A DNA stretch of 53,570 nucleotides, taken from Bacteroidota bacterium (GTDB lineage: Bacteria > Bacteroidota > Bacteroidia > Chitinophagales > UBA10324). A program made the position numbers and the translations under genes. Positions within the stretch are counted from its first letter, which is position 1; the number at the start of each line of letters is the position of its first letter. Of this stretch, positions 1-53,570 are shown piece after piece. The stretch covers positions 1 to 53,570 of the forward strand of contig BJGQ01000019.1 in assembly GCA_014190575.1 (NCBI GenBank). The letters are read 5' to 3'. The notes under the pieces were generated by a model. That model worked only from the letters and a program-made list of their open reading frames with translations, did no database searches and was not told the DNA's origin.

Positions 1-76
1 TACAGATGCTGAAGCATTTGCTCTTTTGAAAGAATTAGGTTTACCATTTAAAAGTTTAAAAACAGAACAGAATTAA
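1..76 (+). CDS. rplE: 50S ribosomal protein L5, C-terminal end (partial)
   Basis: The window opens inside a frame that reads [18 protein letters not shown] and stops at TAA 74-76. This matches the C-terminal tail of bacterial L5, whose Bacteroidota versions end with a similar 'EEA.ALL.ELG.PF' stretch. L5 binds 5S rRNA in the central protuberance of the large subunit. Only 24 codons are visible. The stop is one base before the rpsN start, the normal L5-S14 order of the spc operon, which supports the assignment more than the short sequence alone. Confidence 0.85.
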
Positions 77-77
77 T

Positions 78-347
78 ATGGCAAAAGAATCAGTAAAAGC
101 CAGAGAAAGAAAGCGTGAAAGAATGGTGGCTAAGTATGCTGGAAAGCGTGCTGAGTTAAAAGCTTCGGGCGATTTAGTTGGATTGGATAAACTTCCAAAG
201 AACTCATCGAAAATCCGCAAGCACAATCGTTGCGCTATCTCGGGTCGTTCACGCGGATACATTCGTCAGTTTGGATTATCGCGCCAGATGTTCCGCCAAT
301 TAGCACTCTTCGGAAAAATTCCGGGATTGACTAAATCAAGTTGGTAA
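78..347 (+). CDS. rpsN: 30S ribosomal protein S14 (zinc-free long form)
   Basis: An 89-residue basic protein ending in [20 protein letters not shown]...KSSW, the classical S14 C-terminus. It has a single cysteine and lacks the CxxC pairs of the short zinc-binding form, so it is the C-minus long form. S14 sits in the 30S head and contacts 16S rRNA. The ATG lies one base after the rplE stop, so the two are translationally linked. In most Bacteroidota rpsH follows directly; here a strong intrinsic terminator follows (387-426) and rpsH appears only at 11062. Confidence 0.97.
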
Positions 348-386
348 GAAATCTGTTGTCAGCAATCTGTTGACAGTGTCAGAATA

Positions 387-426
387 AAAAGCCATTCTCA
401 TGTTTGAGAGTGGCTTTTCTTTTTTC
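387..426 (+). terminator. Intrinsic terminator after rpsN
   Basis: The arm AAAAGCCATTCTCA pairs with TGAGAGTGGCTTTT around a TGTT loop with one internal mismatch, and the 3' arm runs into a T-rich tract (TTTTCTTTTTT). This is a textbook rho-independent terminator and shows that the ribosomal transcript really ends after S14 in this genome. Just upstream (351-376) there is a short near-duplicate, ATCTGTTGTCAG / ATCTGTTGACAG, of unknown meaning. Confidence 0.85.
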
Positions 427-487
427 ATTAATTGTATTGATGTTATATGTTTATGAATTCAATGCTGATATTAAAACTGAATGCTGA

Positions 488-928
488 TTGAAACGGAAAT
501 CGAAACCTGAAAAGTTAGTGAAGCAGCCCAATTATCCGGGAGGTAAAAAGGCTATGGATGAATTCATTCGCACCTGCCTTCAATATCCGGAGGAAGCAAT
601 AAAAAATAAAATTGAAGGAGCAGTGGCTATTGAATACAATGTGGATGTTTTCGGTAAGGTGACAGAAGCTAAAATCAAACATGGTATCGGTTATGGTTGT
701 GATGAAGAAGCCATTCGGTTAGTGAAGCTGTTGAAATACGAAAAGAAAAAATACCAGGGATTGCATGTGGTGTTTCATAAATCGCTGATTATACATTTTC
801 ATTTAAACACGGCATTACAAAATATTGAAAAAACGGAATTGAAAATTAATTATCAAATTACTGAAGTAAAGAAGCAATCTGCAGAAACAGCAATTGTTTA
901 TACCATTATTCCTGAAAAGAAGAAATAA
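488..928 (+). CDS. Orphan TonB C-terminal-domain-like protein
   Basis: About 146 residues. The central part (roughly residues 10-105) has the pattern of a TonB C-terminal domain (PF03544): a YPGG-type start, an FI...YP.EA segment, then IEGAVAIEYNVDVFGKVTEA, and a G.GCDEEAIR helix. Unlike a true TonB it has no N-terminal membrane anchor and no proline-rich linker, so energising an outer-membrane receptor is doubtful; stand-alone TonB_C-like proteins are common in Bacteroidota and mostly uncharacterised. A stop codon (485-487) lies immediately before the TTG at 488, so the start is that TTG or the ATG near 555, which would trim the domain. The tail after residue 105 is not recognised. Confidence 0.6.
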   Translation: MKRKSKPEKLVKQPNYPGGKKAMDEFIRTCLQYPEEAIKNKIEGAVAIEYNVDVFGKVTEAKIKHGIGYGCDEEAIRLVKLLKYEKKKYQGLHVVFHKSLIIHFHLNTALQNIEKTELKINYQITEVKKQSAETAIVYTIIPEKKK

Positions 929-983
929 CATTTTCAATTTTACATTTGATTCACAAAACCAATTCAGCTAATTCAATTGCACA

Positions 984-2150
984 ATGTCCGTTGTAAGTCT
1001 TTCAGCACTTTATGAAAACATAATCGGGAGGATTGAAAAATTTACTGTAAGTCGATATTGGAAAATAAAATCAGTTCTGTCATTAACTATTCTATCTCTT
1101 TGTTTTGCTTCACCTCAAATAAGTGGATACAAAAAAACTTTTAGCGAAATAAAGGGCTGGCAGGCGTTCAATCAACAGAAAGAACATCCTTTCACTCCGC
1201 TCAATTTTTCTGGGGGATCAAATGCAGCAAAGCGAACATTCAGGTTAACAGTGCCGGTGCTTGCAAAGATTTTCCGTCTGAATGATTACGCAGTAATTGT
1301 TATAGAATGGTTATTGAATATTTTATTTCTTTTCTTTTCCATTTTATTATTTGAAAAAATAACGAAGGATAAAATACTTGCTTTACTGGGAACTATTGGC
1401 TTAACATTTATTTACAACGGTCACGCAGGCTTTACTGATAACAATGCATGGTTTGATGTGTTTGCCTACTTGTTTTTATTACTGGCGATGTTTTATTCCA
1501 ATGCATTTCTGATTTTCTTTTTGATATTTTTTGCAGCGTGGACCGATGAGCGCGCAATTTCCGGGAGCATGTTGGTTTTTTTTTGGTGGAAATTCAATGA
1601 AACAAAAGCGTCAGGATTTTCTTTCCCTTCATTCTTTAAATTTGAAATAGAATCTTCAATGGTAATACTTGCTCTGGTGGTTTATTCAATCGGAAGATTT
1701 CTGTTGATGAAGTATGGAAACTTATCAATTCCATTTAAAGAAGTTGGACTTGATGTTTTGTTTAATTCAACCGGCGCAATTGGACTTGGATTATGGTCAG
1801 CGCTTGAAGGTTTTTGGTTATTGATTATTGTTTGTTTGATTTTTCTTTTTACTCAAAAAAAATACTCGGTTGCATTTTCTTTAATTGGATTGATGACTTT
1901 AATAATGCTTGTTGCTTTTTCGGTACATGATATTACCAAAAGTGCCGGATATATTTTCCCCGTCATTTTTATATCGGTTTCAATTATTACTGAAAAATTT
2001 TCACAAATTGATTTACGGAAAATTTTATTGTTATGCGCAGCTGTTTGTTTTCTTTTCCCTTCATACTATTATGCATCACACGATCACATTGCGGTTTGGT
2101 ATAAACCGTTTTTTGTAAAGGCATTCGAAATTTTTAAAAGCCATATATAA
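984..2150 (+). CDS. Polytopic inner-membrane protein of unknown function
   Basis: 388 residues with roughly 9-11 hydrophobic segments spread from residue 30 to the end. A polar stretch at about residues 49-95 (GYKKTFSEIKGWQAFNQQKE...) follows the first membrane segment, and a WTDERAISGSM motif lies between membrane helices near residue 190. A large first loop followed by many helices is reminiscent of GT-C-type membrane glycosyltransferases, but I see no diagnostic acidic motif in the first loop, so this is only a suggestion. A TACATTTG sequence (941-948), matching the Bacteroidota -7 consensus, lies upstream without a clear -33 partner. The gene appears monocistronic. Confidence 0.55.
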   Translation: MSVVSLSALYENIIGRIEKFTVSRYWKIKSVLSLTILSLCFASPQISGYKKTFSEIKGWQAFNQQKEHPFTPLNFSGGSNAAKRTFRLTVPVLAKIFRLNDYAVIVIEWLLNILFLFFSILLFEKITKDKILALLGTIGLTFIYNGHAGFTDNNAWFDVFAYLFLLLAMFYSNAFLIFFLIFFAAWTDERAISGSMLVFFWWKFNETKASGFSFPSFFKFEIESSMVILALVVYSIGRFLLMKYGNLSIPFKEVGLDVLFNSTGAIGLGLWSALEGFWLLIIVCLIFLFTQKKYSVAFSLIGLMTLIMLVAFSVHDITKSAGYIFPVIFISVSIITEKFSQIDLRKILLLCAAVCFLFPSYYYASHDHIAVWYKPFFVKAFEIFKSHI

Positions 2151-2255
2151 TTATGTATTTCAAATCAAAATATGTTTAACACAAGGGCATTAAACATTCC
2201 AACAAAAAAAACATAATGTTTTTTCACTAAAATATTTCATAACTGTAGTAAGTGT

Positions 2256-2331
2256 CGCAACCTTTTTTATAAATTTAGCTTACTCTATATTTTACCTCGA
2301 ATTTTTGACTGTATACCTACAAAAGGTTGCG
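2256..2331. repeat. 11-bp perfect inverted repeat upstream of the M4 peptidase
   Basis: CGCAACCTTTT at 2256-2266 is repeated in inverted orientation as AAAAGGTTGCG at 2321-2331, with 54 bases between. The pair lies in a 269-base AT-rich gap and ends 17 bases before the candidate -33 element of the peptidase gene. It is too widely spaced to be a typical terminator. It could be a two-site operator or the stem of a long RNA hairpin; no function is assigned. Confidence 0.5.
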
Positions 2332-2347
2332 TTAATAAAAAAGCATA

Positions 2348-2376
2348 TTGCTCTCAGAAAAATATTTTTAGTTTTC
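2348..2376 (+). promoter_or_regulatory. Candidate promoter of the M4 peptidase gene
   Basis: TTG (2348-2350), 18 bases, then TAGTTTTC (2369-2376), which matches the Bacteroidota -7 consensus TAnnTTTG at all defined positions except the last. It leaves a leader of about 35-40 bases before the ATG at 2420. Moderate support only. Confidence 0.4.
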
Positions 2377-2419
2377 CGTTCTAATCCAATTAAGAATTTT
2401 AAACTAAACCAAGCACTTC

Positions 2420-5400
2420 ATGAAAAATAATTCACTACCGCTATTAATGCTGAGTGCATTGATATCAATTTTCTCTTCGGCTGATGCGCAAAATGCAATT
2501 CAGAATTTAATTAAAGGTAATAACGGAGTTTCTGCTTCGTTCACGCGATTAACCCCAGAACAACAAATTCCATTTAATGTTACTTCGGCAAAATCATTGT
2601 TGGGTTTAGATGTGAATGCAGATTTATCATTGATCAGAAGCGAACAAGATCAAATTGGTGAAACACATTATCGTTACTCTCAGACTTACAATGGAATTCC
2701 AGTGGAGAATACCATGTACATTATGAATGTAAAAAACAATCAACTCATCGGAATGAGTGGCGATATTGTTTTGGATTTCGATCAACAAATGAATTCCCGT
2801 TCCGGTGCTTCGTTAAATGAGAGCGATGCTATCAATGTTGCTCTCAATCATGTGGATGCACATTCGTATGCATGGCAGAAGCCATTAATGGAACAACAAT
2901 TAAAAACACAAACTAATAATTCAGGTGCAACTTATTATCCATCTGTTTCACTTTGCTGGTACTCTCCGGGTGATGTGATTGAGCCTAAAAGTTTGCGTCT
3001 TTGTTATAAAGTAGATGTTTACTCCGTTGAGCCATTGAGTCGTGCATTTTATTTTGTTGATACGGAGTCGGGAAAGGTTTTAGGGAAAAAAGAAGTGTTG
3101 TGCTTTACTGATGCAACAGGAACTGCGGCAACTGCTTACAGCGGAACACAAACCATTCACAGTGATTTAAATGGAGGCAGTTATCGCCTTCGTGATTTAA
3201 CAAAAGGAAATGGAATCATCACGCTTACTGCTGCCGGTGCTGATTACACCAATGCAACAGCTAACTGGACTTTAACTGGAACCAATCAATATGCACTCGA
3301 TGCGCACTATGGAGTTTCCCAGACTTATGCTTTTTACTTAGCAAACTTTGGAAGGAACAGTGTTGACAATGCTGGTTATGCTTTAACAAGTTATGTGAAT
3401 GAATCGGCAACAGTTGATAATGCTTACTGGGATGGAACCTCCATGCACTTCGGAAATCGTTCTTCAAATGGTGCCGGTATCACTGCGATTGATGTAGATG
3501 GTCATGAGTTAACACATGGTGTTACACAATATACCAGCAATTTGAATTACAGTAATCAATCCGGTGCGATGAATGAAAGTATGAGTGATATTTTTGGAAA
3601 GTCAGTTCAGTTCTGGTCGAAGCCAACTGATGTAAGTTGGTTAATGAGTAATGATATGAATTGGAATATCCGCAACATGGCAAATCCAAATCAATTCGGA
3701 CAACCTGATACTTATTTAGGAACTAACTGGTACACCGGCGCAAGCGATAATGGTGGAGTACATACAAATAGCGGTGTAGGAAATTTTATGTTCTACTTAT
3801 TAGTTACAGGTGGAAGTGGAACCAATGACATTGGAAGTGCATACACTGTTACAGGTCTTGGTTTAACAAAAGCAGATGCAATTCTGTATCGATCTGAAAC
3901 TGTTTACTTAACACCGACATCACAATATACAAATTGGAGAACAGCATGCATCAGTGCTGCAACTGATTTGTATGGTGCAGCCTCAAATGAAGTGAATCAG
4001 GTGATGAATGCTTGGTTCGCCGTTGGAATCGGAACTGCAGGAAACACCGGAACATGTGCGGTACCTACCGGATTATCTTCTTCTGCAATTACAAATACAA
4101 CAGCTACTGTTAGCTGGGGTGCAGCGAGTGGAGCAGCTTCATATGTTTTACAATATAAAACAGCAGTTTCATCAACATGGACAAATCTTGCAGCAGCAGG
4201 AACATCAGCAAATCTTTCAGGATTAGCGCAAGGAACTACTTACAATTACCAGGTGCAAACAGTTTGTTCAGCGGGAGGTTCTTCAGCATTCAGCACTGCA
4301 TCTTCTTTCACCACAACAGGTACTGCACCGATTGTTTATTGCACATCAGTGGGACAAACATTGGATGGAATTACTAATGTAACATTCAACACAATCAACA
4401 ATACCACATCAGGAACTTCTGCTGGTTATACTGATTACACTTCTACTCAATCAACAACAGTTAATCAAGGAAGCGCTTATTCTTTATCAGCTAGCTTGAA
4501 CACCGGAGGTAACTATACCAATTATGCTAAGGCATGGATTGACTGGAATCACGATGGAACATTCAGCACAACAACTGAAGAATATAATTTAGGAACTGCA
4601 GTAAATGTTACAAGTGGAAATACAAGTTTGTCTCCGCTTAGTTTAACAGTTCCAGGAACCGCATCAATTGGTGCTACGCGCATGCGTGTTTCAACACAAT
4701 ACAATGCCGCACCAACTCCATGCAATGCTGCATTTGATGGAGAAGTGGAAGATTATACAGTGGTTGTTGCCATCGGAACAAGTTGTGCAACTCCAGGGGG
4801 ATTGGTTTCAGGAAGTATTACTAATACAAGTGCATTGCTTTCGTGGACTTCAACCGGTGCGGCCACTTATAATCTGAATTGGAAATTGGCTTCCTCAAGT
4901 ACATGGACAACAGTGACAGGATTAACTTCAACTTCATATTCACTAACAGGATTATCTGCTTGCAATAGTTATAATTTTCAAGTACAAGGAGTTTGTAGCG
5001 GAACGCCAGGATCTTTCAGTGCTGCTTCATCATTTACTACTACAGGATGCGCAGTTACTTATTGTACTTCATCCGGAACAACAAATACTTATGAATGGAT
5101 AAATAAAATTGTGATGGGAAGTATAAATAATACCAGCGGAAAAAATACCGGTGGATACGGAAATTATACTGCACAAAGTACAAACCTCGCAGGAGGAACA
5201 AGCAATACTATCGCAATGACTCCCGGATTTTTAAGTACCACTTACACTGAGTACTGGACTGTTTGGATTGATTACAATAAGAACGGTTCTTTTGCTGATG
5301 CAGGTGAAAAGGTTGCGACTGGAACTACCGCAGGAACTGCCACACTTTCAAAATCATTTACTGTTCCTACTACTGCATTGAACGGTGCAACGCGTATGCG

Positions 5401-5797
5401 CATTCAAATGAAGTACAGTGGTTATACTACAAGTTCTTGCGGAACTTTCACATATGGTGAAGTCGAAGATTACAATGTGAATATTACCGGTAATGCAGCC
5501 TTCGGATTTAATGCAATTAATACTTCAACACCAACAGAAGCGGTTGAAGGAATTGTGTTGTACCCGAATCCTGCAAAGGATAATTTATCAGTTGAATTTA
5601 CAAGTGCGGTTGAAGGAAATTCATTGGTAAATGTGTTCAACATTGTTGGCCAGAAGGTAATGACTTATTCAGTTTCAGTTATTGATGGTTTAAATACTTC
5701 AAGCCTTAATACTTCTGATTTAATTAGTGGTATTTATGTTTTTGAAATTGAATTGAACGGAAAAACTACCCGTGAGAAATTTGTGATTTCGAAATAA
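2420..5797 (+). CDS. Secreted thermolysin-like M4 metallopeptidase with FN3, GEVED and T9SS sorting domains
   Basis: 1125 residues. Order: signal peptide (1-24, ending ADAQ), an FTP/PepSY-type propeptide (about 30-225), the M4 catalytic domain (about 230-540), then alternating fibronectin-III-like (about 545-630 and 790-870) and GEVED-type domains (about 640-780 and 880-1030, each ending GEVEDY), and a C-terminal sorting domain (from about 1045, beginning VLYPNPAKDNLSVEF). The zinc motif HELTH is at 362-366, the third ligand Glu386 lies in GAMNESMSD, and His448 in GGVHTNSG matches the thermolysin proton donor, so the enzyme should be active. It is expected to cross the inner membrane by Sec, the outer membrane by T9SS, and to act on extracellular protein. 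Its own terminator follows. Confidence 0.93.
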   Translation: MKNNSLPLLMLSALISIFSSADAQNAIQNLIKGNNGVSASFTRLTPEQQIPFNVTSAKSLLGLDVNADLSLIRSEQDQIGETHYRYSQTYNGIPVENTMYIMNVKNNQLIGMSGDIVLDFDQQMNSRSGASLNESDAINVALNHVDAHSYAWQKPLMEQQLKTQTNNSGATYYPSVSLCWYSPGDVIEPKSLRLCYKVDVYSVEPLSRAFYFVDTESGKVLGKKEVLCFTDATGTAATAYSGTQTIHSDLNGGSYRLRDLTKGNGIITLTAAGADYTNATANWTLTGTNQYALDAHYGVSQTYAFYLANFGRNSVDNAGYALTSYVNESATVDNAYWDGTSMHFGNRSSNGAGITAIDVDGHELTHGVTQYTSNLNYSNQSGAMNESMSDIFGKSVQFWSKPTDVSWLMSNDMNWNIRNMANPNQFGQPDTYLGTNWYTGASDNGGVHTNSGVGNFMFYLLVTGGSGTNDIGSAYTVTGLGLTKADAILYRSETVYLTPTSQYTNWRTACISAATDLYGAASNEVNQVMNAWFAVGIGTAGNTGTCAVPTGLSSSAITNTTATVSWGAASGAASYVLQYKTAVSSTWTNLAAAGTSANLSGLAQGTTYNYQVQTVCSAGGSSAFSTASSFTTTGTAPIVYCTSVGQTLDGITNVTFNTINNTTSGTSAGYTDYTSTQSTTVNQGSAYSLSASLNTGGNYTNYAKAWIDWNHDGTFSTTTEEYNLGTAVNVTSGNTSLSPLSLTVPGTASIGATRMRVSTQYNAAPTPCNAAFDGEVEDYTVVVAIGTSCATPGGLVSGSITNTSALLSWTSTGAATYNLNWKLASSSTWTTVTGLTSTSYSLTGLSACNSYNFQVQGVCSGTPGSFSAASSFTTTGCAVTYCTSSGTTNTYEWINKIVMGSINNTSGKNTGGYGNYTAQSTNLAGGTSNTIAMTPGFLSTTYTEYWTVWIDYNKNGSFADAGEKVATGTTAGTATLSKSFTVPTTALNGATRMRIQMKYSGYTTSSCGTFTYGEVEDYNVNITGNAAFGFNAINTSTPTEAVEGIVLYPNPAKDNLSVEFTSAVEGNSLVNVFNIVGQKVMTYSVSVIDGLNTSSLNTSDLISGIYVFEIELNGKTTREKFVISK

Positions 5798-5842
5798 TAT
5801 TTTCAATAAAGATTTACCGAAATCAAAACTCTTTTCGGAACA

Positions 5843-5883
5843 AGACCCTTCAGCAAATTTGTTGAAGGGCTTTGTTATTTTAA
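5843..5883 (+). terminator. Intrinsic terminator after the M4 peptidase gene
   Basis: CCCTTCAGCAAA (5846-5857) is followed directly by its near-perfect complement TTTGTTGAAGGG (5858-5869), with one G-T pair, and then by a T-rich run (CTTTGTTATTTT). This separates the peptidase transcript from the TonB-dependent receptor. Confidence 0.8.
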
Positions 5884-5967
5884 TTTATTGAACAGAAATT
5901 TATTTGCCATAAATCAATCGCATCTGTTACTCTATCTTGTTATTTTTCGCTTTCAAATATTTCAGCA

Positions 5968-8412
5968 ATGAAAAAAAATCTGTTTTCGCTCTTTACCTTT
6001 TCATTTGCCGTTGTTGGTCTTTTGACAAACAACATAAATTCAATTGCACAAACTCCATCACAAACCATTCGCGGAATTGTGTATGATGCAGAAAGTAATT
6101 TTCCATTGACAGGCGCAACTGTTTTATTAATGAAGGATAGTTCAATTGTGAAAGGAAGTTATACTGATGAAAACGGAACTTATCGTTTCGATGAAATTGC
6201 AGTGGGCAGGTATTCAATGCACATAACTTATGTCGGATACATTGAAGGATTCGTTCATGATATCATTCTTTCATCGGGAAAAGAATCGGTGATGGATGTT
6301 CATCTGGAATCAAGCGCAAAAAATATCGAAGAGATTGTGGTGAGTGCAAACAAGGTCGGACAAAGCAGTAACGAAATGAGCACTGTAAGCACACGAACTT
6401 TTTCCATTGAGGAAACCAATCGGTATGCAGGCAGTCGCGGCGACCCTGCACGCATGGCGAGCAACTTCGCAGGCGTGCAAGGCGCTGATGATTCGCGCAA
6501 CGATATTGTAGTGCGTGGCAATTCGCCTTCCGGTGTTTTGTGGCGCTTGGAAGGAGTGGATATTTTCAATCCAAATCATTTCAATATTCCAGGCACAGCG
6601 GGTGGACCGGTTTCTATTCTCAATAATAAAATTTTAGCGAACTCCGATTTTTATACCGGCGCATTCCCTGCTGAGTTGGGAAACTCCATTGCGGGTGCAT
6701 TCGATTTAAAATTGCGAAACGGAAATAATGAGAAGCATGAATTCAGCGGACAGTTTGGTTTTCTCGGTACCGAGGTTTTAGCGGAAGGACCATTCAGCAA
6801 AAAAAGTAAATCCACTTACCTCGTTACTTACCGTTACAGCACGCTCGCTTTATTCAGCGCACTCGGAATTGAAATCGGAACCGATGCTGTACCGCATTAC
6901 CAGGATGGTTCGTTCCGTTTAAATTTTCCAATGAAAGGAAATACAAACTTTTCTGTTTTCGGAGTAGGAGGGATGAGCAGGGTTGCAATTCTTATCAGCG
7001 AACAGAAAAAACCAATCAGAAATATTTATGGCGAGAACGACCGCGATCAATACTTCGCTTCGCAAATGGGAGTGCTTGGTTTGAGTTTGAATAAATCTTT
7101 CAATCAAAATCTGTTTTCAAAATTCACTTTAATGTATCAGGACGAAAGTCAGAAAGTGCATCACGAACTGGTTTATCGGCATGTTGGTGCTGACAGTGTT
7201 TTTGTAGTTGATAGTATTCCGCACTTGCTTGGATATTCATTTGTGCAGGATAAAGTTTCTGCAGCGTGGTATTTAACCAACCGGATTAATCATCACCTCT
7301 CATTCAAAACAGGATTCAATATTGATACTTACTTTTTTAATTTTCTCGATAGCATCCGAAACATTCATCTAAGCGATACAAATTATTATCAGTTCTACAA
7401 ACGATGGGATGCGCACGAAATGGCAAACCTCATTCAACCCTATTTTCAGATTCATTACAAACCAAGCGATGCATTCACATTTAATATCGGTTTGCATGCA
7501 TTGTATTTTTCATTGGGAAATGCGCTGGCACCTGTGGAGCCGCGCATCGGCGTGAAGTACGAAATGAAAAACAATCAGTCGTTCAATATCGGTTTAGGAA
7601 TGCACAGCCAGATTCAGAATACTTACTTGTATTTCTACAGTCCCGATTTCAGCAATGGCGTTGCGCACGAATACAATCACGATATGGGATTAACAAAAAG
7701 TTATCACGCTGTTATTTCTTACGACAAACTCTTCGGCAAACATTTATACTTCAAAACTGAAGCATACTACCAATATCTTTTTGATGTGCCTGTTTTACTT
7801 CGACCTTCTTCTTTTTCATTGGTGAATTCGGGTGCGGGCTTCTCCCGCTTCTTTCCTGATACACTGGAAAACAAAGGCACCGGGCAGAATTATGGTTTGG
7901 AGTTCACGCTCGAAAAAGGATTCAGTAAAAATTACTACTTCCTTGTTACACTCTCGATGTTCGAATCGAATTACAAAGGCAGCGATGGTGTGCAGCGCCG
8001 CACCGATTTCGACGGACAGTATGCAGCCAATGGAATTCTGGCGAAAGAATTTGTTTTCAAAAACAAGCATGCCTTACAGTTGAGTACAAAAATCACGGTT
8101 GCAGGCGGTCGTTGGTATGGACCGGTTGACACCGCTGCTTCTGTTTATCAGAAAGACATTGTGTACATTGATTCATCGCGCAACACTTTGCAATTGCCTT
8201 CCTACTTCCGCGCCGATTTAAAAATCAATTACCGCATCAACGGAAAAAAAGTATCGCACGAAATCGGTTTGGATATTGTGAACCTGTTCGACACAAAAAA
8301 TATTCTCAAACTCACTTATGCGCCCGATAATTTCGATGCCACCGCATCACCCATTCGTTACGATTACCAGTTGGGGCGGTTGCCGTTGTTTTATTACAGA
8401 ATAGATTTTTAG
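5968..8412 (+). CDS. TonB-dependent outer-membrane receptor with carboxypeptidase-like N-terminal domain
   Basis: 814 residues. A signal peptide (about 1-28, ending SIAQ) is followed by a carboxypeptidase-regulatory-like domain (about 34-112; TIRGIVYDAESNFPLTGATV and GRYSMHITYVGY are typical). The plug domain is at about 118-235, with NDIVVRGNSPSGVLWRLEGV matching the conserved plug pattern, and the rest is an aromatic-rich beta-barrel ending in FYYRIDF. At this length it is shorter than a SusC-type transporter, and no SusD partner lies beside it, so the substrate is unknown; small receptors of this type often carry metals, peptides or siderophores. It has its own upstream gap and is not obviously in an operon. 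Confidence 0.88.
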   Translation: MKKNLFSLFTFSFAVVGLLTNNINSIAQTPSQTIRGIVYDAESNFPLTGATVLLMKDSSIVKGSYTDENGTYRFDEIAVGRYSMHITYVGYIEGFVHDIILSSGKESVMDVHLESSAKNIEEIVVSANKVGQSSNEMSTVSTRTFSIEETNRYAGSRGDPARMASNFAGVQGADDSRNDIVVRGNSPSGVLWRLEGVDIFNPNHFNIPGTAGGPVSILNNKILANSDFYTGAFPAELGNSIAGAFDLKLRNGNNEKHEFSGQFGFLGTEVLAEGPFSKKSKSTYLVTYRYSTLALFSALGIEIGTDAVPHYQDGSFRLNFPMKGNTNFSVFGVGGMSRVAILISEQKKPIRNIYGENDRDQYFASQMGVLGLSLNKSFNQNLFSKFTLMYQDESQKVHHELVYRHVGADSVFVVDSIPHLLGYSFVQDKVSAAWYLTNRINHHLSFKTGFNIDTYFFNFLDSIRNIHLSDTNYYQFYKRWDAHEMANLIQPYFQIHYKPSDAFTFNIGLHALYFSLGNALAPVEPRIGVKYEMKNNQSFNIGLGMHSQIQNTYLYFYSPDFSNGVAHEYNHDMGLTKSYHAVISYDKLFGKHLYFKTEAYYQYLFDVPVLLRPSSFSLVNSGAGFSRFFPDTLENKGTGQNYGLEFTLEKGFSKNYYFLVTLSMFESNYKGSDGVQRRTDFDGQYAANGILAKEFVFKNKHALQLSTKITVAGGRWYGPVDTAASVYQKDIVYIDSSRNTLQLPSYFRADLKINYRINGKKVSHEIGLDIVNLFDTKNILKLTYAPDNFDATASPIRYDYQLGRLPLFYYRIDF

Positions 8413-8664
8413 AAAAGTATTTTGAAAATATTTTCATATAAAATCAATCCAATTACTTCATTTACTTTTTTAAAGACCCTGTAAAGAGTGGCTTTAAAAT
8501 CTTCACTGAGGGCAAATTCTTTCCACGATAGTTTTTTTAACAAACCCTTATTGCGAAGTCGCAGAAAATGCTATGCAAAAGGAACTGAAGCAGTTTTTAG
8601 AATTGAGTATGCCATGCAAAAAATGCAATTAGTAATTTGTAACTATACAATGAAAAAATAATAA
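8413..8664. other. Noncoding gap between receptor and ATPase genes
   Basis: About 250 AT-rich bases with no convincing open frame on either strand. The only structures seen are the short palindrome GAAAATATTTTC about 10 bases after the receptor stop and a weak inverted pair TTTAAAG / CTTTAAA around 8470-8498, which might form a poor terminator. The gap ends where the first 44-nt palindrome begins. Confidence 0.5.
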
Positions 8665-8708
8665 TCATCCCCGAAAATCCGACTTTCAAAGTTGGAATTT
8701 CGGGGATG
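8665..8708. repeat. 44-nt palindromic repeat, copy 1 (5' of the ATPase gene)
   Basis: The element begins TCATCCCCGAAAATCCGACT and ends GGAATTTCGGGGATG. Apart from the leading T it is a 43-nt near-perfect palindrome: one A-A mismatch, one G-T pair and the unpaired central base are its only departures. It is identical base for base to the copy at 9898-9941. Copy 1 ends 18 bases before the preferred ATPase start (8727), and its last three bases form another possible ATG (8706). Confidence 0.9.
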
Positions 8709-8726
8709 CTGTTTTACATTTGCTGC

Positions 8727-9896
8727 ATGATACTAAGAGATTTACAGGCGAAGATTCAGAAATATCTGAAAATATTTCCGGCAGTTGCCATACTTGGTCC
8801 GCGCCAGGTTGGTAAAACCACGCTTGTGAAAGCACTCACTAAAGGACAAAAGAGAAAAGTACTCTATCTTGATTTAGAAAAGGAAGCCGATGTGCGCCTG
8901 TTGAAAAAAGATGCGCAGGAATTCCTTTCGCACTATGCTGATGAAGTAGTGGTGATTGATGAAGTGCAGCGCATACCAAAACTGTTTGTGCTGCTTCGTC
9001 CGCTCATTGATGAAAAACGAAAACCATCGCGCTTCATTCTCACCGGCTCTGCATCACCCGAACTGATGAAAGGCGCATCAGAAAGTTTAGCCGGAAGAAT
9101 TATTTACACTTACCTGTTTCCGATAAATATTTCTGAATTACCAGCGAACATCAGTTTGCGGCAACACTGGCTACGCGGCGGTTTTCCGGTCTCCCTCATT
9201 GCACGCAACAAAGAAGTGGCAGATGTTTGGTTCGACAGTTTCATAACTGCTTACATTGAAAGAGACCTCTCGTTCATTTTTGATTTTCAGTTTTCGGCGC
9301 CACTCATGAAGCGCATGTGGGGAATGCTCGCGCACCTGCAATCGCAATTGCTGAATATCGAAGATCTCGGAAGAAGTTTAGATGTGAGCGCCACTACTGT
9401 TCGTCGCTATCTGGATTATCTCGAAGGCGCATTCATCATTCATCGCCTTCCGCCATATCATGTGAATATGAAAAAGCGGTTAGTGAAAACTCCGAAGATT
9501 TATATTCTCGATTCAGGTTTGGTGCATCGCCTGCTTAACATTGATTCAACAAAAGAATTAATCAGTTCACCTTATGTGGGTGCTTCGTGGGAAGGATATG
9601 TGATGAGTCAGATTTACTATGCAAAGTCAGAAAAACTGACATTGTATTTCTATCGAACTCACGATAATGCAGAATGTGATTTGGTGATTACGAAAGGTCA
9701 CTTGGTAAAAGCATGTGTTGAAATCAAGTACAGCAGAGCGCCTTCGTTGACGAAAGGATTTTATCAGTCCATCACTGACTTAAAATCAACAAACAATTTT
9801 GTGATTTGCCAGACCGACCATCCTTATAAAAACAAGGATGGAATTCATTTCACCAACCTGCAAACTTTCATTCAGGATATACTTCCATCCATTTAG
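8727..9896 (+). CDS. AAA-family ATPase with DUF4143 C-terminal domain
   Basis: 389 residues from the preferred ATG at 8727; the in-frame ATG at 8706 lies inside the flanking palindrome and would add an odd MLFYICC leader, while family members usually begin close to 'M..RDL...I..FP.VAILGPRQ.GKTTL'. Walker A is GPRQVGKT (24-31), and the Walker B stretch VVVIDEVQRIP follows near 75-85. The C-terminal DUF4143 region includes RRYLDYLEGAFIIHRLPPY and KIYILDSGL, and then AECDLV...VEIKYS, resembling a PD-(D/E)xK nuclease core. Members are common in Bacteroidota and archaea, often in many copies, and their role is not established; toxin-like or mobile behaviour has been suggested from their scattered distribution. 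The gene exactly fills the space between the two identical palindromes. Confidence 0.88.
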   Translation: MILRDLQAKIQKYLKIFPAVAILGPRQVGKTTLVKALTKGQKRKVLYLDLEKEADVRLLKKDAQEFLSHYADEVVVIDEVQRIPKLFVLLRPLIDEKRKPSRFILTGSASPELMKGASESLAGRIIYTYLFPINISELPANISLRQHWLRGGFPVSLIARNKEVADVWFDSFITAYIERDLSFIFDFQFSAPLMKRMWGMLAHLQSQLLNIEDLGRSLDVSATTVRRYLDYLEGAFIIHRLPPYHVNMKKRLVKTPKIYILDSGLVHRLLNIDSTKELISSPYVGASWEGYVMSQIYYAKSEKLTLYFYRTHDNAECDLVITKGHLVKACVEIKYSRAPSLTKGFYQSITDLKSTNNFVICQTDHPYKNKDGIHFTNLQTFIQDILPSI

Positions 9897-9897
9897 C

Positions 9898-9941
9898 TCA
9901 TCCCCGAAAATCCGACTTTCAAAGTTGGAATTTCGGGGATG
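9898..9941. repeat. 44-nt palindromic repeat, copy 2 (3' of the ATPase gene)
   Basis: Identical to 8665-8708 and in the same orientation, starting one base after the ATPase stop codon. Bases just outside extend the symmetry: AATAAT lies left of copy 1's core and ATTATT right of copy 2's, so the outer ends of the unit form an inverted repeat of about 17 bases beginning AATAATCATCCCCGAAA. Copy 2 also sits between convergent genes and could act as a bidirectional terminator. Confidence 0.9.
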
Positions 9942-10005
9942 ATTATTTCCGAAAATAAATTTTATTGAAAGAAGAAAATATTTTTTCTCTGCGGTACAGT
10001 AAATT

Positions 10006-10860
10006 CTACTTAAACACTTTCTTCAAAAACTCAAGCGCATTTGCATTTGCATCAGCAGCAGAAACTTTATCGAAATGCGGATTGCTTGGATTGGCGAAAG
10101 CATGATCTGCCTCATAATTTTTTACAGTTAAAATTTTTCCGGCACTTTTCATATCCTTTTCAAACTGCGCCACTACTTCAGGTGAAATCCATTTATCTCT
10201 TGTTCCGAATATTCCGAACACATCGCAATTCAGTTCTTTCAGTTTATTTACATCTGTAATCGGCATGCCATAATATAGCACACAACCAACCGCTTGTTTT
10301 CCGGCTAGTGAGGTTCCTTTCAATGATAAACCGCCACCAAAGCACCAACCAATAGTTGCAATCCGTGCATTCTTTCCAACAGAAGTTATAGCAGCATTAA
10401 TAATATTTTCTATTCTGACATCTTTCAACTGACTCATGAAACTTCCTGCTGAATCTGCATTCGAAGTAACTCTTCCATCATAAATATCAATTGCGATCAC
10501 ATTCACATTGCCAATTGATTTTTGCAAATCATCGGCGCGCTGTTTTATGTAATCATTCAATCCCCACCATTCATGAAAAACAAAAAGATAATTGTTGGTA
10601 GGAGTGGAAGCTTTTACTTCATAAGCATTTGCATTCTTCCCATCAGAAGTTGGAAATGAAATCATTTTTCCGGCAGCTTCAACATAATTAAAAGGCAACG
10701 GACTTTCATGGGCTGAAATAAAAGAAGGGTCATTAGCAAAAGCAACCATCCCATTAATTGACTTCGGATTTGAACAACATGAAATTGGTTGGGCTTTTGA
10801 AAAAAATGGAACCTGAATCACTAAAATGAATAATGAAAAAAGAAAGGAGTTGAATTTCAT
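10006..10860 (-). CDS. Exported dienelactone hydrolase family protein
   Basis: 284 residues of alpha/beta-hydrolase fold. A signal peptide (1-24, ending SKAQ) indicates export. The catalytic triad of the dienelactone hydrolase family is visible: the nucleophile Cys173 in GWCFGGG, Asp222 in GTRDKWIS, and His253 in DHAFANP; Glu97 in FHEWWG matches the family's conserved glutamate. Exported members in Bacteroidota are generally annotated as hydrolases of unknown substrate, and nothing beside this gene points to chlorocatechol degradation. It is convergent with the ATPase gene. On its strand a TACATTTT sequence lies upstream of the start as a weak -7 candidate. Confidence 0.88.
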   Translation of the reverse strand: MKFNSFLFSLFILVIQVPFFSKAQPISCCSNPKSINGMVAFANDPSFISAHESPLPFNYVEAAGKMISFPTSDGKNANAYEVKASTPTNNYLFVFHEWWGLNDYIKQRADDLQKSIGNVNVIAIDIYDGRVTSNADSAGSFMSQLKDVRIENIINAAITSVGKNARIATIGWCFGGGLSLKGTSLAGKQAVGCVLYYGMPITDVNKLKELNCDVFGIFGTRDKWISPEVVAQFEKDMKSAGKILTVKNYEADHAFANPSNPHFDKVSAADANANALEFLKKVFK

Positions 10861-11000
10861 TGCTTAAAGTTTTGATGGTTAAAGGACTGTAAAAATGTAA
10901 ATAAATTTTTGAACTTATTCCATGCTGAAAGTAATGAAGAACTTTAAAGTGCCTGTTTTAGCCAATGAATTACCTATCTCCAACAATATTTATCGGGCAC

Positions 11001-11030
11001 TTGTTAAAGTGAATCAGATGTTTACCTTTG
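11001..11030 (+). promoter_or_regulatory. Promoter restarting the spc ribosomal operon
   Basis: TTG (11001-11003), a 19-base spacer, then TACCTTTG (11023-11030), a perfect match to the Bacteroidota consensus TTG / TAnnTTTG. It gives a leader of about 25 bases before the rpsH ATG. An imperfect inverted repeat (CTTTAAAGTGCC from 10942 and GGCACTTGTTAAAG to 11009) overlaps the -33 element and could be an operator. Confidence 0.82.
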
Positions 11031-11061
11031 CCATCCCAAAAAAAATAACGATTTCCTATTT

Positions 11062-11463
11062 ATGGTAACAGATCCGATAGCCGACTACCTCACACGAGTG
11101 CGCAATGCACAGCATGCGAACCACCGAATTGTAGAAATTCCGGCTTCGAATTTAAAGAAGAGGATTACTGAAATTCTTTACGAAAAAGGATACATTCTCA
11201 AATATAAATTCGATGATGCAAAAGGCCCTCAAGGCACAATCATGATTGCATTAAAATACAATCCTGAAACCCGCCTTCCTGCAATCCGCAAAATCTGGAG
11301 AGTAAGCCGTCCGGGATTACGCAAGTATTCATCAAGCGATATGTTGCCTCGCACCTTAAATGGTTTGGGAATTGTTGTAGTGAGCACACCGAAGGGAGTA
11401 ATGACAGAGAAAGAAGCCCGTGCACAGAAAGTTGGAGGCGAAATTTTATTTAAAGTTAATTAA
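11062..11463 (+). CDS. rpsH: 30S ribosomal protein S8
   Basis: 133 residues beginning MVTDPIADYLTRVRNAQ and containing RKYSSSDMLPRTLNGLGIVVVSTPKGVMTEKEA, the highly conserved S8 C-terminal core. S8 binds the central domain of 16S rRNA, and in Escherichia coli it also represses its own operon by binding the L5 mRNA region. Here rplE is on a different transcript, so that classical feedback site would have to be elsewhere. This is the first gene of the restarted spc operon. Confidence 0.98.
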   Translation: MVTDPIADYLTRVRNAQHANHRIVEIPASNLKKRITEILYEKGYILKYKFDDAKGPQGTIMIALKYNPETRLPAIRKIWRVSRPGLRKYSSSDMLPRTLNGLGIVVVSTPKGVMTEKEARAQKVGGEILFKVN

Positions 11464-11487
11464 TCGAGTAAAGAGAAAGCATAGAAT

Positions 11488-12048
11488 ATGTCACGGATTG
11501 GAAAAATGCCCGTTGCCTTACTTAAAGGTGTTACAGTAAATGTTGCTGAAAACAACCTGGTTACTGTGAAAGGACCTAAGGGCGAATTAAAGCAAAAGGT
11601 TGATGTGGATATTACAGTAAAGGTGGAAGGAGAAAACATTATTCTCAGTCGCCCAACTGAACAGAAGCGTCACAAAGCCATGCATGGTTTATATCGTGCA
11701 TTGTTAAACAACATGGTAAATGGTGTTGCAACCGGATATCAGAAGAAACTGGAATTAGTGGGCGTGGGATTTCGTGCAACAGTAACCGGTCAAATGTTGG
11801 AATTGAGTGTGGGTTTCTCTCACCCGGTTTTATTCATGGTTCCGAAAGAAATTAAAATTTCTGCTGAACAGTTGAAAGGTCAGAACCCGATGATCACAAT
11901 GGATTCAGCCGACAAGCAATTGCTTGGACAAATGGCTGCAAAGATTCGCGAAGTTCGTCGCCCTGAGCCTTACAAAGGAAAAGGTATCAAGTACACAACT
12001 GAAATTCTTCGTCGCAAAGCTGGTAAGTCTGCAGCGAGCGCTAAATAA
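11488..12048 (+). CDS. rplF: 50S ribosomal protein L6
   Basis: 186 residues beginning MSRIGKMPV, with the duplicated L6 fold and the C-terminal signature RRPEPYKGKGIKY. L6 sits near the factor-binding site of the large subunit. It starts 24 bases after rpsH and is followed 29 bases later by rplR, the usual order. Length and motifs are normal. Confidence 0.98.
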   Translation: MSRIGKMPVALLKGVTVNVAENNLVTVKGPKGELKQKVDVDITVKVEGENIILSRPTEQKRHKAMHGLYRALLNNMVNGVATGYQKKLELVGVGFRATVTGQMLELSVGFSHPVLFMVPKEIKISAEQLKGQNPMITMDSADKQLLGQMAAKIREVRRPEPYKGKGIKYTTEILRRKAGKSAASAK

Positions 12049-12077
12049 ATTTTTTTAAGTAAAGAACAATAAATAAG

Positions 12078-12425
12078 ATGTCAGCAAAATCAATAAGCCG
12101 CTTTAAAATTCACAAGAGAATTCGCAAGAAAATTTCAGGTACTGCAGAGCGTCCGCGTATCAGCATTTACCGCAGCAACAGCGAAATCTATGCACAATTA
12201 ATTAACGACGAAGCTGGTCATACTTTGTTAGCCGCTTCATCCCGCGACTTAAAAGATATCAAAGGAACCAAGATCGAAAAATCAAAACAAGTTGGTGTAG
12301 CTTTAGCAAAAATGGCTGCTGACAAAGGAATTACAACTGCTGTTTTTGATCGTGGTGGTTTTCTTTATCATGGTCGCGTTCAGGCAATAGCTGAAGGTGC
12401 AAGAGAAGGTGGATTACAATTTTAG
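12078..12425 (+). CDS. rplR: 50S ribosomal protein L18
   Basis: 115 residues. The C-terminal pattern [28 protein letters not shown]...[10 protein letters not shown] is the L18 signature. L18 binds 5S rRNA. It lies between rplF and rpsE as in the standard spc order, and nothing is unusual. Confidence 0.98.
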
Positions 12426-12454
12426 ATTTGAACAACATTATAGCATAAATAAAA

Positions 12455-12979
12455 ATGTCTCAAGCAACAATACAACGGGTTAAAGCAAGCGAACTCGATT
12501 TAAAAGAAAAAGTAGTAAGCATTAACCGTGTTACTAAAACAACCAAGGGTGGTCGTACATTCAGTTTCTCTGCGCTTGTAGTAGTTGGAGATTCAAACGG
12601 AATCGTAGGCCATGGTTTAGGTAAAGCGCGTGAAGTGCAGGAAGCTATAACTAAAGGAATTGACGATGCTAAAAAGAACCTCGTTAAAGTTCCTATTCTT
12701 AAAGGCACTATTCCTCACGAACAAATTTCAAAATACGGTGCGTCAAAAGTTTGGGTGAAACCAGCTTCTCATGGTACCGGTGTAATTGCAGGAGGTGCAA
12801 TGCGTGCAGTATTGGAGAGTGCAGGTGTAACAGATGTTTTGGCAAAATCATTGGGCTCATCAAATCCGCACAATGTTGTTAAGGCAACTATAAAAGCTTT
12901 AACTGATTTGCGCGATCCTGTTTCAGTTGCAATGACTCGTGGCATCACTTTGAAAAAGGTATTTAACGGAAGTAATTAA
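12455..12979 (+). CDS. rpsE: 30S ribosomal protein S5
   Basis: 174 residues with the N-terminal S5 double-stranded RNA-binding domain ([30 protein letters not shown]) and the C-terminal domain containing [21 protein letters not shown]5 helps maintain translational fidelity at the 30S entry channel. It is 29 bases after rplR and 50 bases before rpmD. Confidence 0.98.
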
Positions 12980-13029
12980 TAAATAAATTGTTCCGATAAT
13001 TTTTGGAATGATTTGAAAAAGAAAAAGCA

Positions 13030-13215
13030 ATGGCAAAAATTAAAATCACACAGGTTAAAAGTGCAATTGACCGCACTGATCGTCAGAAGAGAACTATCAA
13101 AGCTCTCGGAATAAAAAGATTGCATGTGCCTGTAATTAAAGAAGGAACACATCAGATTCTTGGAATGATTGGTAAAGTAAGTCACTTGGTGAAAACCGAA
13201 GAAGTAACCGGATAA
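13030..13215 (+). CDS. rpmD: 50S ribosomal protein L30
   Basis: 61 residues, the typical short bacterial L30: MAKIKITQVKSAIDRTDRQK followed by a TIKALGIKRL helix. The length is exactly that expected. It stands between rpsE and rplO in the conserved order. Confidence 0.96.
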   Translation: MAKIKITQVKSAIDRTDRQKRTIKALGIKRLHVPVIKEGTHQILGMIGKVSHLVKTEEVTG

Positions 13216-13240
13216 TTATTAAAGTTTAATTCTCGCAACA

Positions 13241-13696
13241 ATGAATTTACATACATTAAAACCAGCAGAAGGCGCAACAAAAAACCGCAAGCGTATTGGT
13301 CGTGGTCAGGGCAGTGGACACGGTGGTACTTCAACAAGAGGTATGAATGGTGCCGGCTCACGCTCAGGTCATAAAAATAAAAGAGGTTTTGAAGGTGGTC
13401 AAATGCCTTTGCAGCGTCGCGTTCCTAAGTACGGTTTCACTAATCCGTTCCGTGTTGAGTTCGCTGAATTTAATTTAGATGCTTTGCAGAATTTGGTAAC
13501 CAAGCACAATTTAAAAGAAGTGAATTTCGCAGTACTGAAGGAGATTGGATATGTGCAACGCAACGAGCCAATTAAAATTTTAGGTCGTGGTGAGTTAACT
13601 GCAAAATTGAATATCACTGCAAATGCAGCAAGTGCAAAAGCCAAAGCAGCAATTGAAAGTGCAGGCGGAACACTTACATTGTTAGAAAAGAAATAA
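13241..13696 (+). CDS. rplO: 50S ribosomal protein L15
   Basis: 151 residues. The glycine-rich basic N-terminus (KNRKRIGRGQGSGHGGTSTRG) and GFEGGQMPLQRRVPKYGF are the L15 signatures. L15 is an assembly protein of the large subunit. It is the last gene of this transcript, because an intrinsic terminator follows within 20 bases, before secY. Confidence 0.98.
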   Translation: MNLHTLKPAEGATKNRKRIGRGQGSGHGGTSTRGMNGAGSRSGHKNKRGFEGGQMPLQRRVPKYGFTNPFRVEFAEFNLDALQNLVTKHNLKEVNFAVLKEIGYVQRNEPIKILGRGELTAKLNITANAASAKAKAAIESAGGTLTLLEKK

Positions 13697-13714
13697 TAAC
13701 TCATAATGAAATTG

Positions 13715-13751
13715 ATGCCTCGATCAAACGAAATTGTATCGGGGCATTTTT
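13715..13751 (+). terminator. Intrinsic terminator between rplO and secY
   Basis: ATGCCTCGAT (13715-13724) pairs with ATCGGGGCAT (13738-13747), with two G-T pairs, and is followed by a T run. It ends the ribosomal-protein transcript and makes secY-map a separate unit. Confidence 0.75.
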
Positions 13752-13775
13752 ATGTAAAGAAGAATTTCATCTTCC

Positions 13776-13805
13776 TTGCAGATACTTAAATTAAAATTAC
13801 ATTTG
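13776..13805 (+). promoter_or_regulatory. Promoter of secY-map
   Basis: TTG (13776-13778), a 19-base spacer, and TACATTTG (13798-13805). The spacing is the same as in the rpsH promoter and both boxes match the Bacteroidota consensus perfectly. The leader before the secY ATG is about 20-25 bases. Confidence 0.82.
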
Positions 13806-13831
13806 TTGCCCTTTCAGAAAGCTGAATAAAT

Positions 13832-15166
13832 ATGAACCATTTCATACAAACAATAAAAAATATCTGGAGAATAGAAGACCTTAGGTTTCGTATTCTCATG
13901 ACTTTAGGATTAGTAGCCATATACCGCGTAGGTTCTTATATCGTTTTACCCGGAATTGATGGTTCTCAATTACATCAATTGGAAGATCAGGGAGGCAAAG
14001 GAATTTTTGGATTGGTAAATATTTTTGCAGGTGGGGCCTTCACTCGCGCTTCCATTTTCGCATTGGGAATAATGCCATACATTTCTGCATCCATCGTTAT
14101 GCAGTTGTTGGGAATGGCTGTTCCTGCTGTACAGAAATTACAGAAAGATGAAAGTGGTCGTCGCACAGTTAATCAATACACCAGAATTTTAACTGTTGTG
14201 GTTACTGCGTTGCAGGCTTCAGCTTATGTTGTTTACATAAAAAGTTTAGGTGCGCAAATATTAGTGAGCCCTGGATTGTTCTGGTTTTCAACTTTAGTGG
14301 TATTAACTGCCGGAACAATTTTCGTAATGTGGTTAGGAGAAAAGATTACTGATAAAGGAATCGGAAATGGTATTTCACTTTTAATCATGGTTGGAATTTT
14401 AGCTCGCTTACCATTTGCGTTAGCAGCAGAATTTTCATCAAGAATGAGTGCAGGTGGCAATGGCGGATTGGTTGCTTTCATTGGAGAAATTGCCGCTTTG
14501 ATTGGTGTAATTATTTTAGTTATTCTTTTAGTTCAGGGAACAAGAAAAATTCCTGTGCAGTATGCAAAGCGAATAGTAGGAAATAAACAATACGGCGGAG
14601 TTCGTCAATACATTCCTCTAAAAGTAAATGCTGCTGGTGTTATGCCTATCATCTTTGCACAGGCATTGATGTTTATTCCTGCAACCATCTCTCAGTTTTT
14701 TCCTGATTCAGCTGCTAGCCAAGGAGCAGGTGTGTTTACTGATCATACCAGTTTCTGGTACAATGTAATATTTAGTTTACTCATTGTGGTATTCACTTAT
14801 TTCTACACTGCATTAATTGTTAATCCGGTTCAGATGGCCGATGATATGAAACGAAATGGTGGATTCATACCCGGAATAAAACCCGGAAAGAAAACAGCTG
14901 ATTTTATTGACGGAATTATGAGTCGTATTACATTGCCAGGTTCATTCTTCCTTGCATTGGTTGCCATACTTCCTGCATTCGCAGCTATGTTCGGAATGAT
15001 AAGTGATTTTGGTAACTTCTATGGTGGAACTTCACTGTTAATTATGGTAGGTGTAATTTTAGATACACTACAACAAATAGAAAGTCACTTGCTTATGCGT
15101 CATTATGATGGCTTGATGAAGTCAGGTAGAATTAAAGGTCGCACCTCAGCTGCATCTGCATATTAA
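13832..15166 (+). CDS. secY: Preprotein translocase subunit SecY
   Basis: 444 residues with about ten membrane segments. Typical SecY stretches include the first-helix region YRVGSYIVLPGID, the plug-proximal FAGGAFTRASIFALGIMPYISASI, and LLIMVGVILDTLQQIESHLLMRHYDGLMKSGRIKGR at the C-terminus. SecY forms the protein-conducting channel that all signal-peptide proteins in this window depend on. It is normally co-transcribed with ribosomal genes, but here it has its own promoter after a terminator. map follows after 14 bases. Confidence 0.98.
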   Translation: MNHFIQTIKNIWRIEDLRFRILMTLGLVAIYRVGSYIVLPGIDGSQLHQLEDQGGKGIFGLVNIFAGGAFTRASIFALGIMPYISASIVMQLLGMAVPAVQKLQKDESGRRTVNQYTRILTVVVTALQASAYVVYIKSLGAQILVSPGLFWFSTLVVLTAGTIFVMWLGEKITDKGIGNGISLLIMVGILARLPFALAAEFSSRMSAGGNGGLVAFIGEIAALIGVIILVILLVQGTRKIPVQYAKRIVGNKQYGGVRQYIPLKVNAAGVMPIIFAQALMFIPATISQFFPDSAASQGAGVFTDHTSFWYNVIFSLLIVVFTYFYTALIVNPVQMADDMKRNGGFIPGIKPGKKTADFIDGIMSRITLPGSFFLALVAILPAFAAMFGMISDFGNFYGGTSLLIMVGVILDTLQQIESHLLMRHYDGLMKSGRIKGRTSAASAY

Positions 15167-15180
15167 ATTATTTTAAGAAA

Positions 15181-15966
15181 ATGATTTATTACAAAACCGA
15201 TGAAGAGGTTAGTCTGATTCGGGAGAGTTGTATCTTGGTTTCAAAAACTTTAGCTGAAGTTGGAAGTTATGTTCAACCTGGAATTTCTACACAACGATTA
15301 GATGAAATAGCCGAAGCATTTATTCGTGATCACGGCGCAACCCCGGCGTTTAAAGGTTATCGCGATTTTCCTGCTTCACTTTGTGTTTCAGTAAATGAAG
15401 AAGTGGTGCATGGAATTCCATCAGCTAATAAAATATTAAAAGAAGGTGATATAGTATCAGTTGATTGTGGAACTGTGTTGAATGGATTTGTTGGCGACAG
15501 TGCTTACACTTTTGCAGTAGGGGAAATAAATGATGAAGTAAAAAATTTATTGCGAATTACACAAGAGTGTTTGACGCACGGAGTAGATAAAGCAAAATAT
15601 GGTAATCGCATCGGCGATATTTCTTTTGCCGTGCAAGATCATGCTGAGAAAAATGGATATGGTGTAGTGCGCGAATTAGTTGGTCATGGTGTTGGAAAAA
15701 AATTACACGAAGACCCTGAAGTCCCAAACTTCGGCAGAAGAGGATCAGGGCCTAAACTTTTACCTGGATTAGTGATCGCCATTGAACCAATGATTAATTT
15801 GGGACAAAAAAGTGTAGCAGAAGCTTCTGATGGGTGGACTATATATACCAAGGATTTAAAACCTTCCGCACACTTTGAACACACAATCGTTGTATTAAAA
15901 GACAACACTGAAATTCTCACTACTTTTAAATTTATTGAAGAGAGGATAAAGTTAGGTGTGATGTGA
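15181..15966 (+). CDS. map: Type I methionine aminopeptidase
   Basis: 261 residues. All five metal ligands of the family are in place: Asp95 and Asp106 (VDCGTVLNGFVGDSAYTF), His169 (VGHGVGK), Glu202 (AIEPMI) and Glu233 (HFEHTIVV). The enzyme removes the initiator methionine from nascent proteins. It follows secY in one unit. In many Bacteroidota infA, rpmJ, rpsM, rpsK and rpsD come next; here a convergent RDD gene begins 19 bases after the stop, so that part of the cluster is elsewhere. Confidence 0.97.
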   Translation: MIYYKTDEEVSLIRESCILVSKTLAEVGSYVQPGISTQRLDEIAEAFIRDHGATPAFKGYRDFPASLCVSVNEEVVHGIPSANKILKEGDIVSVDCGTVLNGFVGDSAYTFAVGEINDEVKNLLRITQECLTHGVDKAKYGNRIGDISFAVQDHAEKNGYGVVRELVGHGVGKKLHEDPEVPNFGRRGSGPKLLPGLVIAIEPMINLGQKSVAEASDGWTIYTKDLKPSAHFEHTIVVLKDNTEILTTFKFIEERIKLGVM

Positions 15967-15985
15967 TGAGTTTTTTATGTAAGAG

Positions 15986-16711
15986 TTATCGGCTCAGCAC
16001 CACATAATCCTTCAACAAAGTTCTGAGAAATTCCAATTTATCTTTTGGTTCTTCCACTGATAATTTATGTGCGGTTGCAATTGCAATCCTATTTAAAGCT
16101 TCGCGATGGATTTCATTTTTATATTTTCCAAACCGCTCGATTACTTGTTTAATTAATATCATTTCTTCTTCGCGGAGCAACCGCACATTGGTGTAAACCG
16201 GTTGGTAATCCATCAGTGTTTTAATGGAAAGAATTTCATGAAGAGAAACGGTGCGTGATGGCCGCAACCGAACCACTGTTGTGTTCGCAATTAAATCGCC
16301 TAATCGCTGCCCCTTATTTCCTGAACTGATTAATGAGCTGGCCACCATTCCAAACGAAACATAAATATCAATTAACCGGAAAGCCCAACGCATCATGTAA
16401 TCACTTGTGGTTGGTTCCTTGCCATTGAGTTTTATAATTTTTATTCCCAATGCTTTTTTTCCCAATGATTGTCCGTTGCCAATTACCTCCGAAGTGAGTG
16501 AATAGAAAACATAAAACGGAATAATAAAAAAATAAATAAAGTATTCAGTAAACTGATCGCGTGAAATGATTGATACCAGAAAAATTGAAAGTATAATGCC
16601 AACGATGATGATAAAATAATCCATCAGAAACGCAATGATTCGTTCGCGCACCGATGCCAGCTCGTATTCGATGGTTACATTTTGTGTGGTGTTGATGGCA
16701 ATGGTTGGCAA
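15986..16711 (-). CDS. RDD family membrane protein
   Basis: About 241 residues. The RDD domain covers the first 150 residues: ASVRERIIAFLMDYFIIIVGI opens with the conserved Arg/Asp pattern in the first membrane helix, and SLGKKALGIKI and MRWAFRLIDIY follow. The C-terminal 90 residues are soluble and charged. I prefer the TTG at 16711 (giving PTIAINTTQNVTIEYEL), because related proteins start just before 'I.INTTQNV.IEYELA' and a TATATTTC -7 candidate (16740-16733 on this strand) lies just upstream; a GTG at 16759 would add 16 residues. It is divergent from the SpoIIM-like gene. RDD proteins are often found with MoxR clusters; the transported or bound substrate is unknown. Confidence 0.85.
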   Translation of the reverse strand: MPTIAINTTQNVTIEYELASVRERIIAFLMDYFIIIVGIILSIFLVSIISRDQFTEYFIYFFIIPFYVFYSLTSEVIGNGQSLGKKALGIKIIKLNGKEPTTSDYMMRWAFRLIDIYVSFGMVASSLISSGNKGQRLGDLIANTTVVRLRPSRTVSLHEILSIKTLMDYQPVYTNVRLLREEEMILIKQVIERFGKYKNEIHREALNRIAIATAHKLSVEEPKDKLEFLRTLLKDYVVLSR

Positions 16712-16769
16712 TGGAAAAATATTTTCGGTTGCGAAATATAGATTTCTATTTTCGTTCACGAACTATTAC

Positions 16770-18647
16770 ATGCGCGAAACTTCTTTCATAGAACAAAACA
16801 AAAAAAAGTGGGATGAGTTTGAGACCATTCTCAAACAGGAGCGCCGCGACCCTGATAAGCTCAGTGAGCTGTTCATTCAGGTGACGGATGATTTATCGTA
16901 TGCACGAACTTTTTATCCGAACCGTTCAGTAAAAGTTTACCTCAACAATCTTGCGCAAAAAATTTTCAGAAATATTTACCGCAATCGTTTCTCAGGCTGG
17001 AAAGCATTTTTTAATTTCTGGTTGGAAGAATTGCCATTGGTGATTTATGAAGCTCGAAAAGAATTTTATGTTTCATTAATTGTGTTTTTTATAGCAATGG
17101 GAATTGGTGTGCTGAGTTCAGCTTATGATCCGGAGTTTCCGAAATTTATTTTGGGTGATGGTTATATTGAAATGATCAAAACAAATATTGACAACGGCGA
17201 CCCGATGGCGGTTTACAAATCCGGTCAGCAAATGGATATGTTTTTAGGAATCACACTCAACAATCTTCGAGTTGCCTTCTTCACTTTTTTATTAGGATTA
17301 TTTGCGTCAATCGGAACCGTTGGTTTTCTGTTGTACAACGGAATTATGGTTGGAACTTTTCAATATTTCTTTTTACAAATGAATGCCGACCATCCCGGCG
17401 TATTGCGCGAATCATTATTGACTATCTGGATGCACGGTTCTTTGGAAATTCCAGCCATCATTATTGCCGGGGCAGCGGGAGTTTCACTTGGCAAGGGCTT
17501 GCTTTTCCCCGGAACTTACACCCGCTTTCAGGCATTTCAACTTTCAGCACGAAGAGGTTTGAATGTGATGTTGGGAATAACTCCGGTAATTATTCTCGCA
17601 GCTTTCATCGAAAGTTTTTTAACCCGTTATACTGATTTACCGGATGCTGTGCGGATATTTTTTATTCTGTTTTGTTTCGCCTTTATCATTGGCTACTTCA
17701 TTGTATTTCCATTTGTGAAAAGCCGAAGCGGGCGCAGTGCGAAGCTCATTGAGTTTCGTTTGCCTGCAACTGAAAAACGGATAATTGATTTTCATCTGAT
17801 AAAAAAATCAAGCGAAGTATTTGCCGAAACTTTTACCCTGTATAATAAATTCCTGAAAAAACATTGGAAGTACGGAATGCTTTTATCGGCAACTGTCACA
17901 ACCATTATTTTTTATCTCTCAAAAAGCTATTATGAAAAAGGATTTTATTATGCGCAAAGTATTTTCGATTCATTCAAAGTGATTCAAAATGTTTTTGGTT
18001 TGTTCCGATACGATAATGGTTCAGCAAGTATTTTTTGTACCACTGCGGTTACAGCACTTTCAGTTTTCAGCGCGCAGTTTTTTCTGACTCGCATTTTTTT
18101 GAAAAATGAAAACCGAAAACCAATTCGCTTTTTCAGCATCCGGAGTTTAAACAGCGGAGTACTTATTTTTCTGTTGTTCTCTATATTCTTCATAACGCAA
18201 TCATCTGGCTTTCCGTTCTCTTATCTCGCCATGTTTCTGGTTCCGTTTGCATTGAATTTAATTTTCATCGTTACTATAAATTCCACTAGCTGGATGGATG
18301 GAATTATTCTTTCAATTCGATATTTGCGAAGCGGCGGCTGGGTGCGAATGATTGAAACTTATTTAATGACCGCACTGATTACATTTTTATTTTTTCTCAT
18401 CACCGGTTCACCATTGTTGTGGTTGTACTTTGAAGTCATGAGCTGGAATTTGCCATTCAAACCTGAAACTGTTTCAACCATTTTAACTTTATCAATGGTG
18501 TTTTTAATTTATCTCGGCTTGTATTTATTAATTCCATTGTTAGTACTCGGAGCTGGATTGCAATATTTTTCGTTGCGTGAAGTGAATGAAGGAACACAAC
18601 TTTTATCGCATATAAAACAATTTGAAGAAGGAAAGTATGCGCGGTAA
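16770..18647 (+). CDS. SpoIIM (DUF95)-like membrane protein with long C-terminal membrane extension
   Basis: 625 residues from ATG 16770 (MRETSFIEQNKKKWDEFE, the usual family start; the frame is open further upstream but overlaps the divergent RDD gene). Residues about 1-320 match stage II sporulation M-like proteins: an N-terminal helical part, membrane helices, and NNLRVAFFTFLLG, GTVGFLLYNGIMVGTF and HGSLEIPAIIIAGAAG. The second half (about 345-625) adds roughly six membrane helices and is not part of the usual 320-330-residue protein; I infer a fusion with a separate membrane protein. Despite the family name this is not a sporulation gene. It heads an overlapping series ending in MoxR, probably a membrane complex assembled by a MoxR chaperone. 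Confidence 0.85.
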   Translation: MRETSFIEQNKKKWDEFETILKQERRDPDKLSELFIQVTDDLSYARTFYPNRSVKVYLNNLAQKIFRNIYRNRFSGWKAFFNFWLEELPLVIYEARKEFYVSLIVFFIAMGIGVLSSAYDPEFPKFILGDGYIEMIKTNIDNGDPMAVYKSGQQMDMFLGITLNNLRVAFFTFLLGLFASIGTVGFLLYNGIMVGTFQYFFLQMNADHPGVLRESLLTIWMHGSLEIPAIIIAGAAGVSLGKGLLFPGTYTRFQAFQLSARRGLNVMLGITPVIILAAFIESFLTRYTDLPDAVRIFFILFCFAFIIGYFIVFPFVKSRSGRSAKLIEFRLPATEKRIIDFHLIKKSSEVFAETFTLYNKFLKKHWKYGMLLSATVTTIIFYLSKSYYEKGFYYAQSIFDSFKVIQNVFGLFRYDNGSASIFCTTAVTALSVFSAQFFLTRIFLKNENRKPIRFFSIRSLNSGVLIFLLFSIFFITQSSGFPFSYLAMFLVPFALNLIFIVTINSTSWMDGIILSIRYLRSGGWVRMIETYLMTALITFLFFLITGSPLLWLYFEVMSWNLPFKPETVSTILTLSMVFLIYLGLYLLIPLLVLGAGLQYFSLREVNEGTQLLSHIKQFEEGKYAR

Positions 18648-19374
18648 GGGGAAAGTTATTGGTTTGTTGTTATCAGTTATTTGTAGTTTCTGTTTGACTA
18701 TTATTTCCATTGATTCAGTTCATGCCGAAAATCCGGAACAGGCAAAGTATGATTCAACCACGCTGAATTCTTCTGACCTTAAAAAAGGGGATTGGGAAAA
18801 ACAAAAAGACAATTATCAATATGTAAAAGAAGGAGAGAAGAAAAAGAAAATTGAAAAGGAAGATACCCTCGAAAAGAAAGAAAAGGATTTTTCAAAATGG
18901 AATTTTGATATAGATACCAATGTGGCGCGAACCATTTTAATTTTATTGGTCATTGGAGTTTTGATATTGGTAATTGTTTTATTGCTGCGAAAATCAAACT
19001 GGATATTCAACAAAAAAATAAACGATAAAAATTTACTCATTGCCCGGCTTGAAGAAAATTTACCTGAGAGTGATATTGATCCGCATCTTTCAAAAGCAAT
19101 TAATGAAAAAGATTTTCGATTGGCATTCCGGTTATATTATTTGTTGCTCATTCAACAACTCACTCTACAAAAACAAGTTGTGTGGAGAAAAGAAAAAACC
19201 AATGGTGAATACTTAATTGAGTGCAGTACAAAAAATTATTACGAATCATTTTCCAAACTCACACTCGCATTCGATCAGGTCTGGTATGGCGAATACACGC
19301 TTAACAAAATTTCATTTGATGATTATCAGAATGAATTTAAATCTATTCTTAAACAAATCAAGCAGCCATCATGA
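18637..19374 (+). CDS. DUF4129 domain membrane protein
   Basis: About 245 residues from ATG 18637, which overlaps the end of the previous gene by 11 bases and has a purine-rich GAAGAAGGAAAG just upstream. A signal-like hydrophobic segment (about 7-28, ending VHA) is followed by a lysine/glutamate-rich linker, one membrane helix (about 93-112), and a cytoplasmic DUF4129 domain at the C-terminus, recognised from the spaced pattern FRLYYLLLIQQL, KTNGEYL and AFDQVWYGEY. DUF4129 proteins accompany MoxR ATPases in many phyla. The product is a likely partner of the MoxR-containing complex; no enzymatic role is known. Confidence 0.8.
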   Translation: MRGKGKVIGLLLSVICSFCLTIISIDSVHAENPEQAKYDSTTLNSSDLKKGDWEKQKDNYQYVKEGEKKKKIEKEDTLEKKEKDFSKWNFDIDTNVARTILILLVIGVLILVIVLLLRKSNWIFNKKINDKNLLIARLEENLPESDIDPHLSKAINEKDFRLAFRLYYLLLIQQLTLQKQVVWRKEKTNGEYLIECSTKNYYESFSKLTLAFDQVWYGEYTLNKISFDDYQNEFKSILKQIKQPS

Positions 19375-20642
19375 AAAAATATGGTTGGTTAGTTTTTGTT
19401 GGAATTGCTTTACTGCTATTTGTCATTATTTATTTACTGACTCCTGCGCAGGAAAAATATGACTGGTCGGTTTCTTACGAGCGCACCAGCGACCAACCGT
19501 ATGGATTGCAGTTGCTTTATAATTTATTAAAAACCGAATATGCCGGTTCGCGCTTTGTTGAAATCAATAAACCACTTCGCGAAAATTTAGAGGTGCTCAA
19601 AAACCAGCACGATGCACTTTATTTTATTGCCGGAGGTTGGTTGTACTTGGATAGCTCGGCGCAAAATGCAGTAATGGATTTTGTGAGCGATGGCAACTCC
19701 GCTTTTATTTCCGCCGCTTATGTTCCGTACAATATTTATTATGATTTGCTGAATGGAAAAATTTCTGATTCCACTGATGATGAATATTCCAACTACTACC
19801 AACCTTATCAGTTCAGCGATTCCATTGTTTCGTTTTCATTGCTTCATGCTGCATTTCAAAACGACAGCAGTTTCAAAGTCAATTATATTTTTAACTGGAA
19901 GTTTGTGAATGGCGAATGGAATTATTTTTTTGAAAAAGGTCGTGAAGAATCGCTTGATTCGGTTGCCGCGCTTGGCGCCATCAATACTGATTATGTCAAT
20001 TTCATTCGGGTGAAATATGGCAAGGGATATTTTTATCTGCACAGCAATCCCATTGCGTTCACCAATTTCAATCTCAATCATGAACAAGGATTTAAGTATT
20101 TGCAAAATGTATTTTCAAATTTTCATCCAGCCACAATTATCTGGGACGAAGGAAGTAAACTCCCTTACCAGGATGATCGCTCAAAACAAACAGCCGGAGA
20201 AAGTCCTTTGAAATTTATTTTGGGCAATCGTTCGCTTCGTTGGGCGTGGTATGTTTTATTGCTTACCGTTTTGTTATTCATTTTATTTCGAGCCAAGCGT
20301 GTGCAAAAAACTATTCCGGTTATTGAACCCAACTTAAATACTTCACTTGAGTTTGTGCAAACAGTAAGCAGATTATATTTTCTGCAAAACGATCCTCTCG
20401 CATTGGCCAAACAAAAAATGAAATTGTTTTCGCTCTTCATCCGCAACAAGTACAAAATCACTTTAAAAAATAATTCGGATGAAGAGTTGAATCGTCTCGC
20501 AGTAAAATCAGAAGTAAATTTTCAGGAGGTGAAACATATTTTCACTTCCTATAAATTAATTTCATCGCGCACCTATATCAGTTCCGATGAGCTCATTGAA
20601 TTTCACAAAAGCATTGATCACTTTTACCGAACCTGTAAATAA
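19371..20642 (+). CDS. DUF4350-type membrane protein of the MoxR cluster
   Basis: 423 residues. One membrane helix at about 4-24, a large extracytoplasmic domain with the DUF4350 pattern (SYERTSDQPYGLQLLYNLL near the start; YFIAGGWLYLDSSAQNAVMDFVSDGNSAFISA), a second membrane helix at about 285-305 (WAWYVLLLTVLLFILFRA), and a cytoplasmic helical tail. The start overlaps the DUF4129 stop by four bases (ATGA). The domain between the helices resembles the GATase-like fold assigned to DUF4350, with no catalytic triad that I can identify. It sits between DUF4129 and MoxR, as in other Bacteroidota. Confidence 0.8.
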   Translation: MKKYGWLVFVGIALLLFVIIYLLTPAQEKYDWSVSYERTSDQPYGLQLLYNLLKTEYAGSRFVEINKPLRENLEVLKNQHDALYFIAGGWLYLDSSAQNAVMDFVSDGNSAFISAAYVPYNIYYDLLNGKISDSTDDEYSNYYQPYQFSDSIVSFSLLHAAFQNDSSFKVNYIFNWKFVNGEWNYFFEKGREESLDSVAALGAINTDYVNFIRVKYGKGYFYLHSNPIAFTNFNLNHEQGFKYLQNVFSNFHPATIIWDEGSKLPYQDDRSKQTAGESPLKFILGNRSLRWAWYVLLLTVLLFILFRAKRVQKTIPVIEPNLNTSLEFVQTVSRLYFLQNDPLALAKQKMKLFSLFIRNKYKITLKNNSDEELNRLAVKSEVNFQEVKHIFTSYKLISSRTYISSDELIEFHKSIDHFYRTCK

Positions 20643-20648
20643 TTAAGC

Positions 20649-21683
20649 ATGGAAGAAAATTCAGAAAACACAAATGATAATAACAACGAGGGCTCGAATA
20701 CTGTGAGCGCTCCGCCACCAACGCAATTGCAAACAGAACTGCAACACCTCAGCAGCGAAGTATTAAACATCCGTAGAGAGATCAGTAAAATAATTGTTGG
20801 GCAGGATAACCTAGTTACACTTTTATTAAACGGATTGCTTTCCGGTGGTCATGTTTTGATTGAAGGTGTTCCGGGAATTGCAAAAACGCTCACTGCAAAA
20901 TTGATTGCAAAAACTTTGAGTGTAAATTTTTCGCGCATACAATTCACGCCCGACCTCATGCCTTCTGATGTTACAGGAACAACTGTGTTCAATGCAAAGA
21001 CTGCTGAGTTTGGTTTTCATCGCGGCCCTGTGTTCAGCAATGTGGTTTTGATAGATGAAATAAATCGTGCGCCTGCAAAAACACAATCGGCTCTATTTGA
21101 AGTGATGGAAGAATTGCAAATTACAGTGGATGGAAAAACATATCAGATGGAAGCGCCATTCATGGTGCTTGCTACACAAAATCCAATTGAGCAGGAAGGC
21201 ACTTACCGGTTGCCGGAAGCGCAGCTCGACCGTTTTTTATTCCGCGCCAAAATCACTTACCCCAATGTGGAACAGGAGGTGATGATACTGCAACGGTTCA
21301 AAGAAGATTTCACCATTCGCCAATCCACTGAAGTAAAAGCGGTGATGAATGCAGCGGAAGTTATGAAGTACCGCAAGCTGGTGGAACAGGTTTATATAAA
21401 AGATGAACTCATCAACTACATCGCGCAGATAATTGTTGCCACCCGCAACCACGGCGATTTGTTTTTGGGAGCATCACCGCGCGCATCACTCGCCGTGATG
21501 AAAGCAGCAAAAGCAATGGCAGCCATGAGCGGTCGTGAGTTCGTGACACCCGATGATATTCGTTTTGTTACAGCACCGGTTTTAAATCACCGAATCATTC
21601 TCTCACCCGAAAAAGAAATGGAAGGAGTGGAAATAGAAGATGTAATTAATCAGGTGGTGCAGAGTGTTGAAGTGCCGAGGTAA
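20649..21683 (+). CDS. MoxR-family AAA ATPase
   Basis: 344 residues. Walker A is GVPGIAKTL (about 79-87), Walker B is VVLIDEINRAP, and ATQNPIEQEGTYRLPEAQLDRF is the sensor-1 region typical of MoxR proteins. The N-terminal 30 residues are acidic and disordered. MoxR ATPases act as chaperones for membrane-linked or von Willebrand-domain complexes. It is six bases after the DUF4350 gene. A DUF58 gene usually comes next; instead there are 420 noncoding bases. Confidence 0.93.
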   Translation: MEENSENTNDNNNEGSNTVSAPPPTQLQTELQHLSSEVLNIRREISKIIVGQDNLVTLLLNGLLSGGHVLIEGVPGIAKTLTAKLIAKTLSVNFSRIQFTPDLMPSDVTGTTVFNAKTAEFGFHRGPVFSNVVLIDEINRAPAKTQSALFEVMEELQITVDGKTYQMEAPFMVLATQNPIEQEGTYRLPEAQLDRFLFRAKITYPNVEQEVMILQRFKEDFTIRQSTEVKAVMNAAEVMKYRKLVEQVYIKDELINYIAQIIVATRNHGDLFLGASPRASLAVMKAAKAMAAMSGREFVTPDDIRFVTAPVLNHRIILSPEKEMEGVEIEDVINQVVQSVEVPR

Positions 21684-21713
21684 TTTGTTTTCTTCTTTAT
21701 GAAATGAATGTTT

Positions 21714-21792
21714 AATGAAGAAGTTTTATTGGCTCAGAAAATAAATAATAGAACAATAGAACAGTTGAATATTGAATGAAGAAGTTTTATTG
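21714..21792 (+). repeat. 18-nt direct repeat pair
   Basis: AATGAAGAAGTTTTATTG occurs at 21714-21731 and again at 21775-21792, in a noncoding stretch. The two copies are 61 bases apart and exact. No function is assigned; this may be debris from a small duplication. Confidence 0.75.
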
Positions 21793-21829
21793 ATTGAAAA
21801 AACTCAAAGGCTTTCATTCCGCTATCATG

Positions 21830-21994
21830 CAGTCATTGCGAACATTGTAATCAATGTGAAGCAATCTGTAAACCATTCACACCACTGGCCTGAGCAGAGT
21901 AAAGACAACGCTGGTTTGCGCTGACAAATCGTTAACCTTATTTCGTTACAGATTGCTTCTCCTCCGTGATTTCGCGGAGTATTGCAATGACAGC
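21830..21994. repeat. Long intergenic palindromic element of the GTCATTGCGA / GAAGCAATCTG type
   Basis: The left end GCAGTCATTGCGAAC and GAAGCAATCTGTAA (21859-21872) are mirrored by TTACAGATTGCTTC and GCAATGACAGC at the right end (to 21994). These blocks, in this order, resemble a class of dispersed intergenic palindromes seen in many bacterial genomes. The unit is about 165 bases; TTTCATTC and GAATGAAA just outside extend the symmetry. There is no coding potential. It lies in the 420-base gap (21684-22103) where a DUF58 gene would be expected. Confidence 0.7.
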
Positions 21995-22103
21995 TTTTGT
22001 ACAGAATGAAAACCAAAATAAATTCAATATTAATTCTATCTCCTGATTGCTGATAGCTAAAGGCTGATTTCTTTAATTACTTTTATACCAACTCATCATA
22101 ACC

Positions 22104-22961
22104 ATGAAAAAATTTTTTACACTTCTGTTTTTTATTTTCTCTTTTTCATTTTGTAAAGCGCAGTGGGTTACAATTCCGGATGCGAATTTTGTTGCGTGGC
22201 TGCAAGGAGCTTATCCATCTTGTATGAATGGGAATTTGATGGATACGACTTGCAGTGCCTTAAATAATTTCAGTAATATTCTTTGTTACAATCAAAATAT
22301 TTCTGACTTGGATGGTATTCAATATTTGGATCATGCAAAATCACTTTATTGTTATGGAAATGTTCTTACAAATATCCCCCCATTACCAATCTCATTTACT
22401 TACTTGGATTGTTCTAATAATTTGCTAACAAATCTGCCTGATTTACCAGATTCATTGGTTCATTTTAATTGCAAACAAAACTATTTAACAAATTTACCGG
22501 ATTTACCCGAAATGTTAAATTACCTTGATTGCAGTGGAAATCTTTTAACAAGTTTGCCGGTTTTTCATGATTCATTAATTCATATTGATTGTATGAATAA
22601 CCAAATTACAAGTTTGCCATCACTACCAAATTCATTAAAATATCTTTCAACAGGTGTTAACCCATTAATATCATTACCAAATTTACCAGAATCTTTACAA
22701 GTATTAGATTGTGAAGGGAGTCCAATTTATTCCTTACCAGACTTGCCAAATTCTTTGACAAAGTTAGTTATAGAAATAGATACAAATCTTACATGTTTAC
22801 CTACTCTGCCAAATTCACTTGTGTTTTTTTATTATTGGGGAACTGGAATTAGTTGTATTCCAAACACCCCACCACCCTTTTTAACTTCACTGAATTGTAT
22901 GCCTACAATTTGGACATATCCTATTTGCGATTTATTCAATACCAATGGATGCCCTGTTTAA
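22104..22961 (+). CDS. Leucine-rich-repeat protein, N-terminal part of a gene split by an in-frame stop
   Basis: 285 residues: a signal peptide (1-20, ending CKAQ), the short WVTIPDANFVAWLQ motif common at the start of Bacteroidota LRR proteins, then about nine short leucine-rich repeats of roughly 20-21 residues (pattern LPDLPDSLVHFNCKQNYLTN). The frame ends at TAA 22959-22961 after NTNGCPV. The next codons in the same frame continue without interruption into a typical downstream domain of such proteins (see next entry), so this is probably the first third of a 920-codon gene. Without its C-terminal sorting domain the product would be exported to the periplasm but not displayed by T9SS. Confidence 0.8.
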   Translation: MKKFFTLLFFIFSFSFCKAQWVTIPDANFVAWLQGAYPSCMNGNLMDTTCSALNNFSNILCYNQNISDLDGIQYLDHAKSLYCYGNVLTNIPPLPISFTYLDCSNNLLTNLPDLPDSLVHFNCKQNYLTNLPDLPEMLNYLDCSGNLLTSLPVFHDSLIHIDCMNNQITSLPSLPNSLKYLSTGVNPLISLPNLPESLQVLDCEGSPIYSLPDLPNSLTKLVIEIDTNLTCLPTLPNSLVFFYYWGTGISCIPNTPPPFLTSLNCMPTIWTYPICDLFNTNGCPV

Positions 22962-24866
22962 TGGAATGTTAGTGGAAGAATTTATAATGATGCTAACAAC
23001 GATTGTCAGGTGCAAACCAATGAAGATTTAATTCATCCGGTTAAAGTGAAATTGTATCAGGGTGGAAATCTGGAACAACAATGCATATTTTACAATGGCG
23101 GTTACAGTTTCAATACAGATTTAAATACTTATACTGTTGAAATTGATACTGCTGATCTTCCTTTTTTATTAACCTGTCCGTCTTCAATTGATACAACGGT
23201 TAATGTTACAGTTGCAGACTCATTGGTTACTGATATTGATTATGCATTTAATTGTTATCCCGGATATGATATTGGTGCATGGAATGTACATAGTAATCTT
23301 TCTTTTTTCCCTGGCAACATAGCCCACATAAATTTTTCAGCAGGTAATGTTGTAACCTGTTTTTATAACGGAGGAGCTAGTACATGCAGTTCTCCTGCCA
23401 TGAGTGGACAGGTAATGGCAATCTTAACAGGGCCTGCAACTTACAATGGTCCATTGAGTGGAAGTTTGATTCCATCTTCTGTAAGTGGAGATACTATAAT
23501 CTGGAATATTCCTGATTTCAATTTATTGAATTGTACAAATTCATTTGCATTTTCTGTTTATGTAAATACCTCCGCAAACAGTGGAGACCCACTATGCCTC
23601 GAAATTATTGTTTCACCAGATGCAGGTGATAATCATATTTCAAATAATCACTTCATACATTGTTTTCAAGTGGTTAATTCTTATGACCCAAATGAAAAAG
23701 AAGTTAGTCCCGTTGGCAGTTTAGTATATCCATTTAATGATTGGCTCACTTACACTATTCATTTTCAAAACACAGGCACAGCACCTGCGCAACACATACA
23801 AGTGCTTGATACATTAGATGCTGATTTAGATGCGAGCACTTTTCAATTACTCTCTTATTCTCATGCGCCAATGGTTCAGTTGTTTGGCAGCAATGTGAAA
23901 TTTAATTTTCCAAACATCAATTTACCTGACAGCACAACCGATGCAGAAGCAAGCAAGGGATATGTAAGTTACAGAGTAAAACCACTCGCCAATCTTCCGC
24001 TTGGAACCACAATAGAAAACACCGCAAGTATTTATTTTGATTTCAATTCTCCAATTGTAACCAATACAGTCAGCAATATTATTTGCAATCCAATTGCACC
24101 AACAAACATTTCGCAAACCATTTGCGCAGGTGATTCATACAATTTTAATGGAACAACCATTTCAACAGCAGGAAATTATTCTGCAACTTTCAATGCAATC
24201 AACGGTTGCGATTCTGTAGTGAATCTGAACCTCACTGTTTTAAATGCAGCATCAAATACTTTAACTGAAAACATTTGTTCAGGTGATATTTATAATTTCA
24301 ATGGATTAAATATTTCTTCCACCGGAATTTATTTCGATACGCTTGCAGCCATAAACACTTGCGATTCCATCATCACACTCAACCTAACAGTTGAAACCAT
24401 AAACACAACCATACAACAATCAAGTGATACACTTTCAGTAACAAGCAGCGGCAGCATTCAATGGATTGATTGCAACTCGCAACAATTGATTTCAGGCGCT
24501 AACGGAAATATTTTTGTTGCAACTATGTCAGGGAATTATGCAGCAATAATTACAGAAGGAAATTGTATTGATACAACTTCATGCACACAGGTATTCACTT
24601 CCGCAAACGAATTGACAATTGACCATTCACAATTCACAATCTTCCCCAATCCAACTGATGAAAATATTACAATTGAATTTTCGCAACCCTGTGAAAACTG
24701 CCGGATAGAAATTTCAAATACACTTGGGCAAATACTGTTGACGGAAAAACTAAATCAGAATTCAGAAATTTTAAATCTCAAGTCGTTCTCTTCAGGATTA
24801 TATTTCTGTATCATAAAAGATGATTCTGGAAAAATGTATCAAAAGAAATTAGTGATAGAAAAATAA
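22962..24866 (+). pseudogene. C-terminal part of the split LRR protein: DUF7619-type domain, repeats and T9SS sorting domain
   Basis: Same frame as the LRR gene, directly after its TAA. It starts WNVSGRIYNDANNDCQVQTN, which resembles the metal-binding 'G.VY.D.N.DC' domain that normally follows LRR blocks in these proteins. Then come a CARDB/DUF7619-like domain (SYDPNEKEVSP ... YFDFNSPIVTNTVSN), two copies of a short repeat (TICAGDSYNFNGTTIS and NICSGDIYNFNGLNIS), and a T9SS type A sorting domain (FTIFPNPTDENITIEF). The first possible start is a GTG at 23010, in the middle of a domain and with no signal peptide. Probably a nonsense-mutated gene; readthrough or a sequencing error is possible. 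Confidence 0.8.
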
Positions 24867-24920
24867 GAAAACCCGGAATAAGATTTATAAAATCTGTATT
24901 CTGTTTTCATTTCCAACAAA

Positions 24921-24957
24921 TTAACAATCCCTTAACACTCTTAACAATTATTTAACA
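24921..24957 (+). promoter_or_regulatory. Candidate Pho box upstream of pstC: four TTAACA direct repeats
   Basis: TTAACA occurs exactly at 24921, 24932, 24941 and 24952. Within each pair the repeats are 11 bp apart (5-base spacers) and a 3-base spacer separates the pairs. PhoB/PhoP-family regulators bind direct repeats with 11-bp period, and the Bacillus subtilis PhoP half-site is close to TTAACA. Position and target genes fit phosphate-starvation control. Confidence 0.7.
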
Positions 24958-24999
24958 CAGAACACCTCGCTCACATACAAGAATAAAATCAAGTAGGGA

Positions 25000-25007
25000 T
25001 AAATTTG
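25000..25007 (+). promoter_or_regulatory. -7 element of the pst operon promoter
   Basis: TAAATTTG matches TAnnTTTG, and no TTG is present at the -33 position, as expected for an activator-dependent promoter. It ends six bases before the GTG start of pstC, so the mRNA may have almost no leader. The Pho-box repeats end 42 bases upstream. Confidence 0.55.
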
Positions 25008-25012
25008 CGCGA

Positions 25013-26221
25013 GTGAAAAAAATCCTTTCCTACTTATTTAACCGGTTCATCACCATACTGCTTTATATCAGCGGTTCCATTACGAGTATCATCGTTATTC
25101 TCATTGTGATTTTTCTGTTCAGCGAAGGAAGCGGATTGTTCGGTAAGAAACCGACAGAAGAAGGTTCCATCATGGCGGTGAACAAAACCAATAAAGTAAA
25201 GCACCTGAATGCCGAACAAATCAAATTGATTTTCGATGGCGAAATCACCAACTGGAAAACAGTAGGCGGAAAGAACGACAGCATTATTCTTTTCCGCATG
25301 GATAATATCACGGACTACTACACCGAAGAACAAATCGGAGAAAATTTTGAAAACCTTCCTAAGTGCATCAGTCAGGTGGTGGATAGTATGCCGGGAATTA
25401 TTGCCCTCGTGAATAAAAAATACATCGCCAAAGATTTTGCAGGTAAGGAATTGAAGATTGATAAAATAACTGTAACAGATTTTCTGTTCGGGAAATTGTG
25501 GTTCCCCACTGCGCAACCTGTTGCTGTGATGGGCGCACTTCCGTTATTGCTCGGAACTTTTTGGGTGAGCATTTTTGCAATTCTATTTGCACTACCACTC
25601 GGATTAGCAACAGCAATTTACATGGCTGAAGTTGCGCATCCCACAGTTCGAAATATTTTAAAACCGGTGATAGAATTACTCGCCGGAATTCCATCAGTAG
25701 TTTATGGTTTCTTCGGTTTGATTGTAGTGGTTCCGTTGATACAATCAGTTTTTAATTTACCTGTTGGTGAAACTGCTTTTGCCGGAAGTATTGTGCTTGG
25801 CATTATGGCGCTGCCAACCATCATCACCATTTCAGAAGATGCAATTCGTACCACACCACGCAGCATGAAGGAAGCGTCACTCGCATTGGGCGCCACACAA
25901 TGGCAAACTATTTTTCGTGTAATAATTCCATACTCATCTTCAGGAATAACTGCCGGAGCAATTCTCGGAATTGGCAGAGCAATCGGAGAAACAATGGCGG
26001 TGCTGATGGTAACCGGAAATGCTGCGGTAATTCCGCACTCACTGTTACAGCCGGTGCGAACCATACCTGCAACCATTGCTGCTGAGTTGGGTGAAACTTC
26101 ACAAGGCGGATTGCATTACCAGGCATTATTTACACTCGGGTGCATTTTATTTCTCATCACATTAATTGTAAATCTTGCAGTAGAATTTATTTCACGAAAA
26201 AGAAAACGGGTAGAGGCTTAA
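25013..26221 (+). CDS. pstC: Phosphate ABC transporter permease PstC with PstS-like insertion
   Basis: 402 residues. The first membrane helix (about 12-36) is followed by an extracytoplasmic segment (about 62-135) and then the canonical permease domain from about residue 170. The permease loop has ELLAGIPSVVYGFFGL and EASLALGATQWQTIFRVIIPYSSSGI. The inserted segment contains LNAEQIKLIFDGEITNWKTV, clearly related to LTRAQIEGIYTGKIKNWKDV in the PstS of this same genome, so part of a phosphate-binding-protein lobe is built into the permease. I believe this occurs in other Bacteroidota PstC proteins. The start is GTG 25013; no other start precedes the first helix. Confidence 0.93.
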   Translation: MKKILSYLFNRFITILLYISGSITSIIVILIVIFLFSEGSGLFGKKPTEEGSIMAVNKTNKVKHLNAEQIKLIFDGEITNWKTVGGKNDSIILFRMDNITDYYTEEQIGENFENLPKCISQVVDSMPGIIALVNKKYIAKDFAGKELKIDKITVTDFLFGKLWFPTAQPVAVMGALPLLLGTFWVSIFAILFALPLGLATAIYMAEVAHPTVRNILKPVIELLAGIPSVVYGFFGLIVVVPLIQSVFNLPVGETAFAGSIVLGIMALPTIITISEDAIRTTPRSMKEASLALGATQWQTIFRVIIPYSSSGITAGAILGIGRAIGETMAVLMVTGNAAVIPHSLLQPVRTIPATIAAELGETSQGGLHYQALFTLGCILFLITLIVNLAVEFISRKRKRVEA

Positions 26222-26223
26222 TC

Positions 26224-27078
26224 ATGAATAAAAGAATCAAGCAACAAATTGCTTTCTGGGTTTTGCGAATCATGAGTTCGTTGGTTGTTTTATTTCTCGT
26301 GTTAATACTTGGTTTCATAATCACAAAAGGAATCGGTGTCATCAGTTGGAAATTTTTAACTACGATGCCTGAAAATGGGATGACCGAAGGAGGAATTTAT
26401 CCAGCCATCGTTGGAACATTTTGTTTGGTTGGCGGAAGTATGTTGTTTGCATTTCCAATTGGTGTGATGAGCGGAATTTTTATTCATGAATATGCACCGA
26501 ATGGTTTCTTCAAAAGGTTTGTGCAACTGATGACGAACAATCTTGCCGGAGTTCCATCCATTGTTTTTGGTTTGTTCGGCATGTCGCTCTTCGTAAATAA
26601 ATTACACTTTGGTGATTCAATACTTGCAGGTTCACTTACACTTGGATTGCTTGTACTTCCTGTTGTGATTCGTGTAACAGAAGAAGCATTAAAATCCGTA
26701 AGCGATTCATTTCGCTTGGCGAGTTATGGTTTAGGTGCAAACAAATTGCAAACCATTTGGCGAGTTGTTTTGCCAATTGCAACTCCGAATATTATTACCG
26801 GATTAATTCTTTCTATTGGAAGAGTGAGCGGAGAAACCGCTCCGATTTTATTTACTGTAGCCGCTTACTACTTACCTAAATTGCCAACTTCTATTTACGA
26901 CCAGGTAATGGCTCTTCCATATCACTTGTATGTGTTGAGCACAAGCGGTACTGATATTAAAGCATCGCGCGACATGGCATATGGTACCGCATTGGTGTTA
27001 GTAATGATAGTTTTGTTAGCGAACTTGCTTGCAAATGCGCTTCGAAAATATTTAGGTAAAAAAGTGAAAATGAATTAA
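26224..27078 (+). CDS. pstA: Phosphate ABC transporter permease PstA
   Basis: 284 residues from ATG 26224, two bases after the pstC stop; a longer frame upstream overlaps pstC and is not credible. It has six membrane helices and the permease motifs [15 protein letters not shown] and [25 protein letters not shown], the EAA-type loop that contacts PstB. It pairs with PstC to form the inner-membrane channel for inorganic phosphate. pstB begins two bases after its stop, so all three are translationally coupled. Confidence 0.95.
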
Positions 27079-27079
27079 G

Positions 27080-27832
27080 ATGTATAAGATTGAATCGAAA
27101 AATGTAAATCTGTTTTACGGCGATCATCATGCACTGAAAGATATCAGTCTGCAGATGAAAGCAAATACTGTAACAGCACTCATCGGTCCGAGTGGTTGCG
27201 GCAAATCAACATATTTGCGATTGCTTAATCGAATGAATGATTTGATTGACAATGTTCGAATTGAGGGTGAAGTGCTGATTGATAATAAAGACATTTATGC
27301 GCGTGGAATAAAAATTGACGAACTGAGAAAAAAAGTAGGAATGGTTTTTCAGAAACCAAATCCGTTTCCAAAAACAATTTATGAAAATGTTGCTTATGGT
27401 TTGCGAGTGAACGGTGTGAGCAACAAAAATTACATTGAAGAAAGAGTGACCCGCTCATTGCAGAATGCAGCTTTGTGGGAAGAAGTAAAAGATAAGTTGA
27501 AGAAAAGTGCTTTCGAACTTTCAGGTGGGCAGCAACAACGGCTTTGTATTGCGCGCGCACTGGCAATCGAACCTTCAATTCTTTTGATGGACGAACCCGC
27601 CTCAGCACTTGACCCACTCTCGACTGCAAAAATTGAAGAACTGATTTATGAATTGAAGGACAAATACACCATCGTGATTGTGACGCACAACATGCAGCAA
27701 GCCGCGCGTGTGAGTGACCGTACTGCATTCTTTTACCTCGGCGAGTTGATTGAATTCAACGACACTAAAGAAATTTTTACAAACCCGAATAATCAAAGAA
27801 CACAGAATTACATTACCGGAAGATTCGGGTAG
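27080..27832 (+). CDS. pstB: Phosphate ABC transporter ATP-binding protein PstB
   Basis: 250 residues. Walker [10 protein letters not shown], the Q-loop in [22 protein letters not shown] (the NPFP stretch is specific to PstB), signature [15 protein letters not shown], and Walker [14 protein letters not shown] are all intact. It energises the PstCA channel. It belongs to the pstC-pstA-pstB unit; phoU follows after 73 bases containing simple repeats. Confidence 0.97.
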
Positions 27833-27840
27833 TTAAATCG

Positions 27841-27906
27841 GTAGGCAGTTGACGGTAAGCAGAAGGCAGTGAATGAATTTTTAATTTTTAATTTTTAATT
27901 TTTTAA
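27841..27906 (+). repeat. GGCAGT-type and TTTTTAAT simple repeats before phoU
   Basis: GGCAGT occurs twice (from 27845 and 27865) with the related GTAAGCAG between, followed by about four tandem copies of an 8-base AT unit (TTTTTAAT-like) that run straight into the phoU ATG. Such simple intergenic repeats are common in Bacteroidota genomes and may vary by slippage; no regulatory role is claimed. Confidence 0.6.
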
Positions 27907-28565
27907 TGACACACTTAGATGTAGAAATTCAGCAGCTCCGAGATTCCATGAAGGAAATGATGGCGCTTACATTGAGCCAAATTAGTAAAGCGCGAAAAAC
28001 TTTTCTGACATTGGATAAAGATCTCGGACGCGAGATAGTTTTTTATGAGCGCCGTATTAATTCTATCGAATTAAAGATAGATCGTGACTGCGAAAATATT
28101 TTGGCGCTTTTAAATCCTGTTGCTATTGACTTGCGATTTGTATTGGCTTGTATGAAGATTAACACTTCATTAGAACGGATTGCCGACACCGCCGAAGGTC
28201 TTGGCAACTATGTTAGTGAAATTAAAACCCCATTTGATGCTGAGCTGATTGCTAAAATCGGTTTGGTGGAAATGTTTGATGTAGCAGAAAGTATGCTGGC
28301 TGATGTTTTCAAAGCATTTGAAATGGAAGATTCATCAATTGCACACGGAGTTTTTAAAAAGGATGAAAAACTAAATGAGCTTAATATTAAAGCTGCATTA
28401 GTTACTGAAGAATTTATTAAGGCACATCTTGATAAAACTTACGAATCACTTTTTGTTTTGTCAGCCATCCGCAAAATGGAGAGGGTGGGAGACATTGCTA
28501 AAAATATTGCAGAAGAAATTATTTTCTACATCGAAGCAAAAGTGTTGAAGCACAAGAAAGATTAA
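27906..28565 (+). CDS. phoU: Phosphate transport system regulator PhoU
   Basis: 219 residues, all-helical, with two PhoU repeats. The pattern VDLRFVLACMKINTSLERIADTAEGLGNY is the conserved metal-binding helix (E/DxxxD), and the second copy is SLFVLSAIRKMERVGDIAKNIAEE. PhoU links the Pst transporter to the histidine kinase that controls the Pho regulon. It is the last gene of the pst unit and converges with the OstA-like gene 66 bases on. Confidence 0.95.
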   Translation: MTHLDVEIQQLRDSMKEMMALTLSQISKARKTFLTLDKDLGREIVFYERRINSIELKIDRDCENILALLNPVAIDLRFVLACMKINTSLERIADTAEGLGNYVSEIKTPFDAELIAKIGLVEMFDVAESMLADVFKAFEMEDSSIAHGVFKKDEKLNELNIKAALVTEEFIKAHLDKTYESLFVLSAIRKMERVGDIAKNIAEEIIFYIEAKVLKHKKD

Positions 28566-28631
28566 GCTACAGGCTCCTTGATATTCGATTTACTTATTGC
28601 TATTAAGTTTGACAAAATGTTAGAGTGAAAA

Positions 28632-30155
28632 TTATTTCTCTCTCAACTCAAATCGATTCTTTGGGCGCTCATTATCCAGCCAGATAAAATCTTTTAGTTT
28701 CAATTCATCTTTTGGCGCTTGGTTAATTGGATACATAGTGCCATCGGGTTTCGAAATAAATTTTATGCGACTTACTTTGTTGGAGTCGGTATAAATAATC
28801 ATGTTGCTGCAAACAATTTTGTTCACACCGATAAATGCTCCACTGTCATCTGCCGCATAATAAATGCTTTCGCCGTTTCCTTCAATGAACATGTGATGCA
28901 GTTTTCCGGATTCAAAAAATCCGGTAATGTTTTTTCCTTTCGCTTGATTATACAAACATGTATCAGCCTGACTGATCATGAACGAAGATTTAATCAATTC
29001 AAATTTTTCCGGCTTGCGGTTACTCATCTGAATGCGTACAGTATCAGCCGTCATTTGATTATCCTCTAACCAGATAACAGGATTCTGGTACAGCCGAAAC
29101 ATAGAATCATCATCAGAATAATAAAGTGAATCGCAGAGCGCCTGCAAATCTGATTTAAAAATTTTCACATGATGATAAGCGGAGAAACTTCTTTTTGCTG
29201 TTGCGCTATCTTCCACTGAATGAAGTGTATCAGCAGTCATGAACAACGAATCCTCTCCATCTTCCGAAATAAAAAGTGTGTGACCAACAGCCAGAATATT
29301 GTTCGCATTATTCTCATACCAGGCATGATCGGCAAGAATGGTTAAATGTTGTGCGGTATCAGTCCAGTTAATATTCCCCGATGATTTTCCATGACCGATT
29401 TTTTTATCGTACCACATGGAATCGGCTTTCAGTACATTCGGCAGATTCAGCATAATGGCTTTGGTGGTGAATTGTGCCACATCATTTTCAGTATCGTAAA
29501 ATCCACCTTCGCAAAAAATATTGGTACTGTCTGAATTAATATTTGTAGGGCCGAGAAAATAAGCGGTTCGCGTTTCGGAATTAAAACGCAAAGTATCGGC
29601 AGTGAGATTGAATTGTTTTGAATCAACTTTTACATCATTCTTAAAATAAACATCGTTGGTGTTTGCATAATAATATCCGATTTTACTGGTGAGCGTTGTG
29701 GTATCACTTGTTAGCACACCGCCGGTTTTATAACTCGCAATTTTTGTATTCAAATCATAATCGAGTGCCGATGTTTTCAAAATCATTTTCGAATCGGTTA
29801 AAACTACATTGCCGGTAAGAATGGCTTTACGGTTTGTACCATCATAAAACAAATGATCGGAATGAATTACCACTGTATCCTGTCGGATAACTACATTTCC
29901 ATTAGCATCCAAACTGTTATTTTCTTCATTCAGAATTGCCTTATCGCAAAAAAGAAAAACATCATCTTGTTGCAACTTCACATTTCCGGTTAGGGTTTTC
30001 AATTTCACATCTCTCTGATCATTGTATTCAAATTCATCAGCACCTAAAATTTTTATTTGAGTGCCTTGCGAAAAAGTGAAATGAGAAATAAGAATGAGAA
30101 AAAATGAAAAATATAATTTCAAATAAATTTTTTGAACTGTTACACTGCGAAGCAC
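28632..30155 (-). CDS. OstA/LptA-like periplasmic LPS-export protein
   Basis: 507 residues from a GTG start. Signal peptide (about 1-30, ending TFSQ), then repeated beta-strand units of the OstA/LptA type: VKLKTLTGNVKLQQDDVFLFCDKA, LDANGNVVIRQDTVVIHSDHL and AILTGNVVLTDSKM. Several further repeats extend past residue 330. It is longer than gamma-proteobacterial LptA but matches the Bacteroidota OstA-like family. The expected role is the periplasmic bridge carrying lipopolysaccharide to LptD. The gene lies nine bases after the MCE gene, and the series amidase - MCE - OstA-like is transcribed away from lptD. Confidence 0.85.
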   Translation of the reverse strand: MLRSVTVQKIYLKLYFSFFLILISHFTFSQGTQIKILGADEFEYNDQRDVKLKTLTGNVKLQQDDVFLFCDKAILNEENNSLDANGNVVIRQDTVVIHSDHLFYDGTNRKAILTGNVVLTDSKMILKTSALDYDLNTKIASYKTGGVLTSDTTTLTSKIGYYYANTNDVYFKNDVKVDSKQFNLTADTLRFNSETRTAYFLGPTNINSDSTNIFCEGGFYDTENDVAQFTTKAIMLNLPNVLKADSMWYDKKIGHGKSSGNINWTDTAQHLTILADHAWYENNANNILAVGHTLFISEDGEDSLFMTADTLHSVEDSATAKRSFSAYHHVKIFKSDLQALCDSLYYSDDDSMFRLYQNPVIWLEDNQMTADTVRIQMSNRKPEKFELIKSSFMISQADTCLYNQAKGKNITGFFESGKLHHMFIEGNGESIYYAADDSGAFIGVNKIVCSNMIIYTDSNKVSRIKFISKPDGTMYPINQAPKDELKLKDFIWLDNERPKNRFELREK

Positions 30156-30164
30156 GGATTGAAA

Positions 30165-31163
30165 TTATTTTTTCTGCGTTGCACTATCCGGCTTTGTTTC
30201 TTTCGACTTACCACCGCCAAAAACCGAGAAGTGAACATATGCGCTTGGGTTTTCTTTCAAATCTTTCAGCAGTAAATCCAAATCTTTACTCGACTGCTCG
30301 AGGTTGTTATATAATTTTTCATCGTTCATTAACATACCCATTGAACCTTTCCCGCTTTTAATGTTATCAAGAATAGTGGCAGTAGTTTCCAAAGCGTCTT
30401 GTGCACTTGCAATTGCTTGCTTCAGATTTGATTTTGCAAGCGTGTCAGTAATGTTATTCAGATTTGAAAGCACAGCAGTAATATTATCTGTATTGTCTTT
30501 CAACATGATTGAAATGCTTTCGATGTTTGCAAATATTCGGTCAATACGGGTTGTGTTTTTATCAAGCAACCCTTCCACATTTTCTGCTGAATTATTTATG
30601 TGATTTAAAGTAGAAGTAATGCTGCTCACGCTTTGCTTTATATCGTTGGTGGTTTTTTCGTTGAAGATGGTTCTGATAATGGTAAGTACCGAATCAATTG
30701 ATGATAAAAGATTCTCTGCTTTTTCCTTTACCGGAAGCAATTCTGCCTGAACACTTTTTGAAAGGCTTTCCTCCAAAGCGGAAGAAATGGTATCGCCATT
30801 TTGATAATAAATAGTTGTATCAGCTAATTCTAAATTAATTGCTTTTGTACCTAATAAATCAGAAGAAATAATTCTTGCAATGGTTCCCTTTGGTAATTTA
30901 AAATCTTCGTCCACCGTAAATTCAACTATGATGCTTCCGTCTTTTCCTTTTTCTAAAACAAGATCAGTTACACGACCAACATTTAATCCTTTAATTTTTA
31001 CAAAGTTCGAAAGCCCGAGGCCATCTACTTCATTGTAACGCGCATAAAAAGTATCGGTACTGCTGAACACATCAGTTCCTTTCAAAAAATTATATCCGAT
31101 TATAAATAACACAATGGCTACGGTTGCCAGTACTCCAATTTTTAATTCGTTAGATATTTTCAA
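30165..31163 (-). CDS. MCE-domain (MlaD-like) protein
   Basis: 332 residues. One N-terminal membrane helix (about 9-28), then the MCE domain (about 36-115) with YNEVDGLGLSNFVKIKGLNVGRVTDLVL and IISSDLLGTKAINLEL, which are typical. The rest is a long helical, coiled-coil-like region rich in Asn/Asp/Ile. MCE proteins form hexameric rings that shuttle lipids between membranes, usually with MlaE and MlaF, which are not nearby. It is in a series with the amidase and OstA-like genes, suggesting envelope biogenesis. Confidence 0.88.
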   Translation of the reverse strand: MKISNELKIGVLATVAIVLFIIGYNFLKGTDVFSSTDTFYARYNEVDGLGLSNFVKIKGLNVGRVTDLVLEKGKDGSIIVEFTVDEDFKLPKGTIARIISSDLLGTKAINLELADTTIYYQNGDTISSALEESLSKSVQAELLPVKEKAENLLSSIDSVLTIIRTIFNEKTTNDIKQSVSSITSTLNHINNSAENVEGLLDKNTTRIDRIFANIESISIMLKDNTDNITAVLSNLNNITDTLAKSNLKQAIASAQDALETTATILDNIKSGKGSMGMLMNDEKLYNNLEQSSKDLDLLLKDLKENPSAYVHFSVFGGGKSKETKPDSATQKK

Positions 31164-31223
31164 TCCCGTTGTGAATTTGTTTTGTCAAAAATAAACTTTC
31201 TACGCAGCCATCACAGTGCAAAT

Positions 31224-32456
31224 TTATTTTACACTTTCCAATGCAACCCGTTTCCCGTTTTTGTAAGCAACAACGAAAGCATCTTTATATCCTTTCGCCT
31301 TCATTGTTTTCATTCTTGCTTCAGCATCCGAGCGTTTAGAATAATTTCCAACTACATAGCGATTCAATCCACCTGCACTTTTATCGTTCACCATATCTTT
31401 TATGCTCGAAAATTTCGGGTCTGTTTTGCTTACGTTTTTATCTGAAGCTGCAATCTGTACTTTGTATATTACAGTATTCGTCGGTACAGTTTTTATCGGA
31501 GACGGTTCCGTTTTTTTTATAGAACCAGTATCGATTTTAATTTCAGTTTTTATTGGAATAGAATCTTCTTTTTTCTCGATATATGGCAAAGGGCTTTCGC
31601 CATCATCCGGGTTTATTTTTATAGAACCATTACCGGTTTTATTATCATCAGGTGTTTCTTCATATATAGTTCCATCAATGGAATGGCGATAAACTTTTAC
31701 TGCATCTAAAATGGAATGCGCAATTTGATTTTGCCCTTCATCCGATGCTAAAACTTTTTCTTCGGCGCGGTTCGTCAGAAATCCGGTTTCAATTAAAATA
31801 GCAGGCATAGTTGTTCTCCATAAAACAAGGTAGCCAGCTTGCTTCACACCACGAGTAGTTCTACCGTCGTTATCAAATTCTTTTTCTACTTGCGAAGCGA
31901 GTGAAATACTTTGATCAATATACGCACTCTGATTCAACGAAAAAATAATGTACGATTCCGGTGCATTCGGATCAAAGCCTTCGTAGTTTTTAGAATAATT
32001 ATCTTCTAAAAGTATCGATGAGTTTTCACGCTTTGCCACTTCCAGGTTTGCTTCACTCTTGTGCAAACCCATCACCCAGCTTTCGGTGCCGTAAGCGCTG
32101 GTGTTTTTATTTGCATTGCAATGAATTGAAATAAAAAGGTCAGCATTATTTCGGTTGGCAATTTCAGCCCGCTCATATAATTCGATAAACTCATCAGTTT
32201 TTCTTGTGTAAATAACTTTCACATCGGGCATGTTTTTTTCAATGAGCGCGCCAAGTTTTAATGCAATGTCGAGAGTTACATATTTTTCTTTTTCAAACGC
32301 ACCAAGGCAACCGGAGTCGTGGCCGCCATGCCCTGCATCAATCACAATTGTTTTGAATGAAAACGGATTCTTACTCTTGTGTGCAACCAATTCAGTAGAT
32401 GGTGCATCAATCAGAAGTGTAAAAATGATAAGTAGTATAAAATTGAACCGCCTCAC
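31224..32456 (-). CDS. N-acetylmuramoyl-L-alanine amidase (Amidase_3) with C-terminal SPOR domain
   Basis: 410 residues from a GTG start at 32456. An N-terminal hydrophobic signal is followed by the Amidase_3 catalytic domain (about 36-255). Zinc ligands are His43 (VIDAGHGG), a glutamate near residue 57, and His112 (ISIHCNAN); the catalytic glutamate lies in ILIETGFLTN. After a Pro/Ser/Thr/Asp-rich linker, residues about 338-405 form a SPOR domain (YKVQIAASDKNV ... RYVVGNYSKRSDAEARM), which binds denuded glycan strands at the division site. The enzyme cleaves the lactyl-peptide bond of murein during cell separation. Confidence 0.93.
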   Translation of the reverse strand: MRRFNFILLIIFTLLIDAPSTELVAHKSKNPFSFKTIVIDAGHGGHDSGCLGAFEKEKYVTLDIALKLGALIEKNMPDVKVIYTRKTDEFIELYERAEIANRNNADLFISIHCNANKNTSAYGTESWVMGLHKSEANLEVAKRENSSILLEDNYSKNYEGFDPNAPESYIIFSLNQSAYIDQSISLASQVEKEFDNDGRTTRGVKQAGYLVLWRTTMPAILIETGFLTNRAEEKVLASDEGQNQIAHSILDAVKVYRHSIDGTIYEETPDDNKTGNGSIKINPDDGESPLPYIEKKEDSIPIKTEIKIDTGSIKKTEPSPIKTVPTNTVIYKVQIAASDKNVSKTDPKFSSIKDMVNDKSAGGLNRYVVGNYSKRSDAEARMKTMKAKGYKDAFVVAYKNGKRVALESVK

Positions 32457-32471
32457 AATTATCTATTTTTG
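32443..32471 (+). promoter_or_regulatory. Promoter of lptD
   Basis: TTG (32443-32445), an 18-base spacer, TATTTTTG (32464-32471). The -33 box lies inside the 5' end of the divergent amidase gene. Predicted transcription start near 32478, about 50 bases before the assigned lptD start. Confidence 0.6.
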
Positions 32472-32507
32472 TTTCCGTTTAAACCGTGATAAATTTTTTA
32501 ATGAACG

Positions 32508-32515
32508 CAAAAGTA
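32508..32515 (-). promoter_or_regulatory. -7 element for amidase - MCE - OstA-like genes
   Basis: On the minus strand TACTTTTG (32515 to 32508) matches TAnnTTTG exactly; no clear TTG lies at -33. It would give a leader of about 45 bases. Together with the lptD promoter it makes this a compact divergent control region. Confidence 0.5.
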
Positions 32516-32529
32516 TCGGGTTTCGTCTC

Positions 32530-35136
32530 TTGAGTATTCGAAAAATTCATACAGTTTTACTGTTGATGGTGTTGATATGCATTGGAAATTATTATGCCAA
32601 TGCTGCTGAATTATTTTTTGTTGAAACGAATTTTTCAATTGAAAGAATTGATACTCCACAACTATTTTCTGCTGTTGATTCTCCAATTGTGAAAACAGAT
32701 TCACTAACCTATCACATTAAATTTTCAAAAGATTCGCTTGATGTTCCGGTCAGTTATAATGCAGACGACAGCATTATAACAGATGTAAAAAATCGAAAAA
32801 TTTTATTGTTCAATAATTCGTTGGTTAAGTACGATGACATTACATTGAATGCCTACTTCATTGAAATGGATTGGAAGGAAAACACAGTGAGCGCCTGGGG
32901 ATTTTATGATAGTGCAACACTTAAAACAAAAGGGCTCCCTGAATTTACGCAGGGAGAAAACAATTACGAAGCCGATAAAATTACTTTCAACTTCAAAACC
33001 AAGCGCGCAAAAGTGCTGAATGTTTTTTCGCAGGAAGATGAAGGTTTTATTCACAGTGAAGTAGTGAAGCGAAATGCTGACAACAGTTACTACGCAAAAG
33101 ATAATAAATACACGACATGCAGTTATAAAGACCATCCAGATTTTTATATCAGTTCATCAAAAATGCAGGTAGTGCCCGATAAAGTAATTGTTTCGGGGCC
33201 GGCGCATTTGGTTATTGAGGATGTACCTACACCATTGTTTGTTCCATTCGCAATTTTTCCATTACATAAAAGCAGAGCATCGGGAATTTTGTTGCCTGAA
33301 TTCGGGCAGCGTGCCGATTTGGGATTCGGACTCACCAATGGAGGTTATTATTTTGCATTGGGAAATTATTATGATTTGCAATTGCGCGGCGATATTTATT
33401 CAAGAGGAAGTTGGAAGCTAAACGCCATAACTTCATATAGCAAACGATATAAATTCAATGGAAGTTTGAATGTGAGTTTCAGTCGCACGAGAAATTATTT
33501 TCTTGAATTTAATCAGGTATCTAAGGAGAATGATTTTTTTGTCACCTGGATTTATAATCAGGATTCGCATTCAAATCCGAAGCGGCGATTCAGTGCGTCG
33601 GTAAACGCGGGAAGCAGCAGTTTCAATAAAACTTATGCTTACAACGCCAATGAATATTTGAGCACCAGTTTTAAATCATCTATTTCGTATATGCGTACCA
33701 TTAACAGCAAAATGGGGTATGCAATTAACATGGGGCACGATCAGAATATTAATACGCACCTGGTTGCCATTAAATTACCCGCTTTCAATTTCAGTGTTAG
33801 TCGTATTTCTCCATTTAAAAGAAAGGCGAGCAGCGGTTTGCCTAAGTGGTATGAGAAAATAGGATTTTCGTATAGCTTGAATGCTGAAAATAAGGTAGAG
33901 CAATATGATTCGCTTTTGTTTAGACCGGCAACGCTTGAAAAATTCAGTAATGGATTGCGACACACTATTCCCATTTCCACTTCATTCAATTTATTCAAGT
34001 ACATAAATATTTCGCCTTCCGCCACTTTCAATCAAGTAATATACCTTCAAAGCATTCGCAAAAGCTGGGATACAAGTATTAATGAAGTAACGATTGATAC
34101 AATAAAAGGATTTGAAACAGGATATGATTACAATACATCTGTAAGCATGAGTACACGCATTTACGGAATAAAAAATTTCAAGCATGGAAAACTGAAAGCC
34201 ATCCGGCATGTGATGAGTCCATCGGTTGGTGTAAGTTATCATCCTGATTTTGGTGATGCGCACTATGGAACTTTTAAACCTGTGCAGTATGATTCATTGG
34301 GGCACACACAACTTTACAGCATTTTTGAACGAAGCCCCTTTGGCGGAACTACCAATGGAAAGTTTGGTGGAATAAATTTTGGTTTAGCCAATCAGTTGGA
34401 GTTAAAAGTTTTTTCAAAAAAAGATACCATCAATAATGTGAAGAAGGTAAAGTTGCTCGACAATCTTTCTTTAACCAGTAACTACAATCTGGCGGTTGAT
34501 ACTTTTCAATTAGGATATTTTAATCTGAATGCAAGCACTACACTTTTTGATAAAATAAATCTGCGGTACAGTTCGGTTTTTGATCCGTACATGGTGAATG
34601 AGAGTGGCAGAAGAATTAATTCGTTCAGGTTGCATTATGAAAACAAACTGGCCAAACTGCAATCAACAAGCATAAGTGCCGGCGCCACTTTTCACAGTAA
34701 ATCAAAACGATCAACTAAAAATTATAATCCGGAAGAGGGAAGTGCCGATGAATTTGAAATGATAAATAATAATCCGATGGCTTATGCTGATTTTAATATT
34801 CCCTGGAATTTTTCGGTGAATTATATTCTTTCGCTGCGAAAAAATTTTGTGAATGCACAGGACACAAATATTTACACTCAAACACTAAATGTAAATTTCG
34901 ATTTTAACCTAACAGAAAAATGGAAGATCAGCGGACAATCCGGTTATGATTTTAAACGGAAGGATTTCAGCTACACCACTCTTGAAATTATGCGCGACCT
35001 GCATTGCTGGCAAATGACCATCAGCTGGATTCCGTTCGGAACACGACAAGGATATTTTTTAAACCTGCATGTAAAATCAACCGTGCTGCAAGATTTAAAA
35101 TTGGTGAAGCGCAGTTCGGGTTGGGGGAGTTATTAA
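32530..35136 (+). CDS. lptD: LPS-assembly outer-membrane protein LptD (Bacteroidota type)
   Basis: About 868 residues from a TTG at 32530 (SIRKIHTVLLLMVLICIG, ending YYANA, a good signal peptide). The frame is open for 300 bases further upstream, but that part overlaps the amidase gene. The N-terminal part (about 40-200) has OstA-like strands; then come YTTCSYKDHPDFYISSSKMQVV and PTPLFVPFAIFPLHKSRASGILLPEFG, the hallmark of Bacteroidota LptD (LptD_2), followed by a long beta-barrel to the end. The protein inserts lipopolysaccharide into the outer leaflet. It is divergent from the OstA-like gene, and lptB is 4.7 kb downstream. Confidence 0.9.
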   Translation: MSIRKIHTVLLLMVLICIGNYYANAAELFFVETNFSIERIDTPQLFSAVDSPIVKTDSLTYHIKFSKDSLDVPVSYNADDSIITDVKNRKILLFNNSLVKYDDITLNAYFIEMDWKENTVSAWGFYDSATLKTKGLPEFTQGENNYEADKITFNFKTKRAKVLNVFSQEDEGFIHSEVVKRNADNSYYAKDNKYTTCSYKDHPDFYISSSKMQVVPDKVIVSGPAHLVIEDVPTPLFVPFAIFPLHKSRASGILLPEFGQRADLGFGLTNGGYYFALGNYYDLQLRGDIYSRGSWKLNAITSYSKRYKFNGSLNVSFSRTRNYFLEFNQVSKENDFFVTWIYNQDSHSNPKRRFSASVNAGSSSFNKTYAYNANEYLSTSFKSSISYMRTINSKMGYAINMGHDQNINTHLVAIKLPAFNFSVSRISPFKRKASSGLPKWYEKIGFSYSLNAENKVEQYDSLLFRPATLEKFSNGLRHTIPISTSFNLFKYINISPSATFNQVIYLQSIRKSWDTSINEVTIDTIKGFETGYDYNTSVSMSTRIYGIKNFKHGKLKAIRHVMSPSVGVSYHPDFGDAHYGTFKPVQYDSLGHTQLYSIFERSPFGGTTNGKFGGINFGLANQLELKVFSKKDTINNVKKVKLLDNLSLTSNYNLAVDTFQLGYFNLNASTTLFDKINLRYSSVFDPYMVNESGRRINSFRLHYENKLAKLQSTSISAGATFHSKSKRSTKNYNPEEGSADEFEMINNNPMAYADFNIPWNFSVNYILSLRKNFVNAQDTNIYTQTLNVNFDFNLTEKWKISGQSGYDFKRKDFSYTTLEIMRDLHCWQMTISWIPFGTRQGYFLNLHVKSTVLQDLKLVKRSSGWGSY

Positions 35137-35188
35137 GAATAATCATTTATTAGAATTGAATATTATTTCTATAACAAATCAAACTTTC

Positions 35189-35196
35189 TATTTTCG
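35189..35196 (+). promoter_or_regulatory. Possible -7 element of the rfbA unit
   Basis: TATTTTCG, one base from the TAnnTTTG consensus, 45 bases before the rfbA start in a 104-base gap; no TTG at the right distance. The same octamer occurs at 16747-16754 before the SpoIIM-like gene. Confidence 0.3.
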
Positions 35197-35240
35197 CTCT
35201 CAAAGAATAATGTAATTTTTTTTCACTTTTGAAATAATTC

Positions 35241-36101
35241 ATGAAAGGAATCATACTCGCCGGCGGCAGCGGTACCCGTCTTTACCCGATTACTTACGCA
35301 ATAAGCAAGCAGATGATGCCCATTTACGACAAGCCAATGATTTATTATCCGATGTCGGTTTTGATGTTAGCAGGAATAAAAGAAGTGCTTATAATTTCAA
35401 CACCGCATGATTTGCCGGGCTTCGAACACTTGTTTGGCGATGGCAGTCAGTTCGGATGTAAGTTCACTTATGCCGTGCAGGAAAAACCAAATGGTTTAGC
35501 GCAGGCATTTGTAATTGGAGAAAAATTTATTGGGAACGAAAGTGTTGCACTCGTTCTTGGTGATAATATTTTTTATGGTTCAGCACTTGGTACATTATTG
35601 CAAGATCATACTACAATTAATGGCGGAGTAATTTTCGCCTATCATGTATCAGACCCTGAACGATATGGTGTGGTTGAATTTGATAATGACATGAAGGTGC
35701 TTTCAATTGAAGAAAAACCAAAGGAACCGAAATCGAATTTTGCAGTGCCCGGCCTTTACTTTTATGATAACTCAGTAGTTGAAATTGCAAAGAATATAAA
35801 ACCCGGAGTGCGCGGTGAATATGAAATTACTGATGTAAATAAGGAATACTTAAAGCGTGGGAAATTACAAGTAGCTGTTCTTGACCGTGGAACAGCTTGG
35901 TTAGATACAGGAACATTTGATTCATTGATGCAGGCATCGCAATTTGTGCAGGTAATTGAAAACCGACAAGGACTTAAAGTTGGATGCATTGAAGAGATAG
36001 CGTGGCGGAAAAAATTCATTGATGACAATCAGCTTCGGAAACTGGCTGAACCATTATTGAAAAGCGGGTACGGAAAATATCTCATGGATATTCTGGAGTA
36101 A
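35241..36101 (+). CDS. rfbA: Glucose-1-phosphate thymidylyltransferase
   Basis: 286 residues. The nucleotide-binding motif [13 protein letters not shown] (about 6-18), [16 protein letters not shown], the metal-binding VLGDNIFYG and the C-terminal [17 protein letters not shown] identify RfbA/RmlA. It makes dTDP-glucose from dTTP and glucose-1-phosphate for deoxysugar synthesis. The rfbBCD partners are not in the window. It begins a close-packed series (rfbA - epimerase - galE - recJ - lptB - AraC) with gaps of 20 bases or less. Confidence 0.96.
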
Positions 36102-36113
36102 AAAATTTAACTG

Positions 36114-37043
36114 ATGAATAAAATATTGATTACCGGCGGCGCTGGATTTATTCCGAGTTGTTTGGCTGAGCGATTGGTAAAAGACGGAAATAATTTTGTT
36201 GTCATCTTCGATAATCTGATTACCGGCTCTAAAGAAAAATTACCTTCTCAGCAATTTAAAAACTGGCGTTTCATAAAAGGCGATGTAAATAACTACAATG
36301 ATATTTCATCAGTTATGTTATCACACTCTTTTGATTATGTTTTTCATTATGCAGCATTAGTAGGTGTGCAACGAACACTTTCAAATCCGGTAATGGTGCT
36401 GGATGATATTCAAGGAATAAAAAATGTTTTAGACCTTAGTAAAAACACAGGTGTTAAACGGGTTTTCTTTTCTTCTTCATCAGAAGTTTATGGTGAGCCG
36501 GTTGAGTTTCCACAGAATGAAGATACTACTCCGCTTAATTCAAAATTGCCATATGCCATTGTAAAAAATGTAGGCGAAGCTTTTCTGAAATCATACAAAA
36601 AAGAATATGGATTGGATTATACCATCTTCCGGTTCTTCAACACTTATGGCCCGAAACAGAGTACTGATTTCGTGATGTCGAAGTTCATTCGTGCTGCATT
36701 AAAGAACAAAGAAATCACGGCTTATGGTGATGGAAAACAGACACGCACTTTTTGTTACATTGACGATAACATTGAAACAACTTATAATGCACTCACTAAA
36801 AATATGTTTCTGAACGATGTGGTAAATGTGGGCAACGATAAAGAAACCACCATCATTGATTTAGCAAAAATGATAATCAAACTAACCAAGTCTAAATCTA
36901 ATATTGTTCACCTTCCTCCTCTGAAAGAAGGAGATATGACACGGCGCAAACCTGACATTGCAAAGATGAAAGAACTGCTTGGTAGGCCTTTATTACCTAT
37001 CGAAGCAGGTATTAAGAAAGTAATAGCATCCGGTAATTTCTGA
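36114..37043 (+). CDS. NAD-dependent epimerase/dehydratase (extended SDR) with GGAGFIP motif
   Basis: 309 residues. The Rossmann motif reads TGGAGFIPS (7-15), where the third glycine of the usual GxxGxxG is proline (Pro14). The rest is standard for a nucleotide-sugar SDR: the serine run FFSSSSEVYG (118-127), catalytic Tyr147 and Lys151 in LPYAIVK, and FFNTYGPKQ. The substitution would tighten the phosphate-binding loop; I think some Bacteroidota relatives share it, so activity is likely retained. It is 12 bases after rfbA and 20 before galE, consistent with nucleotide-sugar metabolism for surface polysaccharide. The exact substrate is not clear. Confidence 0.85.
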   Translation: MNKILITGGAGFIPSCLAERLVKDGNNFVVIFDNLITGSKEKLPSQQFKNWRFIKGDVNNYNDISSVMLSHSFDYVFHYAALVGVQRTLSNPVMVLDDIQGIKNVLDLSKNTGVKRVFFSSSSEVYGEPVEFPQNEDTTPLNSKLPYAIVKNVGEAFLKSYKKEYGLDYTIFRFFNTYGPKQSTDFVMSKFIRAALKNKEITAYGDGKQTRTFCYIDDNIETTYNALTKNMFLNDVVNVGNDKETTIIDLAKMIIKLTKSKSNIVHLPPLKEGDMTRRKPDIAKMKELLGRPLLPIEAGIKKVIASGNF

Positions 37044-37063
37044 TTCTTAAAAAATTTATAAGA

Positions 37064-38113
37064 ATGGAAAAAATTTTAGTCACCGGCGGCTGCGGTTACA
37101 TCGGAAGTCATACAATAGTTGATTTGGTTCAGAAAGGGTTTGAAGTTATTTCCATTGACAACTTTTCTCGCTCCGATAAAAAGATGCTGGAAGGTGTGCG
37201 CAAAATCACCGGAAAAGAAATTCAGAATTATAAAATTGATTTATGTGATTTAGAAGCAACCAAAAATGTATTCGAAGAAAATAAAAACATAACCGGCATC
37301 ATTCATTTTGCTGCATACAAAGCCGTCGGCGAATCGGTTGAGCAACCGCTTTTGTATTACCGGAATAATTTAGTTTCTCTAATAAATATTTTAGAATGTG
37401 CTGTTCAGTATAACATTCCGAATTTTATTTTTTCTTCGTCGTGTTCGGTTTATGGTAATATAAAAACTTTACCTGTTAATGAAGAAACTCCATTGCCTGA
37501 AGCAGCTTCTCCTTATGGGAGAACCAAACAAATAGGCGAGGAAATTATTTTCGATACTTCAAAAGCCTGTAATACTCGTTTTATTATGTTGCGTTATTTT
37601 AATCCTGTTGGCGCACATCCATCTGCTGAAATTGGTGAATTACCCATTGGTAAACCTTCAAATTTATTTCCATCTGTTTTTTATACTTCCCTTAGAAAAA
37701 TGAATGAATTGATTGTTCATGGAAATGATTATGAAACACCCGATGGTTCATGCATTCGCGATTATATTCATGTAATGGACATTGCCGAAGCGCATTCACT
37801 TTCTCTTTTGTACTTGATGAAAAATAAAAATTCAGTTGAGGAAAAAAACAAACAAAACCTGAAAGTTGAAGTCATGAATTTAGGAACGGGACAAGGTTAT
37901 TCTGTTTTAGAAGTAATAAAAGCATTTGAAAAATTAGCCGGTGTTAAATTGAATTATAAAATTGGCGAGAGAAGACCAGGTGATGTTGCCGCAATTTATA
38001 CAGATAATAAAAAAGCTATTGAAAAGTTGGGGTGGAAAAACCTGAAGGGATTAGATGAAATGATTCTCAGCGCGTGGCGTTGGACTAAAAAAATATCGGA
38101 AGTTAAAACATGA
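37064..38113 (+). CDS. galE: UDP-glucose 4-epimerase
   Basis: 349 residues with a full NAD motif TGGCGYIGSH (7-16), HFAAYKAVGESV, the SSSCSVYG serine motif and SPYGRTK (Tyr-x3-Lys), then RYFNPVGAHPSAEIGE and CIRDYIHVMDIAEAH, the GalE signatures. It interconverts UDP-glucose and UDP-galactose for surface glycans. The stop overlaps the recJ start by four bases (ATGA). Confidence 0.96.
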   Translation: MEKILVTGGCGYIGSHTIVDLVQKGFEVISIDNFSRSDKKMLEGVRKITGKEIQNYKIDLCDLEATKNVFEENKNITGIIHFAAYKAVGESVEQPLLYYRNNLVSLINILECAVQYNIPNFIFSSSCSVYGNIKTLPVNEETPLPEAASPYGRTKQIGEEIIFDTSKACNTRFIMLRYFNPVGAHPSAEIGELPIGKPSNLFPSVFYTSLRKMNELIVHGNDYETPDGSCIRDYIHVMDIAEAHSLSLLYLMKNKNSVEEKNKQNLKVEVMNLGTGQGYSVLEVIKAFEKLAGVKLNYKIGERRPGDVAAIYTDNKKAIEKLGWKNLKGLDEMILSAWRWTKKISEVKT

Positions 38114-39816
38114 AGAAGCGCTGGGTTGTAAAAGATTTTAGTCCTGAAATAGCAGATCATCTTCAGGGGGTTTTAAAAGTTCATCCGGTATTGTGTCAGT
38201 TGCTGTCGCAGCGAAGCATATCCACTTATGATGAAGCAAAAGATTTTTTCCGGCCTAAATGGGAACACCTGCACGATCCGTTTCTGATGAAGGATATGGA
38301 CAAGGCAATTGACCGCATTCAAGAAGCCATGCAACGCAAAGAAAAAATTTTGGTGTATGGCGATTATGATGTGGACGGAACAACTTCCGTTGCTTTGGTT
38401 TATTCTTTTCTCCGTCGCTATTATTTAAATATGGATTATTATTTACCCGACAGATATAAGGAAGGATACGGAATTTCTTTTCAGGGTATTGATTGGGCAA
38501 AAGAAAATGGTTTCACTTTAATCATTGCATTGGATTGTGGTATTAAAGCAATTGATAAAGTTGAATACGCTACTGAAAATGGAATTGATTTTATCATTTG
38601 CGATCACCACTTGCCGGGTGATGAAATTCCAAAAGCAGTTGCAGTGCTTGATCCGAAGCGAGTTGATTGCAATTATCCGTTTAAAGAATTGAGTGGTTGC
38701 GGTATCGGTTTCAAACTCATGCATGCATACATTATCAAGCATGAAATAAATGAAAGTGAATTAACTAAGTTTTTAGATTTAGTAGTCATCAGTATCGCTG
38801 CTGATATTGTTCCGGTTTCAGGGGAGAATCGGGTACTTGCCTTTTTAGGACTGAATCAATTAAATCATCATCCAAGCGAAGGTGTGAAAGCACTTATAAA
38901 AGCTGCAGGAATGAAAAGAGAGTTAAGTATTTCAGACATTGTTTTTTCTCTTGGCCCTCGAATAAATGCAGCAGGAAGAATGGATGATGCACGCCATGCT
39001 GTAAAATTACTTATCTCAGAACATTCTGAACAAGCTGATAATAATGCAGATGCATTGAATGTAAAAAACAAAGAGCGCAAAGAAGTTGATGTAAATATTA
39101 CGGCCGAAGCATTAAGTCTTTTAGTGAATGATATTGATCAGCAGAAAAAAAAATCAACTGTTCTTTATCAATCGCACTGGCACAAAGGAGTTATTGGAAT
39201 TGTAGCTTCACGAATGCTTGATCATTATTATCGACCTACAATCATCTTAACTGAAAGCAATGATGTCGCATCAGGTTCTGCACGATCTGTTGCAGGTTAT
39301 GATATTTATGAAGCAATAAAAAGTTGCAGTGATTTGTTGGAACAATTCGGTGGTCACATGTTTGCAGCAGGGCTAACTTTAAAGAAAGAAAATATTCCGG
39401 CTTTCATTGAGCGATTTGAAAAAGTTGTATCCAGCACAATAGAAGACCAAATGCTTATTCCACAAATAAATATTGATGCAGAACTTTCGCCCAAAGACAT
39501 CAGCAATAAATTTTACGATATACTGAAACAGTTTTCTCCATTCGGTCCGCATAATATGAAACCGGTGTTCGTTACCCGCGGAATGATTGATACCGGACAC
39601 AGTCGCTTAGTTGGAAACGGCCATTTAAAAATTTCATTGATGATGGATGGAACTCCATTTCAGTTGAAGGGAATTGTTTTTAACGGCGAAGAATTTCTAA
39701 ACCTTGTAAAGAGCAAGCAGCCAATAGATTTGTGTTATTCCTTGGAAGAAAATGAATGGAACAATACAAAATCACTGGAAGTAAATGTTAGAGATATAAA
39801 AGCAAATGGAAATTAA
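38110..39816 (+). CDS. recJ: Single-stranded-DNA-specific exonuclease RecJ
   Basis: 568 residues. DHH-family motifs: YGDYDVDGTTS (83-93), ALDCGIKA, CDHHLPGDEIP (near 160) and, in the DHHA1 region, GPRINAAGRMDDARHAV and GHMFAAG. RecJ degrades 5' single-stranded ends in recombination and mismatch repair. Its place between galE and lptB is probably only shared transcription. Length and motifs are normal. Confidence 0.96.
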   Translation: MKKRWVVKDFSPEIADHLQGVLKVHPVLCQLLSQRSISTYDEAKDFFRPKWEHLHDPFLMKDMDKAIDRIQEAMQRKEKILVYGDYDVDGTTSVALVYSFLRRYYLNMDYYLPDRYKEGYGISFQGIDWAKENGFTLIIALDCGIKAIDKVEYATENGIDFIICDHHLPGDEIPKAVAVLDPKRVDCNYPFKELSGCGIGFKLMHAYIIKHEINESELTKFLDLVVISIAADIVPVSGENRVLAFLGLNQLNHHPSEGVKALIKAAGMKRELSISDIVFSLGPRINAAGRMDDARHAVKLLISEHSEQADNNADALNVKNKERKEVDVNITAEALSLLVNDIDQQKKKSTVLYQSHWHKGVIGIVASRMLDHYYRPTIILTESNDVASGSARSVAGYDIYEAIKSCSDLLEQFGGHMFAAGLTLKKENIPAFIERFEKVVSSTIEDQMLIPQINIDAELSPKDISNKFYDILKQFSPFGPHNMKPVFVTRGMIDTGHSRLVGNGHLKISLMMDGTPFQLKGIVFNGEEFLNLVKSKQPIDLCYSLEENEWNNTKSLEVNVRDIKANGN

Positions 39817-39819
39817 TTT

Positions 39820-40563
39820 ATGTCAATACTCCGCACCGAAAATTTAGAAAAAGCATATCGCCGTCGAAAGGTCGTTGACAAAGTTTCGGTGCAGGTTCAG
39901 CAGGGAGAAATTGTTGGTTTGCTTGGACCGAATGGTGCCGGCAAAACCACTACTTTTTATATGACAGTCGGTTTAATCAAAGCTGATGTTGGACATATTT
40001 TTTTAGATGAATTAGAAATTACCAAGGAGCCAATGTATAAGCGCGCGCAACTTGGAATTGGTTATTTACCACAAGAAGCAAGCATATTTAGAAAGTTGAG
40101 TGTGGAAGATAACATTATGGCTGTGCTTGAAATAATGGATTTGAATAAAGATGAGCGTGAAACTAAACTCAACAGTTTGTTAGCTGAGTTTGGATTGAAT
40201 CATATTCGTAAAAGCCGTGGTGATTTATTAAGTGGAGGCGAAAGAAGAAGAACTGAAATTGCAAGAGCACTCGCTACTGATCCGAAATTTATTTTATTGG
40301 ATGAACCATTTGCAGGAATAGATCCGATTGCAGTAGAAGATATTCAACGAATTGTAGCGCGATTGAAATTTAGGAACATTGGAATTTTAATTACCGATCA
40401 CAATGTGCAGGAAACTTTAAGCATCACCGATAGGGCTTATTTATTATTTGAAGGAAAAATATTAATGAGCGGAACAGCGGAGGAGTTGGCAGAGAATGAA
40501 CAGGTGCGCCGTGTTTACTTGGGACAGAATTTTGAATTGAAAAGAAAAGTTATTGAGTTTTAA
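39820..40563 (+). CDS. lptB: LPS export ABC transporter ATP-binding protein LptB
   Basis: 247 residues. Walker [37 protein letters not shown] (specific to LptB), signature [16 protein letters not shown], Walker [14 protein letters not shown], and [10 protein letters not shown]. It drives LPS extraction from the inner membrane with LptFG (not in the window). It is three bases after recJ, and its OstA-like and LptD partners lie in the preceding 12 kb. Confidence 0.95.
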
Positions 40564-40581
40564 TATTCACAATTCTTATTA

Positions 40582-41178
40582 ATGCAGCCGGCAAATCTCA
40601 ACACTAAAACAGTTACCATATTTATTCGAAACATGGTAAGCGATAGTTGTGTGAAGGTGATAAAATGGGAATTGGAGCGGAGCGGTTTTATTCAAGTGGA
40701 AGATATTGAATTAGGTCGTGCTGTTATACATTACAATGAAGGTGTGGTGAATACTGATTTCATCAATGCAATTTTAAACAGAAATGGTTTTGCATTGATT
40801 GACGACAAGGAAAAAAAATTAGTTGAACAAATAAAAGCAGCAGTCATACAACTGTTTTTTTTCGGAAACAATGTGAACTCGCTTATTCGCAATTCAGATT
40901 ACCTGAGTCTGAAATTAGGTGAGCCATATATTTCTCTCAGTAAAACATTTTCAAAACACACCAATAGCACACTCGAAAAATATATTATTCAAATAAAAAT
41001 TGAACGGGTGAAAGAACTTATCAGTTACGATGATATATCGCTGAGTGAAATTTCTTATACAATGGGTTACAGCAGTGTTGCCGCTTTGTCAACTCAATTT
41101 AAGCAGGTTGCAGGAGTAAGTGTGCATGATTATAAAAAGCAAATTCATCCCGACCGTGTACCGCTTAACAAAATATAG
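40582..41178 (+). CDS. AraC-type transcriptional regulator with degenerate HMA-like N-terminal domain
   Basis: 198 residues. Residues about 9-72 resemble a heavy-metal-associated (HMA) fold (IFIRNMVSDSCVKVIKWELERSG ... LGRAVIHYN), but the usual CxxC is reduced to one cysteine in MVSDSC. Residues about 95-190 are an AraC-type helix-turn-helix domain (YIIQIKIERVKELISYDDISLSEISYTMGYSS and a second helix in ALSTQFKQVAGVSVHDYKK). HMA-AraC fusions with intact cysteines occur in Bacteroidota, so this one may have lost metal sensing and respond to another ligand. It is directly upstream of a 21-bp-spaced direct repeat and the PqqD/ATP-grasp operon, so local control of that operon is plausible. Confidence 0.8.
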   Translation: MQPANLNTKTVTIFIRNMVSDSCVKVIKWELERSGFIQVEDIELGRAVIHYNEGVVNTDFINAILNRNGFALIDDKEKKLVEQIKAAVIQLFFFGNNVNSLIRNSDYLSLKLGEPYISLSKTFSKHTNSTLEKYIIQIKIERVKELISYDDISLSEISYTMGYSSVAALSTQFKQVAGVSVHDYKKQIHPDRVPLNKI

Positions 41179-41184
41179 CTTTCC

Positions 41185-41217
41185 GAATTTTATAACTAAT
41201 TGTTTGAATTTTATAAC
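41185..41217 (+). promoter_or_regulatory. Candidate AraC-type operator: two 12-nt direct repeats 21 bp apart
   Basis: GAATTTTATAAC occurs exactly at 41185-41196 and 41206-41217. The 21-bp period is two helical turns, the spacing of AraC-family half-sites. A -7-like AACCTTTG (41230-41237) follows 12 bases after the second copy, so a bound activator would sit next to the polymerase. It lies between the AraC-type gene and the PqqD-like gene. Confidence 0.6.
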
Positions 41218-41283
41218 AGCGGCCTTTTAAACCTTTGTGTTATTTGTGGCGTCAATAGTTTTCGTTCACACAAAAAATTCACA

Positions 41284-41544
41284 ATGAAAATAAAAAAGAA
41301 TATAGCCCTGAGTGATACGGGCTTTGTGTTTAACCCCGCAAGCGGCGATTCGTTTTCGGTCAATCCAATTGGTTTGGAGATCATGAAATTGCTTCAGGAA
41401 AATAAAGGCCATGAAGTAATTAAAAAACATTTGCTCGAAACTTATTCGGTGGATAAGGACACCATTGAAAAAGATTTTTATGATTTCGCAAAAATGCTCG
41501 AACAATTCAAGGTGACAGAAACAGATGAAAAGAAAGAAAGTTAA
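41284..41544 (+). CDS. PqqD-like small protein (candidate peptide- or substrate-binding RRE)
   Basis: 86 residues from ATG 41284 (KIKKNIALSDTGFVFNPASG). The frame is open further upstream, but that part crosses the operator repeats. The pattern 'ALSDTGFVFNP.SGDSFSVNPIGLEIMKLLQE...HEVIKKHLLETYSVD...IEKDFYDFAKMLEQF' fits the PqqD fold (PF05402): a beta-hairpin with a winged helix, used in peptide-modifying pathways to hold the precursor. No pqqA, pqqB, pqqC or pqqE is nearby, so PQQ synthesis is excluded here. Its last 20 bases overlap the ATP-grasp gene, implying tight coupling. What it binds is unknown; no obvious precursor peptide gene was found. Confidence 0.68.
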   Translation: MKIKKNIALSDTGFVFNPASGDSFSVNPIGLEIMKLLQENKGHEVIKKHLLETYSVDKDTIEKDFYDFAKMLEQFKVTETDEKKES

Positions 41545-42574
41545 TGTAGCAGTTACAGGGCTGAATAATGTTGACAGTCCCGGCCCCGGAATTCCTGTTG
41601 TTCGCGGTTTGCTCGACAGCAAGGAATATGATGTGAGAATCATTGGATTAAGTTATGATGCACTGGAACCAGGCATATATATGCATGAGCTGATTGCGAA
41701 AACTTATCAGATTCCATTGCCATCGGCAGGACAAAATAGTTTGATGGAGCGCTTGCGTTACATTAATTCCATTGAAAAAATAGATGTAATCATTCCGAAC
41801 TTCGATGCCGAGTTATTTAACTTTATTAAACTGGCAGATACTTTAGAAATGGAATTGGGCATCCGATCCTTCCTTCCAACATTGGAACAATTTGAAGAGC
41901 GTCAGAAATATAATCTTCCCGAATTCGGAAAAAAATATGACATCAATATTCCAAAAAGCAAAACCATTCACAGTGTTGCAGAAATAAAAAATTTATATCA
42001 GGAGTTCACTTATCCATTGGTAGTGAAAGGAAAATTTTATGATGCATCAGTTGCGTATAATGCAGACCAGGCAACTTCTTATTTTCATAAAATTTCTTCG
42101 AAGTGGGGATTGCCAATTATCATTCAGGAGTTTGCTTATGGAACTGAAGTGAATGTAACTGCGGTAGGTGATGGAAGAGGAAACACGATTGGCGCTGTGC
42201 CGATGCGCAAACAGTTTATTACCGATAAAGGAAAAGCATGGGCTGGCATTACACTCGAAGATGGCGACCTGATGGACTTAACGCGAAAGCTGATGAAGAA
42301 CAGCAAGTGGAAAGGACCTTGCGAGTTGGAAATGATTCGCACCAACGAAGGAGAAATTTATCTGATAGAAATCAATCCACGCTTTCCTGCATGGGTTTAT
42401 CTCGCGGTAGGTGCAGGCCAAAATCATCCCGAAGCATTATTAAAATTAGCATTGGGAGAAAAAGTAAAACCATTTACAAAGTACGAAACCGGAAAAATGT
42501 TTATCCGATATAGCTACGATATGATTTGCGACTTAAAAGAATTTGAAACCATTTCAACTTTAGGAGAACTCTAA
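41525..42574 (+). CDS. ATP-grasp ligase
   Basis: 349 residues. The N-terminal part (about 1-110) is a pre-ATP-grasp Rossmann-like domain (VNVAVTGLNNVDSPGPGIPVVRGLL). The ATP-grasp domain follows: lysine in YPLVVKGKFYDASVAYN (near 160-175), QEFAYGTEVNVTAVGD, and the metal-binding pair in CELEMIR ... YLIEINPRFPAW (Glu-x-Asn-Pro-Arg). It resembles carbamoyl-phosphate-synthase/D-Ala-D-Ala-ligase-type amide-forming enzymes, which activate a carboxylate as acyl phosphate and join it to an amine. The neighbours (PqqD-like before, PLP decarboxylase after) suggest it ligates an amino acid to a carrier, peptide or small molecule. Confidence 0.85.
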   Translation: MKRKKVNVAVTGLNNVDSPGPGIPVVRGLLDSKEYDVRIIGLSYDALEPGIYMHELIAKTYQIPLPSAGQNSLMERLRYINSIEKIDVIIPNFDAELFNFIKLADTLEMELGIRSFLPTLEQFEERQKYNLPEFGKKYDINIPKSKTIHSVAEIKNLYQEFTYPLVVKGKFYDASVAYNADQATSYFHKISSKWGLPIIIQEFAYGTEVNVTAVGDGRGNTIGAVPMRKQFITDKGKAWAGITLEDGDLMDLTRKLMKNSKWKGPCELEMIRTNEGEIYLIEINPRFPAWVYLAVGAGQNHPEALLKLALGEKVKPFTKYETGKMFIRYSYDMICDLKEFETISTLGEL

Positions 42575-42586
42575 AAAAATATTTTA

Positions 42587-43945
42587 ATGAAGAAACTACA
42601 ATATGAAAGACCACTGATTCAACGATTGAACACCGGGTTGATGAACAAGTTCGGAATGAAAACCGAATACACACCTCACACACACATTGATGAAGTGAGT
42701 GTGAAGAGCCTGATAAAGGAATTCGGTTCTCCTTTGTTTGTGATAAGTGAAAAAACAATTCGCAACACTTACAAGGAAGCTAACCGTGCTTTTAAAACCC
42801 GTTACCCGAAAGTGCAGTTTGCGTGGAGCTACAAAACAAATTACATCAATGCGGTTTGCAATGTTTTTCACCAGGAAGGTTCGTGGGCTGAAGTGGTTTC
42901 AGGTTTTGAATATCACAAAGCACTAAACAATGGAGTGCCTGGAAGTAAAATAATTTTTAATGGCCCCGATAAATCAGAAGATGATTTGCGAGCTGCAATA
43001 AATAATGAATCTCCCATTCATATTGATCATCTGGATGAGTTGTATCACCTGAATGAACTCGCAGTTGAAATGAACAAACGACCGAAAGTTGCTATTCGTG
43101 TTAACATGGATACAGGAGTTTACCCGATGTGGGACCGCTTTGGTTTTAATTATGAAAACGGTCAGGCTTGGGATGCAATTAATAAAATTATTCTCGCGGA
43201 TAAATTGGATTTGGTTGGGTTGCATTCGCACATCGGAACATTCATGTTATCGCCGAGTGCATATGGAGTTGCTGCATCTAAGTTGAGTGATTTGGCACTT
43301 GGAATAAAAAAGAAGTACAAGAAAAATATTTTGTATCTTGATATGGGTGGTGGCTTCGCATCGAAGAATACTTTGAAGGGTTCTTTCTTGCAAGGTGTTG
43401 ATACCAATCCGAATTTCGATCAGTTTGCCGAAGCCATTTCAACAGCTATTCTCAATGCAGGATTTGGTACTGATGAATTGCCTTTGTTGGTTTTAGAAAC
43501 CGGTCGTGCGTTGATTGATGATGCCGGATATTTATTGGGCAGTGTGATTTCAAACAAGCGATTGAGTGATGGAAGGCGCGCAACTATTTTAGACTTTGGC
43601 GTGAATGTGATGTTCACTTCATTCTGGTACGACCATAAAATTTCTCCCGCACAGGATTTCGGAAATTATACTGAAGATTCAGTTTTGTATGGTCCGCTTT
43701 GCATGAACATTGATGTGATTCGTGAACACATTACTTTGCCGCCTTTAAAAAGAAACGATCATGTGGTGGTGCATACAGTTGGTGCCTATAACATGACTCA
43801 GTGGATGCAGTTCATTGCATTGCGACCGGCAGTGGTAATGATTGATATGAAAAACAAAATTCATTTAATTCGCAAGCGCGAAAACCTTGAATACCTTGAA
43901 GCATGCGAAGTGAAACCCGATTATCTGAAATCGTTTAAATTATAA
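42587..43945 (+). CDS. PLP-dependent decarboxylase, diaminopimelate/ornithine decarboxylase type (fold III)
   Basis: 452 residues. An alanine-racemase-like barrel with the PLP lysine (Lys83) in FAWSYKTNY, HSHIGT, the phosphate-binding LDMGGGFAS, and ETGRALIDDAGYLLG. The C-terminal domain has YGPLCMNIDVI and GAYNMTQWMQF. Compared with diaminopimelate decarboxylase the CExxD-type active-site motif is changed to C-M-N-I-D: cysteine and aspartate remain, glutamate is lost, so lysine biosynthesis is unlikely to be its main job. It is 12 bases after the ATP-grasp gene and abuts the next gene. Pairing of such a ligase and decarboxylase recalls BtrJ/BtrK of butirosin synthesis, where an amino acid is attached to a carrier before decarboxylation. 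Confidence 0.85.
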   Translation: MKKLQYERPLIQRLNTGLMNKFGMKTEYTPHTHIDEVSVKSLIKEFGSPLFVISEKTIRNTYKEANRAFKTRYPKVQFAWSYKTNYINAVCNVFHQEGSWAEVVSGFEYHKALNNGVPGSKIIFNGPDKSEDDLRAAINNESPIHIDHLDELYHLNELAVEMNKRPKVAIRVNMDTGVYPMWDRFGFNYENGQAWDAINKIILADKLDLVGLHSHIGTFMLSPSAYGVAASKLSDLALGIKKKYKKNILYLDMGGGFASKNTLKGSFLQGVDTNPNFDQFAEAISTAILNAGFGTDELPLLVLETGRALIDDAGYLLGSVISNKRLSDGRRATILDFGVNVMFTSFWYDHKISPAQDFGNYTEDSVLYGPLCMNIDVIREHITLPPLKRNDHVVVHTVGAYNMTQWMQFIALRPAVVMIDMKNKIHLIRKRENLEYLEACEVKPDYLKSFKL

Positions 43946-46159
43946 ATGAACATAGCTCAGAAAAAAAATATCCGCTTCTGGTCTGATAGCTTTATTCATA
44001 GCTATTCGCAGATGTTCTTTTCTGATAACCGGATATTTGCTTACCTGATTTTGGTTGCATCATTTGCAAATGTTCATTCTGGCATTGCAGGATTCATTGC
44101 AGTTATTAGCAGTATATTTTTTTCGCATTGGCTGGGTTTAAACCGCACAAGTATTCATTCCGGATTTTACAGTTTCAATAGTTTAATGGTTGGCTTGGTG
44201 ATGGGATTATTTTTTCAATTCTCATTCATCTTTTTTTTATTGCTTTTTATTTTTTCCATCACTTCAGTATTAATCACCAACGCGGTCGGAATATTTTTTG
44301 CGAAATATGAATTGCCCGTTCTTGGAATTCCATTCATTTTAACTGTGTGGTTGTTGTTGCTGGCAGTAAGAGGTTTGAACGAAATTCAATTGAGTGAACG
44401 ATGGTTATTTGTTTACAACGATTTGTTTTCAATTGGAGGAATTCAAATGGTGAAAGCTTACGAATGGATGCAGGAAATCCGTTTGCCCGGCATCATTGAT
44501 ATTTATTTCAAATCATTGGGTGCGATTTATTTTCAATACAATGTGATTGCAGGAATATTGATTGCAATCGGGTTGCTGATTTATTCACGCATTGCATTTT
44601 CACTTTCCATCATCGGATTCATCAGCGGCTATTATGCATTTTATTTTTTGCATGGAAATGTTGAACAGCTTTCATACACTTACATTGGATTCAATTACAT
44701 TCTTGCTGCCATTTCCATTGGAGGATTTTATTTAATTCCATCTGCGAAATCTTATGTGCTGGCAGTTTTATTAACAGCAGTCATTGCAGTTATTCAAACC
44801 GGAATGGGATACTTACTGGGATTATTGCAATTGCCGATGTATTCATTTCCCTCCACAATAATTATTCTACTCACATTGCTTACATTGAAATACAGATTTG
44901 AATCAAAAGGATTGAAGTTGGTTCCTGTGCAATTATTTTCTCCTGAGAAAAATCTGTATCGCTACCTATATCAAAGTGAGCGTTACAAAAACAATACTTA
45001 CATACAAATTGCATTACCGTTTTATGGAGAGTGGTATGTTTCGCAGGGCAACGATGGAAAAATTACTCACCGCGATGACTGGAAGTATGCACTGGATTTT
45101 GTGGTGGTGGATGAAATGAAAAAAACATTTCGTTTGCCGGGAGAAAAATTGTCGGATTTCTTTTGCTACAACATTCCGGTGAATGCTCCTGCAGCAGGTT
45201 ATGTAACCCATATTATTGATGACATTGAAGACAATAATATCGGTGAAGTAAATCTTCAACAGAACTGGGGAAACACCATTATCATTCGACATGCTGAAGG
45301 TTTGTATTCCAAACTCAGTCACATGAAGCAGGCAAGTTTTAAAGTGAAAGTTGGTGACTATGTAAATGCTGGCGACATCATTGCTGCTTGTGGTAACAGT
45401 GGTCGTTCACCTGAACCGCACATTCATTTTCAATTACAGTCAACTCCTTTTGTCGGTTCAAAAACTTTGCAATATCCGATTAGTTATTATGTTACCCGTA
45501 AGAATGGATTTGATTATGAATTTCATTCGTTCGATTATCCGAGAGAGCAATCTGATGTTTCAAATATTCAACGAACACAAATTTTATTGAGTGCATTCAA
45601 TTTTGAACCCGGGCAAAAATTAAAATTCGAAGTCATTACAAAGGAAGAAGCGAAGGAGAAAAAAGAAATTATTTCTTGGGAAGTGAAAGTTGATTCCTAC
45701 AACTATAAATACTTGTATTGTGCTGAAACCAATTCATCGGCTTACTTCATCAACAACTTCACAGTTTTTTATTTCACTGAATTTTATGGCGATAAAAAAT
45801 CATTGCTCTATCAATTCTTTATTTCAGCACATAAAATTTTGCTCGGTTATTATCATCAAATGAATATTAATGATGAATTGCCATTGAATAGTTTGTTTTC
45901 CGGGATGGTTTTGTATCTACAGGATTTTACAGCACCGTTTATTCGTTTTGTAAAAGCTGATTATAATGCTGTGTTCAGTGTTATTGATGATTTCAATTTT
46001 CCGAAATTCATAAAGATAGAAACACAAGCTTCCATCGGATTCAGTAAGAAAAACTTGAAAGTGATAAATTCTGAAATTGTAATAAATAACGGAAGCATCC
46101 AATACTTCACCATCGAAAACGGAAACACAAAGATTCTGGCCACATGTTTAAGCGATTGA
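43946..46159 (+). CDS. Urea-transporter-like membrane domain fused to M23 metallopeptidase
   Basis: 737 residues, start ATG abutting the previous stop. Residues about 20-325 form a urea-transporter-like channel (PF03253): two related halves with LPVLGIPFILTVWL in the first and LPMYSFPSTIIILLTLL in the second, matching the duplicated LPxxxxP signature. Residues about 350-510 are an M23/LytM peptidase: His375 and a following Asp in HRDDWKYALDF, NWGNTIIIRHAEGLYSKLSHM, GDYVNAGDIIAACGNSG, and HIH at 492-494, so the zinc site looks complete. Residues 510-737 are not recognised. Which side of the membrane carries the peptidase I cannot tell from helix counting. There is no urease nearby. The fusion would couple a small-solute channel to peptide cleavage. 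Confidence 0.85.
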   Translation: MNIAQKKNIRFWSDSFIHSYSQMFFSDNRIFAYLILVASFANVHSGIAGFIAVISSIFFSHWLGLNRTSIHSGFYSFNSLMVGLVMGLFFQFSFIFFLLLFIFSITSVLITNAVGIFFAKYELPVLGIPFILTVWLLLLAVRGLNEIQLSERWLFVYNDLFSIGGIQMVKAYEWMQEIRLPGIIDIYFKSLGAIYFQYNVIAGILIAIGLLIYSRIAFSLSIIGFISGYYAFYFLHGNVEQLSYTYIGFNYILAAISIGGFYLIPSAKSYVLAVLLTAVIAVIQTGMGYLLGLLQLPMYSFPSTIIILLTLLTLKYRFESKGLKLVPVQLFSPEKNLYRYLYQSERYKNNTYIQIALPFYGEWYVSQGNDGKITHRDDWKYALDFVVVDEMKKTFRLPGEKLSDFFCYNIPVNAPAAGYVTHIIDDIEDNNIGEVNLQQNWGNTIIIRHAEGLYSKLSHMKQASFKVKVGDYVNAGDIIAACGNSGRSPEPHIHFQLQSTPFVGSKTLQYPISYYVTRKNGFDYEFHSFDYPREQSDVSNIQRTQILLSAFNFEPGQKLKFEVITKEEAKEKKEIISWEVKVDSYNYKYLYCAETNSSAYFINNFTVFYFTEFYGDKKSLLYQFFISAHKILLGYYHQMNINDELPLNSLFSGMVLYLQDFTAPFIRFVKADYNAVFSVIDDFNFPKFIKIETQASIGFSKKNLKVINSEIVINNGSIQYFTIENGNTKILATCLSD

Positions 46160-47367
46160 TATTTTTCGTTCTTCTATTTATGAGTGTGAATGGGTTTGCT
46201 CAAAAATCAATTCATCACTTTGATTCGCTCACTTTAGTTCAATTGGAAAATCGGGATTGGAAAAAATTAATTGCAACAGGAAAGCAAGCAGTGAAAGAAA
46301 AAAAAGAATTTTATTATCTGTATTACAGAATGGGAGCTGCGTTTTATAATCTGAAAAAATACAGAAAGGCGCAGCATCATTTTGAAAAAGCATATCAATA
46401 CAATCAGTTTGATGATGAGTTGAAAGAATCACTTTTCAATACAATGAAATTGAATGAAAATTATGATGAAGCTTATCGCTTTTCAAAAACCTTTTCTGAT
46501 TCATTGAAAATAAAAACAGAGACAGAAAAATTAGTATTCATCAATCAACTGGATGCATCATTTGCGATGAACAATCCGGACAGCGCAAGCTATTCTCAGG
46601 AAGGAATTCAAAACTATCCGTTGTTTTCAAAATACATTTTCGGTGTTGGATTAAACCATCGGATTGGTCGCGGCATTTCTTTGTACCATCATTATTCAGG
46701 CACATCGTTGAATACAACTCTCTATAAATTTTATCAGAGTCATTATTTTCTCGAAGCGAATATTCCATTGATAAAACATTTTATCGTTCAACCTTCCGTT
46801 GGATTCATATCTCAAAAAACATTTTTCACCAATCTGCAAATAAATCCGGATAAGAATTCTTACTATTTATTTTCTTTGAATCTGAAAAAATCAATACCGT
46901 TTTTTGATTTTAATATTTCAGGTTCTGCTTCTGATTTTTACAAGGTGAATCAATTGCAGTTTACTGGTGGAATAAAATTTTATCCATTGTGTAATAGCAA
47001 AATTTCATTCGGAGCAGAGTACCTGGGAATGAATCAGCAAAATTCATACTATCAAAGTGGATTTTCACTTTCAGGTTCATACAAACCATTTTCATTTTTA
47101 CAATTCAATGCTTCTTACTTTAATGGTGATTCTTTATACAATCAGAACAATGAAAACGGTTTTGTGCTGAATGATAATTCAGCGCTATTAAAAAGCAGAT
47201 GGATTGCCGGATGTTCCATTTTTCTTCCCCATAAAATTACATTGGACTTTATGTACGGAAGAGATTCCAAAATTTATCCGGTAATTAATCCGTTTACCTC
47301 TGTGCATGACGGCTCAATAAAATATGGTTACAACTTTTTTTCTGCTTCTTTTAAAATCAATTTCTAA
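46144..47367 (+). CDS. Exported TPR protein with C-terminal beta-barrel-like region
   Basis: 407 residues. Signal peptide (1-20, ending GFAQ). Residues about 25-130 are TPR-like helices (WKKLIATGKQAV, YYRMGAAFYNLKKYRKAQHHFEKAYQYN). From about 175 on, alternating aromatic strands ending in FFSASFKINF suggest a small outer-membrane barrel. Its start overlaps the end of the channel-peptidase gene by 16 bases, so it is translationally coupled to it and likely part of the same pathway, perhaps the outer-membrane exit or a receptor. I do not recognise a named family. Confidence 0.7.
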   Translation: MFKRLIFFVLLFMSVNGFAQKSIHHFDSLTLVQLENRDWKKLIATGKQAVKEKKEFYYLYYRMGAAFYNLKKYRKAQHHFEKAYQYNQFDDELKESLFNTMKLNENYDEAYRFSKTFSDSLKIKTETEKLVFINQLDASFAMNNPDSASYSQEGIQNYPLFSKYIFGVGLNHRIGRGISLYHHYSGTSLNTTLYKFYQSHYFLEANIPLIKHFIVQPSVGFISQKTFFTNLQINPDKNSYYLFSLNLKKSIPFFDFNISGSASDFYKVNQLQFTGGIKFYPLCNSKISFGAEYLGMNQQNSYYQSGFSLSGSYKPFSFLQFNASYFNGDSLYNQNNENGFVLNDNSALLKSRWIAGCSIFLPHKITLDFMYGRDSKIYPVINPFTSVHDGSIKYGYNFFSASFKINF

Positions 47368-47379
47368 AATTTATAAATC

Positions 47380-47991
47380 ATGAAAAAACTAATTTCAATT
47401 TCACTCATTGCATTAATATTAATCAACTCAGAAATTTCGAAAGCGCAAACATTGCAGGATGCATTCACCAAGAGTTACACATTGGAGTATGCTGGAAAGT
47501 ATTCTGAAGCCATTTCTATATTGAAAGGATTTTATGATGAAAAAAGTTACGAGCAGAATTTGCGCTTGGGTTATTTGAGTTACGAAGCACAGCAATACAC
47601 CGAGTCAGAAAATTATTATTCGAAAGCAATGACCATTATGCCTTATTCAATTGAAGCGAAATTGGGCTATGTTCTTCCCCTCAACGCAAAAGGAAACATG
47701 AATAAAATGGTTGAAGTATATAACGACATTTTAAAAATTGACCCGCAGAATTCAAAAGTGAATTATCGCATGGGTTATATCTCTTACACCAATAAAGATT
47801 ATAAATCCGCTTACAATTATTTTGAAAAAGTAGTAAACCTTTATCCATTTGATTATGATGGACTCATCATGTTCGCTTGGTGCAATCTTCAACTTTCAAA
47901 AACTGCAGAGGCAAAAGTTTTATTCAACAAAGTTTTATTGTTATCGCCAAGTGATGCTTCTGCATTGGAAGGTTTAAGCAAAATCAAATAA
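47380..47991 (+). CDS. Exported tetratricopeptide-repeat protein
   Basis: 203 residues. Signal peptide (1-22, ending SKAQ), then about four TPR units covering the rest (for example YSEAISILKGFYDE, YTESENYYSKAMTIMPYSIEAKLGY, YRMGYISYTNKDYKSAYNYFEKVVNLYP). No catalytic features. It lies 12 bases after the TPR-barrel gene and closes the operon; a 62-base gap and a differently organised GH3 gene follow. Probably a periplasmic scaffold partner of the preceding protein. Confidence 0.75.
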   Translation: MKKLISISLIALILINSEISKAQTLQDAFTKSYTLEYAGKYSEAISILKGFYDEKSYEQNLRLGYLSYEAQQYTESENYYSKAMTIMPYSIEAKLGYVLPLNAKGNMNKMVEVYNDILKIDPQNSKVNYRMGYISYTNKDYKSAYNYFEKVVNLYPFDYDGLIMFAWCNLQLSKTAEAKVLFNKVLLLSPSDASALEGLSKIK

Positions 47992-48089
47992 CACTTTAGT
48001 ACTTCGGGTTTGGTTTCCTGAAATAAAATTTTGGTGACATACTATTTATTGGTTTGTATTTCTATATTCGCAAACCAAACGAACGCAAC

Positions 48090-49619
48090 TTGTACTACTT
48101 AAGTCCCATAGTCACCTGGTTTATCCGACAGCGGTTCGATAATATTCATTATTTTATGGAGCATCCGTTTGAATCGCAAGAAGTTGTTTTTCAAAACCTG
48201 ATTGCTGAAGCATCAGATACTGAATGGGGAAAAAATTATAAGTACGATAGCATTTACAATTTCGATGATTTCAGAAATCGTGTTCCCGTTCAGGATTATG
48301 ATTCACTGAAACCATGGATTGCTCGGATGATGAAGGGCGAACAAAATATTTTGTGGCCATCAGAAATTCGATGGTTCGCAAAGTCCTCGGGCACTACATC
48401 TGATAAAAGTAAATTTATTCCGGTGAGTCAGGAGGCAATGGAAGAATGTCATTACAAAGGCGGACTGGATTTGCTCAGCGCGTATTGCATGCTGAACGAA
48501 GACACAAAAATTTTCAGTGGCAAGGGATTAATCATTGGTGGCAGTCATCAGATAAATAATCTGAATTCGTTTTCGAGTTATGGCGATTTGAGTGCAGTGT
48601 TGTTGCAGAACATGTCGTTCATAGCGCACCTGCATCGCACGCCGCAATTATCTATTGCGTTGATGGATGAATGGGAACAAAAGATTGAAGCGCTTGCACA
48701 ATCAACTTTAAAAGAAGATGTATCCAATATTGCAGGAGTTCCGACCTGGACCATGATTTTGATTAAGCGATTGTTCGAATTAACCGGAAAAAATAATCTG
48801 CGCGATGTGTGGCCTAATCTTGAATTATACATTCATGGCGGTGTAAGTTTTACTCCGTATCGCGAACAATTCAAGTCGCTGATTAAAGGTGATGGTATGA
48901 ATTTTTATGAATCATACAATGCATCAGAAGGATTTTTTGCTTTTCAGTTTGGTAAGCGCGATGAAGATTTGGTGCTGCACCTGAACAATGGAATTTTTTA
49001 TGAATTTATTCCGATGAGTGAATTGGGAAAAGAATTTCCGAAAACAATATTAATTGATGAAGTGAAGACCGATGAAAATTATGCGCTTGTGATTTCAACC
49101 AACTCGGGTTTGTGGCGATACATGGTTGGCGATACTATTAAATTTACTTCTATAAAACCTTTCCGGATAAAAGTTACCGGAAGAGTAAAACAATTTATCA
49201 ATGCGTTTGGCGAAGAGGTGATTGCTGATAATACTGACAATGCAATTGCACATGCATGTCATTTAACCGGAGCGGTAGTGTGTGATTATACTGTAGCGCC
49301 GGTTTATCTTACTTACGATAACCGCGGCTGTCATGAATGGTTAATTGAATTTGAAAAAGAACCGAGTGATATAAAAATATTTACCGAGCACTTAGACAGT
49401 AATCTTCGCTCGCTGAATTCTGATTACGATGCAAAGCGGTATAAAGACATTGCATTAAAAGAACCAACAGTACACAGCTTACCACAAAATTCTTTTTATA
49501 ACTGGCTGAAGAAAAAAGGGAAACTTGGCGGGCAACATAAAGTACCACGACTGAGTAATGACCGAATATATGTAGATGATATTATGAGTATGGTGAAAAC
49601 AATATCGTTCTCTGAATAA
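48090..49619 (+). CDS. GH3 auxin-responsive-promoter family protein (acyl-adenylating ligase-like)
   Basis: About 509 residues. I prefer the TTG at 48090 (YYLSPIVTWFIRQRFDNI), since family members begin just before this helix; a TTG at 48054 would add 12 residues. ATP-binding motifs of the GH3/ANL superfamily are present: SSGTTSDKSKFIPVS, YNASEGFFAFQ (YxxSE), and YMVGDTIKF followed by GRVKQFINAFGEEV. Plant GH3 enzymes conjugate amino acids to jasmonate or auxin; the bacterial members are uncharacterised, although this kind of chemistry (adenylate a carboxylate, join it to an amine) is a fair expectation. It follows the ATP-grasp operon after a gap and may be independent. Confidence 0.9.
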   Translation: MYYLSPIVTWFIRQRFDNIHYFMEHPFESQEVVFQNLIAEASDTEWGKNYKYDSIYNFDDFRNRVPVQDYDSLKPWIARMMKGEQNILWPSEIRWFAKSSGTTSDKSKFIPVSQEAMEECHYKGGLDLLSAYCMLNEDTKIFSGKGLIIGGSHQINNLNSFSSYGDLSAVLLQNMSFIAHLHRTPQLSIALMDEWEQKIEALAQSTLKEDVSNIAGVPTWTMILIKRLFELTGKNNLRDVWPNLELYIHGGVSFTPYREQFKSLIKGDGMNFYESYNASEGFFAFQFGKRDEDLVLHLNNGIFYEFIPMSELGKEFPKTILIDEVKTDENYALVISTNSGLWRYMVGDTIKFTSIKPFRIKVTGRVKQFINAFGEEVIADNTDNAIAHACHLTGAVVCDYTVAPVYLTYDNRGCHEWLIEFEKEPSDIKIFTEHLDSNLRSLNSDYDAKRYKDIALKEPTVHSLPQNSFYNWLKKKGKLGGQHKVPRLSNDRIYVDDIMSMVKTISFSE

Positions 49620-49662
49620 AGAAATCAACTAAAAAATTAAAACAGTTAAACCCCCAAACAAA

Positions 49663-51489
49663 ATGAAAAAAATATTTACGCTTAACATTGTTGTTTTAAC
49701 AACAGTTCTTTTTTTACAATCTGACCTATTTGCACAGCAACACTATATGATTGACAGAAGTTTTGGTGAAACCTGTGGCATTTCTGTTATTGCTGGTATT
49801 CCATCCTCTTTAGAACAAATTGAAATATTTAAACTATCGGATGGAAGTTACATTGAAGCAGGAGATGTTTTTGACCAGGGGCTGCTAGCCTATTTAATTT
49901 TGCTCACAAAATTTAATAATGACGGCACAGTAGACAGCTCGTTTGGTACCAACGGAGTTGTGCAACATACTTTTGACCAACGGAACTCAGTTTCATGTGC
50001 GGCCATGGTCAATGATAAAATTTATGTGGTCGGTGGTGAATCCCCTTCAAATGCGGGGAGCAGTGTTAGAGCGTATATAGCAAGGTTCAATGCTGATGGC
50101 ACACCTGATTCTACTTTTAATTCTATAGGCAGAGTAGTGGAGTTAATAAGCACTAATCCTATTTCGGGTTCTATCTTTTCCCATATAGCTATTCAGCCCG
50201 ATGGAAAGGTTATTGCATTCGGGTCGGAATTTGGTAATATAAATGGCGGTGCCACCATTCCAGTTGCAAGAAGATATAATTTTAATGGATCTCTTGATAA
50301 TACATTCCATCCTGCTATAACTTATCCTGGTTTCAACTCAATGGTAGCCAGCACTGGTGGTCATTCAGCGGGTGTTATTGACGCGAATGGTTCCATTCGC
50401 TTTTTGTACACCATTAACCCAAACTTAGCAGGCCAATTTATAGAGCAAATAGTAACCGTTAAGATAAATTCAATGGGGGAGCCCGATATAACCTACGGAA
50501 TAAATGGTATGAATGGAATACCTGTCACTGCCTATAATGTAAACAGATATTTTGCTGACCCACAGAATAATATTTATGCTCAGGGATGGGTTCAGAATGG
50601 GTCTCAAAGCACCCGTGTTGTGCGTATAAAACCCAACGGAGATGCTGACAGTGCCTTTGCAATAAATGGGGTATTTGATTTAATGGAATATCCCGGTTCA
50701 AATTCGCAGGATTATGGTCGTATTCTTCATCGCGATAGTCAGGGACGAATATGGAGCATGGGTGGAGCCGGACTACTTCCTTTTGGAGATGTGCAAGGAA
50801 CTATTTATCGTTTTGATTCAACAGCTACCTATGATCTATCGCTTGATGGCTTGGGATATACGACTATCGTTACACCTCCTAGTGGTATGAGCTTCAAGAA
50901 TGCCTATTTTGAAAACGACAATGAAATAGTGGTTAATTCTGTTAATGGTAATGGAGGGGGAATATCTCTGCTAAAATTAAAACTAAGCACCGAAGTGATT
51001 ACTATCAGTAATTCCGGCTCCGATACAATTTGTGCAGGTGAACAAACTTCTTTATTTGTTAATCAGGTGACTGATTGCTATACCTATCAATGGAAAAAAG
51101 ACGGGAATGATTTTGCAAGCATCACTGACAGCAGCATTACAATTGATTCAGCCGGTTCGTACCAGGTTACCGCAATTGTTGGGAACGATACTTTCGTTTC
51201 ACAAACCATTATTATTTCAGTACAGATTTGTGATGGGGTGAATGATTTTGAAGAGCAAAGCATTTTCACAGTGTATCCTAATCCGGCAAGTGATGAATTA
51301 TCAATTCAATCAGGAAGCAGTAATAAAAATTATCTGATAACAGATATAACAGGAAGAGTTCTATTACAAATTGAAAACAAAGACTTGCAAAATTTGCTGA
51401 AAGTTTCTCTTCATTTATTAAATGCAGGCACTTATTTTATTGTTAGTGAAGACAATTTGCAACGGAAACAGTTTGCGGTTATTAAGTAG
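49663..51489 (+). CDS. Secreted delta-60 repeat protein with Ig-like and T9SS sorting domains
   Basis: 608 residues. Signal peptide (about 1-25, ending LFAQ). Residues about 60-400 carry five or more repeats of the delta-60 type (for example LTKFNNDGTVDSSFGTNGVV, ARFNADGTPDSTFNSIGRVV, VVRIKPNGDADSAFAINGVF), predicted to form a beta-propeller. Residues about 450-520 form an Ig/PKD-like strand domain (SDTICAGEQTSLFVNQV), and the C-terminus is a T9SS type A sorting domain (VYPNPASDELSIQS). Likely secreted or surface-attached; no enzymatic motif is seen. It converges with pstS. Confidence 0.88.
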   Translation: MKKIFTLNIVVLTTVLFLQSDLFAQQHYMIDRSFGETCGISVIAGIPSSLEQIEIFKLSDGSYIEAGDVFDQGLLAYLILLTKFNNDGTVDSSFGTNGVVQHTFDQRNSVSCAAMVNDKIYVVGGESPSNAGSSVRAYIARFNADGTPDSTFNSIGRVVELISTNPISGSIFSHIAIQPDGKVIAFGSEFGNINGGATIPVARRYNFNGSLDNTFHPAITYPGFNSMVASTGGHSAGVIDANGSIRFLYTINPNLAGQFIEQIVTVKINSMGEPDITYGINGMNGIPVTAYNVNRYFADPQNNIYAQGWVQNGSQSTRVVRIKPNGDADSAFAINGVFDLMEYPGSNSQDYGRILHRDSQGRIWSMGGAGLLPFGDVQGTIYRFDSTATYDLSLDGLGYTTIVTPPSGMSFKNAYFENDNEIVVNSVNGNGGGISLLKLKLSTEVITISNSGSDTICAGEQTSLFVNQVTDCYTYQWKKDGNDFASITDSSITIDSAGSYQVTAIVGNDTFVSQTIIISVQICDGVNDFEEQSIFTVYPNPASDELSIQSGSSNKNYLITDITGRVLLQIENKDLQNLLKVSLHLLNAGTYFIVSEDNLQRKQFAVIK

Positions 51490-51547
51490 AAAAATGTTCA
51501 TGTGCTGATGGGTTTCTAAAACCGCGTCGGTCTTATCCATTTAATAA

Positions 51548-51583
51548 AGAAAGGGCTGACACTTTCGCATCAGCCCTCGCTTT
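51548..51583. terminator. Bidirectional terminator between the delta-60 gene and pstS
   Basis: AGGGCTGA (51552-51559) pairs with TCAGCCCT (51570-51577), with a CACTTTCGCA loop. There are A/T-rich tracts on both sides (AAAGAA before, CGCTTTAC after), suitable for ending both converging transcripts. Confidence 0.7.
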
Positions 51584-51604
51584 ACATTTATCTAACCAGC
51601 ACAA

Positions 51605-52420
51605 TTATTTACTCAGCGGAACATATCCAACAGTTTTCACTGTCGCCTGCCCTTCGGCAGAAAGCACATAATCAAGAAACGGCTTTACTGTTTTTTCTTT
51701 TGTGATATTGTAGTAGAAAAATAACGGACGAATAATCGGGTAAGTTTTATCCATTGCAGTGGTCATTGATGGTTTCACAAAAGTTTTTCCATCGAAAGAA
51801 ACCGATACTATCTTAACATCACCTTCCTGGTAAGCCATTCCCACATAACCGATTGCTCCTTTTGTCTGACTCACACTCTGTACAATTGCTCCGGTTGCAG
51901 GCATGTTCAACATAGTGCTCGCATAATTTTTATTCAACAAAACTTTTTCTTTGAAGAAATCATAAGTGCCCGAACTTGTTTCGCGACCATAAACCACAAT
52001 CACCATATCATCACCACCTACATCTTTCCAGTTCTTAATTTTACCGGTGTAAATTCCTTCAATTTGAGCGCGGGTGAGTTGAGTTACTTTATTTGCAGGA
52101 TTAATTATTACTGAAAGCGCATCGTAAGCCATTATCACTTCCTTAACAGTTTTACCACCATCCTGCAGTTTCAGTTTTTCATCCATCTTTAATTTACGCG
52201 AACTCATTGCAAGGTCACATGAATTATCCATTAAAGCGGCTATGCCCACACCACTTCCGCCACCTGTAACAGTTATTGCAGTTGATGGGTTTTTCTTTTT
52301 GTATGCTTCCGCTTCCTTCTGAACCAAAGGCAAGCAAGTGTCGCTTCCCTTAATCTTCTGTGCCGAAGCAATGTGAAGTGAGAAAGCAAGAACGAGGACA
52401 ATTGAAATTATTTTTTGCAT
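51605..52420 (-). CDS. pstS: Phosphate-binding protein PstS
   Basis: 271 residues from ATG 52420 (QKIISIVLVLAFSLHIASAQ is the signal peptide; the frame extends 14 codons further up but the extra part is not signal-like). The solute-binding domain includes KGSDTCLPLVQKEAEAYKKK, TGGGSGVGIAALMDNSCDLAMSSR, RAQIEGIYTGKIKNWKDVGG and GRETSSGTYDFFKEKV (phosphate-binding Ser/Thr). It captures phosphate in the periplasm for PstCAB, which lies 23 kb away. It follows the porin gene on the same strand; TTAACA-like half-sites lie in the 100-base gap. Confidence 0.95.
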   Translation of the reverse strand: MQKIISIVLVLAFSLHIASAQKIKGSDTCLPLVQKEAEAYKKKNPSTAITVTGGGSGVGIAALMDNSCDLAMSSRKLKMDEKLKLQDGGKTVKEVIMAYDALSVIINPANKVTQLTRAQIEGIYTGKIKNWKDVGGDDMVIVVYGRETSSGTYDFFKEKVLLNKNYASTMLNMPATGAIVQSVSQTKGAIGYVGMAYQEGDVKIVSVSFDGKTFVKPSMTTAMDKTYPIIRPLFFYYNITKEKTVKPFLDYVLSAEGQATVKTVGYVPLSK

Positions 52421-52494
52421 GATTTTTATTTTTTTATTTTGTTTGTTTTTCAGCCAATTCAATTTTCAATTGATGTGCCTGAAAGTTTTTTTTG

Positions 52495-52511
52495 TGTTAC
52501 TAAATTGTTAA
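52495..52511 (-). promoter_or_regulatory. Possible Pho half-sites upstream of pstS
   Basis: Reading the minus strand, TTAACA (52511-52506) is followed after five bases by GTAACA (52500-52495). The 11-bp period is the same as in the four TTAACA repeats before pstC. No clear -7 box follows, and only two half-sites are present, so support is moderate. Confidence 0.45.
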
Positions 52512-52520
52512 GTCGGTGAA

Positions 52521-53570
52521 TTAAAATTTATACTGAATGCGGAAAGTCCAAACATTGTCGCGTAAATCCTGTGTAAAACCTTTGTATGCTGTTGATTCAT
52601 TTGTCACCATATCATAGTAGCCAGTGAATTTCACATTTGCATTCAAGTAGAGAATGTATCCAACTCCAAGAGTTGTGTAAGCAATATCAGCTTTATTTAA
52701 GTTGCTTCCCGTTGCACCAATTTCTTTTGCGCTAACATCAGTATTTGGATCATATATGTCATACTTTAATACAACACCGCTTTTTATCTGATTGATATTT
52801 TGTACGAAATACAAATCCATTCCCTGCACATTTCTTAAATAAGTATCAGGAAAAGTTGATGTACTTGTCAGTACCGGCGCTCCTGATGTAGTGGTTATTG
52901 ATTGAGTAGTTGTGGCTGTTACAGTACTCGGACTTGATGAATTGCTGTTGCCCGGAACAGGTTGTTTGCCCTGAATAAATTCGCCACGCAAAGTTGTTAC
53001 ACCAAGTTTGGTTGAATAACTTAACTGTAAATCGGCCCCTATGTATGATCTCTTAGCTATAGCATTTTTATTAGCCGATGCATTATCAAGAATATATTTT
53101 TTTACATTGGTTGTATCAGTACCCATAGAATAAACATTGTTTGTAAACTGACGAATTCCTCCACTATAGTATGAGGCACCAACTCCCAATTTAAATTTTT
53201 CATTCATTAAACTTTTATTGACAGCAATGTGTGCGATTAAATCTTTTTGAAAATCAAAATCACTTGCGGTTCTTCCTGTACCATTAACCATTGCAACATT
53301 GGCGCTGAAGAAATTCCACTTGCTGGTCTTCGGCATTTGAAAACCAATCATGGCACCTAAATCTCTTTCGCCGGGAAATAATGTTTGTGACCAACGAGCA
53401 CGCTCAGGTGTTTCGCGCACACTGCTGCTTGTTGGAATTTCATATCCCCACGGACGATTAAAAATTCCTGCCTGCATATAAAATGCATTCATCCATGGTT
53501 CAGTATATTTTCCGTAAGCATCTGTAACAGCTACTCCCTTTTCAGTTGCATCCAACTGTAACACCCAATT
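52521..53570 (-). CDS. Phosphate-selective-type porin (OprO/OprP-like), partial
   Basis: About 350 C-terminal residues; the frame is open to the window edge (it reads NWVLQLDATEKG), so the signal peptide and N-terminus are outside. The barrel shows alternating aromatic strands, QAGIFNRPWGYEIPTSSSVRETPERARWSQTLFPGERDLGAMIGFQ, which resembles porins of the phosphate-selective O/P family (PF07396), and ends with a terminal aromatic (TFRIQYKF). A Ser/Thr/Pro-rich loop lies near the middle. Upstream of pstS on the same strand, it is probably the outer-membrane entry for phosphate in this pst unit. Confidence 0.8.
   Translation of the reverse strand, partial: NWVLQLDATEKGVAVTDAYGKYTEPWMNAFYMQAGIFNRPWGYEIPTSSSVRETPERARWSQTLFPGERDLGAMIGFQMPKTSKWNFFSANVAMVNGTGRTASDFDFQKDLIAHIAVNKSLMNEKFKLGVGASYYSGGIRQFTNNVYSMGTDTTNVKKYILDNASANKNAIAKRSYIGADLQLSYSTKLGVTTLRGEFIQGKQPVPGNSNSSSPSTVTATTTQSITTTSGAPVLTSTSTFPDTYLRNVQGMDLYFVQNINQIKSGVVLKYDIYDPNTDVSAKEIGATGSNLNKADIAYTTLGVGYILYLNANVKFTGYYDMVTNESTAYKGFTQDLRDNVWTFRIQYKF

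Follow-up and report, generated by a model that had tools for sequence, protein, structure and literature searches.

A conserved direct repeat with a 21-bp period as the probable operator of a PqqD/ATP-grasp operon in Bacteroidota

Introduction

What is the role of an exact direct repeat that lies in the short gap between a gene for an AraC-type protein and an operon beginning with a PqqD-like gene? In the araI1-I2 operator of E. coli AraC, as in other class II AraC/XylS operators, direct half-sites lie about 21 bp apart and the proximal one sits at -35/-33. The locus considered here belongs to a window of 53,570 nucleotides (the whole stretch of DNA analysed: contig BJGQ01000019.1 of assembly GCA_014190575.1, from a Bacteroidota bacterium), for which a sequence-only reading had proposed that the repeat is the operator of a local AraC-type regulator. 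The locus offers a sharply defined operator and promoter geometry for a regulator family, the HMA-AraC proteins, for which we found no described binding site in the open-access literature, and the regulator's signal would point to the purpose of the operon's pathway. On this operon itself we found nothing relevant in the literature; a survey of graspetides (PMC8939145) does not mention a decarboxylase, urea or M23.

Results

The regulator gene (40582-41178, 198 aa) and all features that follow it lie on the forward strand. Six base pairs past its end, GAATTTTATAAC occurs in two exact copies, a distal one at 41185-41196 and a proximal one at 41206-41217, with a start-to-start period of 21 bp, just as had been described from the sequence alone. 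Both copies lie in a 105-bp AT-rich gap that runs from the end of the regulator gene at 41178 to the PqqD start at 41284. The operon that the repeat would control opens with the PqqD-like gene (41284-41544), followed by genes for an ATP-grasp ligase (41525-42574) and a PLP decarboxylase of the Orn/DAP/Arg family (42587-43945), and these three are found together in nearly all compared loci. The decarboxylase is nearest to the N-citrylornithine decarboxylase FslC, at a score well below the cut-off of the FslC model (219 of 500 bits). Next come a urea transporter domain fused to an M23 peptidase domain (43946-46159), a fusion that is kept along with the operon (about 40-50% identity), a gene without a Pfam family that overlaps it (46144-47367), and a gene for a TPR-repeat protein (47380-47991).

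The 33-bp dimer occurs once in the 3.19-Mb genome, even when 3 mismatches are allowed, and the 12-mer GAATTTTATAAC occurs three times, twice in this gap. When the gap was shuffled by a Markov model, 2.5% of the shuffles contained an exact 12-mer repeat; this figure is probably too high, since the dinucleotides of the repeat itself are carried over into the shuffles. The gap is one of 3 places in the window where an exact 12-mer is repeated within 93 bp. Since composition alone is not decisive at this rate, conservation has to decide.

We therefore compared 80 loci from a scan with the operon's decarboxylase, plus added relatives of the window genome. Many of these loci come from metagenome assemblies, in which a gene may be missing through a gap in the assembly, and some record titles are evidently misnamed bins (e.g. 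L029, labelled Bifidobacterium). Upstream regions were scored with a two-half-site weight matrix in leave-one-out fashion. Scores were bimodal: 44 of the 80 comparable genomes, nearly all of them Bacteroidota, carry a strong dimer with a period of exactly 21 bp ahead of the PqqD gene, clearly separated from the 36 that do not, and each of the 44 sites outscores all 60 of its shuffles. Tandem direct half-sites about two helical turns apart near the core promoter, a feature of AraC/XylS operators, are thus present with the same period in 44 loci. The half-site consensus, to which the distal copy in the window belongs, is AATYTTAYAmM. The site lies mostly 80-120 bp ahead of the PqqD start and was found at every locus where the regulator gene is less than 400 bp upstream of PqqD. 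Distant loci aligned by eye carry the same dimer, for example AAATTTTATACATCCTTTTTATAATTTCGTAAC and AAATTCTATAACTTTTTTTCAGAATCTTATAAC in two Bacteroidales genomes (L079 and L042, respectively). Loss of the repeats where the operon is kept, or absence of the regulator from such loci, had been named as what would speak against an operator; instead, dimer, spacing and linkage to one regulator clade are conserved across Bacteroidota. The repeat does not accompany the operon everywhere, being present in 44 of 80 genomes, but nearly all of the 36 operon-bearing genomes that do not have the site also lack the regulator.

Within the window's genus, operon and regulator occur together in three genomes (G000, G002 and G004) and are both missing from three others (G001, G003 and G005). 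The operon of G004 is on a different contig, where it adjoins an mscL-like gene and is preceded by only the last codons of the regulator, a short 3' remnant, while the full regulator gene (98% identical) is retained beside recJ/lptB. The 33-bp dimer ahead of this operon is letter-perfect despite the separation; thus, the site was kept with the operon after the regulator gene had come to lie elsewhere.

The -7 box of the Bacteroidota sigma-ABfr promoter is TAnnTTTG (PMC7366714). When 39 loci were stacked by their proximal half-site, a TAnnTTTG block emerged downstream, although it had played no part in building the weight matrix. TA and TTTG are enriched at +22 to +29, TTTG is fixed at +26 to +29 past the proximal half-site, and the G at +29, present in 36 of 39 loci, is the most informative of all columns. 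The window's own copy, GTTATTTG at 41239-41246, has the TTTG without the TA, and the whole pattern of dimer and -7 box is found with 0 mismatches in 3 genomes of the window's genus. The earlier candidate for the -7 box, AACCTTTG (41230-41237; 12 bases past the repeat and 9 bp before GTTATTTG), was rejected: it lies off the conserved position, and in G004 it has lost its final G whereas GTTATTTG stays.

Counted back from the -7 box, the proximal half-site ends at about -33, as in class II AraC-type activators, and to this extent the sequence-only proposal of half-sites next to the -35 region, fitting an AraC-type activator, agrees with the promoter as predicted here. The -33 TTTG of sigma-ABfr promoters is absent from this promoter, where the proximal half-site fills its position. 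This absence gives weak support to activation, since the -33 motif could not be found generally in Flavobacterium johnsoniae either (PMC7366714), and a missing -33 box is by itself no proof of activation.

Regulators were sought in whole genomes and their relationships determined by trees. Those of the genomes with the site form one monophyletic clade (support 98/95), both where the regulator gene adjoins the operon and where it does not (about half of these genomes), and the best matches from genomes without a site fall outside it, with three exceptions (G089, G104 and G133). A clade member is present in 43 of 44 genomes with the site vs. 3 of 36 without it (Fisher p = 7e-18, uncorrected for phylogeny). 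On the ATP-grasp tree, 13 changes of the site are counted, at least 7 of them forced by well-supported branches, so the match between site and regulator is not one shared event. As to the discordant genomes, G077 has the site and no clade member was found in its 2.1-Mb assembly, G089 has the regulator and no site, and in G104 and G133 the site adjoins the regulator gene rather than lying ahead of PqqD. A search for the dimer with TTTG at +26 to +29 across about 207 Mb of sequence, from the window genome plus 60 relatives, gave 11 matches vs. 2 for the reversed pattern; 8 of the 11 have a gene of this regulator family less than 1.5 kb away, and exactly one is in the window genome. We claim no further targets of the regulator in the window genome, where the next-best dimers have at least 2 mismatches to the degenerate pattern and are no commoner than hits of the reversed control. 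In another genome, a copy of the operator upstream of the regulator gene itself (L069:512-544) suggests autoregulation there.

The regulator has the C-terminal double-HTH domain of the AraC/XylS family (HTH_18, E = 5e-12, above the gathering score), and its structure model matches the AraC-type domains 3oio and 1bl0. The N-terminal 75 residues are predicted to adopt the ferredoxin-like HMA fold of CopZ/ATX1-type metallochaperones, with strand-helix-strand-strand-helix order, a pLDDT of about 90 over residues 11-80, TM-scores of 0.82-0.85 to copper chaperones (by target length) and an rmsd of 1.3 Å over 68-69 columns to 6ff2 and 2l3m. Unlike those metallochaperones, the window protein does not match the Pfam HMA profile (PF00403), a profile matched by 17 of 63 relatives (best E = 8.5e-05), and it has S20-D-S-C23 in place of the CxxC metal-binding motif. 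Copper sensing through CxxC is unlikely for this protein, because its first metal-ligand Cys is Ser. Among the clade members examined, SxxC is found in 29 of 42 and CxxC in 6 of 42, and 15 of 20 relatives examined outside the clade keep CxxC.

Several of these outside relatives (L101, L103 and L160) adjoin copper-ATPase-like genes, which, judging by position, they probably control. They have the same architecture as the window regulator, and a dimer much like its own lies beside them, followed in L103 and L160 by TTTG at an equal distance, but they keep CxxC and stand outside the operon-linked clade. We infer that the family shares one operator type and that the operon-linked branch has changed its signal. 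By a loose test, a dimer was found beside 11 of 42 outside relatives and not beside most, so the sharing may not extend to all of them.

Discussion

We propose that the repeat very probably serves the PqqD/ATP-grasp/decarboxylase/urea-transporter-M23 operon as its operator, and that the HMA-fold AraC-type protein encoded just upstream would bind it and act by class II activation. The main idea of the sequence-only reading, an operator for the local AraC-type regulator, thus gains support from the conserved dimer, its 21-bp spacing and its linkage to one regulator clade. In such a switch, one 12-bp half-site would be occupied by each DNA-binding domain, whether the protein binds as a dimer or as two monomers, with the half-sites on the same face of the DNA and two helical turns apart. 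The proximal half-site is at -33, 21 bp ahead of the -7 box (41239-41246), so protein bound there would touch sigma/RNA polymerase and stand in for a weak -33 contact; transcription would probably start near 41253. Binding by this regulator, activation rather than repression, and a signal that makes the operon inducible are what we infer from the sequence comparisons. The layout is that of E. coli AraC at araI1-I2 and of other class II AraC/XylS operators, namely direct half-sites about 21 bp apart with the proximal one at -35/-33, and it differs from E. coli AraC in the half-site sequence, in the Bacteroidota -7 box TAnnTTTG instead of a -10 box, and in the HMA-like fold that takes the place of a cupin sugar-binding domain. 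The operator/regulator pair neatly illustrates a well-known type of gene switch.

The same protein could instead repress from the same operator, blocking RNA polymerase over the -33 region until a signal releases it. A repressor would also act where the proximal half-site lies, but AraC-family proteins with tandem half-sites next to a core promoter are mostly activators, and where the clade is missing the site is missing too and a different regulator gene frequently lies upstream, which is what one would expect of an operon that depends on an activator; we regard repression as improbable. Still less credible is binding by some other factor, with the upstream regulator a mere neighbour. The regulator gene is indeed non-adjacent in about half of the site-bearing genomes, yet those genomes hold the same clade elsewhere, genomes without the site almost never do, and a matching site also lies next to the genes of some related regulators that have the canonical CxxC. 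A chance repeat in AT-rich intergenic DNA, conceivable from the shuffle rate, can be dismissed, since both the period and the distance to the promoter are fixed across Bacteroidota.

In the genomes without the site, the gene upstream of PqqD frequently encodes another type of regulator: a hybrid histidine kinase with Hpt, a LytTR response regulator, a sigma-54 activator, or, followed by a Metal_resist-family protein, an ECF sigma factor. Types were assigned by Pfam on one or few examples each and by similar sequence starts for the rest, and the ECF sigma factor (L027) from its sequence alone. Such genes were seen at L015, L019, L022, L034, L036, L038, L050, L060, L074, L087 and L027. Because the type of upstream regulator varies across lineages, regulatory rewiring of one conserved operon becomes directly testable. 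A broader scenario, which we offer tentatively and consider somewhat doubtful, is that a branch of HMA-fold AraC proteins gave up metal binding, reads a different signal and controls an undescribed PqqD/ATP-grasp/decarboxylase pathway, whose control passed elsewhere in Bacteroidota to hybrid histidine kinases, LytTR regulators, sigma-54 activators or ECF sigma factors.

Additional copies of the operator were seen at L029, L021 and L023. In L029, two tandem operators (1502-1534 and 1777-1809), both followed by a correctly spaced TTTG box, flank a 66-codon ORF before PqqD. In L021 (11631-11706) and L023 (11710-11785), two copies, inverted in orientation, lie past the operon's 3' end and may mark a second target of the regulator; those in L023 precede a gene for a large secreted protein.
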